Shown piece after piece: positions 1-64,000 of a DNA stretch of 64,000 bases. This stretch comes from Rhodomicrobium vannielii ATCC 17100 (GTDB taxonomy: Bacteria; Pseudomonadota; Alphaproteobacteria; Rhizobiales; Rhodomicrobiaceae), in contig NC_014664.1 in the NCBI RefSeq assembly GCF_000166055.1, positions 1,141,927 to 1,205,926 of the forward strand, written 5' to 3'. The position numbers and the translations under genes were made by a program. Position 1 is the first letter of the stretch, and the number at the start of each line of letters is the position of its first letter. The notes beneath the pieces are model-generated. The model worked only from the letters and a program-made list of their open reading frames with translations, made no database searches and had not been told where the DNA came from.

Positions 1-1
1 G

Positions 2-79
2 GTCGGCATCCTCACAAGCGCGCTCGGCGGACCTTTCTTCCTGTGGCTGCTCGGTCGCTATCGCCGCGAGCTATTGTAG
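2..79 (+). CDS. C-terminus of a FecCD-type iron/siderophore ABC transporter permease (partial)
   Basis: Only the last 25 codons are inside the window. They read VGILTSALGGPFFLWLLGRY and end RRELL-stop. The pattern G-G-P-F-F-L-W-L-L followed by basic residues is the usual end of the last membrane helix of FecCD/BtuC-family permeases, which carry Fe(III)-siderophores, haem or cobalamin across the inner membrane. The TAG stop overlaps the end of the convergent regulator gene by 9 bases. The assignment rests on this short motif alone. Confidence 0.55.
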   Translation, partial: VGILTSALGGPFFLWLLGRYRRELL

Positions 80-2041
80 CGGCGGTTCGCCCGACCGCAT
101 TTTCGGGCGCGGTCGCGGGCAAGACTTGAGCCTGCGATAGAGCGTGTTGCGGCTGATGCCGAGGCGGCGCGCGGCCTCCGACATGTTGCCCTCGCTCGCG
201 AGCACCGCCCGCTCGATCATGCTGTCGGAACTGGCGCGAAGCGATGCGGCCTCGCTGCCATCGTCACCCTCCGACGCGGCGGGGGCGTCGATGTCTTGCA
301 GATCCTCGATCAGATCGTCCGGCAAATGCCGCCAGCCGATCATCACCTCGCCCGGATCGACCACGGCGCAGGCGAACAGCAGCGCATTCGATAGCTGGCG
401 CAGATTGCCCGGCCAGCGATAACGCGCGAACGCGGCCGCGACGTCGGGGGCCAGCATCAGCGACTTGTCCGGCTCAAACGCCGCGAGCATCCGCGCCACG
501 ATGGCCATGAAATCGGTGCGCGCACGAAGCGCCGGAAGCTTCAGCGTGAGGCCGTTCAGCCGGTAATAGAGGTCGGAACGGAAACGACCCGCCTCGACCT
601 CGGCCTTGAGCGGCTTGTGGCTGGCTGCGATGAGCGCGAAATCCACCTTCGCGGGCTTTCCTCCACCGAGCGGCACGACCTCGCGTTCCTGAAGCACTCG
701 CAAAAGGCGCGATTGCAGCGAAAGCGGCATGTCTCCAATCTCGTCGAGAAACAGTGTGCCCCCGTTCGCCTCGCGGATGCGACCGGGCGAGCCCTCGCGG
801 CGCGCGCCGGTGAAAGCGCCGGGCGCATATCCGAAAAGCTCTGACTCGATCAGATGCTCGGGCAGCGCCGCGCAGTTCACCGCGATGAAGGGCGCGTCCT
901 TGCGCGGGCCCGAAGCATGGATCGCGGCGGAAACGCGTTCCTTGCCTGCACCCGACTCGCCCTGAAGCAGGATCGGGATCGGCTTGCCAGCCACCTTGCG
1001 CGCGCGCTCGATCACGAGCTTCATCGTCTCGTCGCCCGTGTCGAGGTCGGCGAGCGCGTCGCGAAGCGGCAACTCGCGGGGCGCATCCCGCCGATGCGCG
1101 GGCGCGATTCGGCTGCCCGGTTCGATGCGAAGGCAAAGCTGCCGCCCGGCGCGGGTCACGGTAGGCGCCACGCGGCCATTCTGGCGATGGGCGAGATCGC
1201 AAAGGCTCGGCATGTCGAGCGACAGGAAGGAGCCGATCGCTTTTCGGCCAATATCTTCGGCGCGGAGGTCGAGAAGCACCCGCGCCGCGTGGTTCGCGCC
1301 CGCGATGCGACCGTCCTCGGCGAGCGCGACAAGCCCTTCCGCGAGCGTGCCGATACCTTCCGCCTGCGGATGAAGGCGCAGCCGCATCTGGCTCTCGTGA
1401 TGAAGCTCGAACAGCCGGTTCTCGATCATATGGCTCGCCGCGCTGACGAGCCCCGACGTATGCGGATGGCGCACGCGATGGTGGCCCGACACGTCGATGA
1501 CGCCGAGAATCCGCCCGTCGGAGCCTGTCACGGGCGCGGCGGCGCAGGTCAGAAAGCGGTTGTGCTCAAGGAAATGCTCCGCGCCATGCACAAGCACGGC
1601 AGTTCCTTCAACGATGGCGGTTCCGATGGCATTCGTGCCCCGGTTCGTTTCGTGCCACGACGCACCGGGCTTGAGCGCCACGCGAGATGCTCGCTCCACG
1701 AACTCGGCGTCGCCCAGCGCCTCGATCAGCACGCCTTGCTCGTCGGCGAGGACAACCATGCTGCCGGAGCCGCGAACCTGCGCATAGAGATAGTCCATCA
1801 CCGGCCGGGCGCGTGTCAGAAGCTCGCGCCGACGCTCCAGCGTTTCCTTCAGGCGGGATGTGGAGATGCGGTCTTCGGCATTGAGCCGCCCGAACGGAAC
1901 CAGCCCGGCGCCAAGACATCGCTCCCAGCTTCGCGAGACGGTCGCGCCGACGAGGGCGGCGGGCGGAATTTCTCCGCGGTCGAGCATCCTGCGGGCGCGA
2001 TCCATCGACGACGCGCCTCGTGCAGCGTTCTCCATCGGCAT
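71..2041 (-). CDS. Sigma-54-dependent activator, AcoR-like (GAF, AAA+, Fis HTH)
   Basis: A 656-residue enhancer-binding protein. An N-terminal GAF-like sensor region covers about residues 85-210. The AAA+ domain has Walker A GESGAGKE (about 361-368), the sigma-54 contact loop GAFTGA (about 408-413) and Walker B TLFLDEIGD (about 429-437). A Fis-type helix-turn-helix (SEAARRLGISRNTLYRRL) closes the protein. No receiver domain is present, so it is probably switched by a small ligand, as in AcoR-type activators of acetoin or alcohol catabolism. It is divergent from an alcohol dehydrogenase whose promoter carries enhancer-like palindromes and a -24/-12 site, so that gene is the likely target. An internal ATG two codons downstream is an equally possible start. 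The ligand is unknown. Confidence 0.9.
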   Translation of the reverse strand: MPMENAARGASSMDRARRMLDRGEIPPAALVGATVSRSWERCLGAGLVPFGRLNAEDRISTSRLKETLERRRELLTRARPVMDYLYAQVRGSGSMVVLADEQGVLIEALGDAEFVERASRVALKPGASWHETNRGTNAIGTAIVEGTAVLVHGAEHFLEHNRFLTCAAAPVTGSDGRILGVIDVSGHHRVRHPHTSGLVSAASHMIENRLFELHHESQMRLRLHPQAEGIGTLAEGLVALAEDGRIAGANHAARVLLDLRAEDIGRKAIGSFLSLDMPSLCDLAHRQNGRVAPTVTRAGRQLCLRIEPGSRIAPAHRRDAPRELPLRDALADLDTGDETMKLVIERARKVAGKPIPILLQGESGAGKERVSAAIHASGPRKDAPFIAVNCAALPEHLIESELFGYAPGAFTGARREGSPGRIREANGGTLFLDEIGDMPLSLQSRLLRVLQEREVVPLGGGKPAKVDFALIAASHKPLKAEVEAGRFRSDLYYRLNGLTLKLPALRARTDFMAIVARMLAAFEPDKSLMLAPDVAAAFARYRWPGNLRQLSNALLFACAVVDPGEVMIGWRHLPDDLIEDLQDIDAPAASEGDDGSEAASLRASSDSMIERAVLASEGNMSEAARRLGISRNTLYRRLKSCPRPRPKMRSGEPPLQ

Positions 2042-2146
2042 GTCTCCCTGGCGGGATGCACTTCGAGGGCATCCTTAGTGTTTGGTAACATTCTCACCGA
2101 AAGAGCAGCTGCAACGCAAGAAAAACATCGCGACCGAAGAAACAGC

Positions 2147-2181
2147 TGTCCCGTTTCGGGACAGTGTAACGAAATGCCACA
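2147..2181 (+). promoter_or_regulatory. Two adjacent enhancer-type sites for the divergent sigma-54 activator
   Basis: Positions 2147-2163 read TGTCCCGTTTCGGGACA, a perfect palindrome that extends to CTG..CAG at 2146-2164. The next 17 bases (2165-2181) begin TGT and end ACA with the same spacing but a degenerate centre. TGTCCC-N5-GGGACA is the general form of upstream activator sites for AcoR-like regulators. The sites lie about 60-90 bases upstream of the -24/-12 promoter, a normal enhancer distance. Confidence 0.65.
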
Positions 2182-2238
2182 GAGTGGCGAGGCGGCGCAG
2201 ACATCGCGAATTCACGATATTTCAGCGACTTAGCACTC

Positions 2239-2254
2239 TGGCACGGTCCCTGCT
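2239..2254 (+). promoter_or_regulatory. Sigma-54 (-24/-12) promoter of the alcohol dehydrogenase gene
   Basis: The sequence TGGCACGGTCCCTGCT matches the RpoN consensus TGGCAC-N5-TTGCW with a single change. GG and GC are exactly 10 bases apart. It lies about 114 bases before the ATG at 2368 and faces that gene. Together with the upstream palindromes it predicts activator-dependent expression. Confidence 0.75.
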
Positions 2255-2367
2255 ATCAGGGCCCGCAGCAAGGGCGCTCGACCGTCCCTGCTTTTGGAGA
2301 ACGGGAGAAGCCGCGTTGGCGCACCAGCTTCCGCCGGACAAAAAAACTCTCATGGAAGGAAAGCACC

Positions 2368-3519
2368 ATGGCGGAAACCACTTTTTTCATCCCCTCGCTC
2401 AATCTCTTCGGCGCGGGCTGCCTCTCGGGCGCTGCTGATCATGCGAAGGCCAAGGGTTTCAAGCGTGCGCTGATTGTAACGGACATGGGTATGTTCAAGC
2501 TCGGCGCGGCGGAGAAAATCGCCTCCCTCCTTATCGAGCGCGGTGTGTCGAGCGCGATCTTCCCCGGTGCACAGCCGAACCCGACCGTTAAGAACGTCGA
2601 GGACGGGCTCGCGCTGCTCCTGCAGGAAAACTGCGATGTCGTGATCTCGCTCGGCGGCGGCTCCGCGCACGACTGCGCGAAAGGCATCGCGCTGACAGCC
2701 ACCAACGGCGGCAGCATCAAGGATTACGAGGGTGTCGACAAATCGCCCAAACCGCAGCTCCCGCTGATCGCAATCAACACCACGGCCGGCACGGCGAGCG
2801 AAATGACGCGCTTCTGCATCATCACCGACGAGGATCGTCACGTGAAGATGGCCATCGTGGATCGGCACACAACGCCGATCCTCTCGGTCAACGATCCCGT
2901 GCTGATGCTCGGCAAGCCTGCGCCGCTGACCGCCGCCACCGGCATGGACGCGCTGACCCATGCCATTGAGGCCTACGTTTCCATCGCCGCCACGCCCATA
3001 ACGGACGCCTGCGCGCTCAAAGCCGTGTCGATCATCTCGAACAACCTTCGCGATGCGGTCGCCGACGGGCAGAACCTCGCCGCGCGCGAGGCGATGTCCT
3101 ATGCGGGCTTCATGGCGGGCATGGCGTTCAACAACGCATCGCTCGGCTATGTGCATGCGATGGCGCATCAACTCGGCGGCTTCTACGACCTGCCGCACGG
3201 CGTCTGCAACGCAATCCTGCTGCCGCATGTTCAAAGGTATAACGCGCAGGTCGCAGCGACGCGGCTCAAGGATGTGGGACACGCCCTGGGCGTCGACACA
3301 ACGGGTATGTCGGACGAGAAAGGCGCCGATGCGTGCATCCATGCGATCCAGCGGCTCTCAACGGATATAGGCATTCCGCCAAACCTCACCGGACTTGGCA
3401 TGAAGGATGAGGATGTGCCCATACTCGCCACGAACGCGCTGAAGGACGCCTGCGGCTTCACCAATCCGAAGCAGGCCAACCAGGCCGAGATCGAGGCGAT
3501 CTTCCGCGCGGCGGCCTAG
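2368..3519 (+). CDS. Iron-containing (group III) alcohol dehydrogenase
   Basis: A 383-residue NAD-dependent dehydrogenase of the Fe-ADH family that interconverts primary alcohols and aldehydes. The nucleotide-binding GGGSAHD lies at about residues 96-102. The four metal ligands fall where the family has them: D194 and H198 ([11 protein letters not shown]), H263 (GYVHAMAH) and H277 (DLPHGVCN). The ATG is preceded by AAGGAAAG. The gene is monocistronic, with its own sigma-54 promoter and a downstream hairpin terminator, and is paired with the divergent AcoR-like activator, so it is probably induced by an alcohol or a related metabolite. The exact substrate (ethanol, methanol or a diol) cannot be read from the sequence. 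Confidence 0.92.
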
Positions 3520-3561
3520 GCTCAAACGGTTTCCGTCCGCCCCTCCCACTCAGGACGGATT

Positions 3562-3596
3562 GGCTCGGGGTTGGCGTTTGGCCCCGAGCCTCTTTC
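3562..3596 (+). terminator. Rho-independent terminator after the alcohol dehydrogenase
   Basis: GGCTCGGGG (3562-3570) pairs perfectly with CCCCGAGCC (3582-3590) across an 11-base loop and is followed by TCTTTCT. It lies 43 bases after the stop codon. Confidence 0.8.
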
Positions 3597-3618
3597 TGCC
3601 TGGGAAGAGCGCGTAGGC

Positions 3619-4557
3619 TCAAACGACGTTATCGGGAGCGAGCGCGCACGACTCGGCATCGCCGCGCTCGATTTGCAGCGTCACATGCTCGATGCCGAAT
3701 TCCTCGTGCAAGTCGTGACCGGCGCGCGCGATGAAGGCGTCGCCCGGATGGCCTTCCGGCATCACGAGATGACAGGTCAGCGCGGTTTCGGTGGTGCTCA
3801 TCGCCCAGATATGCAGATCGTGGATGCAGGCGACGCCGGGCAGCGCTTCGAGATGGCGGCGCACCGCGACCGGATCGATACCGGGCGGCACAGCTTGCAG
3901 CGCCATGTTCACCGAATCGCGCAACAGGCCCCAGGTTCCCGCCACGATGACGCCCGCAATCGCGAGGCTGACCAGTGGGTCCACCCACATCCAGCCCGTC
4001 TGCCAGATCAGGAAAGCCGCCAGCAGCACGCCGACCGACACGCCCGCGTCTGCCGCGAGATGCAGGTAAGCGCCGCGAATGTTGATGTCCCCGTGCCGCC
4101 CGCGCATGAACAAAAGCGCTGTGCCGCCGTTGATGACAATACCGATGGCGGAGGCGATCATCACGCCGCCAGCAGCCACCGGCTCGGGATAGAAAAACCG
4201 CCGCGCGGCTTCGAGCGCGATGGCACCCACCGCGATCAGCAGGATGATGGCGTTGGCGAGCGCTGCGAGGATCGACGTTGAGCGATAGCCATAGGTGAAG
4301 CGCTCCGTCGGCCGTTTTTTTGCCGCCGTCGCCGCCCCCCAGGCCAGCAGAAGGCCGAACACATCGGACAGGTTGTGTCCGGCGTCGGCGAGGAGCGCCA
4401 CGGAGTTCGCGATCACGCCATAGACGACCTGCGCCGCGACAAGCGCGATATTGAGCCCCACGGCGATGGCGAAAGCCGATTGAAAGTTCTGCGGGGCGTG
4501 GCCGTGAGCATGGGCGTGCGAGTGGCCGTGACTGCTATCGTGATTATGTCCGTGCAT
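3619..4557 (-). CDS. CDF-family cation efflux protein (ZitB/CzcD-like)
   Basis: A 312-residue inner-membrane proton antiporter that exports Zn2+ or related divalent metals. The start is set at the ATG giving MHGHNHDSSHGHSHAHAHGH; a longer reading frame upstream has no family similarity. The histidine-rich N-terminus is typical of zinc transporters. Six membrane segments follow, with two paired metal-site motifs, DAGHNLSD in TM2 and HLAADAG in TM5. A C-terminal cytoplasmic domain of about 80 residues (from PPGIDPVAVRR) has the ferredoxin-like fold of the family. The gene stands alone and converges on the terminator of the alcohol dehydrogenase. The metal is inferred from the His-rich tail. Confidence 0.9.
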   Translation of the reverse strand: MHGHNHDSSHGHSHAHAHGHAPQNFQSAFAIAVGLNIALVAAQVVYGVIANSVALLADAGHNLSDVFGLLLAWGAATAAKKRPTERFTYGYRSTSILAALANAIILLIAVGAIALEAARRFFYPEPVAAGGVMIASAIGIVINGGTALLFMRGRHGDINIRGAYLHLAADAGVSVGVLLAAFLIWQTGWMWVDPLVSLAIAGVIVAGTWGLLRDSVNMALQAVPPGIDPVAVRRHLEALPGVACIHDLHIWAMSTTETALTCHLVMPEGHPGDAFIARAGHDLHEEFGIEHVTLQIERGDAESCALAPDNVV

Positions 4558-4818
4558 GCGACCCGCCGAGTTTTTCTTGCTTTCGGGACACCGTAGCTTG
4601 CGGAGACGTTGGTGGATACTAAAGAATTCAGCTCTTCGGTTGATGCGAGATGAACAAAGACTTGGCGCGCGCGGGGTGGCGGGGGAGCGACACCGCCAGC
4701 GGAGCGATTTTGACGTTCGAGTCCCGCTGCGCCTGCCGCAGCCCAAACTTGCCTTGGACGCCCACTTTACTTTTCCGGCGCCATCGTCGAAATTCCGCGA
4801 GGCGCGGTTGGAGGCTTC

Positions 4819-5571
4819 ATGAGCGTATTTTCATCGGATGGCGTGGACATAGCCTACACGGTCGAGGGCGAAGGCGATCCGATCCTGCTCATTCACGGCT
4901 TCGCGTCAAACGCGGCCACGAACTGGAAAGACACGGGCTGGACCCGCTGGCTTACCGGTAACGGCTTTCGCGTCGTGACCTTCGATAATCGCGGCCACGG
5001 CGCAAGCAGCAAGCTCTACGAGCCGGACGCCTACGCGGGGCCAGTGATGGCGGAAGACGCGCGCCGCCTGCTCGATCACCTCGACATCGCCCGCGCGGAC
5101 GTCATGGGCTATTCCATGGGAGCACGCATCGCGGCGTTCCTCGCGCTGGCCCATCCCGAGCGGGTGCGGCGGGCGATCTTCGCGGGGCTCGGCGCAAACA
5201 TGATAAGCGGCGTCGGCGACCCGCAGCCCATCGCCGACGCGCTTATGGCCGACGATCCGGCAGCCGTGGCCGACGCAAACGCGCGCGGCTTCCGCATCTT
5301 CGCGGACCAGACGAAGAGCGACCGGCGGGCGCTCGCCGCGTGCATCAAGGCATCGCGCGACCGCATCCCCGGCGACGAACTCGCCACGCTGACAATGCCG
5401 GTCCTCGTCGCGGTCGGCACCGACGACACCATCGCCGGACCGCCCGGACCGCTGGCCGACGCGATCCGGGGCGCGAAAACGCTCGATATTCCGGGCCGCG
5501 ACCACATGAAGGCCGTCGGCGATCGCGCCTTCAAGGACGGTGTGCTGACCTTCCTGCGACAGGGATCATGA
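4819..5571 (+). CDS. Alpha/beta hydrolase
   Basis: A 250-residue soluble alpha/beta-hydrolase. LIHGF (about residues 29-33) supplies the oxyanion turn, GYSMGARIA (about 96-104) is the nucleophile elbow with the catalytic serine, GTDDTI (about 199-204) carries the candidate acid, and GRDHMK near the C-terminus the histidine. There is no signal peptide. GGAGG lies 8 bases before the ATG and fixes the start. It is followed after about 100 bases by the cysE gene with its own promoter. The family covers esterases, lactonases and C-C hydrolases, and no substrate can be assigned. Confidence 0.85.
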   Translation: MSVFSSDGVDIAYTVEGEGDPILLIHGFASNAATNWKDTGWTRWLTGNGFRVVTFDNRGHGASSKLYEPDAYAGPVMAEDARRLLDHLDIARADVMGYSMGARIAAFLALAHPERVRRAIFAGLGANMISGVGDPQPIADALMADDPAAVADANARGFRIFADQTKSDRRALAACIKASRDRIPGDELATLTMPVLVAVGTDDTIAGPPGPLADAIRGAKTLDIPGRDHMKAVGDRAFKDGVLTFLRQGS

Positions 5572-5606
5572 TTATTTTCTATGCAACTGCAACGACTGGC
5601 AAAACT

Positions 5607-5635
5607 TTGCACAGTTCGAAGCGATCGGTTAGACT
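5607..5635 (+). promoter_or_regulatory. Probable housekeeping promoter of cysE
   Basis: TTGCAC (5607-5612), a 17-base spacer and TAGACT (5630-5635) match the alphaproteobacterial sigma-70 pattern. The start point would lie about 30 bases before the cysE ATG. Confidence 0.5.
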
Positions 5636-5672
5636 GCGGGAACTTTTACGGGCGTGAGAGGGCTTTCGCCAC

Positions 5673-6536
5673 ATGTTGAAAAATGAGCGGAAGGGCAGAT
5701 CTGCGAAAGTGGCGCCCTACGATCCCGTTTGGGAGGTGATCCGCGACGAAGCGCGCGATATCGCCCAGCGAGAGCCGGAGCTGACGGCGTTCGTTTATGC
5801 CACGGTGCTCAATCAGCGGACCCTTGAACAGGCGGTCTGCCACCGGCTTGCTTCCCGCCTCGGTCATGAGGACGTGAATTCCGATCTAATCCGCCAGATC
5901 TTCAACGGCGTGATCGAGACGAATCCCGAACTCGGCGTCGTTTTCCGCGCGGACCTCTCGGCCGTCTACGACCGCGATCCGGCATGCAGTCGCCTCATCG
6001 ATCCGCTTCTCTATTTCAAGGGCTTCCACGCGCTGGAGACGCAGCGATTCGCGCACGCGCTTTGGCAACAAGGTCGCCTTGACTTCGCCATGTACCTCCA
6101 GAGCCAGTCCTCCCGCGTCTTCGGGATCGACATCCACCCCGCCGCGAAGATCGGGCGAGGCATCATGTTCGACCACGGGTCGGGTATCGTCATCGGCGAA
6201 ACGGCCGAAATCGGCGATAACACCTCGCTCCTGCATAGCGTCACGCTTGGCGGCAGCGGCAAGGAAACGGGCGACCGCCATCCGAAGATCGGGCGCGGCG
6301 TGATGATCGGCGCGGGCTCGAAGATCCTCGGCAACATCCATGTCGGCGACTGCGCGCGCATTGCGGCTGGCAGCGTCGTTTTGAAGGACGTTCCGCCGAA
6401 AACGACTGTTGCGGGAGTGCCTGCGAGAGTGGTAGGCGAAGCGGGCTGTGCGCAGCCCTCCCGTATGATGGATCAGGCGCTCAACGGAAATTGCGGCTGC
6501 TACGAAGAAAGCGCCGAACAGACAGGCAGATCATGA
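5673..6536 (+). CDS. cysE: Serine O-acetyltransferase
   Basis: A 287-residue enzyme that transfers acetyl from acetyl-CoA to L-serine, giving O-acetylserine for cysteine synthesis. The helical N-terminal domain has the family signature (DPVWEVIRDEA, about residues 18-28). The left-handed beta-helix is built from hexapeptide repeats: IHPAAKIGRGIMFDHGSGIV, IGETAEIGD and HPKIGRGVMIGAGSKILGNI. The catalytic histidine of FDHG and the downstream HSVTLGG are present. The C-terminal tail that usually binds cysteine synthase or gives feedback control is long here and ends in a polar stretch. Its stop overlaps the next start as ATGA, so the two genes are translationally coupled. Confidence 0.95.
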   Translation: MLKNERKGRSAKVAPYDPVWEVIRDEARDIAQREPELTAFVYATVLNQRTLEQAVCHRLASRLGHEDVNSDLIRQIFNGVIETNPELGVVFRADLSAVYDRDPACSRLIDPLLYFKGFHALETQRFAHALWQQGRLDFAMYLQSQSSRVFGIDIHPAAKIGRGIMFDHGSGIVIGETAEIGDNTSLLHSVTLGGSGKETGDRHPKIGRGVMIGAGSKILGNIHVGDCARIAAGSVVLKDVPPKTTVAGVPARVVGEAGCAQPSRMMDQALNGNCGCYEESAEQTGRS

Positions 6537-6745
6537 CGCCCGCAGAAACAAAGGCCCTCGAAAAATACCTCCGGAAAACTTTCAGCCTGGAGGCCATTGA
6601 GGTCAAGAAACGCCAGAAGAAACAGGACTCCGTCGAAGTGTTCGTGAAAGAGGAGTTCGTCGGCGTTATCTACAAGGACGACGAGGATAATGAAGTCAGC
6701 TATCAATTCCAGATGGCGATCCTCGAAGACGATCTGAAGGAATAG
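6533..6745 (+). CDS. DUF3126 family protein
   Basis: A 70-residue small protein starting MTPAETKALEKYLRKTF. It matches the short DUF3126 family usually found directly after cysE in Hyphomicrobiales. The start is set at the ATG that overlaps the cysE stop (ATGA), not at the in-frame ATG 42 bases upstream. The protein is highly charged, with an alternating pattern (VEVFVKEEFVGVIYKDDEDNEVSYQFQMAIL) that suggests a small beta sheet. The function is unknown. Conserved coupling to cysE implies a role connected to sulfur or cysteine metabolism, but that is inference. Confidence 0.85.
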   Translation: MTPAETKALEKYLRKTFSLEAIEVKKRQKKQDSVEVFVKEEFVGVIYKDDEDNEVSYQFQMAILEDDLKE

Positions 6746-6757
6746 GAAAGGCGCGCC

Positions 6758-7291
6758 ATGGCGATCTACGCTCTCGACGGTATTTCCCCGGAGTTGCCGC
6801 CTGAGGGCGATTACTGGATCGCGCCGACAGCCGTGCTTCTCGGCCGCGTTGCGCTCGGCCGCGACGCTTCGGTTTGGTTCGGTTCGGTTCTGCGCGGCGA
6901 CAACGATCCCATCGAGATCGGCGACGGCACGAACATCCAGGACATGACGATGATCCACACGGATCTCGGCGCGCCTACAAGTGTCGGACGCGGCTGCACC
7001 ATCGGCCACCGCGTCACGCTGCATGGCTGCACTGTGGGCGACAACTGCCTCATCGGCATGGGTGCGACAATCCTCAATCACGCCGTGATCGGCGACAATT
7101 GCCTCATCGGAGCAGGCGCGCTCATCACCGAGGGCAAGCAGATCCCCGCGGGATCGGTGGTGCTCGGATCGCCCGGCAAGATCGTGCGCGAGGTCACAGC
7201 AGCGGAGATCGAAGGGTTCAAGCGATCGGCTGCGGGCTACATGGCCAACGCACGCCGTTTCCGCGCCGGTCTCGCCTCGGGGAGCGTCTGA
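6758..7291 (+). CDS. Gamma carbonic anhydrase family protein
   Basis: A 177-residue left-handed beta-helix protein of the YrdA/PaaY/CaiE-like gamma carbonic anhydrase group. The hexapeptide core runs from about residue 20 to 150. Candidate metal-binding histidines are in MIHTDLG and in IGHRVTLHG, placed as in the Cam family. It starts 12 bases after the DUF3126 gene, with GGAAAGG before the ATG, and completes a cysE-DUF3126-gammaCA operon. The metal ligands suggest activity, but many members show none in vitro, so CO2 hydration is only the family expectation. Confidence 0.88.
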   Translation: MAIYALDGISPELPPEGDYWIAPTAVLLGRVALGRDASVWFGSVLRGDNDPIEIGDGTNIQDMTMIHTDLGAPTSVGRGCTIGHRVTLHGCTVGDNCLIGMGATILNHAVIGDNCLIGAGALITEGKQIPAGSVVLGSPGKIVREVTAAEIEGFKRSAAGYMANARRFRAGLASGSV

Positions 7292-7342
7292 TCGCGACGT
7301 TGGCAGCGCGGTGTCGTCCAAAACGAGTGGTAGACAAAAATT

Positions 7343-7373
7343 TGGCCGGTCCCTTGGCGTGAGGCACCGGCCA
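7343..7373. terminator. Bidirectional hairpin terminator
   Basis: TGGCCGGT (7343-7350) pairs with ACCGGCCA (7366-7373) over a 15-base loop. On the minus strand the stem runs straight into AAATTTTTG, a proper T-tract, so it best terminates the small minus-strand ORF at 7424-7636. It can also stop transcripts leaving the carbonic anhydrase gene. Confidence 0.6.
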
Positions 7374-7423
7374 TATCCTTTGACACCGGCGGGGACGGGA
7401 CTTGGGGGGCAAGGGAGCCGGCG

Positions 7424-7636
7424 TCATCGGTTCGTGTAAATAACGCTTGCGAGCCATCGGGGTTCCGGCGCGTTTGAAAATTCTCTCAGCGCCCGCTCGA
7501 ACGCGCTATCGAGGCCCGTTTCGCATGAAGAAGCGCGGTCGCGACACGTCCTTTCCAGAAGCGAAAGCTCCCCCGAATTGGCGCGGAAGGCATGCGCGAT
7601 GGCATGCTTGCGCGTTTCCCGCTTCGCGCGCATCAT
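7424..7636 (-). CDS. Possible small protein, unknown
   Basis: A 70-codon frame with no recognised family, polar and arginine-rich (MMRAKRETRKHAIAHAF). The support is circumstantial: it fills most of a 420-base gap and is followed on its own strand by a hairpin with a T-run. No convincing ribosome-binding site precedes the ATG pair. It could be spurious, and nothing else was seen in 7292-7714. Confidence 0.3.
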   Translation of the reverse strand: MMRAKRETRKHAIAHAFRANSGELSLLERTCRDRASSCETGLDSAFERALREFSNAPEPRWLASVIYTNR

Positions 7637-7714
7637 GAGAGTTGCCCGAAACGCAAAAATGCGGCGGGCACTGCGGCATCAGGCTCGCCGCGACCGTATT
7701 CTGGGAGGAATACC

Positions 7715-8146
7715 ATGAGCGTTGCAGGAATTCTCAAAGGCAAAGGCCGCAAAGTGCTCAGCGTGCTGCCGGATCGAACGGTTTTCGAGGTCGTTCGTCT
7801 GCTCCACGCCAACCGCATCGGCGCCGTCGTGGTGGTCGACGAGCAGCACCATGTGCTCGGCATCGTTTCGGAACGAGACATCGTGCGCATCCTGGCGGAA
7901 CGCGGAGCCGCTGCACTCGAAGAGACGGTGGCCGACCACATGACCCGCCCCGTCTCCACCTGCTCGGAGCATCACAGCATCGATTGGGTCATGGAGGAGA
8001 TGACACAGCATCGCTTCCGGCATGTTCCCGTCACCGAGAAGGAGCGCCTCGTCGGCATCGTTTCTATCGGCGATGTGGTGAAGGCCAAGCTTGACGTAGC
8101 GGAAGCCGAAGCGGCGCAGATGCGACAGTATTTCGCCGCCAGCTAA
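7715..8146 (+). CDS. CBS-domain protein (two CBS repeats)
   Basis: A 143-residue protein made almost entirely of a Bateman module. The first CBS repeat covers about residues 8-70 (TVFEVVRLLHANRIGAVVVVD, then LGIVSERDIVRIL). The second covers about 78-135 (MTRPVSTCSEHHSIDWVMEE, then LVGIVSIGDVVKAKL). Such stand-alone pairs bind adenosine nucleotides or SAM and report energy state to partner proteins. The start is chosen at the ATG preceded by GGGAGGA, since a longer in-frame extension upstream is unlike the family. It is followed by a strong terminator and has no operon partner. Confidence 0.9.
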   Translation: MSVAGILKGKGRKVLSVLPDRTVFEVVRLLHANRIGAVVVVDEQHHVLGIVSERDIVRILAERGAAALEETVADHMTRPVSTCSEHHSIDWVMEEMTQHRFRHVPVTEKERLVGIVSIGDVVKAKLDVAEAEAAQMRQYFAAS

Positions 8147-8200
8147 GCCCGGTCGTCCACGCGAAGGCGCCTCGCTTTCCTGACATCCCCCTCCGATTGA

Positions 8201-8228
8201 GGAAAAGCGCATCGGGCGCTTTTCCTTT
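8201..8228 (+). terminator. Rho-independent terminator after the CBS-domain gene
   Basis: GGAAAAGCGC (8201-8210) and GCGCTTTTCC (8216-8225) form a perfect 10-bp stem with a 5-base loop followed by TTTC. The A/T part of the stem lets it act in both directions, so it may also stop transcripts of the convergent patatin gene. Confidence 0.85.
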
Positions 8229-8360
8229 CGAATGGCCGCTTGGGCGCAGCCTTCGCGAGCGGGATTCCAAACTTTACGCGTGCCCAGGTGCCAGCCCTTC
8301 AGGCGTAAGCGGTTGCTTGGCGGCATGCAGCCAGGCGGATGAAGCATATGCGCCAGACCA

Positions 8361-9308
8361 CTAGGCGCTGATGCTCGGCCGCTCAACGCCTTCACGCCGG
8401 AGCGAGGCAAGGTAGCGCTGCGCCGCAAGACGCCCCTGCTCGATGGCCTGTTCGGCCTTGTGGAAATCGAACAGCCCGATGCCGTCGAGATGAACCTGAA
8501 TGGTGGCGTCCGGCGGATCGCCCGCGAGCCTTGAACGCGCGATGCGGTTCTGCGTGATGTTGAACGCTTCGAGCACCACGCGCGGAATTCCCGGCGATGC
8601 ATCGCGGTCGCGCTTGCGCCCGCCGCTGCCGCCCCACACCTGCCGCCGCACCAGCGCGAAGCGGCTTTTCCTCGGGCGCTCGTCCACCTCGGCCCGTTCC
8701 GGCTGCTGGTCGAAAGACGCTTCCGCTTCGACAGGGTACAGCGTATTGCGGACGTAGTGGCCGGAATGAAGCGTCACCGCGATCACGAAATGCGCGCCCA
8801 TTGCGCGCGCCGCTGTCACGGGAACCGGGTTCACGAGCGCGCCGTCCATGAGCCAGCGCCCGCCTATCCGCACAGGCTTGAAAATGCCAGGCAGCGCGTA
8901 GGACGCACGAAGCGCCGCCGCGAGCGACCCCTTCGTGAGCCACACTTCCTGCCCTGTGCCGAGTTCGGTCGCGATGGCGGCGAATTTCTTCGGCAGTTCC
9001 TCGATGTGAAGATCGCCGATATGCGAAGCGAGCGTCTTTTCCAGCCGCTTGCCGGACACAAGGCTCGATCCCGCGAGATTGACGTCGAGATACCGGATCA
9101 GCTTGCGCATCGTCATTTCGCGCGCGAAACTTTTCAGGTCGCTGAGTTGGCCCGCCGCGTAATATCCGCCGGCGACCGCACCGATCGAAGTGCCCGCAAC
9201 GATGTCCGGTTCAAACCCGGCTTCGATCAGCACTTCAAGCACGCCGATATGGGCAAGCCCGCGCGCCGCGCCGCCGCCAAGAGCAAGTCCGACCTGTGCC
9301 TTCCTCAT
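8361..9308 (-). CDS. Patatin-like phospholipase (RssA/NTE-like)
   Basis: A 315-residue serine acyl hydrolase. The oxyanion loop GGGAARG is at about residues 11-17, the nucleophile motif GTSIG at about 40-44, and the dyad aspartate in DGALVNPVPV at about 157-166. No signal peptide is present, so it acts in the cytoplasm or at the inner membrane face, probably on phospholipids or lysophospholipids. The C-terminal third is basic and carries no known domain. It lies downstream of hisI on the same strand with a gap of about 190 bases. Confidence 0.88.
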   Translation of the reverse strand: MRKAQVGLALGGGAARGLAHIGVLEVLIEAGFEPDIVAGTSIGAVAGGYYAAGQLSDLKSFAREMTMRKLIRYLDVNLAGSSLVSGKRLEKTLASHIGDLHIEELPKKFAAIATELGTGQEVWLTKGSLAAALRASYALPGIFKPVRIGGRWLMDGALVNPVPVTAARAMGAHFVIAVTLHSGHYVRNTLYPVEAEASFDQQPERAEVDERPRKSRFALVRRQVWGGSGGRKRDRDASPGIPRVVLEAFNITQNRIARSRLAGDPPDATIQVHLDGIGLFDFHKAEQAIEQGRLAAQRYLASLRREGVERPSISA

Positions 9309-9500
9309 GCCCTGTCCCGCCTGTGAATCGCCATTCCAACGGACAAGGAACGGGATTTAAGGAGCGAGTGCGACGTTCTGACGACAGTTCTGTGGTTCAC
9401 GGTTCGGTGGCTTGACATTGGTCCTTCGTTTCGACCGGTGTCTCCGCACTGTAACCTATCCCGCGATAAGAAACGGGTTAAACCCTTCTTTCCGGGCACT

Positions 9501-9920
9501 TTATTTTGTAACGAATTCGAGAGCGACCCCATCGGCGCCCGCATCGACGCGCCGGTAGAAGCACGAGTGGCGGCCCGTGTGGCAGGCGGCTTCACCCTGA
9601 AGCGCCACCTTCACGAGGAGAATGTCCTGATCGCAATCGGTGAGAAGCTCGCGAACGCGCAGCACGTTGCCGCTCGTTTCGCCCTTCTTCCACAGCGATT
9701 TGCGCGAACGGCTGTAGAAATGCGCCTCACCCGTTTCAAGGGTCAGCCGCAGCGCCTCCGCGTTCATGAAGGCGAACATGAGGACGACGCCATCCGCGCC
9801 CGTCACGATGGCCCCGATCAGGCCGTGTTCATCGAAGCGCGGCGTGAAAGCCGTGCCTTCCTCAAGCTCCGCCTTGCTCGTGGACGGCTTGGCGAACGAA
9901 AGTTTGCTGTGGGCGCTCAT
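9501..9920 (-). CDS. hisI: Phosphoribosyl-AMP cyclohydrolase
   Basis: A 139-residue zinc enzyme that opens the purine ring of phosphoribosyl-AMP in the third step of histidine synthesis. All family motifs are present: [38 protein letters not shown] (metal-binding acidic residues) and [11 protein letters not shown] with the zinc-site cysteines. It is a stand-alone HisI without the HisE pyrophosphatase domain, as usual in alphaproteobacteria. It starts 7 bases downstream of the folE stop codon, so folE and hisI form one operon even though they serve different pathways. Confidence 0.95.
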
Positions 9921-9927
9921 TATTCCC

Positions 9928-10590
9928 TCATCGGCTCGCCAGAACGCGCGTGCCGTTCACAAGTTGCATGAAGCGGTCGCGCTCGGCCTTGTCTTCGCTG
10001 AAGACACCGGTGAAGCGCGTGGTGATCGTCGTCGTGCCCTTTTTGTGCACACCGCGCATCGTCATGCACTGATGCAGCGCGTCGATCATCACGGCGACGC
10101 CCTTCGGCTTCAACGCATCCTGAATGCAATTCGCGATCTGGGCCGTCATCGTTTCCTGCGTCTGCAAGCGCTTGGCGTAGATGTCGACCACCCGCGCGAG
10201 CTTTGAAATGCCGACGATGCGCCGATCGGGGATGTAGGCCACATGCGCGACCCCGATGATCGGCACCATGTGATGCTCGCAATGCGACGCGAAATCGATG
10301 TCGCGCAGCATGACGATGTCGTCATAGCCCTGCACGTCCTCGAAGGTGCGCGAAAGCTCATCCACCGGATCGCCGTCATAGCCCCAGAAATATTCGGCAT
10401 AGGAATCGACGACGCGCTTCGGCGTATCGATCAGCCCTTCGCGGGTTGGATCGTCGCCCGTCCATGCGAGGAGCGTGCGGACGGCGGCTTCCGCTTCCTC
10501 GCGCGAAGGACGTTGCGAGTCAGCCGATGCGCGCAAGCCGGTCTGCGGTTCCCGCAATGGCGGTACCGGCGCTGACGCTTTTCTTTCCAT
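9928..10590 (-). CDS. folE: GTP cyclohydrolase I
   Basis: A 220-residue enzyme that turns GTP into dihydroneopterin triphosphate, the entry step of tetrahydrofolate synthesis. The zinc site is visible as the cysteine and histidines of [12 protein letters not shown] and the second cysteine of HQCMTMRGV. Further core motifs are [11 protein letters not shown] and [14 protein letters not shown]. The start is placed at the ATG preceded by AGAGG; the frame continues 71 codons further upstream, but that part is non-homologous and holds a structured leader. It is the first gene of an operon with hisI and is divergent from the NifU-like gene. Confidence 0.95.
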
Positions 10591-10671
10591 GAAGCGAACC
10601 TCTGCGCGGGGCGCGGGCGTAAAAAACGGGGCCCCGCGATGATCGGTGAAACCGGACGAAGAACCACCTCC
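10591..10671 (-). promoter_or_regulatory. Structured 5' leader of folE, possibly a THF-II-type riboswitch
   Basis: On the minus strand the region before folE can fold into two hairpins. A short one pairs CGGT with ACCG (10654-10644). A long GC stem pairs CGCGGGGC (10638-10631) with GCCCCGCG (10612-10605) around a loop containing TTTTTT, only 10 bases before the AGAGG ribosome site. Alphaproteobacterial folE genes are known to carry THF-II riboswitches near the start codon. The hairpin order fits loosely, but the consensus match is imperfect. Confidence 0.35.
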
Positions 10672-10683
10672 AATTGGTGACGA

Positions 10684-10714
10684 TTGCATGCGTCGCGTCA
10701 AAACAGCATATAAT
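10684..10714 (+). promoter_or_regulatory. Possible promoter of the NifU-like gene
   Basis: A perfect TATAAT lies at 10709-10714. The best -35 candidate is TTGCAT at 10684-10689, with a long 19-base spacer. It faces the gene at 10784 and lies in the folE/NifU divergent gap. Confidence 0.35.
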
Positions 10715-10783
10715 CGTAACGGAGAGGGCGGCAAGTCCGCAAGGCCGCGCTTCAGGCGGGCGGGTGCCGAGTTCAGGATCAGG

Positions 10784-11227
10784 ATGGCCAATCTGGAAGA
10801 CATCTACACCGGAAGAGTGCTTGAGCTTTCGGCGAACATGCCTCGCGCGGGGCGCCTCGAAAGCCCGGATGCGACGGCATCTGCGCATTCGCGGCTTTGT
10901 GGCTCGCGCATCACGGTCGACCTCAAGATGGAGGGCGACCGCGTGACGGACTATGCGCAGGACGTGCGCGCATGCCTGCTCGGCCAGACGTCGGCGGCGG
11001 TCATGGGCGCGAACATCGTCGGCTCCACGGCGGCGGAGCTTCGCGCGGTGGGTGCAAAGATGCGGCGCATGCTTAAGGACGGCGGCGAGCCGCCGTCCGG
11101 GCGCTGGGCGGACCTCGCCATCCTCGAAATGGTGCGCGATTACAAGGCACGGCACGCCTCCACGCTCCTCGTGTTCGACGCGGTAGAAGACGCGATTGCC
11201 GAGATCGAGGCAAAGCGCCAGCGCTGA
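10784..11227 (+). CDS. NifU/IscU-like iron-sulfur scaffold protein
   Basis: A 147-residue protein with the NifU N-terminal fold. [20 protein letters not shown] corresponds to the first conserved cysteine region of IscU, and [15 protein letters not shown] to the second. The third cysteine of classical IscU is not obvious in the C-terminal half, so it resembles the shortened alphaproteobacterial NifU-like proteins commonly found beside folE. The start is at [13 protein letters not shown], preceded by an AGGA sequence. It may carry or store Fe-S clusters in the cytoplasm. A biochemical role is inferred from the family, and the missing third ligand makes scaffold activity uncertain. Confidence 0.8.
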
Positions 11228-11344
11228 CGCGACACTTTTGAACCGCGCGTCGCGCCACCGCTGTTGCAAGCGCCGGGCGTTCGTGGGAAAGCTTTCGCAA
11301 AATTCCCGCCCAGTTCCAACGGCACGCACCCAGGCACGCTCCCC

Positions 11345-13765
11345 ATGAAATTCACGCTTTCCTGGCTCAAGGACCATCTCGAAACCGATGCCACGCTCGA
11401 CGAGATCGCGGCGAAGCTCACGCTCATCGGCCTCGAAGTCGAAGGCATCGAGAACAAGGCCGCGAAGCTCGAAAGCTTCATCGTCGCGCGCGTCGTCGAG
11501 GCGGAGCCGCATCCGAACGCCGACAAGCTGCGCGTGCTGAAGGTCGACAACGGCACTGAGCTGTTGCAGGTCGTCTGCGGCGCGCCGAACGCGCGGGCTG
11601 GGCTTCTCGGCGTGTTCGCGCAGCCCGGCACCTATGTTCCCGGCCTCGACGTGACGCTCGGCAAGGCGAGCATTCGCGGCGTCGAGTCGCTCGGCATGAT
11701 GTGTTCCGAGCGCGAGCTTCTGCTTTCCACCGAGCATAACGGCATCATCGAGTTGCCCGAGACGGCGGCGGAGCATGTCGGCAAGCGCTTTGTGGATTAC
11801 GCCGGGCTTGACGATCCGGTGATCGAAATCGCCATCACGCCGAACCGCCCCGATTGCCTCGGCGTGCGGGGTGTGGCGCGCGACCTCGCGGCGGCGGGTG
11901 TTGGCACGCTGAAGCCCGCGCCGGAAGTCTTCGAGGGCGGCGCGTTCCCCTCCCCCATCGCCATCGAATTGCCGCTTCCCGAAGGCGCGGAAAACGCCTG
12001 CCCGCATTTTGTCGGCCGCCTCGTGCGCGGCGCAAAGGTCGGCCCATCGCCCGAGTGGCTGCAACGCCGCCTCAAGGCCATCGGCCTGCGCCCGATCAAT
12101 GCGGCGGTAGATGTCACGAACTACGTCTCCTACGACCGCGCGCGCCCGCTCCACGTCTACGACGCCGACAAGCTCGAAGGCCCCATCGCGGCGCGTCTCG
12201 GTCGGGCGGGCGAAAGCTTCATCGCGCTCGACGGCAAGACGTATGAGGTGGACGACACCATGTGCGTGATCGCCGATGCGGCGCGCGTGCTGGGTCTCGG
12301 CGGCGTCATGGGCGGCGAAGCCTCCGGCACGACCGAAGCGACGACCTCCATCTTCATCGAAAGCGCGTATTTCGACCCCGCGCGCACAGCTGCCACCGGC
12401 CGCAAGACCGGCATCAATTCGGACGCGCGCTTCCGCTTCGAGCGCGGCATCGACCCGCAAAGCCAGTTCGAGGGGCTGGCGCTGGCAACGAAGCTGATCC
12501 TCGACTTCTGCGGCGGCGAGGCGAGCGAGGTGGTTTCGGCTGGCGTCGCCCCGTCCGGCAAGCCCGCCGTGTCGTTCGATCCGGCGCTCGTGCAGAAGCT
12601 GTCTGGCGCGCGCTTCTCGGGTGCGGAGATCGCCACGGCGCTGAAGCATCTCGGCTTCACCATCGCGGGCACCGGTCCGGCCTTCACCGTCACCCCGCCG
12701 TCATGGCGACCGGACATCAACGGGGCGGCCGACCTCGTTGAAGAGGTGGTACGTCTTTCTGGCGCCGAGCGCATCCCCTCGACGCCGCTGCCGCGCGATC
12801 CCGGCATTGCCCGCGCCGTGCTCACGCAGAGCCAGAAGCGCGTGCTCGCCGCGCGGCGCACACTCGCCACGCGCGGTCTCGTCGAAGCCGTTACGTGGTC
12901 CTTCATCTCCGAGGCCGAAGCACGCCATTTCGGCGGCGGTGCTGCGGCGCTGAAGCTCGCCAACCCGATTTCGAGCGAAATGACCGACATGCGGCCGAGC
13001 CTCCTGCCCGGCCTTCTGGAAGCGGCGCGCGCGAACGCCAATCGCGGCTTCGCGGACGTTGCGCTGTTCGAGATCGGCCAGTTTTTCCGGGGCGCTCGGC
13101 CCGAGGATCAGGCCAACGCGGCGAGCGGCGTCCGCACCGGCACCGCTCGAATCGGCGGCGCGGGCCGGCACTGGGATGGCGCGGCCAAGGCGGTCGACGT
13201 GTTCGACGCGAAGGCGGACGCGCTCGCCGTGCTCGAAGCGCTGGGCCTCGACCCCGCCCGCGTGCAGGTTACGCGCGAAGCGCCCGCATGGTATCACCCC
13301 GGTCGCTCGGGCGCGCTGAAGCTCGGGCCGAAGACCGTGCTCGGTCATTTCGGCGAGCTTCACCCCGAAACGCTGAAGGTGCTCGACATTTCCGGCCCTG
13401 TCGCCGTGTTTGAAATCTTCCTCGACGCCGTCCCCGCGCCGCGCAAGAAGGGCACCGCCAAGGGCGCGCTCGTCGTCTCCGGCTTCCAGCCCGTGCAGCG
13501 CGACTTCGCCTTCCTCGTCGACAAGGATATCGAGGCCGCAGCCGTCCTGCGCGCCGCCGAGGGTGCCGAGAAGGCGCTCATCAGCCGCGTCGCCGTGTTC
13601 GACGTGTTCGAGGGCAAGGGCGTGCCGGATGGCAAGAAATCGCTCGCCATCGAGGTGACGCTCACCCCGCCCGACCGCACGCTGACGGAAGCCGAGATCG
13701 AGGCCGTATCGCAGAAGGTCATCGCGCAGGTGCAGAAAGCCACCGGCGCGGAACTACGCGGGTAG
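11345..13765 (+). CDS. pheT: Phenylalanine-tRNA ligase beta subunit
   Basis: An 806-residue subunit of the alpha2-beta2 synthetase that charges tRNA-Phe. The N-terminus MKFTLSWLKDHLETDATLDEI is typical. Next come the EMAP/OB tRNA-binding domain (VVEAEPHPNADKLRVLKVDNG, about residues 43-63), the B3/B4 editing region (ITPNRPDCLGVRGVARDL and RPINAAVDVTNYV), the B5 domain, the catalytic-like core, and a C-terminal ferredoxin-fold anticodon-binding domain (FQPVQRDFAFLVD). A longer upstream start is rejected because PheT normally begins MKFTLSWL. The alpha-subunit gene pheS normally precedes pheT but is not in this window, which is unusual. Confidence 0.96.
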   Translation: MKFTLSWLKDHLETDATLDEIAAKLTLIGLEVEGIENKAAKLESFIVARVVEAEPHPNADKLRVLKVDNGTELLQVVCGAPNARAGLLGVFAQPGTYVPGLDVTLGKASIRGVESLGMMCSERELLLSTEHNGIIELPETAAEHVGKRFVDYAGLDDPVIEIAITPNRPDCLGVRGVARDLAAAGVGTLKPAPEVFEGGAFPSPIAIELPLPEGAENACPHFVGRLVRGAKVGPSPEWLQRRLKAIGLRPINAAVDVTNYVSYDRARPLHVYDADKLEGPIAARLGRAGESFIALDGKTYEVDDTMCVIADAARVLGLGGVMGGEASGTTEATTSIFIESAYFDPARTAATGRKTGINSDARFRFERGIDPQSQFEGLALATKLILDFCGGEASEVVSAGVAPSGKPAVSFDPALVQKLSGARFSGAEIATALKHLGFTIAGTGPAFTVTPPSWRPDINGAADLVEEVVRLSGAERIPSTPLPRDPGIARAVLTQSQKRVLAARRTLATRGLVEAVTWSFISEAEARHFGGGAAALKLANPISSEMTDMRPSLLPGLLEAARANANRGFADVALFEIGQFFRGARPEDQANAASGVRTGTARIGGAGRHWDGAAKAVDVFDAKADALAVLEALGLDPARVQVTREAPAWYHPGRSGALKLGPKTVLGHFGELHPETLKVLDISGPVAVFEIFLDAVPAPRKKGTAKGALVVSGFQPVQRDFAFLVDKDIEAAAVLRAAEGAEKALISRVAVFDVFEGKGVPDGKKSLAIEVTLTPPDRTLTEAEIEAVSQKVIAQVQKATGAELRG

Positions 13766-13781
13766 CGACTGCGTTGGAGCG

Positions 13782-13812
13782 GCCCGTCAGAGCGCGTGAC
13801 GCGCTGACGGGC
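13782..13812. terminator. Hairpin between pheT and the convergent SUMF1-fold gene
   Basis: GCCCGTCAG (13782-13790) pairs with CTGACGGGC (13804-13812), with further pairing of GCGCG and CGCGC inside. There is no T-run on either side, but its place between two convergent stop codons suggests a shared transcript end. Confidence 0.45.
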
Positions 13813-13819
13813 AAGGTAA

Positions 13820-14836
13820 TCAGGCAATCGACCGCGCCACGCGGAAGCCGTAATAGCCGAGGCGTATGTCGCCATAGAGCCGCGAACGGCTTGCCGCACG
13901 AAGGAATTGCGGGCCGTCGCCCCACGAGCCGCCGCGCAGCACATGGCCGGAATTGCCGTTGACCTGCGGGCCGCCGCTCGCCTTCAGATGGTCCTTCTTT
14001 TCCCAGTAGCCGCGGTGCCACTGATCTGCGCACCATTCCGAGACATTGCCGTGGACCTGATACAGGCCCCACGGATTCGCCTCGAACTCCAGCACCGGCA
14101 CCGTGCCGTTGCGATGCACGCCCGCCTCGCCGCCGCCTTCGTAGACGTGCGTGCCGTCGTAATTCGCCTGCTCCGGCGTGATCGACGCGCCCCACCAGAA
14201 CGGCGTCGTCGTGCCAGCGCGGGCGGCGTATTCCCATTCGGCCTCGGACGGCAACCGGTACTGCTTGCGCGTGATTTTGCTCAGCCATTCCACATAGGCG
14301 GTGGCGTCCCTCCAACTCACACCGACGATGGGGTGGCTGTCATCCTGCGGGAAACTTTGATTGCGAAGCGTGCCCGCGTCGTGGCCAGTTGCCGCGACGA
14401 ACGCCTTGAACTCTCCGCGCGTGACCGCCGCGCGCCCAATGGCGAACGGCTTCGGGATGGTCGTCTCGTGTTGCGGGCTCTCCGCGCCGACCTCCCACGC
14501 CTCGCGCTGCGGCTCGTCGTTCGGCGCGCCCTGCAGGAAGCGGCCCGCAGGCACGACGACCAGCTCCGGCCCCGCCTCGATATCCTTGAACCATTCGGTC
14601 TTGCCCACGCCCGGCACGAACCAGCGCCCGTGCTCGTTCGTCGGGTGCGGCGCGTCGACCTCGATCCGGCCTTCCTCCTTGTAGAGCGTTTCAAGCCGCT
14701 CGCGCTCGGCGCGCTCCTCCTCGGTCTCGACGCGGGCGGGCGCGGCGGGAGCCTCCACCACGGGCGCGAACGCCGGCAGGTCGTCAGCGGCCGGAGACTG
14801 CGATCCGAAGATGATCGAAAGAATTGAACGGCCCAT
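13820..14836 (-). CDS. SUMF1/formylglycine-generating-enzyme-fold protein
   Basis: A 338-residue protein. Residues up to about 90 are a low-complexity acidic/alanine-rich segment after a short hydrophobic start (MGRSILSIIFGSQS). The remaining part is one FGE-sulfatase domain: VVVPAGRFLQG, PIVGVSWRDATAYVEWLS, YRLPSEAEWEYAARAG, GNVSEWCADQW, HVLRGGSWGD and GYYGFRVAR. The cysteine pair used for copper binding by true formylglycine-generating enzymes is not apparent in the C-terminal motif, so it is more likely one of the many non-FGE members with ligand-binding or scaffolding roles. The start is chosen at the ATG after AAGGGAG. No sulfatase gene is nearby. Confidence 0.85.
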   Translation of the reverse strand: MGRSILSIIFGSQSPAADDLPAFAPVVEAPAAPARVETEEERAERERLETLYKEEGRIEVDAPHPTNEHGRWFVPGVGKTEWFKDIEAGPELVVVPAGRFLQGAPNDEPQREAWEVGAESPQHETTIPKPFAIGRAAVTRGEFKAFVAATGHDAGTLRNQSFPQDDSHPIVGVSWRDATAYVEWLSKITRKQYRLPSEAEWEYAARAGTTTPFWWGASITPEQANYDGTHVYEGGGEAGVHRNGTVPVLEFEANPWGLYQVHGNVSEWCADQWHRGYWEKKDHLKASGGPQVNGNSGHVLRGGSWGDGPQFLRAASRSRLYGDIRLGYYGFRVARSIA

Positions 14837-14988
14837 TTCCCGGCTCCCTTGCCCGCTCCTGGCCCGCCCGTTCCACGCCGAACGGCGGAGCCGCTGAAAA
14901 TCGTATCCTGCCCATCGGGTACGACAAGCCGCGCGAGAGCGCAAGGCGGAGGCGGCGACAACGTCAACGCCGCCCGGCTGCGGCTGGG

Positions 14989-17094
14989 CTACACGCCCGC
15001 GCCGCCCGTCACCTTCACCGCGAAGGCATAGGCCAGCGCGTCCTCCTTCAACTGCTCGAAGCGGCCGGACGCGCCGCCGTGGCCCGCGTCCATGTTGATC
15101 TTGAGCAGCAGGATATTGTCGTCCGTCTTTGTCGCGCGGAGCTTCGCCGCCCATTTCGCGGGCTCCCAATAGGTCACGCGCGGATCGGTGAGGCCACCTG
15201 TAATGAGCGTCGCCGGGTAAGTCTGCGCGCGCACATTGTCGTAGGGCGAGTAGGCCGCAATGGTGCGGTAATCCTCCACGCTCGCGATGGGGTTACCCCA
15301 TTCGGGCCACTCAGGCGGGGTGAGCGGCAGCGTGTCGTCGAGCATGGTGGAGAGCACGTCCACGAAGGGCACATCCGCCACGACGCCCGCGAACAGCTCC
15401 GGCGCCATGTTCGCCACCGCGCCCATCAGCATGCCGCCAGCCGAGCCGCCATGCGCCACGATGCGCCCTTCGCCCGTGAAACGCTCCCCCGCGAGATAGC
15501 GCCCGGCCGCGACGAAGTCCTTGAAGGTGTTCGTCTTCTTCGCGAGCTTGCCGTCCTTGTACCAGCGATAACCCTTGTCCTTGCCGCCGCGAATATGCGC
15601 GATGGCGTAGACGAAGCCGCGATCGACGAGGCTGAGGCGCGTGGTCGAGAAGCCCGCCGGGATGGACATGCCGTAGGAGCCGTAGCCGTAGAGGAGGCAC
15701 GGCGCGGTGCCGTCGAGCGGGGTGTCCTTGCGGTAGAGGAGCGACACGGGCACGGTCTCGCCGTCCCACGCGGGCGCGTAGACGCGGCGCGTGACGTAAT
15801 CGGCCGCGTTGTGGCCGCTCGGCACTTCCTGCGTCTTGCGAAGCGTCCGCTCGCGGGTGCGCATGTTATAGTCGAACACTTGGCGCGGCGTCGTCATCGA
15901 GGAATAGACGAAACGAAGCGTGTCGGTGTCGTATTCATAGCCTTCGGCAAAGCCCAGCGAATAGGCTTCCTCGTCGAAGGCGATGGCGTGCTCGGTGCCG
16001 TCCGCCGCATTGCGGATAACGATGCGCGGCAGCCCGTCCTCGCGTTCGAGCCGCACGATCCAGTCCTTGAAGCAGGTCGCGTCGAGGATGAGGCGCCCCG
16101 GCTTGTGGGGCACGAGATCGCGCCAGTTCGCGCGGCCGGGCGCATCGACCGACGTTTGCATGATCTTGTAGTCTTCCGCGCCGTCCGCGTTCGTCAGGAT
16201 GATGAAGCGGCCTTCATGATGATCCACGCTGTAATCGTGGTTGACCTCGCGCGGCGTGACAACGCGCAAGCCCTGCTCCGGCGCGGCGAGGTCGAGGAAA
16301 TGCACTTCCGCCGTCTCGTGATCGCCCGCGCTGATGAAGATGAAGCGCTTGTCGAGGCTTTCGCCAACGCGGGTGAAGAAGCCCTGATCCTTCTCGCGAT
16401 AGACAAGCTCATCCTCGCTCGCGGGCGTGCCGAGACGGTGGCGCATCACCTGAAGCGGGCGGCGATGCTCGTCAACGCGGATGTAGTAGAAGGCGCTCGC
16501 GTCCGGCAACCATGCCGCACCACCTTCGGAGTCGGGCACGAAATCGGCGGTATCTTCCCCGGTTTCGAGGTCGCGCACGCGGAACGCGTAAAACTCCGAG
16601 CCCTTGTCATCATAGGCATAGGCGAGCTTCTTGTGATCCGGGCTCCAGTCGATCGCACCGAGCGAGAAATAGGGCTTGTCCTTCGCCAGCGCATCGCCGT
16701 CGAGCAGCACGTGCGGTGCACCGCCGCCACGCGGCTCGCGGATGAAGCGCGGATGCTGTCCGCCGACAACAAAGTCGGTGAAATAGGCGAAGGGACCGTC
16801 CGGCGCGGGCACCGAGGAGTCATCCTCCTTGATGCGGCCCTTCATCTCGCGGAACAGCGTATCCTGAAGCGCTTCCGTGTCCGCCATCGCGGCCTTGGTG
16901 TAGGCGTTCTCGGCTTCGAGATAGGCGCGCACATCGGCCGCCAGCGCGGACGGATCGCGCATCACCTCCTGCCAATTGTCTACGCGCAGCCACGCATAAT
17001 CGTCGACGCGTTCGATGCCGTGATGGATGTCGCGGGCGGGCCGCTTCTCGGCAACGGGCGGTTGGGAGGGGGTCTCGTGCGCGTGGCTGTCCAT
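14989..17094 (-). CDS. ptrB: Oligopeptidase B-type S9 serine peptidase
   Basis: A 701-residue prolyl-oligopeptidase-family enzyme that cuts short peptides after basic residues. A seven-bladed propeller region spans about residues 70-420. The C-terminal hydrolase domain contains GYGSYGMSIP, the nucleophile GGSAGG (about residue 550), the acid region TGGLTDPRV and the histidine in DAGHGG (about residue 670). The start at MDSHAHETPS is taken because the longer frame upstream is not homologous. No signal peptide is present, consistent with the cytosolic location of family members. It lies downstream of no operon partner, and the SUMF1-fold gene follows after about 150 bases. Confidence 0.93.
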   Translation of the reverse strand: MDSHAHETPSQPPVAEKRPARDIHHGIERVDDYAWLRVDNWQEVMRDPSALAADVRAYLEAENAYTKAAMADTEALQDTLFREMKGRIKEDDSSVPAPDGPFAYFTDFVVGGQHPRFIREPRGGGAPHVLLDGDALAKDKPYFSLGAIDWSPDHKKLAYAYDDKGSEFYAFRVRDLETGEDTADFVPDSEGGAAWLPDASAFYYIRVDEHRRPLQVMRHRLGTPASEDELVYREKDQGFFTRVGESLDKRFIFISAGDHETAEVHFLDLAAPEQGLRVVTPREVNHDYSVDHHEGRFIILTNADGAEDYKIMQTSVDAPGRANWRDLVPHKPGRLILDATCFKDWIVRLEREDGLPRIVIRNAADGTEHAIAFDEEAYSLGFAEGYEYDTDTLRFVYSSMTTPRQVFDYNMRTRERTLRKTQEVPSGHNAADYVTRRVYAPAWDGETVPVSLLYRKDTPLDGTAPCLLYGYGSYGMSIPAGFSTTRLSLVDRGFVYAIAHIRGGKDKGYRWYKDGKLAKKTNTFKDFVAAGRYLAGERFTGEGRIVAHGGSAGGMLMGAVANMAPELFAGVVADVPFVDVLSTMLDDTLPLTPPEWPEWGNPIASVEDYRTIAAYSPYDNVRAQTYPATLITGGLTDPRVTYWEPAKWAAKLRATKTDDNILLLKINMDAGHGGASGRFEQLKEDALAYAFAVKVTGGAGV

Positions 17095-17286
17095 GGCCTG
17101 CCCTTTCGTTGCGTGAGGTGGTGCATCGTTATTAAGCGCTCCGGGCCTCCATCTCAACGGCAGTCCGGGCGATAATCCGTGCTCTCCCGCCCGTGATCGC
17201 GAAAATCTGACTTCGTTTTCATGAAGCGCCATCGAAAGCGATGCTAGAACGGCATGCTGGACCAACAACTTACGGATGAAAACCGC

Positions 17287-17922
17287 ATGATGACCCTGCC
17301 GCGCCGCCTCGCCGCCGCTTTCGCATTCGCCGCCTCGACGGCGTTTCTTTTCGCGCCGCACGCAGCCGCCGCGAAGGACGATCCGCTCTCGCGCGAGGCC
17401 ATGTACGAAGACCCCGACGCGCCGGTGAGCGGCAACCCGAAAGGCGACGTGACCATCGTCGCGTTCCTCGACTACAACTGCCCCTACTGCAAAAAGTCGG
17501 TCGGCGACCTCAAGCGCATCGTCAAGGACGACGGCAAAATTCGCCTGATCTACAAGGAATGGCCGATCCTCGGAAACGCGTCGAAACTTGCGTCGAGGCT
17601 TGCGCTCGCGGCCAATTATCAGGGCAAGTACGAAGCCGCGCATGATGCTCTCATGCGGGCGGTCAACCACTCATCGACGAAGGCGCAGCTCGTGAAGGCG
17701 CTCGGCAACGCCGGCATCGACACGCCACGGCTTGAAGCCGACCTCGCGGCGCATGGAAAGGACATCGACCGGGCGCTCGCACGCAACGACGCGCAGGGCG
17801 ACATCGTCGGCTTTCAGGGCGCGCCCACCTATCTCATCGGCCCGCTCGTCTCCTCGACGCTCGATTACGCGGGCTTCAAGCGCGCCGTAGCCGATGCGCG
17901 GACGCGCCAGGCGGCGCAATAG
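17287..17922 (+). CDS. DsbA-family thiol:disulfide oxidoreductase
   Basis: A 211-residue periplasmic thioredoxin-fold protein. The N-terminal signal peptide (basic start, hydrophobic AAAFAFAASTAFLFAPHAAAA) ends near residue 30. The active site is CPYC (about residues 65-68) inside VTIVAFLDYNCPYC, and the cis-proline loop is GAPTYLIG. The short linker and the motif FLDYNCPYCKKSV place it with the Com1/BdbD-like DsbA group that oxidises or isomerises exported proteins. An ATG eleven codons upstream is in frame, but the signal peptide begins naturally at MMTLPRR. No DsbB partner is adjacent. Confidence 0.88.
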   Translation: MMTLPRRLAAAFAFAASTAFLFAPHAAAAKDDPLSREAMYEDPDAPVSGNPKGDVTIVAFLDYNCPYCKKSVGDLKRIVKDDGKIRLIYKEWPILGNASKLASRLALAANYQGKYEAAHDALMRAVNHSSTKAQLVKALGNAGIDTPRLEADLAAHGKDIDRALARNDAQGDIVGFQGAPTYLIGPLVSSTLDYAGFKRAVADARTRQAAQ

Positions 17923-18064
17923 CCGGAGCGGCGCGGATTGTACAAAGCCGAGCAAGGAGCGGTTAGCGCGAGGCGGTCATAATCAGCGAAAGCGCGGACG
18001 GCGTGAGTGCCGATGCCGCGCGCTATGACCAAGGCGCGCGACACGCCGCAGGAAAGGCCATCGC

Positions 18065-18257
18065 ATGAAGTCCCTTCCGCCCTCTCTGGGTTGCGCTGGC
18101 CCTTCTCACGGCAGCGGCGGTTTTCTATTCGTGGGTGCAGGCGTGGACCACCGACTATTCCGCATGGCATATCGTCGGCCTTGGCCTGAGCGTAGTGTTC
18201 CTCGCGCTCGTCTGGCTTTATCCCGGCGTCCGCCAGCCGACGAAGCCACCGCGCTGA
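18065..18257 (+). pseudogene. Small two-helix membrane protein with an apparent one-base frameshift
   Basis: An ATG at 18065, preceded by GGAAAGG, opens MKSLPPSL. A one-base shift near 18085 enters a frame that reads WVALALLTAAAVFYSWVQAW, a polar turn, then HIVGLGLSVVFLALVWLY and ends GVRQPTKPPR at the TGA 18255-18257. Two clean hydrophobic helices in that frame, with no start codon of its own after an in-frame TGA, indicate a real small inner-membrane protein of about 63 residues. It is either broken by a one-base indel or affected by a sequencing error. It follows the DsbA-like gene by about 140 bases. The function is unknown. Confidence 0.5.
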
Positions 18258-18281
18258 GGCGGCCTGCCGAAGCGCGCCGCG

Positions 18282-18310
18282 TTGACATCCGCCTACGGAA
18301 TTGCTAGTCA
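18282..18310 (+). promoter_or_regulatory. Strong promoter before the structured leader
   Basis: TTGACA (18282-18287), a 17-base spacer, and TAGTCA (18305-18310) match the alphaproteobacterial housekeeping pattern well. Transcription would start near 18316, giving a leader of about 150 bases before the ATG at 18465. Confidence 0.65.
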
Positions 18311-18464
18311 CCGCCTCGGTTGGCAGTTCACCAAGGCGTTGCCGCCCCGCAAGGGGAGCTAAACCTGCCATATATTCGGTGTCACGGACTCTTATCCCGC
18401 GCCAGGTCGCAAGACGGCAACCCCGACAATCCAGCATGGATCGGCGCATGTCGAGGGGTAAGCC
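18311..18464 (+). promoter_or_regulatory. Highly structured 5' leader, candidate riboswitch with sequestered ribosome site
   Basis: The leader holds several helices. TGGCAG/CTGCCA (18321-18326/18365-18370) encloses CCCC-GCAA-GGGG (18345-18356). GTC-GCAA-GAC (18406-18415) is a second GNRA-loop hairpin, followed at once by CGGCAACC. A final stem pairs ACCCCGACA (18420-18428) with TGTCGAGGGGT (18449-18459) through a two-base bulge. The GAGGGG ribosome site (18453-18458) is buried in that last stem, six bases before the ATG. CGGCAACC after a helix recalls the SAM-I/SAM-IV riboswitch core, but the rest does not match well enough to name a class. Confidence 0.5.
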
Positions 18465-19379
18465 ATGCCGAATCTCGTCCAACGCCAACGCGCGGGCACC
18501 TGCGCGCATTTCGTCTCACCAACCATGATCCAGACGGCCCTCGGGCCTGTCGAATGCGCCTCTTACGGCGAAGGTCCGGCCATAATCGCCTTGCACGGCG
18601 GATTGGGCGGGTTCGACCAGAGCCTGCTTTTGGCGCGTGCCGCCATCTCCCCGCCTAGGTTTCGAATACTGGCCATATCGCGTCCCGGCTATCTCGGAAC
18701 GCCGCTGAGCGCAGGCGCTACGCCGGAGAAACAGGCGGATCTTTGCAGTGCCCTTCTCGATGCGCTCGGGATCAACAGCGCCGCAATCATAGCTGTCTCG
18801 GCCGGAGGGCTCGCCGCGCTTCAGTTTGTCCTGCGCCATCCAGAACGGTGCTGGGGCTTGGTGCTGGTCTCCGCCGCGACAGGCCATCTCGACGCGCCGC
18901 CCGAGGTTCCCGACCGCCTCACCGCGATGAGGCTACTGTCGCGCATTCCCTTCGCAACGGCCCTGATGCGATGGCGCATGGGGCTCACGCCTGAAGCCTC
19001 AGCACGACGCTCGATCGCAGCGGCCGACTTGCGGCAGAGCACCCTCGCCCATCCCGAGGCCGGCCCGCTGATGCACGCGCTTTCGTCGAGCGTGCTCCAA
19101 AGGCTGCGGGAACGTCTGCCCGGCGTCACGAACGACATGGCACAGTTGGAAGCAATGGATGGCTATCCGTTGCAGGATATTGCCGGGCCGGTCCTTGTCG
19201 TGCATGGCACCGGCGACCGCGTTGTGCCCTTTTCGCATGCGCTGGAAGTTGCGAACAGGATGGAGCGTTCGGAACTCATGGCGATCGAGAACGGCGAGCA
19301 TGTAAGTCTGTTCACGCATCTCGACGCCATAAGGGAGCGCGTCGGGATCTTTCTCGCCCGTCATACCCCTGTGCGGTGA
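18465..19379 (+). CDS. Alpha/beta hydrolase under a structured leader
   Basis: A 304-residue alpha/beta-hydrolase. LHGGLGGFDQ (about residues 44-53) forms the oxyanion turn, IAVSAGGLAAL (about 109-119) the nucleophile elbow, HGTGDRVVPF (about 246-255) the acid and NGEHVSLF (about 276-283) the histidine. The region between the nucleophile and the acid is a helical lid. No signal peptide is seen. The ATG is preceded by GAGGGG, which lies inside a stable stem of the leader, so translation is probably controlled. The substrate is unknown. The tRNA-Ser gene lies about 340 bases downstream. Confidence 0.85.
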   Translation: MPNLVQRQRAGTCAHFVSPTMIQTALGPVECASYGEGPAIIALHGGLGGFDQSLLLARAAISPPRFRILAISRPGYLGTPLSAGATPEKQADLCSALLDALGINSAAIIAVSAGGLAALQFVLRHPERCWGLVLVSAATGHLDAPPEVPDRLTAMRLLSRIPFATALMRWRMGLTPEASARRSIAAADLRQSTLAHPEAGPLMHALSSSVLQRLRERLPGVTNDMAQLEAMDGYPLQDIAGPVLVVHGTGDRVVPFSHALEVANRMERSELMAIENGEHVSLFTHLDAIRERVGIFLARHTPVR

Positions 19380-19718
19380 CGTCGTTCACACACGCTGACG
19401 GCTCCTGATTATCCGACCCAGTGCTCTGGCGCACAGGTTTGCTTCCCACGCGCAACCAGATGGTCCAAACGTGTGCGCAGGGAGCCGCCGCAAGTGTCGA
19501 TCGGTGCCGAGAACCGCTGAATACGGAGCGATCTTCAGCCACCCGGCCCTTTTCGCCTGCCGCACGCAAACTTCTTTCATCCCGGGATGACATAACGGGC
19601 GATCATATGTTGCCTAGTTCCCGAACTCTTGATATGAGGATGCGCGCGCGGCAGGCGGCATGCGAAGTGGCCCTTCGGGTTCGCCGTTATTATTCGTATG
19701 TCCGCGTTCCCCCGCTAC
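19380..19718. other. Intergenic region before tRNA-Ser
   Basis: This stretch of 339 bases has no convincing coding frame, repeat or terminator on either strand. It presumably holds the tRNA promoter, though no clear -35/-10 pair stood out. Confidence 0.5.
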
Positions 19719-19808
<90 letters not shown>

Positions 19809-19938
19809 AATTCTCGCCGCAAAAATTTCCGTAAGCACCTATTCCAATTCACTGTTTTGCCTTAGAGCGAATTACTTCAGACTTGCTTTGCCCGGATGTG
19901 CTATACATTTTGATGCACAATTTGGGAGAGGCGCGGCT

Positions 19939-21213
19939 GTGAAAGACACAACCATTTTCAAGCGGGCCGATACGTGGCAACTCCGCCGCCGCGTGCCCGC
20001 GCGCTATGCCCCCGTCGAAGAGCGCAAGGTGATCTGGCTCAGCCTTCACACAGATTCGGAAAGCGTGGCGCGCCGCAAGGCCGCTGCTGCATGGGTGCAA
20101 CTCGAAGAGGCCTGGGAGGCCCGTCTCGCGGGCGACACGAACGATGCGGAGAAGCGTTACGCGGCGGCCCTGAACCTTTGCGGAATGCGCGGCTTTCGCT
20201 ACCTGCCTGCCGAAAAGATCGCGGCCTTGCCGGAGGAAGAGCGCATCCGGCGCGTGGAAGCCGTCGCTTCCGGCAAGCCGGAACGCTTTGAAGCGGCGGC
20301 TTTGCTCGGCGGCATAGCGAACCCGCCGCTCACGGTGACGCGGGCGCTCGATCTCTATTGGACGCTTGCCAGGGATCGAACATTGGGCAAGAGCGAGGAC
20401 CAGCTTCGCCGCTGGCGCAACCCGCGCATGAAGGCCGTAAAGAACTTCGCCCATGTGATCGGCGCGAAGCCACTCGCCGAAATCACCGCCGACGATGTAC
20501 TTAACTTCCGTGAATGGTGGATCGAGAAGATTGAGGCCGAAGACCTGTCGCCCAGCAGCGCGAACAAGGATTTTACCCATCTCGCGGACATGGTGCGCAC
20601 GCTCAACCGCATGAAGCGGCTCGGCCTGCCGGACCTGTTTCGTGGTGTGGCGCTCAAGGAAGGCGCCAAGCGCACCAGGCCTCCGTTCTCAACCGAATGG
20701 ACAAGGATGCGCCTCATCGCTCCCGGAGCGCTGGACGGCCTCAACACCGAAGCCCGCTGCATTGTGCTGGGCATGGTCAACACCGGCTACCGGCCAAGCG
20801 AGGCGGCAGGATTGCTGCCGGACCATATCAGGCTCGAAGGCCCGATCCCCTTCATCTCGATCGAACCTGTAGGGCGGCAACTCAAGAACGAGACGAGCAA
20901 GCGTATCATCCCGCTCGCGGGCGTGTCGCTCGAAGCGTTCCGGGAGTGCAAACAAGGCTTTCCACGTTATCGAAATTCCAGTGCGACGCTGAGCGCAACG
21001 GTGAACTCATATTTCCGCGAGAATGGTCTGCTCGAAACGGAAGATCACAGCCTCTATTCCCTTCGCCATTCTTTCGAGGATCGGTTAATCGCCACGCATG
21101 CGGACGAGCGCATCCGGCGCGACCTGTTCGGGCACGCCTATAACCGCGAGCGCTACGGCAAGGGCGGAAGCCTCGAACGCTTGCGCGAAACGATTTTGGC
21201 GGCAGCGCTCTGA
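19939..21213 (+). CDS. Tyrosine recombinase/integrase
   Basis: A 424-residue phage-type integrase if translation starts at the GTG at 19939, which has GGGAGAGG 8 bases upstream; an ATG 51 bases earlier lacks such a site. The N-terminal part (TWQLRRRVPARYAPVE) resembles the arm-binding region of DUF6538-type integrases, followed by a SAM-like core-binding domain. The catalytic set is visible: Arg in GYRPSEAAGL (about residue 285), the H-x-x-R region in YSLRHSFEDR, the histidine in FGHAYNRERYGKG and the tyrosine in that segment (about residue 404). Its position behind tRNA-Ser(CGA), same strand, fits integration into the tRNA 3' end. Confidence 0.93.
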   Translation: MKDTTIFKRADTWQLRRRVPARYAPVEERKVIWLSLHTDSESVARRKAAAAWVQLEEAWEARLAGDTNDAEKRYAAALNLCGMRGFRYLPAEKIAALPEEERIRRVEAVASGKPERFEAAALLGGIANPPLTVTRALDLYWTLARDRTLGKSEDQLRRWRNPRMKAVKNFAHVIGAKPLAEITADDVLNFREWWIEKIEAEDLSPSSANKDFTHLADMVRTLNRMKRLGLPDLFRGVALKEGAKRTRPPFSTEWTRMRLIAPGALDGLNTEARCIVLGMVNTGYRPSEAAGLLPDHIRLEGPIPFISIEPVGRQLKNETSKRIIPLAGVSLEAFRECKQGFPRYRNSSATLSATVNSYFRENGLLETEDHSLYSLRHSFEDRLIATHADERIRRDLFGHAYNRERYGKGGSLERLRETILAAAL

Positions 21214-21365
21214 GCGACTTCGCGGGCGCGCTCCCACGCCTTCGCCTTTTCCATGTCGCGCTCGAAGGCCATGAAGACGGGCAAGAGCGCGGGGTTCTGA
21301 GTAGCGAGCCGTGCAACTTTCGCATGGGCTGCCTTCAGGCGCTCGATGTCCTTGAGGGTGCGCAT
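21153..21365 (-). CDS. Small hypothetical protein, element control region
   Basis: A 70-residue, strongly helical and charged protein (MRTLKDIERLKAAHAKVARL) without a recognised domain. GGGAG precedes the ATG. It begins 3 bases after the stop of the upstream minus-strand gene and its 3' end overlaps the convergent integrase gene by 61 bases. The regular heptad-like pattern in LKAAHAKVARLATQNPALLPV suggests a short helical bundle. Its tight placement in a three-gene run supports coding. Confidence 0.5.
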   Translation of the reverse strand: MRTLKDIERLKAAHAKVARLATQNPALLPVFMAFERDMEKAKAWERAREVAQSAAAKIVSRKRSRLPPLP

Positions 21366-21368
21366 GGC

Positions 21369-21596
21369 TCACACTCCCACGTTGCGGGCGAACCGTCCGA
21401 ACTCGTCACGGCGTACCGCTCCAGATGACCCAGACATGTTGCAGCTTGCAGCCTTCCAAGCGCTGCGTGTGCGTTGCACGCGCCTCAGGCCCACGCCGAG
21501 CCCTCGGCTTGGTGTCTCGTGAGAACCGCGCCATTTCCCCTTTTTGGAAATGCCTTGGGCAGGGAGGAAGGGATGCGGAGAGACATGCGGCCTCAT
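21369..21596 (-). CDS. Small basic hypothetical protein
   Basis: A 75-residue basic, serine/glycine-rich protein ending RRDEFGRFARNVGV. Its ATG overlaps the TGA of the preceding gene as ATGA, and the next gene begins 3 bases after its own stop, so the three frames form a translationally coupled run. Another overlapping frame on the same strand (21406-21633) was considered, but it lacks the coupling at both ends. The function is unknown. Confidence 0.45.
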   Translation of the reverse strand: MRPHVSPHPFLPAQGISKKGKWRGSHETPSRGLGVGLRRVQRTRSAWKAASCNMSGSSGAVRRDEFGRFARNVGV

Positions 21597-22213
21597 CGAA
21601 CCTTCCTTTCACGATTATAAACGGGGCAATCAAAGATCAGCTCTCGTCCCGTCCGCACCTCAACGCCGAAGACTTTCGCGGCGAGGTCTGCGCCATGCGC
21701 CCGCGCAAAGGACGTAATCAGCTCATCCCAGTAAAGCGCTCGGCCGGAGGCCGTCTCCGGATAAGGTCGCGCGAAGGCGGCGATGGACGCCGCATGGATC
21801 CGTTCGAATTCGTTCGAAGAGCCGGGTTCTGGTACGTCGCTTGGTGGCTTGACGCGGGCTCTTTTCCTGGGCTTGCCGCGCACCGGGGGCTTGTGCCCTG
21901 CAGAAGCAACCGCGAGGGCATCCACGCCGATAGACTGAAGCCACAGCAATTCCGCCACCGGCCCAAGCGGCGAAGCCAGGTTCAGGCAAACGCGGCACAG
22001 TGGCAAGGCCCAGACCGGTTTTCGCGGGGGTATTCGGATTTTCAATGCATGAAGGGCGATTGCCGGCTGCTTTCGGCACGCAACGCAGCCGGCTTCTGTC
22101 GGGGCTTGACGAGGGACGCGATCACTCGCCGCCTGTACACATGTGATCGACGGCGTTTGTCGCGCGCCGGCGGGCGAAACTCGCCCTTTGGAAGCAGGAA
22201 CTCTGCCTATCAT
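21593..22213 (-). CDS. Hypothetical protein with a possible zinc-binding cysteine pair
   Basis: A 206-residue protein, unrecognised. A CVAC motif and a CRVC motif about 30 residues apart (the first 70 to 80 residues) could hold a zinc ion. The C-terminal half has a hydrophilic linker and a helical end (ALYWDELITSFARAHGADL). The start is set at the ATG preceded by TTGGGGTT; a longer frame runs to 22315. The stop overlaps the next gene as ATGA. A plus-strand frame across the same DNA looks like a shadow. Confidence 0.45.
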   Translation of the reverse strand: MIGRVPASKGRVSPAGARQTPSITCVQAASDRVPRQAPTEAGCVACRKQPAIALHALKIRIPPRKPVWALPLCRVCLNLASPLGPVAELLWLQSIGVDALAVASAGHKPPVRGKPRKRARVKPPSDVPEPGSSNEFERIHAASIAAFARPYPETASGRALYWDELITSFARAHGADLAAKVFGVEVRTGRELIFDCPVYNRERKVR

Positions 22214-22396
22214 GCTGGCAACCCCAAGACACGGTACGAAGCAAGAAGCCAACTGCCTGATACGCTCTAGGCTTGCCCAATATTGTCTAAAAAGCAAAAA
22301 ATAAAAATCGTCCAAAATAGGGCAACTATGGCATGACTCGCCTCAAGCAAAAGACGCCGTTTGGGAAAAGGCGCGGCGAACAAGCTGGGGAAAAGA

Positions 22397-22810
22397 TTAC
22401 TTGGCGGGCGCGATCCTCGCGGGCGGCTGAGCCCAGGGCGCAGCGGCAACGAGCCGGACATTTGGGCCAAGAACCAGAGGCGGGAGTTCGAGACAGCTGG
22501 TGTTGATGGTGAGTTGCCGGGGCGGCACGAACAGCCGCAACAACAAGAGCTGTCTGGGTGGTGATCCGACGGTGACCGCCGCGAAGGAAACCACCGAAGG
22601 CGTCTCACCCTCATCAAGGAGGCGCAAGGTCAGGAGATCGCCAGGAAACACGCCGCTGTCGGACAGAACGCGAGAGCGAACTTCGTAGACCTGGCAGGAG
22701 GGATCGGATCCAGATCTGGCATGGCTGCGATCGAGCGCGATCAGATCGTCATCGAGACCGCTCTGCCCCTCGGCCGCCAAAGCCGACGCCCACGCACGCG
22801 CAAGTCTCAT
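22397..22810 (-). CDS. S24-like hypothetical protein next to the XRE repressor
   Basis: A 137-residue protein whose middle (VLSDSGVFPGDLLTLRLLDE) resembles the substrate-binding turn of S24/LexA-type domains; the rest is beta-rich with a proline-rich tail. A catalytic Ser-Lys dyad is not obvious. It is transcribed in the same direction as the XRE repressor gene about 100 bases upstream and may form a repressor pair with it. It could equally be an unrelated small protein. The gap to the next gene (22214-22396) is AT-rich and contains ATTGTCTAA. Confidence 0.5.
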   Translation of the reverse strand: MRLARAWASALAAEGQSGLDDDLIALDRSHARSGSDPSCQVYEVRSRVLSDSGVFPGDLLTLRLLDEGETPSVVSFAAVTVGSPPRQLLLLRLFVPPRQLTINTSCLELPPLVLGPNVRLVAAAPWAQPPARIAPAK

Positions 22811-22912
22811 AGGCCGCTTTTCCGCTTCGTTGCCTTGGACTTAGACTTCTTCATTTATATTGAAACTGCAATCTGAGATCCGATGCAGTTCAAAGAATGT
22901 GCGCGGACCTAT

Positions 22913-23464
22913 TCAAAGAAGGACGCGGCCGATCACGGTCGCTTTTGCTCTAAGCCTATGAATAGGCATGGCATTTTGATCATCGCTGTTGGTAATCAAA
23001 AGGTGCGGCCCGATGTATTGCCGCAACAGCAAAACGCCTTCTGGGCAGTTACTGGTAAAGATTTGGGCAATCACCAACTGGCCAAGCTCCAATTTCTGCA
23101 ATCCCTTAGGGTCCATATCCGCGATGATCGGATCGCCCTCGGTGATGCCAAGCTCGCTCATCACGTTCGACAGAACCTTGAACATCTCTTGCGTCGAAGA
23201 TGTCAGCGCCTTTTCGATTGCCGAGCCTTTGGGCGGGATATAGGGCGCAAGGTCGGCCATGTAGCTCAAGCTCTGAACCGAGAGAATTTCGGTCACAGGC
23301 ACGCCCAACGCGCCGGCGAGCGCCTCCATTTTGGAAAGATGCAGCCCCCGCGCGCCCGCTTCGACCCGCGACAAATGACTTTCCGAGATGCCGATTTTTT
23401 TCGCGAGCTCGGTGAGCGACAAGCCGCGTTCAAGTCTCAGTTGCCGGATTCGATTGATTGCCAT
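22913..23464 (-). CDS. XRE-family repressor with C-terminal S24-like domain
   Basis: A 183-residue regulator. The N-terminal helix-turn-helix runs INRIRQLRLERGLSLTELAKKIGISESHLSRVEAGARGL, nearly a textbook Cro/C1 domain. The C-terminal part (about residues 105-180: ELGITEGDPIIADMD, LGQLVIAQIF, GPHLLITNS) has the outline of an S24 dimerisation domain, but a LexA-type Ser-Lys pair is not clear. MAINRIR is chosen as start; a TTG sixteen codons upstream (23512) is possible. It is divergent from a Cro-like gene with a palindromic operator between them, the layout of a phage-type lysogeny switch controlling excision or transfer. Confidence 0.85.
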   Translation of the reverse strand: MAINRIRQLRLERGLSLTELAKKIGISESHLSRVEAGARGLHLSKMEALAGALGVPVTEILSVQSLSYMADLAPYIPPKGSAIEKALTSSTQEMFKVLSNVMSELGITEGDPIIADMDPKGLQKLELGQLVIAQIFTSNCPEGVLLLRQYIGPHLLITNSDDQNAMPIHRLRAKATVIGRVLL

Positions 23465-23530
23465 GGAGGGCTTCTTGCCAGCTTTCTTGGTGGCAATCCA
23501 GAGTTTGTCCAAAAAAAGACCTTGGCTGAG

Positions 23531-23552
23531 GATTGTCTAACAGGCAACAATC
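23531..23552. promoter_or_regulatory. Palindromic operator between the XRE repressor and Cro-like genes
   Basis: GATTGT (23531-23536) and ACAATC (23547-23552) are perfect inverted repeats separated by 10 bases. They sit in the divergent gap between the repressor and the gene at 23596. The GATTGTCTA half recurs before traG (57,205-57,221), before trbF (46,884-46,893) and in the gap at 22,282-22,290. Confidence 0.6.
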
Positions 23553-23595
23553 GGCAAGTCAAAGCTAAAACCTGTCAGGGAGGCGCGGGGCACGC

Positions 23596-23913
23596 ATGAA
23601 CTTGGCGACCAAATTCCAGAGCGTTTTGCAAGTGACGGGACATACCCGCACGAGTTTCGCGAAGCGCGCAGGCGTCACGCCCGCGATGTTATCGCGGCTC
23701 ATCCCCCAGGATGGGAGGGAGCCAGAGAGAAAAGCCACGCTCGCAACCCTGCTCCGGCTGATCTCGGCCTCCGAAGGCCTACTCACTATCCAGGACTTCC
23801 GGGCGCACCGCGCCACGCGCGAACGGCCCTTCCTGATGGAGACCGCCTGCCCGCTCTGCGGGCGCGCCATCGAGGGCGATGCGAAGCACCCCAAGTGCAG
23901 ATCAGCCGGATGA
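23596..23913 (+). CDS. Small Cro-like HTH protein with CxxC tail
   Basis: A 105-residue protein. The first 65 residues form a helix-turn-helix of the lambda-repressor type (HTRTSFAKRAGVTPAMLSRL). The C-terminus carries CPLCGRAIEGDAKHPKC, three cysteines that may bind zinc. It lies downstream of the palindromic operator and opposite the XRE repressor, as Cro does in phages. The following primase gene begins 67 bases later, so the two are probably co-transcribed. Confidence 0.75.
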   Translation: MNLATKFQSVLQVTGHTRTSFAKRAGVTPAMLSRLIPQDGREPERKATLATLLRLISASEGLLTIQDFRAHRATRERPFLMETACPLCGRAIEGDAKHPKCRSAG

Positions 23914-23980
23914 GCGCGGCCTTGCGATAGGCCCGAGCCAAGCGCGGCTCGCATGCAAGCAGGAAAGCAAAGGATGTCGC

Positions 23981-26900
23981 ATGAAACGGGGATCGGGCGG
24001 CAAGGCTAAAGCCCGCGACGGCGACACGTCGCCAGGCAAGACATCGCCAAGCGAGACATCAGGTATGGCGTCATCAGGCCGATGGGAGTCCGTAAAAGCC
24101 GACCTCGCCGGCCGGGAGCTCGATATCCTGCGCTGGATCGGCATCGCCTGGCCACCGGCAAGGCGTCAAACCCATATCCATTGCCCCTTTCCGGGCCACG
24201 ACGACAAGAACCCGTCCTGGCGATGGGACACGCGAAAGAAGGCATGGTTCTGCAGCCAGTGCGGCGGTGGCGACATCCTTCATGCCGTCGAGCGCATGAA
24301 GGGACTGTCCTTTCAGAAAGCCCTCGATTTGATCGAGACGGAGCTTCTCGGCCGCGCTTACGAAGCGCCGAAGCCGGAGCGAAAAACACGCCGCATCAGC
24401 CAGCAGCAGCCCGCTGAACGCGCCTTACAAAATAGGGCTGAGGCCGAAGCTTTTGGCGATTTGCCCAAAGCGCTCGATGAAAGCGCCGATGCTGCTACCG
24501 GTGGGCCGACCGGGCGACCGGTCCTTGATGCAGCCGATGACGACATCGAGAGGAGGCGCCAGCGCGCATTCCAGCTCTGGAGCGAGGCCAAAGCCGTCGC
24601 CGGCACGCTCGCTCAGACCTATTTCGAGCAGCATCGCGGCATTGTGCTCGATTGGCCGCTCCTTCACACGGCGATCCGCTTTCATTCCCGTCTTTGGTGC
24701 AGCGAGCGCGACGGATATTATCCGGCCATCCTGTTCCGGGTCTCGGACGCCTATGATGGGGAACTCAAGACCCTCCACCGCCTCTATCTCGGCGAGGATG
24801 GCGGCAAGGCCAAGATCGCAAGCCCGAAAAAGGCCTATGGCGAGTATGCGGGCGGAGCCATCTGGTTTGGCGCGCCGCAAGAAGGCGGCGAGCTTGTAAA
24901 AGCCGAGGGGCCTGAAAACGCGCTTGTCTGTTTCATGGCGGGGCGCCCCTTTGTTGCCTCCGCCATTAGCGGCGCGAATCTGAAGAACGTCGTGCCTCCG
25001 TCCATTATCAAGACCGTGCTTGTCGCCGGCGACCGGGGCCGCGGCGTCGGCAAGGGCAAGGCGGGCGAGGACTATGCCGAGGATGCAGCCAACGCCGACC
25101 GCAAAAGAAAAGTCTCGGCCGCCATCACCTATCCGCCGGCGCGGCCGAAGCCGGACGGCAAATGGCAGGATTGGAACGACCTTCTCGTAAGCGATGGGCT
25201 CGATGCCGTGCGCGAAGCGCTGGCCCAAAGCGAGCCCTGGGAAGATCTGCCCTTCGGGTTTCGCTGGCAGGAGAACGGCCGAGGCCTCGAATTCTTGAGC
25301 CGCATCGTGAAGGGTGAGGACGGCGAGGAGGAGGATGAGTGGGATTGGCTGTGCTCCGAGGTGAGGTTCCTCGCCACCACGCTCAACGCCGACAGCAAGG
25401 ACTGGGGCCTCTATCTCGAAATCAGGACGCGCAACGCCGTCTGGCACAAGGCCGCCATCCCGAAAACCGACCTCGTGACGAGCTCCGAGGATATTTTCAA
25501 GCACCTAGCCTTTCACGGGCTCGATTTCAACATCACGCCAAGAGCGAAGACGAAGCTCCGGGAGCTGCTCGTCCGCACTCGGCCCAAATCCTATGCGCTG
25601 TGTGTTCCGAAGGTCGGGTTTCACGACGGGGTGTTTGTGCTCCCCGATGAGACCATCGGGGAGAGCAAAGGGCGCGCCGTCGTCTTTCAGCCGCACAAGC
25701 CGGTCGAGCATTTCTACCGAAAAGGCGGGAGCCTGAAAGGCTGGCAAGACGGCGTGGCGGCTTACGCGCGCGGCAACGACCGGCTCATGTTTGCGATCGC
25801 CGCCGCGTTAGCGCCGCCGCTCCTCGAACCGATCGGCATGGAAGGCGGCGGCATTCATTTCCGAGGCGGGTCGACGGCTGGCAAGACCACCATCCTCCGC
25901 GCCGCGGGCACCGTCTGGGGCGGCGGCGGGCAATATGGCTTCATGCGCACCTGGCGGGCTACCGACAACGCGCTCGAAGCTGTCGCCGCCATCCACAACA
26001 ATGCGTTTCTTGCCCTTGATGAGATCGCCGAAATCGAGCCGAGAGCGCTCTTTCGGGCGGCCTACGCGCTCGCGAATGGTCGGCAGAAAGAGCGGATGCA
26101 AAGAACCTCCGATCTTCGAAGCGCGTGCACCTGGCGGCTGCTCTTCATGTCCACAGGCGAAATCGGCATGGCCGAAAAGCTCTCCGAAGACCGCATGCGC
26201 GCAACGGGCGGCCAAGCGGTGCGGCTTGTCGAAATCAGCGCCGACGCAGGCCACGGCATGGGCATGTTTCAAACTCTGCACGGATTCAAGGAACCAAAGC
26301 AGCTCGCCGAGGCGCTCAATGCGAGCGGGCGGGAGCATTACGGCCATGCCGCACCCGCCTTCATTCGCCATCTCACAGGCGATCTCGAGCGGCTGACCGA
26401 AGGCGCGAAAGCCTTTATCGGCCGCTTCGTGCAACAAGCCTGCGCCAAAGACGCTGACGGCCAGGTTGCGCGCGTGGCAGGCCGCTTCGGGCTTATCGCT
26501 GCCGCCGGCGAGCTTGCGATCGCGGCCGGCATCGTGCCTTGGCGCCGCGGCGAGGTGCGCGAGGCTTGCAAGCGGCTGTTTCTCGAGTGGCTCGCCGCGC
26601 GCGGCACCTCGGGGCCGATCGAGACGCAGAACGGAATCCTGCAGGTAAAAGGCTTCATCGAGCTGCATGGCTCCTCGCGCTTCAGCTCCTGGCATACGCC
26701 CGGCCAGCCCACCCTGAACAGGGTTGGCTTCTACCGCATCTTCGATCAGGGAGCAGATGACGAGAAGGTCGTCTATTACGTGCTGCCCGAAGGGTGGAAG
26801 GAGATCTGTCGCGGTCACGACGCGCGATCGATCGCCAGCGCCATGGTCAAGCGCGGCATTATCAACCCCGACAACGATGGCAAGTACCAGCGCGTTGTCC

Positions 26901-27040
26901 GCCTGCCCGGCATGGGTCCGAGGCGGTGCTACGAGATCGATGCGTCGCTTCTGTTTGGCGATGAGGATGAGCCTTCAGCGCAATTCAATGGCAGCGCTTG
27001 GGTGCCCGTCGGGCCGGATTTCACGGCGACGGACCAATAG
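23981..27040 (+). CDS. Large primase-helicase (CHC2 zinc finger, Toprim-like, DUF927 ATPase)
   Basis: A 1019-residue replication protein. Residues 65-100 are a DnaG-type CHC2 zinc finger (ligands C68, H73, C91, C94 in CPFPGHDDKNP and WFCSQCGGGD). A Toprim-like region follows at about 150-400 (HRLYLGEDGGKAKI, GPENALVCF, KTVLVAGDRG). The C-terminal half is a DUF927 helicase-like ATPase with Walker A GGSTAGKTT (about 628) and acidic FLALDEIAEI (about 675). AAAGGA precedes the chosen ATG; a frame start 102 bases upstream overlaps the previous gene. Fused primase-helicases of this type initiate replication of phage satellites and some integrative elements. The repeat array directly downstream is a candidate origin. 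Confidence 0.85.
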   Translation: MKRGSGGKAKARDGDTSPGKTSPSETSGMASSGRWESVKADLAGRELDILRWIGIAWPPARRQTHIHCPFPGHDDKNPSWRWDTRKKAWFCSQCGGGDILHAVERMKGLSFQKALDLIETELLGRAYEAPKPERKTRRISQQQPAERALQNRAEAEAFGDLPKALDESADAATGGPTGRPVLDAADDDIERRRQRAFQLWSEAKAVAGTLAQTYFEQHRGIVLDWPLLHTAIRFHSRLWCSERDGYYPAILFRVSDAYDGELKTLHRLYLGEDGGKAKIASPKKAYGEYAGGAIWFGAPQEGGELVKAEGPENALVCFMAGRPFVASAISGANLKNVVPPSIIKTVLVAGDRGRGVGKGKAGEDYAEDAANADRKRKVSAAITYPPARPKPDGKWQDWNDLLVSDGLDAVREALAQSEPWEDLPFGFRWQENGRGLEFLSRIVKGEDGEEEDEWDWLCSEVRFLATTLNADSKDWGLYLEIRTRNAVWHKAAIPKTDLVTSSEDIFKHLAFHGLDFNITPRAKTKLRELLVRTRPKSYALCVPKVGFHDGVFVLPDETIGESKGRAVVFQPHKPVEHFYRKGGSLKGWQDGVAAYARGNDRLMFAIAAALAPPLLEPIGMEGGGIHFRGGSTAGKTTILRAAGTVWGGGGQYGFMRTWRATDNALEAVAAIHNNAFLALDEIAEIEPRALFRAAYALANGRQKERMQRTSDLRSACTWRLLFMSTGEIGMAEKLSEDRMRATGGQAVRLVEISADAGHGMGMFQTLHGFKEPKQLAEALNASGREHYGHAAPAFIRHLTGDLERLTEGAKAFIGRFVQQACAKDADGQVARVAGRFGLIAAAGELAIAAGIVPWRRGEVREACKRLFLEWLAARGTSGPIETQNGILQVKGFIELHGSSRFSSWHTPGQPTLNRVGFYRIFDQGADDEKVVYYVLPEGWKEICRGHDARSIASAMVKRGIINPDNDGKYQRVVRLPGMGPRRCYEIDASLLFGDEDEPSAQFNGSAWVPVGPDFTATDQ

Positions 27041-27057
27041 GGTGATCGCTTTTTTAG

Positions 27058-27290
27058 GGTAACAGGTGAAACAGGTGTCACATTATTGATATGCCGTAAC
27101 TTTTTCAGTTACACGGGAAAGAGGAACTCGCGTAACAAGTGTAACATCGCTGCGCGTTTCGCAGAACCCTGATCGCGGCATTCTCGCTTTAAGCCGGGTG
27201 TGTTACGCCTGTTACGCCTCGTCAGTTTTCGAGTGTAACGGATATTTCTTCGTGATTTCAGTACTGTAACGCCTGTTACACGCGTTACAC
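27058..27290. repeat. Array of GTAAC/GTTAC repeats (iteron-like), candidate replication origin
   Basis: About eleven copies of GTAAC or its complement lie within 230 bases, many spaced exactly 9 bases apart. AACAGGTG occurs at 27061 and 27070. GTAAC and GTTAC are inverted at 27096-27112. GTAACA occurs at 27132 and again at 27141. GTTACGCCT is tandem at 27202-27219. A further GTAAC is at 27235, and GTAAC, GTTACAC and GTTACAC lie at 27266-27290. Regular 9-base phasing in both orientations is the pattern of initiator or regulator binding sites. It directly follows the primase-helicase gene. Confidence 0.7.
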
Positions 27291-27303
27291 GGAAAAGGAG
27301 ACC

Positions 27304-27471
27304 ATGCTTGCGGACGAACCGGCGTTTGGGCGGGGTGCTTTATTCAGGGTCTTCACGGGTCCCGGCGATAGCTGCAAGAGGCCGAGAGCTGACTATGCGG
27401 TATTAGAAGTGTTTTTAGATCGGTGGGCCCGCTTTCCGATCGTTTTGCGGACTATCATCGATCGAACCTAG
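27304..27471 (+). CDS. Small hypothetical protein ending at the IS481 target site
   Basis: A 55-codon frame beginning MLADEPAFGRGALFRVF with an AAAAGGAG ribosome site 4 bases before the ATG. It has no recognised family. The stop TAG lies inside the CCTAGA target sequence, so the IS insertion did not change it. It follows the repeat array and could be expressed from it. Its short length keeps the call tentative. Confidence 0.4.
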   Translation: MLADEPAFGRGALFRVFTGPGDSCKRPRADYAVLEVFLDRWARFPIVLRTIIDRT

Positions 27472-28433
27472 ATGTTCAGTCCCGGCATTTGATGGATTGG
27501 ATCGATCTTGAATCTTTCCGGCTCATTCGTCCAGCATTTACAGATGAACTCATAAGGCGTGAGGCCTTTGAGGGTCTTTAGTCGGCGAGCAAAGTTATAG
27601 GCGTTGATGAAGTCCGATAGGTGGGTTTCGAGCTGCTCGTGACGGTCGTAGTGATAGCGTTTGACCGTCGCCTCCTTGATCGTCCGGTTCATTCGCTCGA
27701 CCTGGCCGTTTGTCCAGGGATGCTTGACCTTGGTGAGGCGGTGCTCAATGCCGTTCTCGCTGCATCGCATGTCGAACATGTGCGTCATGTATCTGGCCGT
27801 TGGTCCATCGGCATAACGCGGCGGAAACGTGAACTGGATGCCGTTGTCGGTGAGCACCGTGTGAATCTTGTAGGGAACTGCCTCTATCAGGGCGACGAGG
27901 AAGGCTGAAGCGGACGTCCTGCCGGTCTTTTTGACGAGTTGCACGAAGGCGAATTTGCTCGTGCGGTCAATGGCGACGTAGAGATAGAGCTTGCCTTCGG
28001 CCGTCTGCACTTCGGCTATGTCGACATGAAAATAGCCGATCGGATAGGACTTGAACTTCTTCCTGGCGGGCTTGTCGCCTTCGACGTCCGGCAGCCGAGA
28101 AATACCGTGGCGTTGAAGACAGCGATGCAGCGACGAGCGAGTCAGATGCGGTATCGTCGCCTGTAGCGCATAGAGGCAATCGTCGAGCGGCAAGAGCGTA
28201 TGCTTGCGGAAGGCGACGATTATCGCCTCTTCCTCGACCGACAGAACCGTGGATTTCGGCTCTTTCGGTCCAGTCGGCACATCGGCGACGGATGAGCGCT
28301 TCTTCCATTTCGAGACCGTCTTCGTGTTGATGCCGTAGCGCTTGGCCAGGGCCCTCAAGCTCTCTTGACTATGCTGTATCGCTCGACGGACCGCCTCAGT
28401 CGTTGTGGCGCTCCCATGAAGAATTTGTCCCAT
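27468..28433 (-). CDS. IS481-family transposase
   Basis: A 321-residue DDE transposase. The N-terminus has a helix-turn-helix (SLRALAKRYGINTKTVSKWK) and the rve-type catalytic core begins at YFHVDIAEVQTAEGKLYLYV. The catalytic residues appear in HVDIAEV (D), VLTDNGIQF (D) and TNGQVERMNRTIKEA (E). The last codons read through the terminal inverted repeat, and the TAG stop (27468-27470) belongs to the duplicated target CCTAGA, not to the element. Because NCTAGN always carries TAG in this register, the target site supplies the stop wherever the element lands. Confidence 0.93.
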   Translation of the reverse strand: MGQILHGSATTTEAVRRAIQHSQESLRALAKRYGINTKTVSKWKKRSSVADVPTGPKEPKSTVLSVEEEAIIVAFRKHTLLPLDDCLYALQATIPHLTRSSLHRCLQRHGISRLPDVEGDKPARKKFKSYPIGYFHVDIAEVQTAEGKLYLYVAIDRTSKFAFVQLVKKTGRTSASAFLVALIEAVPYKIHTVLTDNGIQFTFPPRYADGPTARYMTHMFDMRCSENGIEHRLTKVKHPWTNGQVERMNRTIKEATVKRYHYDRHEQLETHLSDFINAYNFARRLKTLKGLTPYEFICKCWTNEPERFKIDPIHQMPGLNI

Positions 28434-28489
28434 AGCGCATCCTTCCAGCCGAGGGAGAATAATGCTCCATCAAATGCCGGGATCAAACA
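27473..28489 (-). mobile_element. IS481-family insertion sequence, intact, with NCTAGN target duplication
   Basis: The element is 1017 bp. Its ends are imperfect 24-bp inverted repeats starting TGTT and sharing TCCCGGCATTTGATGGA (27473-27496 and 28466-28489). Both sides are flanked by CCTAGA (27467-27472 and 28490-28495), a 6-bp duplication that fits the NCTAGN target preference of IS481-family elements. The transposase frame is uninterrupted, so the copy may be active and fairly recent. Confidence 0.92.
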
Positions 28490-28632
28490 CCTAGATGGTG
28501 AAGGTGGGTCGGTTTTGAACAATCGACCTCATAGAACTCCGCCGGAAAGCGGACGTCAGGTCCGCCGCATTTTTCCGCCTCCCCAGCGCAGCCCAGGCTC
28601 GCGACACACCGTGTCGCAGGCGCATCATGCGA

Positions 28633-29547
28633 TCAGCTTACCTCGCGCCTCAAGCGAGAGCTGCTGCGCAGTGCTTCGACAAGCAGCACGAACGCGGGCG
28701 AGGGCTGCCGACGGCTTGGGTAATATAAGTGATAACCCGGAAACGGTGGACACCAGTCTTCGAGAACCCGGACGAGGCGCCCTTCCTCGATCAGGTCTTT
28801 AAACTGATCGTCGGGGAGGCAGGCTAGCCCCAGACCATTGACGGCCGCATGTATGATCATCGGCACGTCATTGCAGGTGAACTGGCCATCGACGCGGACG
28901 TTCAGGGGACGGCCGTTTTTTTCGAACTCCCAGGCATAAAGCCCGCCGAGCGTCGGTAGCCGCAGATTGATGCAGACATGCTGCGTCAGGTCGTGGGGGG
29001 TCGCGGGTTTGGGATGCTGCGCAAAATAGGCCGGGGATCCCACAACCGTCATCCGCAGCTCCGGACCGATCTTGACGGCGATCATGTCCTTTTCGACCTG
29101 CTCGCCGAGGCGCACGCCCGCATCGTACCGCTCAGCCACGAGATCGGTCAGCCTCTGGTCGACCGAGATCTCCACCTTGATGTCGGGATAATCGGCCATG
29201 AGCTGCATCACCGCAGGCATCAGGATCGTCTCGGTCGCATGACGGCTCGATGTGATGCGGATAGTACCGGCCGGCTTCTGCCGCAGGGCGCTCATCGAAT
29301 CGAGCCGTGTCTGGATATCGTTGAAGGCCGGACGAAGCGTCGCGACGAGTTGCTCACCGGCTTCCGTGGGCGCGACACTGCGCGTTGTCCGGGTCAGGAG
29401 CCTGACCCCCATGCGCTCTTCCATGCGCCTAATCATATGGCTCAGCGATGATTGCGACGTGCCAAGCCGGGCGGCCGCGCGGGTGAAGCTGCGCTCCTCC
29501 GCCACGGTCAGGAATCCGAACAGGTCTCCAAGTTCGTCCCGCTTCAT
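28633..29547 (-). CDS. LysR-family transcriptional regulator
   Basis: A 304-residue LysR regulator. The winged helix-turn-helix occupies residues 1-60 (FTRAAARLGTSQSSLSHMIRRMEERMGVRLLTRTTRSVAPTEAG in part) and the inducer-binding domain about 90-295. It is divergent from an alcohol dehydrogenase gene. A 33-base motif lies three bases upstream of its start codon and recurs before the cupin gene at 34022, so it probably controls both promoters of the cargo cluster. LysR proteins in such aldehyde/quinone reductase clusters usually respond to reactive carbonyl or phenolic compounds, but the inducer here is not known. Confidence 0.9.
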   Translation of the reverse strand: MKRDELGDLFGFLTVAEERSFTRAAARLGTSQSSLSHMIRRMEERMGVRLLTRTTRSVAPTEAGEQLVATLRPAFNDIQTRLDSMSALRQKPAGTIRITSSRHATETILMPAVMQLMADYPDIKVEISVDQRLTDLVAERYDAGVRLGEQVEKDMIAVKIGPELRMTVVGSPAYFAQHPKPATPHDLTQHVCINLRLPTLGGLYAWEFEKNGRPLNVRVDGQFTCNDVPMIIHAAVNGLGLACLPDDQFKDLIEEGRLVRVLEDWCPPFPGYHLYYPSRRQPSPAFVLLVEALRSSSRLRREVS

Positions 29548-29550
29548 TTA

Positions 29551-29583
29551 TGAATCTCAAGCATAGGCTCATGCAGAACATAC
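29551..29583. promoter_or_regulatory. Candidate LysR operator at the lysR-adh divergent promoter
   Basis: The sequence has the pattern TGAATNTCNAGCATANGC followed by NCAT, three variable bases and GAANATA. The same pattern is found at 33906-33938 with about 24 of 33 bases identical. It lies between the lysR start (29547) and the dehydrogenase start (29686). Confidence 0.6.
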
Positions 29584-29685
29584 CATCTATTTTACATAAG
29601 TTTCCAATGATAAATTGCGTTCTCCGTCCCTTCCGATCCGACGCTGTGTCGAAGGCGTCGGTCCGAAACAACGAATGGATGAACG

Positions 29686-30735
29686 ATGAAGACCCTCGGT
29701 TTTGCCTGCACATCTGCTGATGCCCCGCTTGCTCCCTTTTCGTTCGAGCGTCGTGCGCCGCGCTCAAACGACATTGTCATGGAAATCCTCTATTGCGGCG
29801 TTTGCCACTCGGATCTGCACTGGGCGCGCAACGATTGGGGCTGGACTGTTTTTCCGGCCATTCCAGGCCACGAGATCGTCGGCCGCGTTATCGGGCTCGG
29901 CCCCGACGTCACGAAGTTCAAGATCGGCGATCATGTCGCCGTCGGTTGCATGGTCGACAGCTGCCAGCACTGCGACCAATGCGAGAAGGGCGAAGAGCAG
30001 CTCTGCCGAGAGGGCAACACCGGAACCTATGGCGGCTTCGACCGGCACACAAAGGAGCACACGCTTGGCGGCTATTCGAAGCATCTCGTCGTGCGTGAGG
30101 AATTCGTCCTGCGGATGCCAGACGGCCTCGACCTTGCCAAGGCCGCGCCGCTGCTCTGCGCCGGGATCACCACCTGGTCGCCGCTGAAGACCTGGAATGT
30201 CGGTCCCGGTAGCCGCGTCGGCGTGATCGGCCTCGGCGGACTCGGCCATATGGCCGTAAAGCTCGCCGTAGGCTTGGGCGCCCACGTCACGGTCTTGAGC
30301 CGCACGCCCGACAAGGCCGCGGACGCCCGTGCGCTCGGCGCCGATGCGCTGCTGGTCTCAACGGACGAGGATGCGATGGCGAAGGCTGCCGACGGCTTCG
30401 ATCTCATCATCGACACCGTGCCGGTCAAGCATGATCTCAATCCTTACATGCCGCTGCTCGATGTCGACGGCACGCTGGTGATCGTAGGCCAGATCGGCCC
30501 CGTTGCCGAGCCGAGCACGATACCCCTCGTTCTCGGCCGTCGCCGGATCGCGGGCTCGCCGATTGGCGGCATTCGCGAGACGCAGGAGATGCTCGATTTC
30601 TGCGCCGAGAAAAACATCCTGCCCGATTGCGAGATGATCCGCATGGACGAGATCAACGAAGCCTTCGAGCGGCTGGAGAAGTCGGACGTCCGGTATCGGT
30701 TCGTCATCGACATGGCGACGCTGCAAGCCGCGTGA
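29686..30735 (+). CDS. Zinc-dependent alcohol dehydrogenase, YahK/CAD type
   Basis: A 349-residue medium-chain dehydrogenase. Catalytic zinc ligands are in GVCHSDLH (C) and PGHEIVG (H, E). The structural-zinc cysteines lie in CMVDSCQHCDQCEKGEEQLC. The cofactor loop is GLGGLGHMAVK (about residues 184-194). The family reduces aliphatic and aromatic aldehydes with NADPH, and cinnamyl-alcohol-type activity is typical of YahK relatives. It opens the cargo cluster and is divergent from the LysR gene. Direction of use in the cell (aldehyde reduction) is inferred from the cluster. Confidence 0.92.
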   Translation: MKTLGFACTSADAPLAPFSFERRAPRSNDIVMEILYCGVCHSDLHWARNDWGWTVFPAIPGHEIVGRVIGLGPDVTKFKIGDHVAVGCMVDSCQHCDQCEKGEEQLCREGNTGTYGGFDRHTKEHTLGGYSKHLVVREEFVLRMPDGLDLAKAAPLLCAGITTWSPLKTWNVGPGSRVGVIGLGGLGHMAVKLAVGLGAHVTVLSRTPDKAADARALGADALLVSTDEDAMAKAADGFDLIIDTVPVKHDLNPYMPLLDVDGTLVIVGQIGPVAEPSTIPLVLGRRRIAGSPIGGIRETQEMLDFCAEKNILPDCEMIRMDEINEAFERLEKSDVRYRFVIDMATLQAA

Positions 30736-30781
30736 AGCCCCTCGAAAAATAGCTCGAAACAACAAGGCTGGAGATGTCGTC

Positions 30782-32011
30782 ATGACTGGATCTGAACACG
30801 ACCATGGGAATTGCCATGGCAAATGCGAGATGGACCGCCGGACGCTTCTCGCGGGTGTGGCGGGGCTGGCTGCGGCCCCCGTGCTCGGCGGCGCGACGCT
30901 CGCGGCGGCCGAGGCTTCTGACCGTCCGCTCGGCAGCGTTCCGTTCACAGCCCGGGCCTATGGCGCGCGGAGTGCGACCAGCGGCCTTGCACCGATAACG
31001 ATAGAGCGCCGCGCGGTCGGCCCGCGCGATGTCCTGATCGAAATTCTCTATGCCGGCATCTGCCACTCCGACATCCACCATGTGCGCGAGGAGTGGCGCA
31101 AGGAGACCTATCCGCTGGTCCCCGGCCACGAAATCGTGGGTCGCATCGCGGCGATCGGCAGCGAAGTCACCAAATTCAAGGTCGGCGACATCGGCGGCGT
31201 CGGCTGCATGGTTGCGTCCTGCCGTGTCTGCGAGAATTGCATCGTCGACCGCGAACAGAACTGCCTCAATGGCGTCACCCTGACCTATGCGTCTTCCGAC
31301 AAGGTGTCGGGCGGCCAGACCTATGGCGGCTATTCGGAGCGCGTCGTCGTCGACCAGCATTTTGTGATCCGCATGCCGCCGGGCGCGGATCTGGCGGCGA
31401 TGACGCCGCTGCTGTGCGCCGGGATCACCACCTTCTCGCCCCTGCAGCACTGGAAGGTCGAGCCGGGCCAGCGGGTCGGCGTGGTGGGGCTCGGCGGGCT
31501 CGGCCATGTGGCCGTCAAGCTTGCGGTGGCGAGACGCGCGCAGGTGACGGTCTTCACCACAACCCCGGCCAAGGTCGCGGACGCCCAGCGCCTTGGTGCG
31601 CGCGAGGCGGTGCTGTGGAGCGATGCCGAAGCGATGCGCCGGGTCGCAAACCAGTTCGACTTCATCATCGCGACCGTGCCGCAGGCGTTCAACGCCAAGC
31701 CCTTCCTCGACGCGCTCAAACTCGATGGAACGCTGGTCAATGTCGGAGCCCTTGCACCTCTCGAAGGCGTCGACAGTATCGCCCAGATCATGGGCCGCAA
31801 GAGCCTCGCCGGCTCGCAGATCGGCGGCATCGCCGAGACGCAGGAGGTGATCGATTTCTGCGCCGCGCGCAACATCACGGCCGATATCGAGATGATCGGC
31901 GTCGAGGATATCAACCGTGCCTATGACCGGGTGGTGGCCAAGGATGTGCGCTATCGGTTCGTCATCGACATGGCGACGCTCAACGGCGGGAAACCGGCGC
32001 GCCGAGGCTGA
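30782..32011 (+). CDS. Zinc alcohol dehydrogenase with a twin-arginine-like N-terminal signal
   Basis: A 409-residue paralogue of the upstream dehydrogenase, sharing GICHSDIHH, PGHEIVGR, the four-cysteine zinc loop (SCRVCENCIVDREQNC) and GLGGLGHVAVK. It differs by about 50 extra N-terminal residues: a His/Cys-rich start, then MDRRTLLAGVAGLAAAP and a hydrophobic stretch ending in an AEA-like cleavage site. The double arginine followed by T-L-L resembles a Tat signal, so the enzyme may be exported folded with its zinc and cofactor. An NAD(P)-dependent dehydrogenase in the periplasm would be unexpected, since cofactor is scarce there. Alternatively the signal is only a membrane anchor. Confidence 0.88.
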   Translation: MTGSEHDHGNCHGKCEMDRRTLLAGVAGLAAAPVLGGATLAAAEASDRPLGSVPFTARAYGARSATSGLAPITIERRAVGPRDVLIEILYAGICHSDIHHVREEWRKETYPLVPGHEIVGRIAAIGSEVTKFKVGDIGGVGCMVASCRVCENCIVDREQNCLNGVTLTYASSDKVSGGQTYGGYSERVVVDQHFVIRMPPGADLAAMTPLLCAGITTFSPLQHWKVEPGQRVGVVGLGGLGHVAVKLAVARRAQVTVFTTTPAKVADAQRLGAREAVLWSDAEAMRRVANQFDFIIATVPQAFNAKPFLDALKLDGTLVNVGALAPLEGVDSIAQIMGRKSLAGSQIGGIAETQEVIDFCAARNITADIEMIGVEDINRAYDRVVAKDVRYRFVIDMATLNGGKPARRG

Positions 32012-32093
32012 GGCGCGGGCCCGCGCGCCAGCGGTCGGCCGCATCTGAAAGCGGTCGAACGCACGGCAAGCCCGAAGAAAAATTGGAGATGTC

Positions 32094-32900
32094 ATGAAAA
32101 TCGCCCCGTTGACGGTTCTGGCCGTTGGCGCAACAGGAAGTATTGGACGCCTTGTCGTCGAAGTGGCGCTTGCGCAGTGCCATGCCGTGCGCGCGCTTGT
32201 CCGTAGCGAGGCAAAGGCCCGCCTGCTCCCGGCGCAAGCGCAGGTGGTCGTTGGCGACGTGACGAGGCCGGAATCGCTTCGGGCCGCCGTCGATGGTGTC
32301 GATGCCATCGTTCTGACGCTGGGCGCGGATGGCCTGGGGAAGGCCGGTGCGGAGCAGGTGAGCTACGGCGGCGTGCGCAATGTGCTGGCGGCTCTTGGAT
32401 CCCGCCGCGCCCGTATAGCCCTCATGACTGCAATAGGCGTCACCGACCGCCTTAGCCGGTACAATCTTTCCACCGAGGCCCACGACTGGAAGCGCCGATC
32501 CGAGCGGCTCGTTCGCGCGAGCGGCCTGCCCTACACCATCGTGCGGCCCGGCTGGTTCGATTACAACGCCGCCGACCAGCATCGCATCGTTTTATTGCAG
32601 GGCGACCGGCGGCACGCGGGCGACCCGAGCGACGGCGTGATCGCGCGGCGCCAGATTGCGCAGGTGCTGGTGTGCAGCCTGTCGTCGGATCAGGCGCTCA
32701 GGAAGTCGTTCGAACTGGTCGCCGAGAAGGGCCCCGAACCCAAAAGTTTCGACACCTTGTTTGCCGCGCTCGATGCCGATCCTCAAGGCGCGCTCGATGG
32801 CGTGCGGGATCTGCCGAACATGCCGCTTCAGGACGAACCGCAGTATGTGCGCGGCGACCTCGCAGCCGTGGCTGCGCTGAGGGTCGCAGACGCAGTCTGA
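32094..32900 (+). CDS. NAD(P)-binding atypical SDR (NmrA/YtfG-like)
   Basis: A 268-residue Rossmann protein starting with the glycine motif VGATGSIGRLVVEVAL. It lacks a clear YxxxK pair and fits the atypical SDR group that contains NmrA-like sensors and quinone or flavin reductases. A region after TIVRPGWFDYN resembles the substrate face of that family. GGAGA precedes the ATG. It sits in the cargo cluster, with roughly 80-base gaps on both sides. The role (NADPH sensing or small-molecule reduction) is inferred. Confidence 0.8.
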   Translation: MKIAPLTVLAVGATGSIGRLVVEVALAQCHAVRALVRSEAKARLLPAQAQVVVGDVTRPESLRAAVDGVDAIVLTLGADGLGKAGAEQVSYGGVRNVLAALGSRRARIALMTAIGVTDRLSRYNLSTEAHDWKRRSERLVRASGLPYTIVRPGWFDYNAADQHRIVLLQGDRRHAGDPSDGVIARRQIAQVLVCSLSSDQALRKSFELVAEKGPEPKSFDTLFAALDADPQGALDGVRDLPNMPLQDEPQYVRGDLAAVAALRVADAV

Positions 32901-32981
32901 AGAAGGATGGATTGCAGAGAAGGCAAAGGTCGAGGCACCGGCAATGCCCGATCGCTGCTATTTCGCGAAAAGGAAAGAACA

Positions 32982-33812
32982 ATGACCAATGTCATCGTCG
33001 TTATCGGAGCCGGATCGATCGGTCAGGCGATTGCCCGACGGGTGAGCGCAGGCAAGCATGTCTTGCTGGCGGACCTACGCAAGGAGAATGCCGACGCGGC
33101 GGCAAAGGTGCTGAGCGAAGCAGGCTTCGAGGTAAGCACCGCGACCGTCGACGTGTCATCACGCGAGTCGGTCGGCGCGCTGGTCAAGGCCGCGACGGCT
33201 CTCGGAGATGTCACAGGTGTCATTCACGCCGCGGGCGTCTCTCCGTCGCAGGCAACGCCGCAAGTCATTCTGAGGGTCGATCTCTACGGCACGGCACTGG
33301 TGCTCGAAGAATTCGGCAATGTCATCGCGCCCGGCGGCTCTTGCGTCGTCATCGCGTCGATGTCCGGCCACCGCTTGCCCGCGCTGACCCCCGAACAGGA
33401 CAAGGCCCTTGCGACCACGCCAACCGACGCGCTGCTGGCGCTGCCTATGCTGCAGCCGGATCAGGTGACCGATTCCCTGCATGCCTATCAGATCTCCAAG
33501 CGCTGCAATTCGCTGCGGGTGATGGCCGAGGCGGTCCGCTGGGGCAAGCGCGGCGCGAGGGTCAATACGATCAGCCCGGGCATCATTATCACCCCGCTCG
33601 CAAAGGATGAGCTGACCGGCCCCCGCGGCGCAGGCTATCAGCGCATGATCGACCTGTGTCCGACCGGCCGTGCCGGCACCCCGGACGAGGTCGGCACCGT
33701 CGGAGCGCTGCTGATGGGTGCCGACGGTGCGTTCATAACGGGTAGCGATATCCTCATGGATGGTGGCGTTACCGCGTCCTACTGGTACGGCGAACTCGCG
33801 CCAAAGCAATAG
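32982..33812 (+). CDS. SDR-family oxidoreductase
   Basis: A 276-residue classical short-chain dehydrogenase. The cofactor motif is VIGAGSIGQAI near the N-terminus, the active-site pair is in AYQISKRCN (Y-x-x-x-K), and the C-terminus reads GSDILMDGGVTASYWYG. The start is at MTNVIVVIG, preceded by AAAAGGAAAG; an earlier frame start is not supported. The glycine pattern is slightly reduced (GAGSIGQ instead of GxxxGIG), as in several family members. It follows the NmrA-like gene by 81 bases in the same direction. Substrate unknown. Confidence 0.87.
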   Translation: MTNVIVVIGAGSIGQAIARRVSAGKHVLLADLRKENADAAAKVLSEAGFEVSTATVDVSSRESVGALVKAATALGDVTGVIHAAGVSPSQATPQVILRVDLYGTALVLEEFGNVIAPGGSCVVIASMSGHRLPALTPEQDKALATTPTDALLALPMLQPDQVTDSLHAYQISKRCNSLRVMAEAVRWGKRGARVNTISPGIIITPLAKDELTGPRGAGYQRMIDLCPTGRAGTPDEVGTVGALLMGADGAFITGSDILMDGGVTASYWYGELAPKQ

Positions 33813-33905
33813 GCGATCGGCATGCGTGATTGACCCGGAGGCGTGTCGCATGGGCGCCATGCCAAAGGATGTGGCTCCGTCGCGGTGAACCTGAGCAGCG
33901 ACATA

Positions 33906-33938
33906 TGAATATCCAGCATAAGCCCATTTGGAATATAT
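33906..33938. promoter_or_regulatory. Second copy of the candidate LysR operator, before the cupin gene
   Basis: The pattern TGAATNTCNAGCATANGC and its 3' extension repeat the motif found beside the lysR start. It lies about 115 bases before the cupin start, which suggests a second promoter of the cluster under the same regulator. Confidence 0.6.
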
Positions 33939-34021
33939 GATCTAATCGAAACAAAGGTTTGGGCGTATCTTCTGTCTGGCATGACGTCCTTGCCGTTTGC
34001 GACGGCCGACAGGAGAAGATG

Positions 34022-34423
34022 ATGAAGATCACCAGGCTGGGCTCGATTTCCTCCGCGAAGGGGCCGACCGAATGGTTTACCGGGATCGTGCGCATCGACG
34101 GATGGTTCCAGGCGGATGCGCCGGCGCAAGTCGGCGGCGCAACGGTGACGTTTGAGCCCGGCGCCCGCACTGCCTGGCATACCCATCCGCTGGGACAAAC
34201 GCTGATTGTCGTCACCGGCCTCGGTCGCGTGCAGCGCGAAGGTGGCCCGATCGAGGAGATCCGGCCCGGCGACATCGTCTGGTTCGAACCGGGCGAGAAG
34301 CACTGGCACGGAGCTTCCCCGAACACCGCCATGAGCCACATCGCCATCGCCGAGGCCAAGGACGGCAAATCCGTCGAATGGCTGGAGCATGTCACCGACG
34401 CCGAATATCAGCCTGCAAGCTGA
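34022..34423 (+). CDS. Single-domain cupin protein
   Basis: A 133-residue beta-barrel protein. The metal-site motifs are [20 protein letters not shown] (first cupin motif with the histidines) and [16 protein letters not shown] (second). It begins with one of two adjacent ATG codons; the AGGAGA at 34011-34016 serves either. The protein matches the C-terminal domain of the two-domain gene at 37569 in the same cluster. Relatives include (R)-mandelonitrile-lyase-like and quercetinase-like cupins, so enzyme activity on a small organic acid or nitrile is possible, but no substrate is evident. Confidence 0.85.
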
Positions 34424-35491
<1,068 letters not shown>

Positions 35492-35548
35492 GCACGAAGG
35501 TGCGCCGCCGAGGCGCACCGTCTGCCGCCATTCCATCTGGAGACTATC

Positions 35549-36289
35549 ATGACAGAGAATATCACAGGTAAAGTCGTCGTCATTACCGGCGCAAGCAGCG
35601 GGCTGGGCGCGGAGACTGCCCGCCATCTGGTGAGGAATGGCGCCAAGGTCGTGCTGGGCGCCCGGCGCGTCGATCGGCTGAAGGCGCTGGCCGCGGAATT
35701 GGGCATCGGCACTGACGCGATTGTCGGCACCGATGTCGCCGACCCATCTCAGGTGCAAGCCCTCGTCGACAAGGCGATTGCCATCCATGGCCGCATCGAC
35801 GTGATGATCAACAATGCAGGCACCATGCCGCTGGCGCCGCTCGAACTCCGGCAGATCAAGGAGTGGAGCAACGTTATCGACGTCAACATCAAGGGCGTGC
35901 TCTACGGCATTGCCGCAGCCCTTCCCTACATGAAGGACCAGAGGAGCGGACACTTCATCAACGTGTCTTCGGTCGCCGGTCACAAGGTCAGGCCCGGCAA
36001 CGTCGTCTACGCGGCGACGAAACACGCCGTTCGGGTAATTTCGGAAGGACTGCGCCAGGAGGTCAAGCCCTACAACATTCGCACGACGATCCTCTCTCCG
36101 GGCGCCGTCGACACGGAACTACCGGCCAGCATCACTGCACCGGAAGTCGCCAAGGCTACACAGGGATTTTATGCGCAGAATGCAATACCGGCTTCGAGTT
36201 TTGCCCGTTGCGTGCTGTTCGCGATGAGCCAGCCGGAAGACGTCGACATCAACGAGATCCTGTTTCGTCCGACAAGGCAGGAGCTTTGA
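35549..36289 (+). CDS. SDR-family oxidoreductase (YdfG-like)
   Basis: A 246-residue classical SDR with [12 protein letters not shown] at the cofactor site, the NNAG motif ([12 protein letters not shown]), catalytic serine in INVSSVAGH and the YxxxK pair in [10 protein letters not shown]. Its size and motifs fit NADP-dependent 3-hydroxy acid or serine-type dehydrogenases of the YdfG group. The stop is separated from the following MFS gene by only two bases, and its last codons contain that gene's ribosome site. Exact substrate unknown. Confidence 0.9.
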
Positions 36290-36291
36290 TC

Positions 36292-37572
36292 TTGGCTGAT
36301 ACCGTGATGGTCGCCGACGCGCCCGACAGCCATGCTACCGTCCTCCACGAGGTGACGGCAACTCCCATCAACGCGCCCAGCCAATGGCATGTGCTTGCCA
36401 TCCTGAGCGCACTGATGGGGTTTGCATCGATCTCCACGGATTTCTACCTGCCGGCCATGCCGACGATGGCGCGTGCGCTCAATGCAACGACCGGCAGCGT
36501 GGAATACACCATCTCGGGCTTTCTGATCGGCTTCAGTCTCGGACAACTGGTCTGGGGTGCTGTCAGCGATCGCTATGGCCGCCGAGTCCCGCTGGCTGCG
36601 GGGCTCATCCTGTTCGTCATTGGCTCGGCCGGATGCGCGCTGTCGGGAAGTGTCGAGACGATCATTATCTGGCGCATCGTGCAAGCGCTCGGCGCTTGCG
36701 CCGGGGTCGTGTTGTCCCGGGCCATGGTGCGAGACCTGTATCAGGGGCCGCGCGCCGCCCAGATGCTCTCGACCCTGATCGCCATCATGGCGATCGCACC
36801 GCTGCTCGGCCCGATCCTTGGCGGGCAGATTGCTGAATTGGCTGGCTGGCGCGCCATCTTCTGGACGCTGGTCGGCGTCGGCATCTTGACGCTTGCGGCC
36901 CTGTTTACTCTTCCCGAAACCTTGCCCGCGGCGCGGCGTCAGACAGCGCCTCTCATGGGCGCATTTGGCGAATACGGCAGGCTTCTTCTGAACCGCAAGA
37001 TCCTCGGTTACGCTGGCGCTGGCGCGTTCTTCTATGGCGGCATGTACGCCTATATCGCCGGTACGCCATTCGCCTTCATCACCTATCATCACGTGGCCGC
37101 CGAGTTTTACGGCTTCCTGTTCGGCGCAGGCATTCTCGGCATCATCGCCACCAATATCCTCAACACGCGACTGGTGCTCCACTACGGCATCGACAGGATG
37201 CTGGTTAGCGGAACGGCAGCGGCGGCGCTTGCAGGGATCATTGTTGCAGCGACTTCCTTTACCGATTGGGGCGGCCTCTGGGGTCTGTTCGTGCCTCTAC
37301 TGCTGTTTGTTTCGGTCACCGGCTTCATCGTTGCAAACTCGATAGCTGGGGCAATGGCGGATTTCCCGGAGCAGGCTGGCGCCGTGTCGGCTTTAGTGGG
37401 CGCTCTTCAATACGGCGCGGGTATCGCCAGTTCGGGCCTCGTCGGCGGCTTTGCCGATGGCACACCCTGGCCGATGGGATGGGTCATTGCAGTGACCGGC
37501 ATCGGCAGCCTGCTGTGCGCGTTCCTCGTCGTCCACAAGAACGTACCCGCAATCAATGAGGTGACGACATGA
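36292..37572 (+). CDS. MFS multidrug efflux transporter, Bcr/CflA family
   Basis: A 426-residue, 12-helix inner-membrane exporter driven by the proton gradient. The DHA1 signature is present: FYLPAMPTMARAL in the first loop, LVWGAVSDRYGRRVPL (motif A) and LGPILGGQIAE (motif C). A TTG at 36292 is chosen as start because AGGAG ends 8 bases before it; an ATG 15 bases further in is the alternative. It overlaps the next gene as ATGA. In this cluster it probably expels the compound or the product handled by the reductases. Confidence 0.87.
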   Translation: MADTVMVADAPDSHATVLHEVTATPINAPSQWHVLAILSALMGFASISTDFYLPAMPTMARALNATTGSVEYTISGFLIGFSLGQLVWGAVSDRYGRRVPLAAGLILFVIGSAGCALSGSVETIIIWRIVQALGACAGVVLSRAMVRDLYQGPRAAQMLSTLIAIMAIAPLLGPILGGQIAELAGWRAIFWTLVGVGILTLAALFTLPETLPAARRQTAPLMGAFGEYGRLLLNRKILGYAGAGAFFYGGMYAYIAGTPFAFITYHHVAAEFYGFLFGAGILGIIATNILNTRLVLHYGIDRMLVSGTAAAALAGIIVAATSFTDWGGLWGLFVPLLLFVSVTGFIVANSIAGAMADFPEQAGAVSALVGALQYGAGIASSGLVGGFADGTPWPMGWVIAVTGIGSLLCAFLVVHKNVPAINEVTT

Positions 37573-38810
37573 AGAAGATAGCGGCCAGCATTGCGATCTC
37601 GGCTCTTGCAGCAGCCGGTGCCGAGGCGCAGCAATACCAGCGGCCTCGCGTTGCTCCGCCAGAGGTTAACCAGGTGGCGCCCGGTCTCGGCCATTTCACC
37701 GACGATGTGCTCTTTGGCGAGGTATGGCTGCGAGAAGAACTCGCACCGCGCGACCGCAGCCTGATCACCGTGGCCGCGCTCGTTTCTACCGGAAAGACCG
37801 CGCAAATCGGCGGTCACGTTCGCCGCGCCCTCGACAACGGCGTGAAGCCGGGCGAGATCGGCGAACTCATCACCCAGCTCGCATTTTATTCCGGTTGGCC
37901 GAATGCGATCTCGGCTGTGACCGAAGTAAAGAAGGTGTTTGACGAGCGCGGGATCGGTCCGATGGCGGAGGGCGGTGGTGTCCCGCCGATCGACCTCGAA
38001 GCGGCTGCCGAGACGGCCCGCATGTCCATCATCGAGCGCTCGGTGACACCAACCGCCCCGGCGCTGGCCGAGTTAACCAACCGCGTGCTGTTCGGCGACC
38101 TCTGGCGCCGGGCGGAGCTTTCTCCACGCGACCGTAGTCTGGCCACCATGGCGGCCCTGATCGCCACCGGACAGCCCGAACAACTGCCATTCCACCTCAA
38201 TCGCGCGATGGACAACGGGCTTACCCGCCGCGAGGCGGCCGAGGTAGCGACACATTTGGGCTTCTATGCCGGGTGGCCGCGTGCGATGTCGGCGGTGCCT
38301 GTCCTCGAACGTGTCTTTGCCGGTCGCGAGGCTGCGGCGAAGCCCGCAAGCCCAATGCCCGGCGCTGATCTGCGGATCATTCGCGCCGCGCCCGAAACCG
38401 CGTCCCCTGGTCCAACAGACCGCTTCTCCGGCGAGGTGCGGGTGTACGGCTTGTACCGGGGTGACGAGCCCGCGCTGATCGGCGGCGGCACCGTGGCCTT
38501 CTCGGCCGGTGCACGGACGGCTTGGCACACCCATCCGCTGGGGCAAACCCTGTTCATTATCTCCGGCCGCGGTTGGGTGCAGAAGGAAGGCGGACCGAAA
38601 GAGGAAGTGGATCCCGGCGACGTCGTCTGGATTCCGCCGAACGTCCGCCATTGGCATGGCGCGACGACTGACCAGCCGATGACTCACTTCGCCGTTGCCG
38701 AAGCGCTTGACGGAAGCGCCGTGACCTGGATGGAACTCGTCGCTGACGAAGCCTACCGCGCCGGCTCGCCATCTGAACCGAGGGAGCCGACAAAATCGCG
38801 GGGTCGATAG
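37569..38810 (+). CDS. Exported two-CMD plus cupin fusion protein
   Basis: A 413-residue protein. A signal peptide occupies the first 20 residues (MKKIAASIAISALAAAGAEA). Two carboxymuconolactone-decarboxylase-like domains follow, about 45-130 and 165-250, marked by the repeated motif ELAPRDRSLITVAAL / ELSPRDRSLATMAAL. The end is a cupin domain (about 290-390) with [20 protein letters not shown] and PPNVRHWHGA. The CMD helices lack the usual CxxC of AhpD peroxidases. The cupin is closely related to the stand-alone cupin at 34022. The gene overlaps the MFS gene by 4 bases. The periplasmic location and three-domain arrangement point to a multi-step or binding function that is not known. Confidence 0.85.
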   Translation: MKKIAASIAISALAAAGAEAQQYQRPRVAPPEVNQVAPGLGHFTDDVLFGEVWLREELAPRDRSLITVAALVSTGKTAQIGGHVRRALDNGVKPGEIGELITQLAFYSGWPNAISAVTEVKKVFDERGIGPMAEGGGVPPIDLEAAAETARMSIIERSVTPTAPALAELTNRVLFGDLWRRAELSPRDRSLATMAALIATGQPEQLPFHLNRAMDNGLTRREAAEVATHLGFYAGWPRAMSAVPVLERVFAGREAAAKPASPMPGADLRIIRAAPETASPGPTDRFSGEVRVYGLYRGDEPALIGGGTVAFSAGARTAWHTHPLGQTLFIISGRGWVQKEGGPKEEVDPGDVVWIPPNVRHWHGATTDQPMTHFAVAEALDGSAVTWMELVADEAYRAGSPSEPREPTKSRGR

Positions 38811-39165
38811 CTGCGCTCCTCGTTTGCCGCTATCACAATTGATAACACCCCCTCCCCCGATCCGCGATACGAATACCCATGAGAAAATTATCTCCTGAAT
38901 CGGCAAGGGCATGCTTCCGGTCGAGACAGTCCTCACCAACAAGACCGTATCTTGGGGCCCCAACGAAATAAGGCCTCTATCGGTTCTTCGTCGCTCTTCA
39001 ATCGGGGCGTACAACGGTTCAACGTCCGCATTTGGAGATCACAGCCAGGTCAAGAATGGGTCAAAGGCGGGATTGGGTGGCATTTCGGAAAAGACCGCAT
39101 TGGGATCGGGAAGCCGACTTGACGAACATGAGATCGCGAGAAAGCCGGCAGGACCGCTATCGACC
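38811..39165. other. Gap between the cargo cluster and the IS1182 element
   Basis: No recognisable gene. Several short plus-strand frames exist, and one of them (from 39032) is cut by the left end of the IS1182-family element and would continue after it to a natural stop if the element and one GACC copy were removed. The fragment is rich in arginine and aspartate but too short to identify. A terminator for the cargo operon was not clear. Confidence 0.4.
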
Positions 39166-40754
39166 GAGGCCGTGGGAAAACGCGATGAAGCGAACGGTGG
39201 GGCTGGCGTTGCCTTTGCCCTCCGAGCAAGGAAATGATGTTTCAACCTGCTCCCGCTAGGCGGCGATCGCCTTCATCAGCGGCTTGACCCCGAACATGTT
39301 GATCATGCGCTTCATATTGTAGGCCAGCACCTGCAAGCTCATCTCCGTCCGCACGTTTTTGAGCGTTTTGGTGAGGAAGTGGGTGGCGCCCATCCAGGCT
39401 TTGAGAGTTCCGAAGGCGTGCTCGACAGTCTGGCGGCGGATCTTCATGGCTTCGGGCAGACGGTCGAGCCTTGCCTGCATCTTGTCCAGGACGCCTTCGT
39501 GCTGCCAGCGTTTGACGCGTCGGATCTTGTCAGTCGTGCATTGGGGCTTCAGCGCGCAGGTCAAGCAGGCCGTAAGATTGCGATAGTGATCGATATTATC
39601 CCGACGATCTGAGCGTACCGCGCCTTTGGTCAGATGTTCGCCCGCGGGGCAGGTGTAGCGGTCATGCTGGGCATCGTAGATAAAGTCCTGCCCGCTAAAA
39701 AGCCCGCGGTTTGGATTGTTTGAAGTTTGCGTCTTGGGCACGCAAGGCAGGACGCCCGTTCCGTCCAGCGCCAGCACCTCCTCGCCGTTGTAATAGCCGC
39801 GATCGGCCAGCGCTGTGATTTCCTCCTGCCCCGTTGCTTCCAAAGCCTTTTTGCCCATTGCGGCGAGTTGGGAGCGGTCGTGACCCTCGTTGATGACCTC
39901 ATGGGCCACAATCAGATGGTGCTTGGCGTCGACGGCCATTTGTACGTTGTAGCCGACCATGCCAGTGCCCCTCCCGCTTGTCGCCATTGAGCGCGCGTCA
40001 GGATCGGTGAGGGAGATCTGTTTATCGGGCGCAGCCTCGACCTGCTTTCCCATCTCTTTGAAGCTTTGCATCTGCCGTTTGAGGCCCGCGATCTTCTCCT
40101 TCAAGCGGCCCGTCCTGGCCTCGGCCACATCGCTGTCTTCACGGTCCGCGCGCTCCAGTGCGTCGAGATAGCGCGCGATGGAAGCCTCCACCTGCTCCAT
40201 GCGTTTTTGAACTTTGGCTCTCGTGAAATTCTTATCCCGGTTGTTGACTGCTTTGAACTTGCTGCCATCGATGGCGACGATCGCCTGAGTGAACAGGTTC
40301 AGCCGGCGGCATAGCGCAACGAACTGCGTGCAGACCGCGCGGATCGCAGGGCCATTGTCGCGACGGAAATCGGCGATGGTCTTGAAGTCGGGCATCAAGC
40401 GGCCCGTCAGCCACATCAGTTCCATGTTGCGTTGGGTTTCCCTTCCAGCCGGCGGCTCGACGGGATGCGGTTCAAATAGCCGTAAAGGTAAATCTTCAAA
40501 AGCGCTGCCGGATGATAGCCAGGCCGCCCTGTCGCTGCTGGCGCGACGCCTTCGAAGCCGAGAGCCCTAAGATCGAGTTCGTCAATAAAAGCCTTGATGA
40601 CCCGGACGGGATTATCGTCTGAGATATAGTCTTCCAGGCAGTCAGGAAGTAGCGTCGCCTGCCGGCGATCCTCGCCTTCGATGAAACGTTTCATTCCGAC
40701 CCCCGCAAATCACTTGCAGAAGCCTACAGGATTCAAGCGTTTCCACACAGCCTC
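39166..40754 (-). mobile_element. IS1182-family insertion sequence with 4-bp target duplication
   Basis: The element is about 1589 bp. Its ends are inverted repeats of the pattern GAGGCNGTGNGNAAACGC (39166-39183 and 40737-40754). The flanks carry GACC at 39162-39165 and 40755-40758. The transposase is split by a single-base frameshift, so this copy is probably inactive. Confidence 0.85.
39256..40694 (-). pseudogene. IS1182-family transposase, frameshifted
   Basis: Two frames together make a full IS1182 transposase. The N-terminal frame (40694 down to 40416) covers MKRFIEGEDRRQATLLPDCL to NRIPSSRRLEG. The larger frame (40425 down to 39256) resumes at MELMWLTGRLMPDF and runs to the end with the DDE region (AIDGSKFKAVN), a cysteine-rich insert (CLTCALKPQC) and VEHAFGTLKAWMG. 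Family members read RRLERE-QRNMELMW across the joint, so one base is missing near 40440. Programmed frameshifting is not usual in IS1182, so this is most likely a disabled copy. Confidence 0.88.
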
Positions 40755-40869
40755 GACCCGACTCGGAAGAACTCGGCGATCGGGGATAAACGCCTGTCGG
40801 GCCGGCATTTGCGTTTAACCGTCGCGGCGCAATGGGGTCTGGTAAGAAGCTCGATCAGGGACGAAAGCG

Positions 40870-41157
40870 GTGAGAGTGATACCCTTGACGCCAGAAACTT
40901 CGAGGATCGCTAGGCGGATCATCTGGTTCGAGCCGGCGTCTGCTGCGCTTTCAGATCCCGTTCGTTTCATGGCCTACGCCATGGCGCGCGCCACCCATGA
41001 GGACATGCAGGTGCTTCGCCGATATGTCCTGCCGGAAGACTTGGTCGAGGCGCTCGATCGGGCGCCGCCTGGGATCATCGATGCGCGATCCTGGGCGTAT
41101 TGGAACCTGATTGCCGGCCGTTATCCCGCGCCTCCTTTGCCGAAGAGGCAGCTTTAG
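40870..41157 (+). CDS. Hypothetical protein of conjugative elements
   Basis: A 95-residue protein with no recognised domain. It is mostly alpha-helical (FMAYAMARATHEDMQVLRRY) and ends in a proline-rich tail (RYPAPPLPKRQL). GAAAGCGGTGAGAG precedes the start; the ribosome site is weak. It lies between the IS1182 copy and a small minus-strand gene. Confidence 0.55.
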   Translation: MRVIPLTPETSRIARRIIWFEPASAALSDPVRFMAYAMARATHEDMQVLRRYVLPEDLVEALDRAPPGIIDARSWAYWNLIAGRYPAPPLPKRQL

Positions 41158-41190
41158 AGAGTCGCTGTTCGGTTGAATTTGGCGTCGCGA

Positions 41191-41403
41191 TCACGATTTG
41201 GCGGCACGTTCCGCGGCTGCAAGAGACTGAGCGAGACTGTCGAGTTCATCGTCGACTTGGCGGGATAGGCTTCGAAGCCTAATGTGACGCGCGGTATCGT
41301 CTGCCGCTCGGGAGGTGTTCGCCGCGTCGTCGATCAGTTCGCGCGCATATCGCAGCAAAGCCTTGAGACTTTTGAGGTCCGCAACAGTAAGCTTCATGGG
41401 CAT
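41191..41403 (-). CDS. Small helical hypothetical protein
   Basis: A 70-residue charged helical protein (KLTVADLKSLKALLRYAREL, then RHIRLRSLSRQVDDELDSLA). It is divergent from the HTH gene at 41468, with about 65 bases between the starts. No domain is recognised. The two could form a small regulatory pair, but this is inference. Confidence 0.5.
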   Translation of the reverse strand: MPMKLTVADLKSLKALLRYARELIDDAANTSRAADDTARHIRLRSLSRQVDDELDSLAQSLAAAERAAKS

Positions 41404-41452
41404 ACCCCCACGCTCGCCAATGTGTTAGCGTCACAATGCTTATGGCTATGAA

Positions 41453-41467
41453 TGTATATATGATACA
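41453..41467. promoter_or_regulatory. Palindrome before the HTH gene at 41468
   Basis: TGTAT (41453-41457) and ATACA (41463-41467) are inverted repeats separated by 5 bases and touch the ATG of the gene at 41468. A further GATACAAT copy lies about 20 bases downstream, inside the start of the gene. The position fits autoregulation of the HTH protein. Confidence 0.4.
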
Positions 41468-41902
41468 ATGAAGGTGTCAACGATACAATTGAAGATGGCG
41501 CGCGCGGCTCTAGGCTGGACCATTCGTGAGCTGGCCGAAAAGGCTCGCATTCACGTCAATACCGCCCAGCGCATCGAGGCCGGTCTTCCGGCGCAGAGCG
41601 CAACGCTGCAAACGGTGCAGCGCGTCTACGAGGACGCTGGACTGGAATTCATTTTCGCCGATAGCGGCGGTGGGCCAGGCGTCCGTCTGAAATTGAACGC
41701 CGAGATCCCGGCGCCTGGAGGGCGCTCGGATGAAGGCGAAGGCAACGAGCCCGACGGCCTGAAGGCTCTCGATTGCGAGTTGGTCGACCATTGGCGCAAG
41801 CGGCCACAGCTTTGGCACTCGCTTTCGGAGACAGGTCAGCGTGTGTTGTCCCGCGAAATGTTTGGCGAGGATTGCGCAAACGAGGTGCGCCCCGGAGAAT
41901 GA
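41468..41902 (+). CDS. XRE-family HTH regulator
   Basis: A 144-residue protein with an N-terminal helix-turn-helix (QLKMARAALGWTIRELAEKARIHVNTAQRIEAG) and an acidic, glycine-rich C-terminal half that has no known domain. XRE regulators of this short type are frequent in conjugative elements. A palindrome lies directly before the start. No ribosome site stands out, so translation may begin near the transcript start. Confidence 0.75.
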   Translation: MKVSTIQLKMARAALGWTIRELAEKARIHVNTAQRIEAGLPAQSATLQTVQRVYEDAGLEFIFADSGGGPGVRLKLNAEIPAPGGRSDEGEGNEPDGLKALDCELVDHWRKRPQLWHSLSETGQRVLSREMFGEDCANEVRPGE

Positions 41903-41938
41903 GGCGCGACCCCTGATCCTTCGTCGTGTCCTCCCGAA

Positions 41939-42853
41939 TCAAGGACGGTGGAGCCCTTGAAGGCTGAGCTTCGCTTCCGCCCGGTCCCGGCAAACAGGCT
42001 CGGCGAGACGAAGCAGGGCAGCTTTCAGGTGAGGGGCTGGACGCGGGATCTGGGGCGTGATTTTGAGCGTGAGAGACGCGGCGGTGAGAAGCAGGAGCAC
42101 GGCGAAGACACGTTTCAGAAGGGCAACGGGTAAGCTATGCGCAAGCCTTGCGCCAACGGGCGCGGTCAGAACGCTTGCGACGCCGATTGCCGGCATGAAA
42201 ATCGCGCCCGCGCAAGCGGTGGAACAGCCTTCGGGCGAAGGCGCCAGAAGATAGCCCGCAACGCCCGCCGCAGCGAGCGGAAGGCCGAGCGCGGACGCCG
42301 TTCCGATCGCCTTCTTCATGGACACGAAGCGCGACAGGATCGGGACGCAGAAGAAGGCTCCGCCAAACCCAAGGAGTGCAGCAAGCGCCCCGCCGCTCAC
42401 ACTCTTCAGCGCGGTCTCTGCCAGGCGTTTGGCGCCAAGTCTGTCCGGGGTGGCGGCGGCTCTCGCCCTTTCGGGCCTCAGCACCCCCCATGTGAATACA
42501 ATCGCGTAGAGGACGAAGACCGCGACGATCATGCGCGCATCGAGAAAGGGCGCGAGCATTGTTGCCAGAAAGGCGCCTGCGATCAGGGCGGGCGCCAGGA
42601 GGGCGGCACATCTGAGACAGACGGCGCCCTTTGCCGCATGGGCCTGGGCGCTTGCAAGCGCGGTTGGAATGACGAGCGCCAGCGAAGTGGCGGTAGCGAT
42701 TTTCGGCACGTCGGGCCCGGAGATGCCCAACAATGGCAGCCCGTAGATGAGGCTCGGCACCACGACGAGGCCGCCGCCGATACCCAACAGTCCTGCGGAG
42801 AGACCTGAGATGCAGCCGACGGCGGCGAGCAGGACCCAGTCAAAAGGCGTCAT
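41939..42853 (-). CDS. TauE/SafE (TSUP) family membrane transporter 1
   Basis: A 304-residue inner-membrane protein with about eight helices. The conserved pattern GLSAGLLGIGGGLVVVPSLI at the start and its repeat GGALAALLGFGGAFFCVPIL halfway are typical of the TSUP family, which exports sulfite, sulfoacetate or other small sulfur/organic anions. MTPFDWVLL is chosen as start; a longer frame overlaps the upstream gene. The start overlaps the end of the other TSUP gene by 14 bases, so they are coupled. The location downstream of trbI in a conjugation operon is unusual, and the substrate is unknown. Confidence 0.85.
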   Translation of the reverse strand: MTPFDWVLLAAVGCISGLSAGLLGIGGGLVVVPSLIYGLPLLGISGPDVPKIATATSLALVIPTALASAQAHAAKGAVCLRCAALLAPALIAGAFLATMLAPFLDARMIVAVFVLYAIVFTWGVLRPERARAAATPDRLGAKRLAETALKSVSGGALAALLGFGGAFFCVPILSRFVSMKKAIGTASALGLPLAAAGVAGYLLAPSPEGCSTACAGAIFMPAIGVASVLTAPVGARLAHSLPVALLKRVFAVLLLLTAASLTLKITPQIPRPAPHLKAALLRLAEPVCRDRAEAKLSLQGLHRP

Positions 42854-43817
42854 TGCCGCTCCCCGCCGGTCGAGGTGTGGCCAAGGTTTTCTCACTTATG
42901 AAGATTGGCGCGGCGGGAGCGGGCTGTGGCTCGCAAAGCGAACCCAGCACAAGGTCGAGAGCGCTTTCTCGAGTCTCTGCCAAAAGGCTGCCAAGGCCCT
43001 CAGAGCGAAGGCCGACTGTGCACAGAAGTGCCATGGCGAAGACCGCCATCAGCCGGCTCGCCGGGCCCGACAGCAAGAAGGGTCTGAGCCGCAGCGCAAG
43101 CGGCGCGATGAGGACGGCACTCATGCCGATTGCGGCCAGCGCTGGTAGGAAGAGGACGCCGGCGCAGGCCGGCCCGCAGGTCAGGGGCGCCGGGACCAAG
43201 AGAGCGCCGACCGAGGCGGTGAACGCAAAGGGCAAGGTCAAGGCGCTCGCGGTGGCGGTTGCCTTTGCGGAAGGCAGAGCCCTGGCGAGCGCGGGCGCCA
43301 AAACCAAGCCCGCGCTCACACCAGTAAGGGCGGCGAACGCTCCGCCCGCGACCGTTTTCAGCGTCAGGGCAATGAGCGAAGGATTGCGCGGCTGACCATC
43401 GGCTCCGCCGCCGCCCGCATGCCTCGAGAGTCGAAGGGCCAGAAGGATGGGTCCTGAACCGAGAAGAAGCGCAACGATCCGGCCGTCCACATTATCCGCG
43501 ACCATCGCGGCGATCACCGCGCCCACGGCAGCACTTGGCGCAAGAAGGAGGATGAAGTCCCAATCGATCGCCTTCCAGGAGTTCTTGCCCTCCGCTTGGC
43601 CGATCGTCACGGGGATCAAGATCGCAAGGGCGGTCGCCGCGGAGAGCCGCGGCGCTGCCTCGGCGGTCACGCCGCAAAGGGGAAGCACAATCAGAAGGGC
43701 CGGAGCGAGGGCAAGGCCGCCGGCCTGGCCGAACAGCCCGAAACAGAGGCCGATAAAACCGCCCGTCAGGATCAGAAGTCCCCAGGCGGATGGATCAAGG
43801 GCAATTTCCATGGCCAT
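42840..43817 (-). CDS. TauE/SafE (TSUP) family membrane transporter 2
   Basis: A 325-residue paralogue, with the TSUP signatures GLCFGLFGQAGGLALAPALL and GGAFAALTGVSAGLVLAPAL, about eight helices and a hydrophilic C-terminal tail ending PRPAGSGNDAF. An ATG two codons inside is a possible start. It follows trbI by 24 bases on the same strand and overlaps the second TSUP gene. The two divergent proteins may form a heteromeric carrier, or carry related substrates. Their co-transcription with the mating-pair genes suggests cargo captured at the end of the trb operon. Confidence 0.83.
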   Translation of the reverse strand: MAMEIALDPSAWGLLILTGGFIGLCFGLFGQAGGLALAPALLIVLPLCGVTAEAAPRLSAATALAILIPVTIGQAEGKNSWKAIDWDFILLLAPSAAVGAVIAAMVADNVDGRIVALLLGSGPILLALRLSRHAGGGGADGQPRNPSLIALTLKTVAGGAFAALTGVSAGLVLAPALARALPSAKATATASALTLPFAFTASVGALLVPAPLTCGPACAGVLFLPALAAIGMSAVLIAPLALRLRPFLLSGPASRLMAVFAMALLCTVGLRSEGLGSLLAETRESALDLVLGSLCEPQPAPAAPIFISEKTLATPRPAGSGNDAF

Positions 43818-43841
43818 CTCCCTGCGTGGGTTCGGATGGCC

Positions 43842-45134
43842 TCATCGCTGCACCCCGTCGCGATAGGGATACCCGCCGAAAAACACCGTCGCCTTGTCGC
43901 CTGGGACCCAGGGCCGAAGGATCAAATCCTTGGTCACCTGCACCACGAAGCGGTAGCCCGGTCTCACCTCGAGCGTCGGCTGGATTTGCAGATTGCGCTT
44001 GGCCATTTCCTGGCCGAGCTGGCCCAATTGCTGGCCGGTGGACGCCGCGATGGTCTGCGTCGCGTTGAGCCCGCCGCTCGTCTGGTTGTTGCCATTGCCC
44101 TGGCTGAGCTGAATGCCGGCCGAGAAGGCCGAGAGCAGGATGGCGTTGCTCCAGATCTTCCAGACATGATTGTTGACCTGATCTTTGAAGCCCGCGTAAC
44201 CGCCTTCGTCGGCGCCGGGCATCCGGCCAAGATCGAGCGAGGACGCATCGGGATAGATGATCCGCGTCCAGGCCACGAGCACCCGCTCCTGGCCGGTGGT
44301 AATGCCGGAATCATAGGTGCCGACGAGCTTTGATCCTTGCGGGATGACAATGAAGCGCCCGGTGGCGGTGTCGTAGACGTTCTCTGAAACCTGGGCCAGA
44401 AGCTGGCCCGGCAGATCGGAATTTACCCCGCCGATCATGACGGTTGGGATCACAGTGCCGGCGCGCACCTCGTAGGGTGAGCGCGGCGCTTCGCGGCGAG
44501 CCTTGAGCGTGTTCTGGTCGGCTGTTTTCGGATCCTGGTCCGCGAGGAAGGCGCGCTTGTCGCGCTGCCTGTTGAGGTCGCGCTCGCGTTCGGCATCGCC
44601 GCCGAGCTGCGAAAGTCGGTCCGCCGCCAGTCTTGTAAACTGTTCCGAAGCCGAAAGCGGCGCGGTCTCGCTTGCTGGCGAAGTGGGTCGTCTTGGAAGA
44701 TTGGCCTCGATTTCGGAACCGGCTCCGAGCGCTGTCAGCGCGAGCTTCTCGCGGGCCTCGCGCAAGTGTTCGAGGCGTTTGTAATAGGCCTCCCAGGCAA
44801 GACGATTGGGATCGGGCGCGTTCAGAACAGGCGGCGCGGGTTGGAGCGCGACCGGTTGCGGCAGCACCGGGATGGTCTCGGGCGCTTTGGGCGGAATGTA
44901 GCCCGCGTCGGGAGCGTTCGCGAGAATGCCGATCGGTGTTTGCGTCGGGCCGCCCCTGCCGGGATCCTGTTTCGAGGCCTGCAGGCGCAAATGATAGGTG
45001 TAGGCGATGGTTGCCATGATAAGCGCCAGGATCGCCATGGCGATCATGAGCGGAACGCGGTTCAAGCGCCGGACGCCTGCGCCGCGCGACGGCGGCCCAC
45101 CCAGGAGATCGGGGGAGGAAGGAGTTTTGTTCAC
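43842..45134 (-). CDS. trbI: Conjugal transfer protein TrbI (VirB10 family)
   Basis: A 430-residue protein of the type IV secretion channel that spans from the inner to the outer membrane. A single membrane helix near residues 28-48 (LMIAMAILALIMATIAYTY) is followed by a proline-rich periplasmic stretch and the VirB10 beta-barrel domain: VRAGTVIPTVMIGGVNSDLPGQ, IPQGSKLVGTYDSG, and RPGYRFVVQVTKDLIL at the end. The GTG start has GAGGT upstream and overlaps the TGA of the small ORF before it as GTGA. It links ATPase energy to channel opening in the mating-pair complex. Confidence 0.92.
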   Translation of the reverse strand: MNKTPSSPDLLGGPPSRGAGVRRLNRVPLMIAMAILALIMATIAYTYHLRLQASKQDPGRGGPTQTPIGILANAPDAGYIPPKAPETIPVLPQPVALQPAPPVLNAPDPNRLAWEAYYKRLEHLREAREKLALTALGAGSEIEANLPRRPTSPASETAPLSASEQFTRLAADRLSQLGGDAERERDLNRQRDKRAFLADQDPKTADQNTLKARREAPRSPYEVRAGTVIPTVMIGGVNSDLPGQLLAQVSENVYDTATGRFIVIPQGSKLVGTYDSGITTGQERVLVAWTRIIYPDASSLDLGRMPGADEGGYAGFKDQVNNHVWKIWSNAILLSAFSAGIQLSQGNGNNQTSGGLNATQTIAASTGQQLGQLGQEMAKRNLQIQPTLEVRPGYRFVVQVTKDLILRPWVPGDKATVFFGGYPYRDGVQR

Positions 45135-45232
45135 CGTCTGACCTCTCGAAGCGTCGAGCTGCTGCTGAAAATGGCGGTGCTGCCGGCGCATTCGCCTGGT
45201 TCGAAGAGCGCAGCCGAGGGTGTTTGCATCAT
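45131..45232 (-). CDS. Tiny ORF translationally coupled between trbG and trbI
   Basis: A 33-codon frame beginning MMQTPSAALF, with GGAGGG about 5 bases before its ATG pair. The first ATG shares one base with the trbG stop (TGATG) and the last codon overlaps the trbI start (GTGA), so ribosomes could pass straight from trbG to trbI. There is no membrane helix or domain; the composition is small and serine-rich. It occupies the place where trbH lies in Ti-type clusters but is far shorter than that lipoprotein. It may be only a coupling device. Confidence 0.4.
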   Translation of the reverse strand: MMQTPSAALFEPGECAGSTAIFSSSSTLREVRR

Positions 45233-46155
45233 CAATCCCTCCGCGTGCGGGTGATGGTGACACTGCTCGCGCTGGTGCCCACACCCGAGGTGAGCCGCGC
45301 CAGGGTCAGGACCTTGTCGACTTCGAAGCGGTGCTCGACGAAGCGGTAGTTCACAAGCCGCGTCGTCGGCCCGTTGAAGAGGCTGTCGAGGCCAAGGAAG
45401 CTCGCGTCTTCGGCGATCTCGACAAGGGCCGGAAGCTCGCTCGAGCCAACCTCGGGCGGAAACAGAATGTAGGTCTTGACGCCGTCGGCATAGACGCGCG
45501 TCGGCTTCCAGGGCGCGTCGCCCGAAACAGCGAACTCAAAATCGAGTTTGCCGGGCGCGGGCGCCACGGCCGCCGCCGCGCGCATTTCGCGGGTCTGCTC
45601 GACCTTGGTGCGGTACGCCTTCCACTGGCTGCTGGCGTCATCGGGATAGTCGAAAGAAACGCGCGGCATCCAGTCTTGCGAGCGGCTCACAAGCTTGATG
45701 ATGTAGGTGCGCCGATTGGTGGTGATGACGAGATTGGTGATGAGCCCCACATCGGTCGGCTTGATGATCACATGGGTGATGATGGCCTCGCCCGCCCCTT
45801 GCGTCGCCGGCGTAATCTTCCAGCGCACGCTGTCGCCGACATTCAGATCATTGACGCTTTCGCCTTCCTGCAGAGCGAGATCGCAGACGTAGAACGGCGC
45901 GCAAACAATCGTCGGCAGCGTGGAGCCGAACACGAACACGGTTGCACCCTCGTCGCCGCGCGCAGGACCTGCGCGATTGCCGGCCCATTCCTTGCCATAG
46001 GCCACGCCCTTTTGCTCCTTCGGCGCCAGAGGCGGCTGCGGCCCGGCCAACAGCGGCACGCGCGGCGGTGGTCCTTCGGGAAAGCTCTGAGGCGCCTGCG
46101 CCAGCGCCGCGCCAGAAAGCAAGGCTGATAGTGCAAAAACAATCACTGCGCGCAT
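45232..46155 (-). CDS. trbG: Conjugal transfer protein TrbG (VirB9 family)
   Basis: A 307-residue periplasmic protein of the outer-membrane channel. A signal peptide (MRAVIVFALSALLSGAALAQA) is followed by a proline-rich stretch and the VirB9/CagX domain, with motifs GDSVRWKITPA, KPTDVGLITNLVITTNRRTY and the C-terminal PEVGSSELPALVEI. The start is at MRAVIVF; the longer frame upstream lacks a signal. It follows trbF by 19 bases. It binds TrbI/VirB10 in the core complex. Confidence 0.92.
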   Translation of the reverse strand: MRAVIVFALSALLSGAALAQAPQSFPEGPPPRVPLLAGPQPPLAPKEQKGVAYGKEWAGNRAGPARGDEGATVFVFGSTLPTIVCAPFYVCDLALQEGESVNDLNVGDSVRWKITPATQGAGEAIITHVIIKPTDVGLITNLVITTNRRTYIIKLVSRSQDWMPRVSFDYPDDASSQWKAYRTKVEQTREMRAAAAVAPAPGKLDFEFAVSGDAPWKPTRVYADGVKTYILFPPEVGSSELPALVEIAEDASFLGLDSLFNGPTTRLVNYRFVEHRFEVDKVLTLARLTSGVGTSASSVTITRTRRD

Positions 46156-46174
46156 GACAAAGTTTCCCCTCGCG

Positions 46175-46864
46175 TCAAAGCCGTTGCGACCAGCTGTAGC
46201 TGTTGATGTAAATGCCAAGCGGGTTGAGGCGGATGGTGGCCTCGTCCGATGGCGGGTTCAGCGTGATGGCGATCGTGGCCTGCCAATGCTGGGTTTGAGG
46301 CTTCGAGCCGTCGCGGGTTCGGGTTTCTTCGCGCCACTCGACGCGCCAGCTATCGGCGGACAGCGGCAGAACGCTTTCGACTTCCACCATGACGGTTTCG
46401 GTCTTGGCGCGCTCGAACGGATCGTGGGCGCGCATATGGTCGTTCAGCCGCGCATAGGCGTCGCCCCGCTCGTTGATCATGGCATAGGCTTCTTTCAGGA
46501 GCGCGCGCTCGGCGCCCGCATCGGTGTAGACGCTTCTTATGTTGGCGATGAAGCGCGCAAGGCTCGCGACAATGAGCTGATGGTCCGGCTTGACGAGCCG
46601 GTCGGCGCGATCCACGGCGGCGGCGGAGCCGAGCTTGTCGACGCGCACGATATAGGGAACGATCTGGCTTTGGCTCGCGACATAGACGAGGCCTGCGCCC
46701 GTGATCAGCGCCACGACGAGGGCTAGAATGGCGGCCAGCCGCCAGTTTCGGGCTTGCGCGATGTAATCGCCATAGCGCTCGTTCCATTCGCGGCGCGCAT
46801 TGAGATAGGGATTGGTCCCTTCCTCACGGGAAGAACCGAAACTCCCGTCGTGATGGCTGCTCAT
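46175..46864 (-). CDS. trbF: Conjugal transfer protein TrbF (VirB8 family)
   Basis: A 229-residue bitopic inner-membrane protein. A cytoplasmic N-terminus (NPYLNARREWNERYGDYIAQ) leads to a single helix at about residues 40-60 (LAAILALVVALITGAGLVYV), then the VirB8-type periplasmic domain with VPYIVRVDKLG. It nucleates assembly of the secretion channel. MSSHHDGS is the start, with GAGAGGGA before it. The 66-base gap before it contains ATAGACAATC, a motif shared with the traG promoter. Confidence 0.92.
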   Translation of the reverse strand: MSSHHDGSFGSSREEGTNPYLNARREWNERYGDYIAQARNWRLAAILALVVALITGAGLVYVASQSQIVPYIVRVDKLGSAAAVDRADRLVKPDHQLIVASLARFIANIRSVYTDAGAERALLKEAYAMINERGDAYARLNDHMRAHDPFERAKTETVMVEVESVLPLSADSWRVEWREETRTRDGSKPQTQHWQATIAITLNPPSDEATIRLNPLGIYINSYSWSQRL

Positions 46865-46883
46865 GATCCCTCTCGATGGCTCA

Positions 46884-46893
46884 TAGACAATCT
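46884..46893 (-). promoter_or_regulatory. Copy of the ATTGTCTA motif before trbF
   Basis: GATTGTCTAT on the minus strand is identical to part of the palindrome before traG and to half of the XRE operator at 23531. It lies in the 66-base gap between trbL and trbF. Confidence 0.35.
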
Positions 46894-46930
46894 TGATAAC
46901 CGCGCGCATTTCGCATTGCTGGACCGCGGC

Positions 46931-48262
46931 TTAAGGCTTTTTCGGCGGCTTGCCGCCTTGGCTCGGCTGTGCCGGTTGGCCCGCGCCCGTGACCGATCCT
47001 TGCGGCTGGGCCGGCTCGCTCGCGCTTCTCGCCGCCTGCCGGTCGACGGTTCGTTCTTTCAAGGCCTCGGCCATCTGCCCCGCCCAGGTGCCGTAATGGA
47101 TGCGACCGCTAAGCCGCATGCCAAGCGTATCGCCGGCCGCCATGGCGGTATTGCCGGCCATGCGAACCACCCTCCCTGGTCCGAAGCTGCCCGAAATGCG
47201 TGCATCTTGCATTTGCTCGCTCGCAAGCGCCGAGCTTCGGGCTGCCACCATGCCAGCACCAACGCCGCCCTTGAACGCGCCCCAGCCAACACCGGCAGCG
47301 CCCGCGGCAACACCGGCGAGTGCGCCGCCGCCGCTTATTTGCGTGCCATTGATGAGGCCCTGGATCATGTCGGGAATGATCTTGGTCAGCGCCAGCATGA
47401 CGATGGCCGAGCCGACCGAGACGAGAAGATCGGACGTATTCGTCTCGAAATTCTGGATCAGCGCATTGAAGATTTGCTGGCCAAGCCCAATCAGGAGCTG
47501 CAGCACGAACAGCTTCGCGCCGACGCTCAGCGCGTAGATGATCATTTTCAGCGCGTAATCCTTGGTCCAGCGCGATCCGCCGAAGCCCATGAACAGGATG
47601 CCGGCCGAGATCACGATGTAGGATTCGACGAGCGCGAGAATGAGGAAGGCGGCGATGAGGGCGAAGCAGATCAACAAAACGAGCGCGAAAATGATGAGGC
47701 CCACGCTCGCGCCGGGGCTCCAGATGCTCGACTGATCGAGCACCTTGTTGGCCATGCTGAGCCCGATTGCAAAAATGTCCGACGGCGCGATCAGGCTCGT
47801 GCCGCCCGAGGCCTGCACGGCCTCATTGGCGGCGGTCCTGAAGCTGTTGACGATCGCCGCCGCCCAGGCGCTCGAATTGACCAGCAGCGCCAGGAAAAAG
47901 CCGATGAACAGGATCTGGTTGACGAGTTCGGCCATCCATTCGCTGACATCGGCGCCGCGAAAGGCAAGCCGGATGGCGGCATAGGACATCTCGATCACGG
48001 CGAGCAGCCAGAACAACGTTTGCGCGTAAGTCGCAAGCGTCGCCTCCCATTTCTGCGCGTTTTGTTGGTACAGCCGCACGATCCCATCGAGCGCGTTGGT
48101 CGTAGGCTCCGCGGCCTCGGCCGGGCTTGCTGAAATGATGCCGAGGACAACCACGCCAACGGCAAGGCCGATCAGCGCGCACCCCGCTCGGGCCGCAGGC
48201 GATGAGCCAAGAGGAGAGCGAAACTCTCTCGGCGGCGTTCTTGGCCGGAGCCGCCTCATCAA
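46931..48262 (-). CDS. trbL: Conjugal transfer protein TrbL (VirB6 family)
   Basis: A 443-residue polytopic inner-membrane protein. After a probable signal-like helix (CALIGLAVGVVVLGIISASPAEAAE) there are six to seven helices (for example LILALVESYIVISAGILFMGFGG, the diagnostic TrbL/VirB6 segment), then a glycine/alanine-rich cytoplasmic tail of about 130 residues rich in proline and glutamine. It forms the DNA passage through the inner membrane. Its ATG overlaps the trbJ stop as ATGA. No trbK entry-exclusion gene lies between trbJ and trbL, unlike in plasmid clusters. Confidence 0.92.
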   Translation of the reverse strand: MMRRLRPRTPPREFRSPLGSSPAARAGCALIGLAVGVVVLGIISASPAEAAEPTTNALDGIVRLYQQNAQKWEATLATYAQTLFWLLAVIEMSYAAIRLAFRGADVSEWMAELVNQILFIGFFLALLVNSSAWAAAIVNSFRTAANEAVQASGGTSLIAPSDIFAIGLSMANKVLDQSSIWSPGASVGLIIFALVLLICFALIAAFLILALVESYIVISAGILFMGFGGSRWTKDYALKMIIYALSVGAKLFVLQLLIGLGQQIFNALIQNFETNTSDLLVSVGSAIVMLALTKIIPDMIQGLINGTQISGGGALAGVAAGAAGVGWGAFKGGVGAGMVAARSSALASEQMQDARISGSFGPGRVVRMAGNTAMAAGDTLGMRLSGRIHYGTWAGQMAEALKERTVDRQAARSASEPAQPQGSVTGAGQPAQPSQGGKPPKKP

Positions 48263-49014
48263 AATCGCGCTCCCCCGCTTGTTGGGATCGTCGTTTGCGT
48301 TTTGATGAACGTCCGCCAGGCCGCCTGCTGGGAGGCACTCTGGTCGGCCTCAGTCTGGATGGCGTTCGCCTTGAGGCTCGTGTCGGCCAGGATGAGTTGG
48401 CGCTGCTTCTGCAACTGCTCGATATTGAGAAGCCCTACTTGAGCAAGCGTCTGCAGAGCCTCAAGATTGCCTTGCACCGCACCGGTCTGGATCTTGAGGC
48501 GGTTGATGAGCGCAAGCTCGTCGCCGCCAATCTGGCCCGACTGAAGGGAACCCGCTTCAAGCGTCGAGAGCACGCTCGCATTGGCGTTGGTAGACCATTG
48601 CTGATATTTGCCGGCAAAGGCTGCGCTCGTCGCGGGCGAAGTCAGGTAGCTGTCGTAAGTGCCATAGTGCTGGCTAAACTGCGCCGTGAGCCCCGACTTG
48701 GCGAAGGACAGCGAATTGGCGCTCGCCAGCGTCGTGTTGACGGATTGGATGTTCGCCGCTCCATCCCCCCATTCGAGCGAGGGCCAAGGCGTCGTGTTCA
48801 CCGTCATGGTCTGGAACTGATTGGTGTTCGTCTGAAGGATATTGCCTTGCGTACCGAGCTGATCGACGAGCCGCGCCAGATTCATAAGCTGCGTGATTTC
48901 GCTCGCGCAATTCGTGCAATAGACGGCCTGGGCCAGGCTTTGCCTGACGCCCGCGACTGACAGCCAAGCGATTGCGGCAAGCGCAAGCGCCGCCGCCTTA
49001 AGCTGCTTCTTCAT
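48259..49014 (-). CDS. trbJ: Conjugal transfer protein TrbJ (VirB5-like)
   Basis: A 251-residue periplasmic protein with a clear signal peptide (MKKQLKAAALALAAIAWLSV). The mature part has the TrbJ signature AVYCTNCASEITQLMNLARLVDQLGTQ in part and long amphipathic helices ending with a QLQKQRQLILADTSLKA coiled-coil-like segment. VirB5-like proteins sit at the tip of the conjugative pilus. The start overlaps the end of trbE by 17 bases. The longer frame upstream is not supported. Confidence 0.9.
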   Translation of the reverse strand: MKKQLKAAALALAAIAWLSVAGVRQSLAQAVYCTNCASEITQLMNLARLVDQLGTQGNILQTNTNQFQTMTVNTTPWPSLEWGDGAANIQSVNTTLASANSLSFAKSGLTAQFSQHYGTYDSYLTSPATSAAFAGKYQQWSTNANASVLSTLEAGSLQSGQIGGDELALINRLKIQTGAVQGNLEALQTLAQVGLLNIEQLQKQRQLILADTSLKANAIQTEADQSASQQAAWRTFIKTQTTIPTSGGARF

Positions 49015-51502
49015 GGCTACCTTCCTCCGTTGCTCCGAAAATGTCTTTGGTATCGAGGCCCCGCTCGGCGAGCCAGGCTCGCGGCCAGTCCCTGCCGTGG
49101 GCCTCGATGAGCGCGCGCACGCGGGCCACGTCTTCACGGGATGAGACGGCGGTGAAAGCCAGGGCCACGGGACCAAGTCCGAGCTCGAACAGCCTGCGGC
49201 CTTCCGGGCTCGTATAGTAGTAGTGGCGTTTTTTGACCGCGCTTTTCAGAAGCGCGATTTCGGTCTCGTTCAATCCGATCAACCGGTAAAGATCGAGGGG
49301 ACCAGCGATGCCGTTCGCCCCGCCCTTGTCCGCTTCCTCGTTCGGCAAAAGGATCCTGGTCGGGCAGGATTCGAGGAGAACATCGAGGATGCCGGAGCGC
49401 GCCGCGTCCGAAAGGCTCTGGGTTGCCAGCACCACCGCGCAATTGGCCTTGCGCAGCACTTTCAGCCATTCGCGGATCTTTTCCCGGAAGACGGGATGGC
49501 CGAGCATCACCCAAGCCTCATCGAGGAGGAGAAGGGCTGGCGCGCCCGTGAGCGAGCGCTCGAAATGGCGAAACAGATAGAGAAGCACCGGGATCAGGTT
49601 CTTCTCGCCGAGCGCCATCAGTTCCTCGATCTCGAAGACCGTGAACGAGGCCGCTTCGATGCCGTCGGACCGGGCATCGAGAAGATGGCCGAGCGCGCCT
49701 TCGATCGTATAGGTGCCAAGCGCCGCCCGGATGTCCTTGTCCTGAACGGTAGCGATAAAGTCGGTGAGGCTTCGGCCCTCGCCGCTTTTGGTTTCGCGCA
49801 TCAGCCGCACGGCGCGATGGATTTCTTCTTTCTGCCGCGGTGTGGGCGCGCCTCCCTGTTGAAGCTCGTAGCAGGTGGCAAGCCAGTCTTCGGCGAACGC
49901 CACATCTAGAGCCGTCTCGAGTCTGCCGAGCGGACACAGGCCCGGGCTTCCCGTATCGCCCGCCAGATCATAGTGCTGCGCGCCGGCCGCATGAGCGAGA
50001 GCGAAAAGCGAACGACCCTTGTCAAAGACCGTGATGCGGGCATGCCGGTAGCGGCGGAACTGCGCGGCGATGAGTGCGAGCAGCGTCGACTTGCCGGCGC
50101 CGGTCGGCCCGAAGATCAGCGTATGGCCGACATCGCCCACATGCAGATTGAGCCGGAATGGCGTCGAGCCGGTGGTGGCGCCGTAAAGGAGCGGCGGCGA
50201 GCCTTCCGGGAAAAGCGGGCTCGGGCAGACGGGAAGTCCCGGCCAAATGGACGACGCGGGCATAAGGTCGGCGAGGTTCAAACTGTGGAGAAGCGGCCGC
50301 CTCACATTCGGGACGGCATGCGCCGGCAGGCTGCCGAGAAAGGCCTCGAGCGTGTTTACCGTCTCGACGCGGCTCGCAAAACCTTCGCGCCGAAGCTCGC
50401 GGGCTATTAGGCGCGCCTCATCGAGAAGCGCGTCCCTGTTCTCGCCCATCAAGATGAGGACCGGCGTGTAATAGCCAAAGGCGACGAGGTTGGAGCTGGC
50501 GTCGGTGATGGCGTTCTCGGCCTGCGCCGCCATCAGAGCGGCATCCTCATTCACGACGCCGCCTTCCGTGCGGAACACTTGCGCAAAGAACCCCCGCATC
50601 CATTGCCGCCATTTGCGCCGGTAGGCGCGAAGGAGCCCGAGGCTTTCATGGGCGTCGAGCGGGATGAAGCGCGAGGAAAAGCGAAACGCGATCGCGAGCG
50701 TCTCGAGCCGTGCCAGCATGTTGGGACAGGATTCGGCCGGGAAGCCTTCGATGGCTACGGCCGCGATGAAGTGATCGCCCATTTTCGGGGTATCGCCGCC
50801 ATAAAGCTCCTGGCCACCGAGCCAGGCATCGCAATACATCGGGCATGGCGGCACGTTGAGGGGGCTGAGATGCCCCGTGACCGCGAAGCTCACATAATTG
50901 ATGAGTTCGTCCTGCAGATGCGAACGCCCGCTTTCATCGCTCACGCGGTAGGCCTTCATGCGCCGTAACCGCAAGATATCCGACAGGCCGTCTTCGAGAT
51001 CGCGAAGCACGCGCTCGAAGATCTTGATCTGACGGTCGCCGGGGCTTTCGGGCTCGCTCTTCGGATCGTCGTCGTAAATGAGATCGGCGATCTTGGTGGT
51101 GCGGCGAAGCGGCGGCGTGTAGGCGATGAGAAGCGCGTATTCCGTCTCGAAATGAGCGCCTTCGCTCAGGAACTGGCGGCGCCGCTCGGCATCGATGGCA
51201 GCCGTGATCGGGTCCGGAAAATGCGAGGCGTCGGTCTCCGGGTAAGCGGCGGCTGGAAGGCGCACGGCGTCGATCCAGAGCGCAAAACCGCTGCCGAGCC
51301 TCGCGAGGCTCGCATTGATGCGGCTTGTCACAGAGTTGAGCTCGGCGGGCGTTGCGCTTTGGCTGTCGGGGCCGCGGTAGAGGAAGCCGGCCAGGAGCGA
51401 GCCGTCCTTGCAGAGCACAAGGCCATCGCCGATGAGGCTCGCATAATTCAGAAGATCGGCGGTGCCTTTGGCGCGATCGCGGAACTGTTTCAGGCGCAGC
51501 AT
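48998..51502 (-). CDS. trbE: Conjugal transfer ATPase TrbE (VirB4 family)
   Basis: An 834-residue ATPase that powers pilus assembly and DNA transfer. The N-terminal CagE/VirB4 domain starts MLRLKQFRDRAKGTADLLNY. Walker A is FGPTGAGKSTLLA and Walker B ALLLLDEAWVMLG, followed by VVLATQSLSDA and the sensor region. The frame is longer upstream, but MLRLKQFRDRAKGTADLL is the normal TrbE start. It lies 8 bases after trbD. No disruption is seen. Confidence 0.94.
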   Translation of the reverse strand: MLRLKQFRDRAKGTADLLNYASLIGDGLVLCKDGSLLAGFLYRGPDSQSATPAELNSVTSRINASLARLGSGFALWIDAVRLPAAAYPETDASHFPDPITAAIDAERRRQFLSEGAHFETEYALLIAYTPPLRRTTKIADLIYDDDPKSEPESPGDRQIKIFERVLRDLEDGLSDILRLRRMKAYRVSDESGRSHLQDELINYVSFAVTGHLSPLNVPPCPMYCDAWLGGQELYGGDTPKMGDHFIAAVAIEGFPAESCPNMLARLETLAIAFRFSSRFIPLDAHESLGLLRAYRRKWRQWMRGFFAQVFRTEGGVVNEDAALMAAQAENAITDASSNLVAFGYYTPVLILMGENRDALLDEARLIARELRREGFASRVETVNTLEAFLGSLPAHAVPNVRRPLLHSLNLADLMPASSIWPGLPVCPSPLFPEGSPPLLYGATTGSTPFRLNLHVGDVGHTLIFGPTGAGKSTLLALIAAQFRRYRHARITVFDKGRSLFALAHAAGAQHYDLAGDTGSPGLCPLGRLETALDVAFAEDWLATCYELQQGGAPTPRQKEEIHRAVRLMRETKSGEGRSLTDFIATVQDKDIRAALGTYTIEGALGHLLDARSDGIEAASFTVFEIEELMALGEKNLIPVLLYLFRHFERSLTGAPALLLLDEAWVMLGHPVFREKIREWLKVLRKANCAVVLATQSLSDAARSGILDVLLESCPTRILLPNEEADKGGANGIAGPLDLYRLIGLNETEIALLKSAVKKRHYYYTSPEGRRLFELGLGPVALAFTAVSSREDVARVRALIEAHGRDWPRAWLAERGLDTKDIFGATEEGSHEEAA

Positions 51503-51510
51503 GAGAACCC

Positions 51511-51798
51511 CTAATCGAGCCTTGAAGCGCGCGACCGCGCCGGAAAATACGCGCCGTAGCGGAGTTGCCGCAGATAGACCCTCGTCATGAAGGGGTCGGC
51601 CTTCGCCATCATGCGGAACGCGCCGATCAGGACGAGCCAAAGGCCGGCGCCGATCATGATCGCGATAAGGTTGAGGCTTGAGACGGCGAGGCCGGCGCAG
51701 ATGATCGCCGTCAACAGCACGGGCTCGCGCTCGCCGCCGAGGAACAGGTTCGGCCGGTGCAGGGCGCGATAGAGCGGAGTGCGTCTGAGCTCGCCCAT
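51511..51798 (-). CDS. trbD: Conjugal transfer protein TrbD (VirB3 family)
   Basis: A 95-residue inner-membrane protein. The first part carries the family motif TPLYRALHRPNLFLGGER, followed by two helices (VLLTAIICAGLAVSSLNLIA and MIGAGLWLVLIGAFRMMA) and a basic tail with PFMTRVYLRQLRYGAYFPAR. Its start codon overlaps the stop of trbC by one base. It works with TrbE at the base of the pilus. Confidence 0.92.
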   Translation of the reverse strand: MGELRRTPLYRALHRPNLFLGGEREPVLLTAIICAGLAVSSLNLIAIMIGAGLWLVLIGAFRMMAKADPFMTRVYLRQLRYGAYFPARSRASRLD

Positions 51799-52136
51799 CA
51801 GATCACCGCTCCGGCGCTGAACAGCGTGCTCAAGAGGTCGGTGGCAAACACCATGAGCGAGACGACGAGCACGAGCATGATGACGCGGCGCACGAATTCA
51901 TTGATCTCGCCGCCAAAGACGAGAATGGCGCCTGTTACGACGATGCCCATCAGCGAGACCGCATAAGCGACGGGGCCTGTGATGCTGTCGCGGAGTTTTT
52001 GCAGGGGCGTTTCCCATTGGAGCCCGCTGCCGGTCGAGGACGCAAATGCGTGCTCGGGAAAGGCGATCAGGAGAAAAAGCAGCGCCGTCAGCGCGAGGCT
52101 CCAAAATGCGGTGAAATCGCTTGGGGCTTTTCGCAT
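51798..52136 (-). CDS. trbC: Conjugative pilin TrbC (VirB2 family)
   Basis: A 112-residue prepilin. A signal-like N-terminus (FWSLALTALLFLLIAFPEHAFAS) is followed by two membrane helices (YAVSLMGIVVTGAILVFGG and MLVLVVSLMVFATDLLSTLF) separated by a short polar loop with EINEFVRR, the standard VirB2 layout. In RP4-like systems the pilin is cyclised by the TraF protease, but the traF gene of this element is truncated. Confidence 0.92.
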   Translation of the reverse strand: MRKAPSDFTAFWSLALTALLFLLIAFPEHAFASSTGSGLQWETPLQKLRDSITGPVAYAVSLMGIVVTGAILVFGGEINEFVRRVIMLVLVVSLMVFATDLLSTLFSAGAVI

Positions 52137-52139
52137 GGG

Positions 52140-53105
52140 TTACTCCTCGGCTTCGGTGACGTAATCGCTGCCATCGTGATCGATGACGCGCAGCAGCTCC
52201 TGCACTTGGCGGCCGGATTTGGTGGCGGCTGTCTTCGCAATGACAATGATGAGGTCGACGGCGGCAGCGATCGTCTTTTGCATGGCGGCCGCGGTGACTT
52301 CGCCGATGAGATTTTCGAGGCGGATCAGGCCACCCTTCGCGTTATTGGCGTGGACGGTGGCGACGCCGCCCGGATGGCCGGTATTCCAGGCCTTCAAGAG
52401 ATCGAGGCATTCGCCGCCCCGCACTTCGCCGACAAGTATCCGGTCCGGCCGATAGCGCATGGTCGAGCGGAGAAGCCGCCGTAAATCGATGGTTTCGGTG
52501 GTGCGCTTGAACACGTGATTGGGCGCGGCGCATTGGATCTCGGGCGTGTCCTCGATGATCAGCAAACGCTCGCCTGGAAGTTCGGCGCCGATCAGATGGA
52601 TGACGGCGTTGACGAGCGTCGTCTTGCCAGAGCCGGTGCCGCCAACAATGAGGATGTTCTGGTGACCGAGCGCTGCTTCCCGGATCAAGGCCCGCTGGCG
52701 CTGGCTCATGGTCCCGGCGCTCACATAATCGTCGAGGGTGAAGATGCGGGTGGCGCGTTTCCTGATGCAAAAACTCGGGGCTGCCACCACGGGCGGGATC
52801 AGCCCTTCGAAGCGGCTGCCGTCGAGCGGCAACTCGCATTCAAGGATCGGGTTCTCGCGAGTGATGGTGGTCTTGTGAAGCGCCGCGATGGTTGCCATGG
52901 CGGCCTCGGCTTGATGCGGGGGTATCTCGCCGAGGCGCGCCATGGGGTGCCCAGTACGCTCGACCCAAAGGACACCATCGGGGTTCAGCATGATCTCTAT
53001 GACCTCCGGGTCTCGAAGACAGCTGAGAATCTGTTCGCCAAGCTCGCGTTCGAGCTTCTGGCCGACGCGGACAGCGTGTTCGGACGCGGAACGATAAGGG
53101 GCCAT
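52140..53105 (-). CDS. trbB: Conjugal transfer ATPase TrbB (VirB11 family)
   Basis: A 321-residue hexameric ATPase of the secretion channel. The N-terminal domain contains LERELGEQILSCLRDPEVIEIMLNPDG. The C-terminal ATPase has Walker A IVGGTGSGKTTLVNA, the Asp box IEDTPEIQC, the Walker B/His-box region PDRILVGEVRGGECLDLLKAWNTGHPGG in part, and the arginine of SRFEGLIPP. It is the first gene of the trbBCDEJLFG-I operon. Confidence 0.94.
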   Translation of the reverse strand: MAPYRSASEHAVRVGQKLERELGEQILSCLRDPEVIEIMLNPDGVLWVERTGHPMARLGEIPPHQAEAAMATIAALHKTTITRENPILECELPLDGSRFEGLIPPVVAAPSFCIRKRATRIFTLDDYVSAGTMSQRQRALIREAALGHQNILIVGGTGSGKTTLVNAVIHLIGAELPGERLLIIEDTPEIQCAAPNHVFKRTTETIDLRRLLRSTMRYRPDRILVGEVRGGECLDLLKAWNTGHPGGVATVHANNAKGGLIRLENLIGEVTAAAMQKTIAAAVDLIIVIAKTAATKSGRQVQELLRVIDHDGSDYVTEAEE

Positions 53106-53649
53106 GAACGCATCGGCTCGGATCGGCTGTGTTACGATGTGCTCGCTTGTAGGCTATCGAGTGGAGGAGGGCAAACTTGCAAAACCCGGTGTAGGTTCTG
53201 AACGCCTTCGCACTCCTAGCCTCCATGGCCTTTATTGCCAAAGTCTTCGGTAAGGCCAGCGCTCGGATGCCAGCCTTCTGTTGAGTTCATGTGTCGAGCG
53301 GTGAAATCACTATTACAATAATAGTCGCCGTCAAATCAGCGCGTATCTCTACCGTTAATTCCCGCCTCGTTGCCATCGTGAAACACGATAAGCCATGAAC
53401 GATAATCAATGTATGATATTATTGCATATTGGCGACGAACGACTTGCGACAATACACCATCGAACACTGTGTCTCTGGTGCATCATAGATCGTTCAAACA
53501 CTATCGTATGTTGATAGACTGTGCCGCGGAGTGCTCTAGCCTTATCCCATCAAGCCCATTTCCCGGGTCCGGCCTTGCCTCCCAGGCAAGAGCGCCTATA
53601 GTGCACACACGATAGTAGCCCCTCGGCCCTGTGCCGCTCAGAGCCATCA
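53106..53649. other. Divergent control region between trbB and the XRE gene
   Basis: This 544-base AT-rich stretch must hold the trb operon promoter and the promoter of the gene at 53650. One perfect inverted repeat was seen, CTATC (53501-53505) with GATAG (53513-53517), and another GATAG occurs near 53608. No coding frame or origin-like repeat was recognised, and an oriT nick site was not identified. Confidence 0.5.
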
Positions 53650-53955
53650 ATGTCCGACAAAAGTCCGTCCTCTGAAACAAGCCCCGCTGAACCGCCGAAG
53701 CGGAAGCGGGCGTTGCCGGTCCTCGCCAAGAAGAGGGCGCCAGACAGCCAGCCGGAACGGGAGATATTTGCGAGGAATTTGCGCAGGGCTCGCATCGATG
53801 CGAGCCTGAGCCAGCGCGAGCTCGCCGCGGTCACAGGCATCGCCCAGGCTCATATTTCCGAGCTGGAAAACGCGATGCACAATGTCTGCATCGACACCAT
53901 GGTCAAGCTCGCCCAGGCCGTGAAGAAGCCGCTTTTCCAGATGTTTCAGCCTTAG
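53650..53955 (+). CDS. XRE-family HTH protein
   Basis: A 101-residue regulator. The first 35 residues are a basic, proline-rich tail (PPKRKRALPVLAKKRAPD). The helix-turn-helix follows (LRRARIDASLSQRELAAVTGIAQAHISELENAMHNV). It is divergent from the trb operon and lies before the toxin-antitoxin pair. Such proteins often repress conjugation operons. The inverted repeat CTATC-N7-GATAG upstream is a possible site, but the link is inference. Confidence 0.75.
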   Translation: MSDKSPSSETSPAEPPKRKRALPVLAKKRAPDSQPEREIFARNLRRARIDASLSQRELAAVTGIAQAHISELENAMHNVCIDTMVKLAQAVKKPLFQMFQP

Positions 53956-53974
53956 ATTGCTCCGCCCCGTTCCT

Positions 53975-53991
53975 GTATGCTATTGTCATAC
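53975..53991. promoter_or_regulatory. Operator palindrome of the toxin-antitoxin operon
   Basis: GTATG (53975-53979) and CATAC (53987-53991) are inverted repeats around 7 bases, two bases before the antitoxin ATG. Ribbon-helix-helix antitoxins usually repress their own operon through such sites. Confidence 0.5.
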
Positions 53992-53993
53992 GC

Positions 53994-54266
53994 ATGAGCG
54001 AAACATCCACATCGATCTTGAGCATTCGTGTGAGCCCAGATGAGCGGGCCATCCTTGAAGCGGCCGCCGAGCAATCGCGCACGACATTAAGCGACTTCAT
54101 GCGCCGAAAGGCTTTGGAGGCAGCCGAAATCGATGTGCTTGGCCGGACGGTGGTGACGATTCCCGCCGAAAGCTGGGAGCGTTTCGAGGCCTGGATCGGC
54201 GAACCCGCGAAAGAAATTCCCGGGCTCCAGGACCTGAACCGGACCAAACCAAGCTGGAGCAAATAG
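53994..54266 (+). CDS. DUF1778-family antitoxin (TacA-like)
   Basis: A 90-residue protein with the DUF1778 ribbon-helix-helix: STSILSIRVSPDERAILEAAAEQSRTTLSDFMRRKALEAAE in part. The C-terminal half (about residues 50-90) would be the toxin-neutralising tail, ending WSK. It is separated from the following GNAT toxin gene by a single base. The pair matches TacA/TacT-type type II modules that maintain mobile elements. Confidence 0.88.
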   Translation: MSETSTSILSIRVSPDERAILEAAAEQSRTTLSDFMRRKALEAAEIDVLGRTVVTIPAESWERFEAWIGEPAKEIPGLQDLNRTKPSWSK

Positions 54267-54267
54267 C

Positions 54268-54783
54268 TTGGCGGTTAAGCGGCCGAGGCCACTGGCCGAG
54301 AGCGATGACCGTGCCTCTTTCGATTGCGGCCGGCCTTCGCTTAATGCGTGGTTCCAGCGAAATGCGTGGGGCAATCACGTCAACGGAGTGTCGCGCGTCA
54401 CCGTTTTGGCCGATGACACGAGCTGCGGACGGATCGTTGGCTTCGTGACTTTGAGCGCAGCGCAAATCGAGCGCGCTTGGATGCCCAAAGCCGACCAGCG
54501 CAATCGCCCCGATCCCGTTCCCGTCACGCTCCTCGGACAGCTTGCCGTGGACCGCCAAGATCAAGGGCTGGGACATGCGCGCTCGCTCCTCCTCTTCGCC
54601 TTGCGGACCGCGCTTCAAGCATCAGGACTGATCGGCAGCACGGGCGTCATCACGCATCCACTCGACGACAGCCTTCGCGCGTTTTACAGGCGCTGGGGCT
54701 TCCAGGATCTCCCTTTCGATCCCCGCCGCGCTATGATTGTGCGGATGGTCGATTTGCGCGCGAGCTTTTCGGGAGCCGAGTAA
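54268..54783 (+). CDS. GNAT-family toxin (TacT-like acetyltransferase)
   Basis: A 171-residue GNAT enzyme. The acetyl-CoA loop is LLGQLAVDRQDQGLGHARSL (Q-x-x-G-x-G type, about residues 88-107), and the conserved C-terminal tyrosine lies in RAFYRRWGFQDL (about 146-157). Toxins of this family acetylate the amino group of aminoacyl-tRNAs and stop translation. It starts with TTG one base after the antitoxin stop, with GGAGC as ribosome site. No mutation of the core motif was noticed. Confidence 0.88.
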   Translation: MAVKRPRPLAESDDRASFDCGRPSLNAWFQRNAWGNHVNGVSRVTVLADDTSCGRIVGFVTLSAAQIERAWMPKADQRNRPDPVPVTLLGQLAVDRQDQGLGHARSLLLFALRTALQASGLIGSTGVITHPLDDSLRAFYRRWGFQDLPFDPRRAMIVRMVDLRASFSGAE

Positions 54784-54825
54784 GGCTGACAGAGTGGAGA
54801 CGATAAAGTGGATCGCCCCCTTAAA

Positions 54826-55281
54826 TCATCTATTTGCGCTGTGCAGGCTTCCTGCCTTTGCGCAATCGAGCCGATGCCCGCGATCGAGCGGACTTCCTAT
54901 CATGGCTTGCTTTGGGAATGCCGAGGAATGAGGCAGAAGCCGGCCGTTCATGCGTAAGCCCTCGCCTGTCTGTTCGACGACGTCACCTTCAAGCGCGGCA
55001 ATGGGCTTCAACATGGGCTCGAGTCCTCCCGGACAAGAGCCCGTTGACAAATAGCCCCGTGCTTTCGCCTCCAGGAAGACACCGGTTGGCGGCGGACACA
55101 CGCTGACGATCTGGCCGCGCTCCAGCGGGCCATTGACCGGCAGGACCCGCCAAATCCCAACCGGCACGGAAGGGGTTTCATTGAAGCGATAGCCCAACCT
55201 GTCCGCGACGCCTGTGAGCACGAACACTATCGCGGCCGCCATCCAGGCGGCGAGTCCTACTCGGCGGCTTTGGGATCCCAT
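54826..55281 (-). CDS. traF: Conjugal transfer signal peptidase TraF, C-terminally truncated
   Basis: A 151-residue S26-type serine protease. A signal-anchor helix (WMAAAIVFVLTGVADRLGY) is followed by the catalytic serine in NETPSVPVGIW and the lysine in MLKPIAALEGDVV. After NGRLLPHSSAF the family sequence stops: the expected end (GEVW, then SFDSRYFGP) is missing and is replaced by an unrelated basic tail of about 30 residues. TraF normally matures and cyclises the TrbC pilin and completes transfer. The break lies beside the toxin-antitoxin insertion. The start overlaps the end of traG by 25 bases. Confidence 0.8.
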   Translation of the reverse strand: MGSQSRRVGLAAWMAAAIVFVLTGVADRLGYRFNETPSVPVGIWRVLPVNGPLERGQIVSVCPPPTGVFLEAKARGYLSTGSCPGGLEPMLKPIAALEGDVVEQTGEGLRMNGRLLPHSSAFPKQAMIGSPLDRGHRLDCAKAGSLHSANR

Positions 55282-57104
55282 TGAAAGGCCGGTGTTTGCC
55301 TGCGGTGAAGGCTGTCGGTCGCGGGAACAGGCAGCTTCGCCCGCTCGCGGAACACGGGATCAGAAAAATAAAGGCTCTGCGTGCCGAAGATCGGCGCGTG
55401 CCCCGCGACAAAGATGAGCATGTCGCCCGGCTCGATGATGAGGTCGCCGCTGTCCTTCAATGGCGATTTCAAGCGCATGATCTCATCGGCGGTGAGCAGC
55501 GACCGGCTGACCTGGTGATAGGTCTTCGAAACCTGCGTCAAGACCGCGCCGAAGCGCCGGCCGCTCGTGGTGATGTCCTCCTTCACGATGGTGGCAGTGC
55601 CGACCATGCGCGACAGCCATTCGGCGGTCTCGACCCTGTTCGGCGCATAGGCGATCCGCACATGGCAATTGGACGTGATGCTCTCGTCCTTGCCATAGGC
55701 GCCCCAGAGCTGGGACATGTCCTGCATGATGAGATAGGCCTTGATGCCGTAGCCCGCGATATAGGCGAGCGCCTCCTGGAACACTTCAAGTTTGCCGTAG
55801 GATGGAAATTCATCGAGCATGAGGAGCAGCCGGTGCTTGTGCGGCGCCTGCGGCTGGCCATCGACGAAGGTGATTTCCGGGCGCAACAGCACGCGGACAA
55901 GCTGGTTGATGATAAGCCGCATCAAGGGCCGCATGCGGTCCTTGTCTTCGGCGCGGACCACGAGATAGAGCGTGACGGGGCGGTCGTGGTTCATCAGATC
56001 GCCCACCTTGAAGTCGGAGCGCGCCACGTTCCTGGCGACGAGCGGATCGCGATAGAGCGACAGGAACGACATCGCCGTCGAGAGCACCGAACCGCGTTCC
56101 TCGTCGGGCCGATTCAGCATGTCGCGTGCAGCACTCGCGATGGTGGAATGGGTTTTCTCGCCCTCGCCCCAGCTGTTGGCGATCATCTCGAAATAAAGGC
56201 TCTCGATGCGCTGATCCGGATCGGACAGCGCGGCGGCCACATCGGGGAGCGAGCCGACCTTGCCTTCCGCGCGCTTCTTATAGAGAACGTGGAGGACCGC
56301 GCCGGTCAGAAAGGCGTGGCTCGTCTTTGCCCAATGATCGACGAGGCCTTTGCCTTCCGGGTCGACGAGGATGGTCACGAGGTTCTGGACATCGCCAACC
56401 TCGTGAAGGCTGCCCAGCCTGATCTCTTCGAGCGGGTTGAAGCTGACGCTGCCCGAGGAAGCGCCCGGATCAAACTTCATGACGGCATTGCCTGCCTCTT
56501 TTTTCCGCCAGGCCGCCGTCAAATTCCAGAGTTCGGCTTTCTGATCGTTGACGACGACGCTATGGGGCCAGGAGAGAAGCGTCGGCACGACAAGCCCGAC
56601 GCCTTTGCCCGATCGCGTCGGTGCAATGGCGGCGACATGCTCCGGGCCGTTGTGGCGCAGGTAACGAAGCCGTTTGCGTTCATCGCGCCAGCCGCCGACA
56701 TAAACGCCTTCGCCGCGCCGTCCCTTCTTTGGCAAAAGCCCTGTCGCCTCGATTTCAGCCTGGCTCGCCCAATGAGCGGTCCCGTGAATGCCTTCGTGCC
56801 GTTCCGCGTTCCGCCCGCTTGCCGCGAGCAGGCCGAACAGGCCGCAAGAAAGCGCAAGCGCCATGCCTGCCGAGACGGTTCGGAACACGCTGTGGGTCTG
56901 GCCGCCGAACTTCTGCTGCCAGATCAGCCACTCCCAGGGTGGATAGAGAGGACCGATGAGAGGCGCGCCAAGAGCGGGATGATGGGCGAACCGTGAAGCG
57001 ACATACTGCGTCGCTACGCCGTTAAGGACGATGAGGCCGATCAGGACGGCGATCGCGAGCGCTTTTCTGTCAGGCTTCGGACGCTCCGCCCCGATCATCG
57101 CCAT
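55257..57104 (-). CDS. traG: Type IV coupling protein TraG (VirD4 family)
   Basis: A 615-residue DNA-pumping ATPase if it starts at MAMIGAERP; a further 33 codons upstream lack a ribosome site. Two N-terminal membrane helices (LAIAVLIGLIVLNGVATQYV and VSAGMALALSCGLFGLLAAS) precede Walker A APTRSGKGVGLVVPTLL and Walker B LLLMLDEFPSYG. TraG links the relaxosome to the secretion channel. A palindrome (GTCTATAGAC) lies about 100 bases upstream. The gene itself looks intact, although its relaxase partner traI is broken. Confidence 0.93.
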   Translation of the reverse strand: MAMIGAERPKPDRKALAIAVLIGLIVLNGVATQYVASRFAHHPALGAPLIGPLYPPWEWLIWQQKFGGQTHSVFRTVSAGMALALSCGLFGLLAASGRNAERHEGIHGTAHWASQAEIEATGLLPKKGRRGEGVYVGGWRDERKRLRYLRHNGPEHVAAIAPTRSGKGVGLVVPTLLSWPHSVVVNDQKAELWNLTAAWRKKEAGNAVMKFDPGASSGSVSFNPLEEIRLGSLHEVGDVQNLVTILVDPEGKGLVDHWAKTSHAFLTGAVLHVLYKKRAEGKVGSLPDVAAALSDPDQRIESLYFEMIANSWGEGEKTHSTIASAARDMLNRPDEERGSVLSTAMSFLSLYRDPLVARNVARSDFKVGDLMNHDRPVTLYLVVRAEDKDRMRPLMRLIINQLVRVLLRPEITFVDGQPQAPHKHRLLLMLDEFPSYGKLEVFQEALAYIAGYGIKAYLIMQDMSQLWGAYGKDESITSNCHVRIAYAPNRVETAEWLSRMVGTATIVKEDITTSGRRFGAVLTQVSKTYHQVSRSLLTADEIMRLKSPLKDSGDLIIEPGDMLIFVAGHAPIFGTQSLYFSDPVFRERAKLPVPATDSLHRRQTPAFQWDPKAAE

Positions 57105-57204
57105 TCCCGTTCGTTGCCTGATCAAATCGGACAGCGTGAGCGAGCCTGCCTTCCCGCTGGCTTTCAAGTGTCGTCCTCTCGCCGCAAGCCAGAATAACGG
57201 CATG

Positions 57205-57221
57205 ATCGTCTATAGACAATC
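57205..57221. promoter_or_regulatory. Palindrome before traG sharing the ATTGTCTA motif
   Basis: GTCTATAGAC (57208-57217) is a perfect 10-bp palindrome. Extended on the minus strand it reads GATTGTCTATAGACGAT, which shares GATTGTCTA with one arm of the XRE operator at 23531. It lies in the gap between the traI remnant and traG. Confidence 0.45.
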
Positions 57222-57240
57222 GCTTTATCTAACGCCTGCG

Positions 57241-58375
57241 CTATGGACGCGAGAGGCGAGGACGCGGCGTGTTCTTCATCATGAGCCGCTGCCGTTCGGC
57301 CTCCATGGCGGGATCGCTGAACGTGATGGCAAGTGAAAGCGCTGCTGCGGCCTCGACCGCTTGTCTCTTGAAGGCGCCTGTTCCTTCGACCGCCAGGGCC
57401 TGGCCGGCAAAACGCTGCGCCCCGAGCGTCAGGGCGACGATGGCGGCCTGATAGGAGGCCTTGTCGATGCGGATGCGCAGGCTCTCGTCGGCGACCGCGC
57501 CGCCGTCGGAGAGGCGATAGACAAGTTCGCCGTTGCGCTGGCAGACGGGGTTCAAGTCCTGCAAGATGACGGTTCTTGCGGCCTCCGCATCCTTGGCGGT
57601 GAGGAAGGCCGCCGCGGTCTTTGCTCCGGCTGTCCCGCTCGCGCGCAAAGCCCGAAGCGCATCCCCGTCGCCTGCCTTCGCGCGCGCCTGCAAATAGGAC
57701 ACCCAGGTGAAGAAGTACGCCTCTTCGATCGCGGCCTCGCGCTCGCGCCGCTTGGCGGCGAGCGCGGCCAGCGCTCGCGATCGCACCAGGCGAAGCTCAG
57801 CCCGTCTCGATGTCTTGCCCGCCCGGGTAAGCCCCGAGCGCTTGATATCGGCCCAGCCTTTTGCGAATGCCGCGTAAGCCCCGTTCCGGGCTGCGGCGCT
57901 GGCCGCGCGGGATTTTCGCCGGGCTTCGAGGCCTTGCTGGCGCTGGCGGACATAATCCGCATAGAGCGTCGAGGTGTTGAGAGGGTGCAGCGGCGCAGGG
58001 CCATAGGCGTCCTTGGCGGCCGCAGCGCCCAGGGCGCCAGGCTGAAAGGCGCCAAGACGCGATGTGAGCTCCGGGTGTCGGTGTTTCTCCGGGCTCGAAC
58101 GACACGACGAGATGGTAGGTGCGATCCGATCGGCTGCGCTTGTTGAGCGCTTGGGTGGCGAGAATCTCCTTGATCGCGAGATCAGGGGCCTCCGACATAC
58201 AGTTCGAGACCCGGACGGCCCCAACCCGCCCAGCGTCCTCTTCTCCATCGAGAATATAGCTGAAGGTGTGCGTCGCGAGCGTCTCGCTCGGCGCTCGACC
58301 GTCGTCAAGGATGTAGGCGCCGAGCCGACCGAAATTTGAGGCGGCTTTAGGCCTCAGGATTCGTTTCGCGATCAT
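57241..58375 (-). pseudogene. traI: Relaxase gene traI, internally deleted and frameshifted
   Basis: The 5' frame (from 58375) encodes MIAKRILRPKAASNFGRLGA and continues with NCMSEAPDLAIKEILATQAL and TYHLVVSFEPGETPTP, the first 100 residues of a TraI/VirD2-type relaxase. The next part should contain the H-x-H metal site, but near 58072 this frame enters nonsense. The 3' half is in another frame that carries an alanine/arginine-rich helical stretch and an LPD7-like domain (LVYRLSDGGAVADESLRIRI). The catalytic middle is absent. The product cannot nick oriT, so transfer would need a relaxase in trans. Confidence 0.8.
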
Positions 58376-58473
58376 CGCTTAACGCGCCTTTGCGGCTTGC
58401 TCGAAGGAGCTATCCACCGAACCTGCGGCCGCGATCCCAGCAGCCTTGCTGCTCCACGTATCGGATCGGGGAT

Positions 58474-58854
58474 TCACAGGCCGCGCCGATCGCGCATGAT
58501 CATGAAGGGGGCAAGAAACGCGCCCAGCACGAGCTGAACGAGCGTAGCCACGACGCCGTAAAAGACATTGGTCAGCCGGATGTTGACGACGAAAGCGAAC
58601 AGGAGACCGGCCCCGCCCAAGCCCAACAGCGCAAGGCCGTTCGACAGGTTTTCGTGCTTCGCAAGGGCATCGCTATAATAGAGGACGCCCTCCCAGAAGA
58701 TGATGGCGGCGATGCCGACGCCAGCAAAGGCAGGCAGCGTCAGCAACTCGACACCAAACCGCTTCAAGCAAAACGCATTGTAGTGCGTGCAAGAGACGAT
58801 AATCGCCCCAAAAGCGCCGACTGCCATCGCGGCATAGGCGGTGATTTCCAACAT
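58474..58854 (-). CDS. Four-helix hypothetical membrane protein
   Basis: A 126-residue integral membrane protein with four predicted helices (ITAYAAMAVGAFGAIIVSCT, GVELLTLPAFAGVGIAAIIF, GLALLGLGGAGLLFAFVV, VVATLVQLVLGAFLAPFMI) and a charged C-terminus MRDRRGL. No family is recognised. It lies directly upstream of the broken relaxase gene on the same strand. Its conservation in relatives and any role in transfer or exclusion are unknown. The small size makes an entry-exclusion role conceivable, but that is a guess. Confidence 0.65.
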   Translation of the reverse strand: MLEITAYAAMAVGAFGAIIVSCTHYNAFCLKRFGVELLTLPAFAGVGIAAIIFWEGVLYYSDALAKHENLSNGLALLGLGGAGLLFAFVVNIRLTNVFYGVVATLVQLVLGAFLAPFMIMRDRRGL

Positions 58855-59054
58855 AGCATGGCGCCTCCCGGCCGGCTACCCGGCGCGTCCAACGACGATC
58901 CTGTTGATGGCGCGGATCGTTCCCGCAAGCGTGATCGTATATAAGATATCATACCTAAAATGCACAGGTCGTCTATGGCGCCTATCGGCCGCACCGGCGT
59001 AGGTTAGCTACGATTGTACTTGTACCATTAAAAGACACTGCTTGTGGAGAAACC

Positions 59055-59330
59055 ATGGCCCGCAAGCCCAGTAAAGCGGCCATCGCTGCAGCCGCTCTGA
59101 AAGAAGCCCGGTCCTTTATTGCGGCCCGCGATCGCGCCCGCACAAGAGCGGAGGCGCCAGGCGGCGGCGACCCGTTCTTCCGCAATTACGAAATCGCCCA
59201 GGGCCATCTGGCGCGCCTGAAGGACCTCGTCGGCGAGAAGCGAGCGCGCGATCTCATCCGAGCCGAGGAGCAAAAAGGCTTCCGCTATGTCTTCGAGGAG
59301 AGCAAGACGCCGCCCGCGCGAAAGCGCTAG
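59055..59330 (+). CDS. Small charged hypothetical protein
   Basis: A 91-residue basic helical protein (KPSKAAIAAAALKEARSFIA; GHLARLKDLVGEKRARDLIR), with TGTGGAGA before the ATG. No domain is recognised. Its highly charged helices are like those of DNA- or relaxosome-associated accessory proteins. It is the first of four small plus-strand genes beyond the tra cluster. Confidence 0.6.
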   Translation: MARKPSKAAIAAAALKEARSFIAARDRARTRAEAPGGGDPFFRNYEIAQGHLARLKDLVGEKRARDLIRAEEQKGFRYVFEESKTPPARKR

Positions 59331-59425
59331 AGCGGCTGCCAGCGTGATCGTCGAGTTCGACGGGCTGGCGTCTTAACCTCCGTAATGATAGCATGTGAAC
59401 AATCATATATGTGCTGGGGCGTCCC

Positions 59426-59704
59426 ATGCCGGCTTCCGACCACACAAAGCCTTCCATCATCTGGAAAGGACTGGATAGCGGGGGATATTTCCGGGGCGTG
59501 TTCCGTGATGGCGAGCAGCTTCTCCCCATCAGCATCGCTGTTCCAGGAGAGGGCGATCCGCCCCATGCGGGGCCGCTCTTTCAGGTTTTCATTCGAGGCG
59601 AGAAGGCAGGGAGCATGCCGAACTTGAAGGGCGCTCAGGCGCTTGCCGAGCTTCATGTGCTCGGTTTTCCGCGATCGCGAAAGTCAACATGCCATCGCCG
59701 GTAA
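59426..59704 (+). CDS. Hypothetical protein, paralogue of the next gene
   Basis: A 92-residue unknown protein. Residues 11-70 read IIWKGLDSGGYFRGVFRDGE, then IAVPGEGDPPHAGP and VFIRGEKAGSMPNLKGAQAL. The same scaffold appears in the gene at 59764 (VWRGIDGAGFLYGTCSEGS, IALPGRGGNPKGTD, IYVDGNEVGKASSIEGAQKF). The two are therefore a diverged tandem duplicate of a small beta-rich domain. GGGG lies before the ATG. Function unknown. Confidence 0.6.
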   Translation: MPASDHTKPSIIWKGLDSGGYFRGVFRDGEQLLPISIAVPGEGDPPHAGPLFQVFIRGEKAGSMPNLKGAQALAELHVLGFPRSRKSTCHRR

Positions 59705-59763
59705 CTGCGCAGGCGGCAACGCATCAGGCGAGCACGGGACTGAAGAGAGGGAGATGAGGAAAC

Positions 59764-60090
59764 ATGGACAGGACATTCGTCTGGCGAGGCATTGATGGTG
59801 CTGGTTTTCTCTACGGCACCTGCAGTGAAGGCAGCCGCCGCTTTCGGCTCGATATTGCCCTTCCCGGCCGTGGCGGAAATCCCAAAGGCACCGATCATCG
59901 GATCTATGTCGATGGCAACGAAGTCGGCAAGGCATCCTCGATCGAAGGCGCGCAGAAGTTCCTGTCGAACTTCTTCGACAGGGGATTGCATGAGCATCTC
60001 GGCCGCGACGAGCCCCGCAAGCGCCGATCGCTCGCCGACACGCTCAAGGCTGCCGCCGGGCTCACAGGCGGCAAGAGCCGGGGCCGATGA
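59764..60090 (+). CDS. Hypothetical protein, paralogue of the previous gene
   Basis: A 108-residue protein with the same beta-rich domain as its upstream neighbour, followed by a longer positively charged tail (DEPRKRRSLADTLKAAAGLTGGKSRGR in part). GGGAGATGAGGAAAC precedes the ATG. The added tail is the main difference between the two copies. Function unknown; an RNA- or DNA-binding role is only suggested by the tail. Confidence 0.6.
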   Translation: MDRTFVWRGIDGAGFLYGTCSEGSRRFRLDIALPGRGGNPKGTDHRIYVDGNEVGKASSIEGAQKFLSNFFDRGLHEHLGRDEPRKRRSLADTLKAAAGLTGGKSRGR

Positions 60091-60178
60091 GCAATGCGTC
60101 CGAGATCGCGCGGCTTCCGAGGCGCTGCCAAAGGTCGTGCCGAAGTCCGGATAGTTGGGCCCAGAACGGAAAGACCCC

Positions 60179-60397
60179 ATGTCACAAGACCGCGTTGTCT
60201 ATCTGCCCGAGTTTGTCGTCGAAGAGCATCTCGGCCGCAGACTGCCGGAAGCCATCGGGCAGGAGTTCGACTATAACGGCCACCGCTACCGCGTCCGCCA
60301 GCGTGACCCGCTGCGCCCGGAAGCGGAGATCCCGTGCGAACTCATCGAACAGCCTCACGAAAGGAAGATGGCACGCTCGAAGTCGCGCCGTCGCTAA
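60179..60397 (+). CDS. Small hypothetical protein
   Basis: A 72-residue protein (MSQDRVVYLPEFVVEEHLGR; DYNGHRYRVRQRDPLRPEAE) ending in a cluster of basic residues (KMARSKSRRR). ACGGAAAG precedes the ATG; a start eight codons upstream is also in frame. It has no recognised domain. It is the last gene that looks like part of the element. Confidence 0.55.
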   Translation: MSQDRVVYLPEFVVEEHLGRRLPEAIGQEFDYNGHRYRVRQRDPLRPEAEIPCELIEQPHERKMARSKSRRR

Positions 60398-60444
60398 GCA
60401 GTTCTGGAACGCCAAAAGCCCGTGGTGCTCCACGGCTTGATTCA

Positions 60445-60467
60445 GGGTTCCTGCCGGGCAGGAACCC
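60445..60467. terminator. Strong hairpin after the last small gene
   Basis: GGGTTCCTGC and GCAGGAACCC form a perfect 10-bp stem with a 3-base loop. There is no long T-tract (TCTGCC follows), so it is a likely but not certain transcript end. Confidence 0.5.
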
Positions 60468-60569
60468 TCTGCCTCGCGGCGAGTACGGGTGTGCAAGCGG
60501 AAAACGGCTTCGCGGGGAACCGTCTGCAGGAAGCGAAGCGACCGAAGATGGGCGGAAGCCGGTTCGAAG

Positions 60570-60626
60570 CGACTGACGGACCTTGAATGGTCAATCCTGC
60601 AGCCTTTACTGCCGAACAAGCCGCGA
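60570..60626 (+). pseudogene. IS5-family transposase remnant
   Basis: A short frame reads RLTDLEWSILQPLLPNKPR, the N-terminal signature of IS5-family transposases, then loses similarity. No start, catalytic part or terminal repeats remain. The scrap lies in a 336-base gap that otherwise contains only a hairpin, near the presumed right side of the element. Confidence 0.65.
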
Positions 60627-60733
60627 TGCGTGACTTTGCCTAATACCCGGCATCAGGGCCGGAACTGGACGCCGGGAGCGCTAAGGCCATTACGGCGGAG
60701 ACTGTCGTCACGGCCGACAGGCGGTTTCCGAGC

Positions 60734-62476
60734 TTACCGCAACGATGTCCACACGGGTGATGCCATCAGGCTCGCGGCCAGGATGATGAGGATCACGAGT
60801 TGCGCCGCCACGCGCCAGCGTGTAAGTCTGGCCTCGGTCCGGCCTAAAGCGGCGCTCGCTGCTTCCGCGAGGACGGGAACGCGTGCGGACAAACGCTGAA
60901 ATGCAAGTTTTTGCGATGAAATGACGGCCAGCTGCTGCCGCCATGCGCGGCACAGCGCCTCAAGGCCGCTCTCAACCCAGATCAGATTATCTCCCGCCGG
61001 TATTGAGGGCGCGCCCCGGAACAGACCCCACCGCAACACGATCAGAGCGATAGCGGCACTCGCAAGCACCGGCCATAGAGTGTCCATGATGGCTTTCATA
61101 TCCAATAACGGCATCTGCGGGACGAACCACCAGGCCGAGAACGCGACGCTGACAAGTGCGAGAAACCATGGCCATGCAAGCGCCCATGCCGGCGATGCAC
61201 TCTGCGCGTCGGGCACGGGCCGCACGAGATAAAGCAGCCGCGCCATGAGGATTGCCGTAGCGAGCGAACTCACGGGGATCAGCACGTGCAGCGCGGCTTC
61301 CCATGGTTCAGGCGCCTGAAGGAACTGCGCCTTCATTTGCGATTTGGCCAGCATGCCGCTGGTGAAGGGAGCGCCCGCCAGCGAGAGCGCCGGAAGCCAC
61401 AGGGCAATCCACGCCCATCGCCACCGCATTCGGAAGTCATTGTCGGCAAATCCCAGGCCGAGAAACAGCGTGCCCTTGCTCAGTCCATGGTTCACTGCAT
61501 AGAACACGACGGCTGGAAGGAGCAGTGCCCATGCGGACGGCGCGATCAGGCCGACCCCGATAGCGGCGCTCATGATGCCCATCTGGCTCATGCTGGAATA
61601 GGCGAGCACCGTCTTGGGATTGCGCTGGAAAAGGCCGACTGCCACGCCATAGAACGCAGTAACCAGGCCCAATATAAGAAACACCGACGCCGCGACGGGG
61701 AATGCATTCTCGCCCAGCGGCAGCAAATGGACCCAGCCCAGGAGACCCGCATTGATCATCGCGCCCGCCAGAACGGCGCTGGCAGGAATTGGCGCGGATG
61801 TATACGCCAGAGGCATCCATACATGCAGGCCAAGCAGCCCGGCCTTGATGCCGAAGCCGACCAACGCCAGCGCGATCACCAGCGGACCTGTTTCCGCCGT
61901 CCCGAGGCTGTCACGTATTGCGGCGAAGGAGGTGCTCCCGGCAGTCTTTGCGGCAAGCAGCAGGGCCACGAGTATCATCGCTTCGCCGAGCACGACCAGC
62001 AAGATATACACGCGCCCGGCCCTGAAAGCGGCGGCGTTGCTGTCGAATATGACCAGCCCGTAAGCGGCGAAGCTCATCAAGGCGAAGCCGAGATAGAAAC
62101 TGAGCCCGTCGAGCGATATGACGAGCAAAAGGTTTCCAGCCATCGTCAGCAAGAATAGGGCGTAGAAGCACGGCTGGCGATCCGACTGGCCGAAATAGCC
62201 GCGCGCGAAAACGCCTGCTAGCAGCCACAACAGCGCGGTAGATAGCAGGAACGACTGCCCCGTGGCGTCGAGGCCAAGTTCGCTGCCCAGCAACAGGAAA
62301 GACATGCGCACTTCGCCCTGCCCCGCCAGAAAGCCTGCCGCCAGTGCGGGTAGAGCGCCCCACGGAGCGAGCGTTAGCGCCAGCGGGGTCGTCGCCCGAA
62401 ACGCGAACAGGCAAGTGCACAGTAGCGGCCACAGCACACCAGCCAAAAGCAGATTGTCTGACATTGTAGAGTTCAT
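60734..62476 (-). CDS. Antiporter-like subunit (MrpD/NuoL-M-N family), divergent
   Basis: A 580-residue polytopic membrane protein of the complex-I antiporter family. The lysine of helix 7 is kept (FGIKAGLLGLHVWMPLAYTSAP), and SAVLAGAMINAGLLGWV follows. Two key features differ from the upstream paralogue: the helix-5 glutamate is absent (FYLGFALMSFAAYGLV instead of FYELLTLATYPLL), and the V-V-K of helix 8 is replaced by M-I-N. The C-terminus has a long extra segment after the membrane domain. The ATG overlaps the previous stop as ATGA, so both subunits are made together. It may be a structural partner rather than a pump. Which complex they belong to is not visible here. Confidence 0.8.
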   Translation of the reverse strand: MNSTMSDNLLLAGVLWPLLCTCLFAFRATTPLALTLAPWGALPALAAGFLAGQGEVRMSFLLLGSELGLDATGQSFLLSTALLWLLAGVFARGYFGQSDRQPCFYALFLLTMAGNLLLVISLDGLSFYLGFALMSFAAYGLVIFDSNAAAFRAGRVYILLVVLGEAMILVALLLAAKTAGSTSFAAIRDSLGTAETGPLVIALALVGFGIKAGLLGLHVWMPLAYTSAPIPASAVLAGAMINAGLLGWVHLLPLGENAFPVAASVFLILGLVTAFYGVAVGLFQRNPKTVLAYSSMSQMGIMSAAIGVGLIAPSAWALLLPAVVFYAVNHGLSKGTLFLGLGFADNDFRMRWRWAWIALWLPALSLAGAPFTSGMLAKSQMKAQFLQAPEPWEAALHVLIPVSSLATAILMARLLYLVRPVPDAQSASPAWALAWPWFLALVSVAFSAWWFVPQMPLLDMKAIMDTLWPVLASAAIALIVLRWGLFRGAPSIPAGDNLIWVESGLEALCRAWRQQLAVISSQKLAFQRLSARVPVLAEAASAALGRTEARLTRWRVAAQLVILIILAASLMASPVWTSLR

Positions 62477-63972
62477 TGCCCCAGAAACTCCCGCTGCGCG
62501 ATCAGGCGAACCCACTCCAACGGGCTATAAGGCGCCGCCGCCAACAATCCGAATGCCAATGCGAGCACCCCCGTCGCGATCAAAGGCAACAGGAGCGCCC
62601 AGCCCTTCTTCGTGCGCGTGAGATTTTGTTCGCGAGGCCACTCCGGCGACGGCGCGGCGAACCAGGCGCGATTCAGGATCGGCAGGAAATAGGCCGCGTT
62701 GAGCAAGGTGCTGCCAACCAGCACCAGGATCACCCAGCCCTGTTGAGCTTCGAGCGCTCCAAGACCGAGATACCACTTGGTTATGAAGCCGGCGACCGGT
62801 GGCGCGCCTATCATGCCGAAAGCGCCAATCGTGAACGCCGCCATGGTCCACGGCATCCGGCCGCCGATGCCGTTCATTTCGCTTACTTTGTGGACCCCGA
62901 GGGTCTGTGCGAAGCTGCCTGCGCAGAAAAACAGCGTTATCTTCATGACGCCCTGATTCACAAGATGCACGAGCCCGCCGATGGTGGCGATGGGGCTGGC
63001 GATGGCCACGCCGAGGATTATGTAGGCAACCTGACTGACCGTCGAATAGGCAAGCCGACGTTTGAGGTCGTCCTGAAAAAGCGCGCGCAACGAGCCGTAG
63101 ATTATGGTGACCGCCGCCAGCCAGGCGAGAGGGCTAAGAACGCCCAAACTCGCTGCAAACTGGACGCCGAAAACCTCGTACACCACGAGGACGATGCCAA
63201 ATGCGCCCGCCTTCACCACCGCGACGGCGTGCAACAGAGCGCTCACAGGCGCTGGCGCGACCATGGCTTCGGGCAGCCAGCCATGCAAGGGCACCAGCGC
63301 CGCCTTGACGCCAAGTCCCGCTATCAGCAACACGAAGATGGTCACGAGCGTCGTGTCATGAAGCGGCGAGAGATGCTGGACGAACCCCTGCGATACGAAG
63401 TCCAGCGTGCCCGTCAGCGTGTAAAGCCAGATCGTGCCGAGCAGCAGTAACGCGCCGCCGGACATCGTGTAAGCGAGGTAAATTTTTCCCGCGTGCCTTG
63501 CGGCCTCCGTCCCGCGATGAACGAGCAGAGGATAGGTCGCCAAGGTCAGCAACTCGTAAAAGAGCACGAAGGTAATGAGGTTGCCCGATAGCGCGACGCC
63601 GACTGTGGCTGTCACGCACAGGCTGAAGAAGCCGAAGAACCGGCTGCGATGCGGCTCACCTTCCAGATAGCCGATGGCATAGATGGTAGTGAAGAACCAT
63701 AACACCGTCGACAGAGTAACGAAAAGCAGTGCGAGTGGGCTTGCGCTCAAAACCAGATCCAACCCCGGCAGGAATGGAACTCGCGTCTCGAATTGACGCT
63801 CGTTATACACCCCCCAAAGCATCAGGCCGACCAGCGACAATTTAAACAGGGCACCGAACATATTGAGCGTGGTACGCAGGCCCACACGATTCTCAGGCAA
63901 GCCGAAGATAATCAGCCCGGGAAGCAACGAGCTCGCGATGACCAGCGGAGGAACCCATGAATCCAAGGTCAT
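62473..63972 (-). CDS. Monovalent cation/proton antiporter subunit (MrpD/NuoM-like)
   Basis: A 499-residue membrane protein with about 14 helices. The functional residues of the family are present: the glutamate of helix 5 in VLFYELLTLATYPLLVHRG, the lysine of helix 7 in LGVKAALVPLHGWLPEAMVAP and that of helix 8 in ALLHAVAVVKAGAFGI. LKRRLAYSTVSQVAYIILG is another family hallmark. It is coupled to the downstream divergent paralogue by ATGA and begins 4 bases after the stop of another gene. The set resembles Mrp-type or hydrogenase-like ion-pumping complexes. The substrate ion is not determined. Confidence 0.88.
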   Translation of the reverse strand: MTLDSWVPPLVIASSLLPGLIIFGLPENRVGLRTTLNMFGALFKLSLVGLMLWGVYNERQFETRVPFLPGLDLVLSASPLALLFVTLSTVLWFFTTIYAIGYLEGEPHRSRFFGFFSLCVTATVGVALSGNLITFVLFYELLTLATYPLLVHRGTEAARHAGKIYLAYTMSGGALLLLGTIWLYTLTGTLDFVSQGFVQHLSPLHDTTLVTIFVLLIAGLGVKAALVPLHGWLPEAMVAPAPVSALLHAVAVVKAGAFGIVLVVYEVFGVQFAASLGVLSPLAWLAAVTIIYGSLRALFQDDLKRRLAYSTVSQVAYIILGVAIASPIATIGGLVHLVNQGVMKITLFFCAGSFAQTLGVHKVSEMNGIGGRMPWTMAAFTIGAFGMIGAPPVAGFITKWYLGLGALEAQQGWVILVLVGSTLLNAAYFLPILNRAWFAAPSPEWPREQNLTRTKKGWALLLPLIATGVLALAFGLLAAAPYSPLEWVRLIAQREFLGQ

Positions 63973-63976
63973 GGCG

Positions 63977-64000
63977 TCATCCTCCGCCCTTGAAGAGATG
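63977..64000 (-). CDS. C-terminal end of the next antiporter-cluster gene (partial)
   Basis: The last seven codons before a TGA read HLFKGGG, then 4 bases lead to the ATG of the following gene. The close spacing marks it as the upstream member of the operon. The fragment is too short to name. Confidence 0.4.
   Translation of the reverse strand, partial: HLFKGGG

Follow-up and report, generated by a model that had tools for sequence, protein, structure and literature searches.

The window analysed here is a stretch of 64,000 nucleotides of Rhodomicrobium vannielii ATCC 17100. It contains a gene for an alpha/beta hydrolase that is preceded by a probable promoter and a leader of about 150 nt (Table 1). 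S112, D251 and H279 of the hydrolase are invariant in 12 homologues and presumably have catalytic roles. From the sequence alone the promoter had been called strong. Its letters and its spacing stand, but "strong" was an overstatement, since TAGTCA agrees with TATAAT at two of six positions and a scan for consensus promoters found none. In the 114 leaders of the alignment described below, an excess of TTG and of TA is seen at matching distances upstream of the RNA (counted from the RNA, T in 67% at -35 and T or A in 86% at -12), and this equal spacing in relatives makes a promoter at this site likely. Because the signal lies at a fixed distance, the 5' end of the transcript was placed at the hairpin P1, which matches the expected start site.

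Table 1. Features of the hydrolase locus in window coordinates, in the order of their 5' ends. LR, long-range helix; SD, Shine-Dalgarno sequence.
Feature	Positions	Strand	Basis
Probable promoter: TTGACA 18282-18287, 17 nt, weak -10 TAGTCA 18305-18310	18282..18310	+	Sequence and relatives
Full leader RNA, including SD and start codon	18317..18467	+	Model R1, 125.9 bits over 18317-18467
COG3860 RNA as in Rfam RF02940	18317..18370	+	cmscan
P1 hairpin, 18317-18320 with 18330-18333; outer pair a C-A mismatch here	18317..18333	+	92.3% of cells paired
PKa 5' strand GCAG, in P1 loop; partner 18365-18368	18323..18326	+	99.8% of cells paired
AGGC and AGCUAAAC	18334-18337 and 18357-18364	+	Stretches between named helix strands
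LR 5' strand GUUGCCG; partner 18415-18421	18338..18344	+	100% of cells paired
P2 hairpin CCCC-GCAA-GGGG	18345..18356	+	93.6% of cells paired, 4/4 pairs covary
PKa 3' strand CUGC	18365..18368	+	Alignment A1 and L193/L197
P6 5' strand (anti-SD) CUUAUCCC; partner GGGGUAAG 18455-18462	18391..18398	+	Helix score against swaps
P3 5' strand GCGCC; partner 18443-18447	18399..18403	+	94.1% of cells paired, double change in 3/5 pairs
P4 5' strand GUCG; partner 18424-18427	18406..18409	+	83.8% of cells paired, double change in 4/4 pairs
LR 3' strand CGGCAAC, the CGGCAACC motif of the sequence-only reading (18415-18422), inside P4 loop	18415..18421	+	Covariation
P4 3' strand CGAC	18424..18427	+	Alignment A1
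P5 hairpin AUCC/GGAU	18429..18441	+	Sequence only; too variable to align, not counted
P3 3' strand GGCGC	18443..18447	+	Alignment A1
SD GAGGGG 18453-18458 and P6 3' strand GGGGUAAG 18455-18462	18453..18462	+	Helix score against swaps
Alpha/beta hydrolase, 304 aa, ATG 18465	18465..19379	+	Pfam Abhydrolase_1, 1.8e-16

The sequence-only reading knew of no class to which the leader could belong; the Rfam search supplied one. This class is COG3860 RNA, catalogued as an orphan motif of the cis-regulatory type, whose model is matched in full (positions 1-54 of 54) by the first 54 nt of the leader; the score is 68.6 bits (cut-off 42.5; E over the window 3.4e-13). When 18150-18600 was compared with Rfam at E values up to 10, the only other match was a 12-nt fragment of a CRISPR repeat (E 9.8). 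The motif reportedly stems from a survey of 224 candidates by Weinberg and co-workers. Its Rfam structure line comprises two hairpins only, and both are found in the window leader as P1, with the outer pair mismatched, and P2. In contrast to these two hairpins, the leader described here has about 150 nt and comprises the pairing PKa, the long-range helix LR, a junction of P3 to P5 and a helix over the SD. This larger element begins at 18317 and extends to the start codon (18465), as shown by the alignment of 114 leaders, which suggests that the catalogued motif may represent roughly its first third. R1, a covariance model of the whole leader, was built from the same 114 leaders, the window leader among them; it holds neither of the two pseudoknot pairings, but does hold the usual letters of their strands.

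The leader is a member of a catalogued family, and what appears to be new for this family is its complete architecture, the helix over the SD and a second gene under its control. A literature search, with most subscription journals and the source survey outside its range, found no paper on the COG3860 RNA motif or RF02940, so that a description of the longer structure may already have been published. In the passages available, the papers on COG3860 or DUF2087 concern proteins (PMC7113386, PMC1564403).

Comparative architecture of the leader

The folding energy of the leader is no better than that of shuffled sequences (z = 0.43; 132 of 200 shuffles fold equally well), and therefore the case for a structured RNA rests on comparison. 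A total of 157 leaders were collected, from which a false pattern match (L151b), a leader with a disrupted 3' part (L132) and one with a long insert (L090) were taken out. Leaders that were more than 90% alike were collapsed, and the resulting 114 non-redundant leaders form alignment A1, which runs from the 5' end of the RNA to the start codon; complete reading frames were kept for 105 of them. Over 28 pooled pairs, A1 contains 276 doubly changed paired cells, compared to 82 ± 9 in shuffles and 27 to 43 in slid registers. With one more pair in P3 and one more in P4, 92.9% instead of 94.6% of cells are paired, and the covariation score is 0.272 instead of 0.259.

LR joins the first domain to the loop of P4. 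Its 7 bp are paired in all 784 cells of the 114 leaders, compared to 15-66% in slid controls, and each of the seven pairs exhibits compensatory changes. The 3' strand varies in relatives along with its partner (CGGUGAC, CAGCGAC, CGACAAC and others). LR pairs rank second, fourth and sixth in a structure-free covariation scan, which was restricted to columns with at most 30% gaps and of which the top 60 pairs were inspected; with gap-rich columns thus skipped, neither P6 nor an alternative "ON" helix is among these 60. Leaders outside A1 were compared as well. R1 yielded 22 rows, three of which repeat A1 rows (L177, L188, L196) and two of which are weak, and 15 non-redundant leaders remain. At least six contiguous LR pairs are present in 14 of them, while L172 has five. 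The mean is 6.6 LR pairs, compared to 5.6 ± 0.2 with swapped partners, and none of 1000 swaps was as good (best 6.2). Strands that have changed and nevertheless match are found in L184 (AUCGCCG/CGGCGAU), L194 (GUUGCCA/UGGCAAC) and L199 (GCUGCC/GGCAGC). For all parsed leaders the count is 173 of 177 with at least six contiguous LR pairs, a count that is not independent of the one in A1. The four below six are L005, which did not pass the AA filter and whose strand is visible by eye, L069 (five pairs, contig end), L172 and the chance match L200; L201 was unparsed.

The other helices vary to different degrees. The outer pair of P1, mismatched in the window, is CG, GC or UA in relatives and unpaired in 35 of the 114 leaders. 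Three of the four PKa pairs are invariant in A1, and the fourth has compensatory changes. In L193 and L197 the P1 loop GGCUGCU faces AGCAGCC (7 bp) and P1 has changed from GGU/ACC to GGC/GCC; PKa, elsewhere almost without variation, has natural compensatory variants in these two leaders. P2 is one of two GCAA-tetraloop hairpins that had been read from the sequence. A drawing of the second, GUC-GCAA-GAC, is possible, yet for its bases the alignment supports the pairing GUCG-CGAC instead and the placement of C18415 in LR. A fifth P4 pair (18410-18423) covaries in relatives and is not formed in the window.

A rough tree was built on the unpaired columns, and its noise makes the following counts approximate. 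For LR there are 39 double changes, nine tolerated single changes and six breaks; all six breaks fall on the last pair, which is gapped in 14 leaders. The respective numbers are 43, 3 and 24 for P2, 10, 26 and 33 for P3, 18, 21 and 58 for P4, 2, 4 and 1 for PKa, and 5, 0 and 5 for P1. By these counts, the predicted helices P3 and P4 are less strictly maintained than LR. In the 114 leaders, some 20 unpaired bases reach an invariance of 90% or more.

For P6, the stretch before P3 was compared with the stretch from P3 to the start codon, and the best helix was scored for each of the 114 leaders. Strands and their own partners scored 15.8 on average. Partner swaps lowered the mean to 13.5 (sd 0.21; the highest of 50 swaps reached 14.06), and shuffling of the sequence lowered it to 12.7. 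An SD-like word is covered by the best helix in 91 of the 114 leaders, and in 57 the helix abuts P3 (0-1 nt). These scores support P6 as a putative covarying helix that pairs with the SD, and they supply a partner, the P6 5' strand of Table 1, for the GAGGGG that had been described as buried just before the ATG. The minimum-energy fold contains another SD helix, CCCCGAC/GUCGAGGGG, which was rejected because it is absent from the top 60 covariation pairs; this argument is weak, as P6 is absent as well. The named helices of the window leader share no nucleotides, and thus one fold can hold all of them with the ribosome site covered. Judged by comparison, the leader is a real, conserved structured RNA with an apparent expression platform. 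That a structured leader hides the ribosome site of the hydrolase had been proposed from the sequence and is borne out by the covariation. The proposal had come with a check fixed beforehand, on covariation and on leaders at orthologues, which it survived: covariation is found in 114 leaders, and orthologues have the leader.

There is no terminator-like site in the leader itself, which fits translational control. Two overlapping terminator-like hairpins lie at 18489-18507, within the start of the hydrolase gene (shuffles average 0.1). A similar peptide can be read in two copies of the motif (ORF at 18320 and ORF at 1495); conserved coding was rejected because motif lengths of 54, 55 and 56 nt break the frame.

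Genes behind the RNA and its distribution

The genome contains two copies of the RNA, one in front of the hydrolase gene in the window and the other in front of a gene for a DUF2087 protein (PF09860, COG3860). The second copy and the cis-regulatory position agree with the catalogued motif. The window copy differs in that it precedes a hydrolase gene instead of DUF2087, and this difference concerns the association of the motif, which is not part of the model. The genes at the leader ends were determined for 155 leaders (L090 included, L132 not), and a match had to begin at the start codon, from -60 to +200 nt. DUF2087 follows in 146 and the hydrolase, including that of the window, in seven. The remaining two are L052, whose frame falls into the DUF2087 cluster, and L103, which is cut by the end of its stretch. 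Therefore, 153 of 155 leaders run into one of two gene families, which points to a specific signal.

The hydrolase is found in two arrangements. It lies directly behind its own RNA in the window, L166, L151/L152, L153, L163, L164 and L165, and within about 240 nt downstream of a DUF2087 match on the same strand in L086, L085, L121, L029, L031, L167, L168, L169 and L171. Hydrolase matches at E 1e-25 occur in 19 of 297 genomes of the order. The 13 orthologues in the order with at least 185 bits comprise five with their own RNA, seven behind an RNA-DUF2087 pair and one (G099) that is RNA-less in the fetched stretch; all 13 genomes also have DUF2087. In G099 (L244), the orthologue has 195 bits and an RNA-DUF2087 pair is present elsewhere in the genome, so that the gene has either been uncoupled or has a diverged leader. 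The next-best hydrolase match, in G205 with 151 bits, lacks an RNA in the fetched stretch, and DUF2087 is absent from this genome. In a scan of neighbours the hydrolase was the only nameable recurrent same-strand next gene among the 30 clusters listed, some others of which look like wrong reading frames and were left unnamed.

RF02940 matches are found in 38 of the 297 genomes of the order, 35 of them over the cut-off, and in 10 of 385 genomes drawn from the class, six of them over the cut-off, the own genome included. A pattern scan of species genomes gave at least 119 stretches, and alpha-, beta- and gammaproteobacteria and Desulfovibrio-like genera are among the matches listed. In a sample of 398 genomes of the phylum, R1 had matches in 25, the own genome again among them; two of these matches (L200, L201) have neither DUF2087 nor the hydrolase nearby. 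Four Azospirillum plasmid records match only the first 54 nt or so. In the order the RNA was counted in 36 genomes, i.e., the 35 over the cut-off and G093, and all 36 have DUF2087, usually as the gene behind the RNA. Conversely, 39 genomes carry DUF2087, and the RNA is present in 36 of these; no RNA was detected near the other three DUF2087 genes (L210, L211 and L216 in G275, G179 and G127). The weak RNA matches in G131 and G147, which lack DUF2087, were judged to be due to chance. The same applies to the weak matches L158-L161, L173, L174, L200 and L201, which have no DUF2087 or hydrolase match, albeit some of their E values are small (1e-5 to 1e-2).

Candidate mechanisms

The reading that we favour, with a probability of roughly 0.58, is that a COG3860-family leader of about 150 nt acts as a translational switch, in which an effector stabilises the fold that covers the SD and the switch is OFF when folded. 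The hydrolase mRNA would start with this RNA. An effector, most likely a small molecule, would stabilise the fold, so that less hydrolase and, at other loci, less DUF2087 protein would be made. Low effector levels would let P6 open and the ribosome bind, although the top 60 pairs of the scan contain no alternative "ON" helix. A small molecule is favoured because of the nearly invariant unpaired bases and because the regulon contains an enzyme. The hydrolase would be a second target and the first enzymatic hint at the effector. The Rfam model of 54 nt lacks the partner strand of its most telling bases. Constructs of that length would miss half of LR and the ribosome-site helix; a construct suitable for probing can be designed from the full architecture.

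More tentatively, and at somewhat less than even odds, the leader may represent a new class of double-pseudoknot translational riboswitches of about 150 nt, with a metabolite that is processed by or acts on the hydrolase and the DUF2087 protein. If so, the catalogued motif would be too short to fold as an aptamer, and this could explain why it has no known ligand. PreQ1, SAM-II and ZTP riboswitches are translational riboswitches with pseudoknotted aptamers, in which the last helix lies over the SD. The window leader resembles them in being pseudoknotted and in the last helix that covers the SD, but it has no Rfam match to any of them.

A protein could take the place of the small molecule. The DUF2087 protein, which may be winged-helix-like, would then autoregulate its synthesis by binding to its own leader and would bind in trans to the hydrolase leader, blocking translation. 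Ribosomal-protein leaders are structured, autoregulatory and bound by their own protein, and the window RNA is likewise structured and tied to one family that may bind nucleic acid. The near one-to-one co-occurrence of RNA and DUF2087 in the order (36/39) and the presence of DUF2087 in all 13 genomes with a hydrolase orthologue speak for this explanation, but the same co-occurrence would be expected if DUF2087 were merely the main target, and three genomes have the gene and no detected RNA. Nucleic-acid binding has been proposed for DUF2087 in an available passage (PMC7113386, citing Rigden 2011). In sequence comparisons DUF2087 had no relative among known structures (best E 0.16). Weak matches of its confident AlphaFold model (mean pLDDT 96.1) include winged-helix proteins, but no Foldseek match had an E value as low as 0.001, and thus no fold was matched with confidence. 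The invariant unpaired bases would be more typical of a small-molecule pocket, and they are apparently more conserved than is usual for ribosomal-protein leaders. Autoregulation by DUF2087 is plausible, but less likely than a small-molecule switch.

Considerably less probable is a passive 5' element, that is, an RNA thermometer, a stabiliser or a tuner of translation that responds to no specific effector. It would agree with an SD that is paired in the fold found. However, the length, the two pseudoknots and the invariant unpaired bases would exceed what a thermometer or a stabiliser needs, and the 153 of 155 leaders directly precede one of only two gene families. A riboswitch of the SAM-I/SAM-IV type, of which the sequence-only reading had been reminded, is very improbable: CGGCAACC resembles part of the SAM-I core, and the letters GGCAACC are presumably common to SAM-I/SAM-IV riboswitches and the window leader, but no SAM family was matched up to E 10, and the letters CGGCAAC, which are not conserved as such, are one strand of a covarying helix. 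That the leader contains no functional RNA and only chance hairpins in a GC-rich sequence would suit the folding energy, but is scarcely credible in the light of the covariation in 114 leaders and the Rfam match.

Neighbourhood of the hydrolase locus

In Rhodomicrobium sp. Az07 (G073, leader L107), in which the hydrolase was not matched, homology to the window extends as far as 18258 and stops just before the promoter; in this single comparison promoter, RNA and gene thus differ as one block. A phage origin was considered for the RNA, because leaders L151 and L152 are from IMG/VR "viral" contigs, and was rejected. Their sequence is about 85% identical to the window chromosome across the RNA, the hydrolase gene and tRNA-Ser, and homology stops where the tRNA ends; they thus look like prophage or island junctions and not like phage genes. 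They are probably attachment-site junctions of other integrated elements. Window positions 19719-27040, directly downstream of the hydrolase, probably hold an integrated element: behind a tRNA-Ser(CGA) there are genes for a phage-type integrase (19888-21213), for a Cro/C1-type regulator and for a DUF927/Toprim protein.
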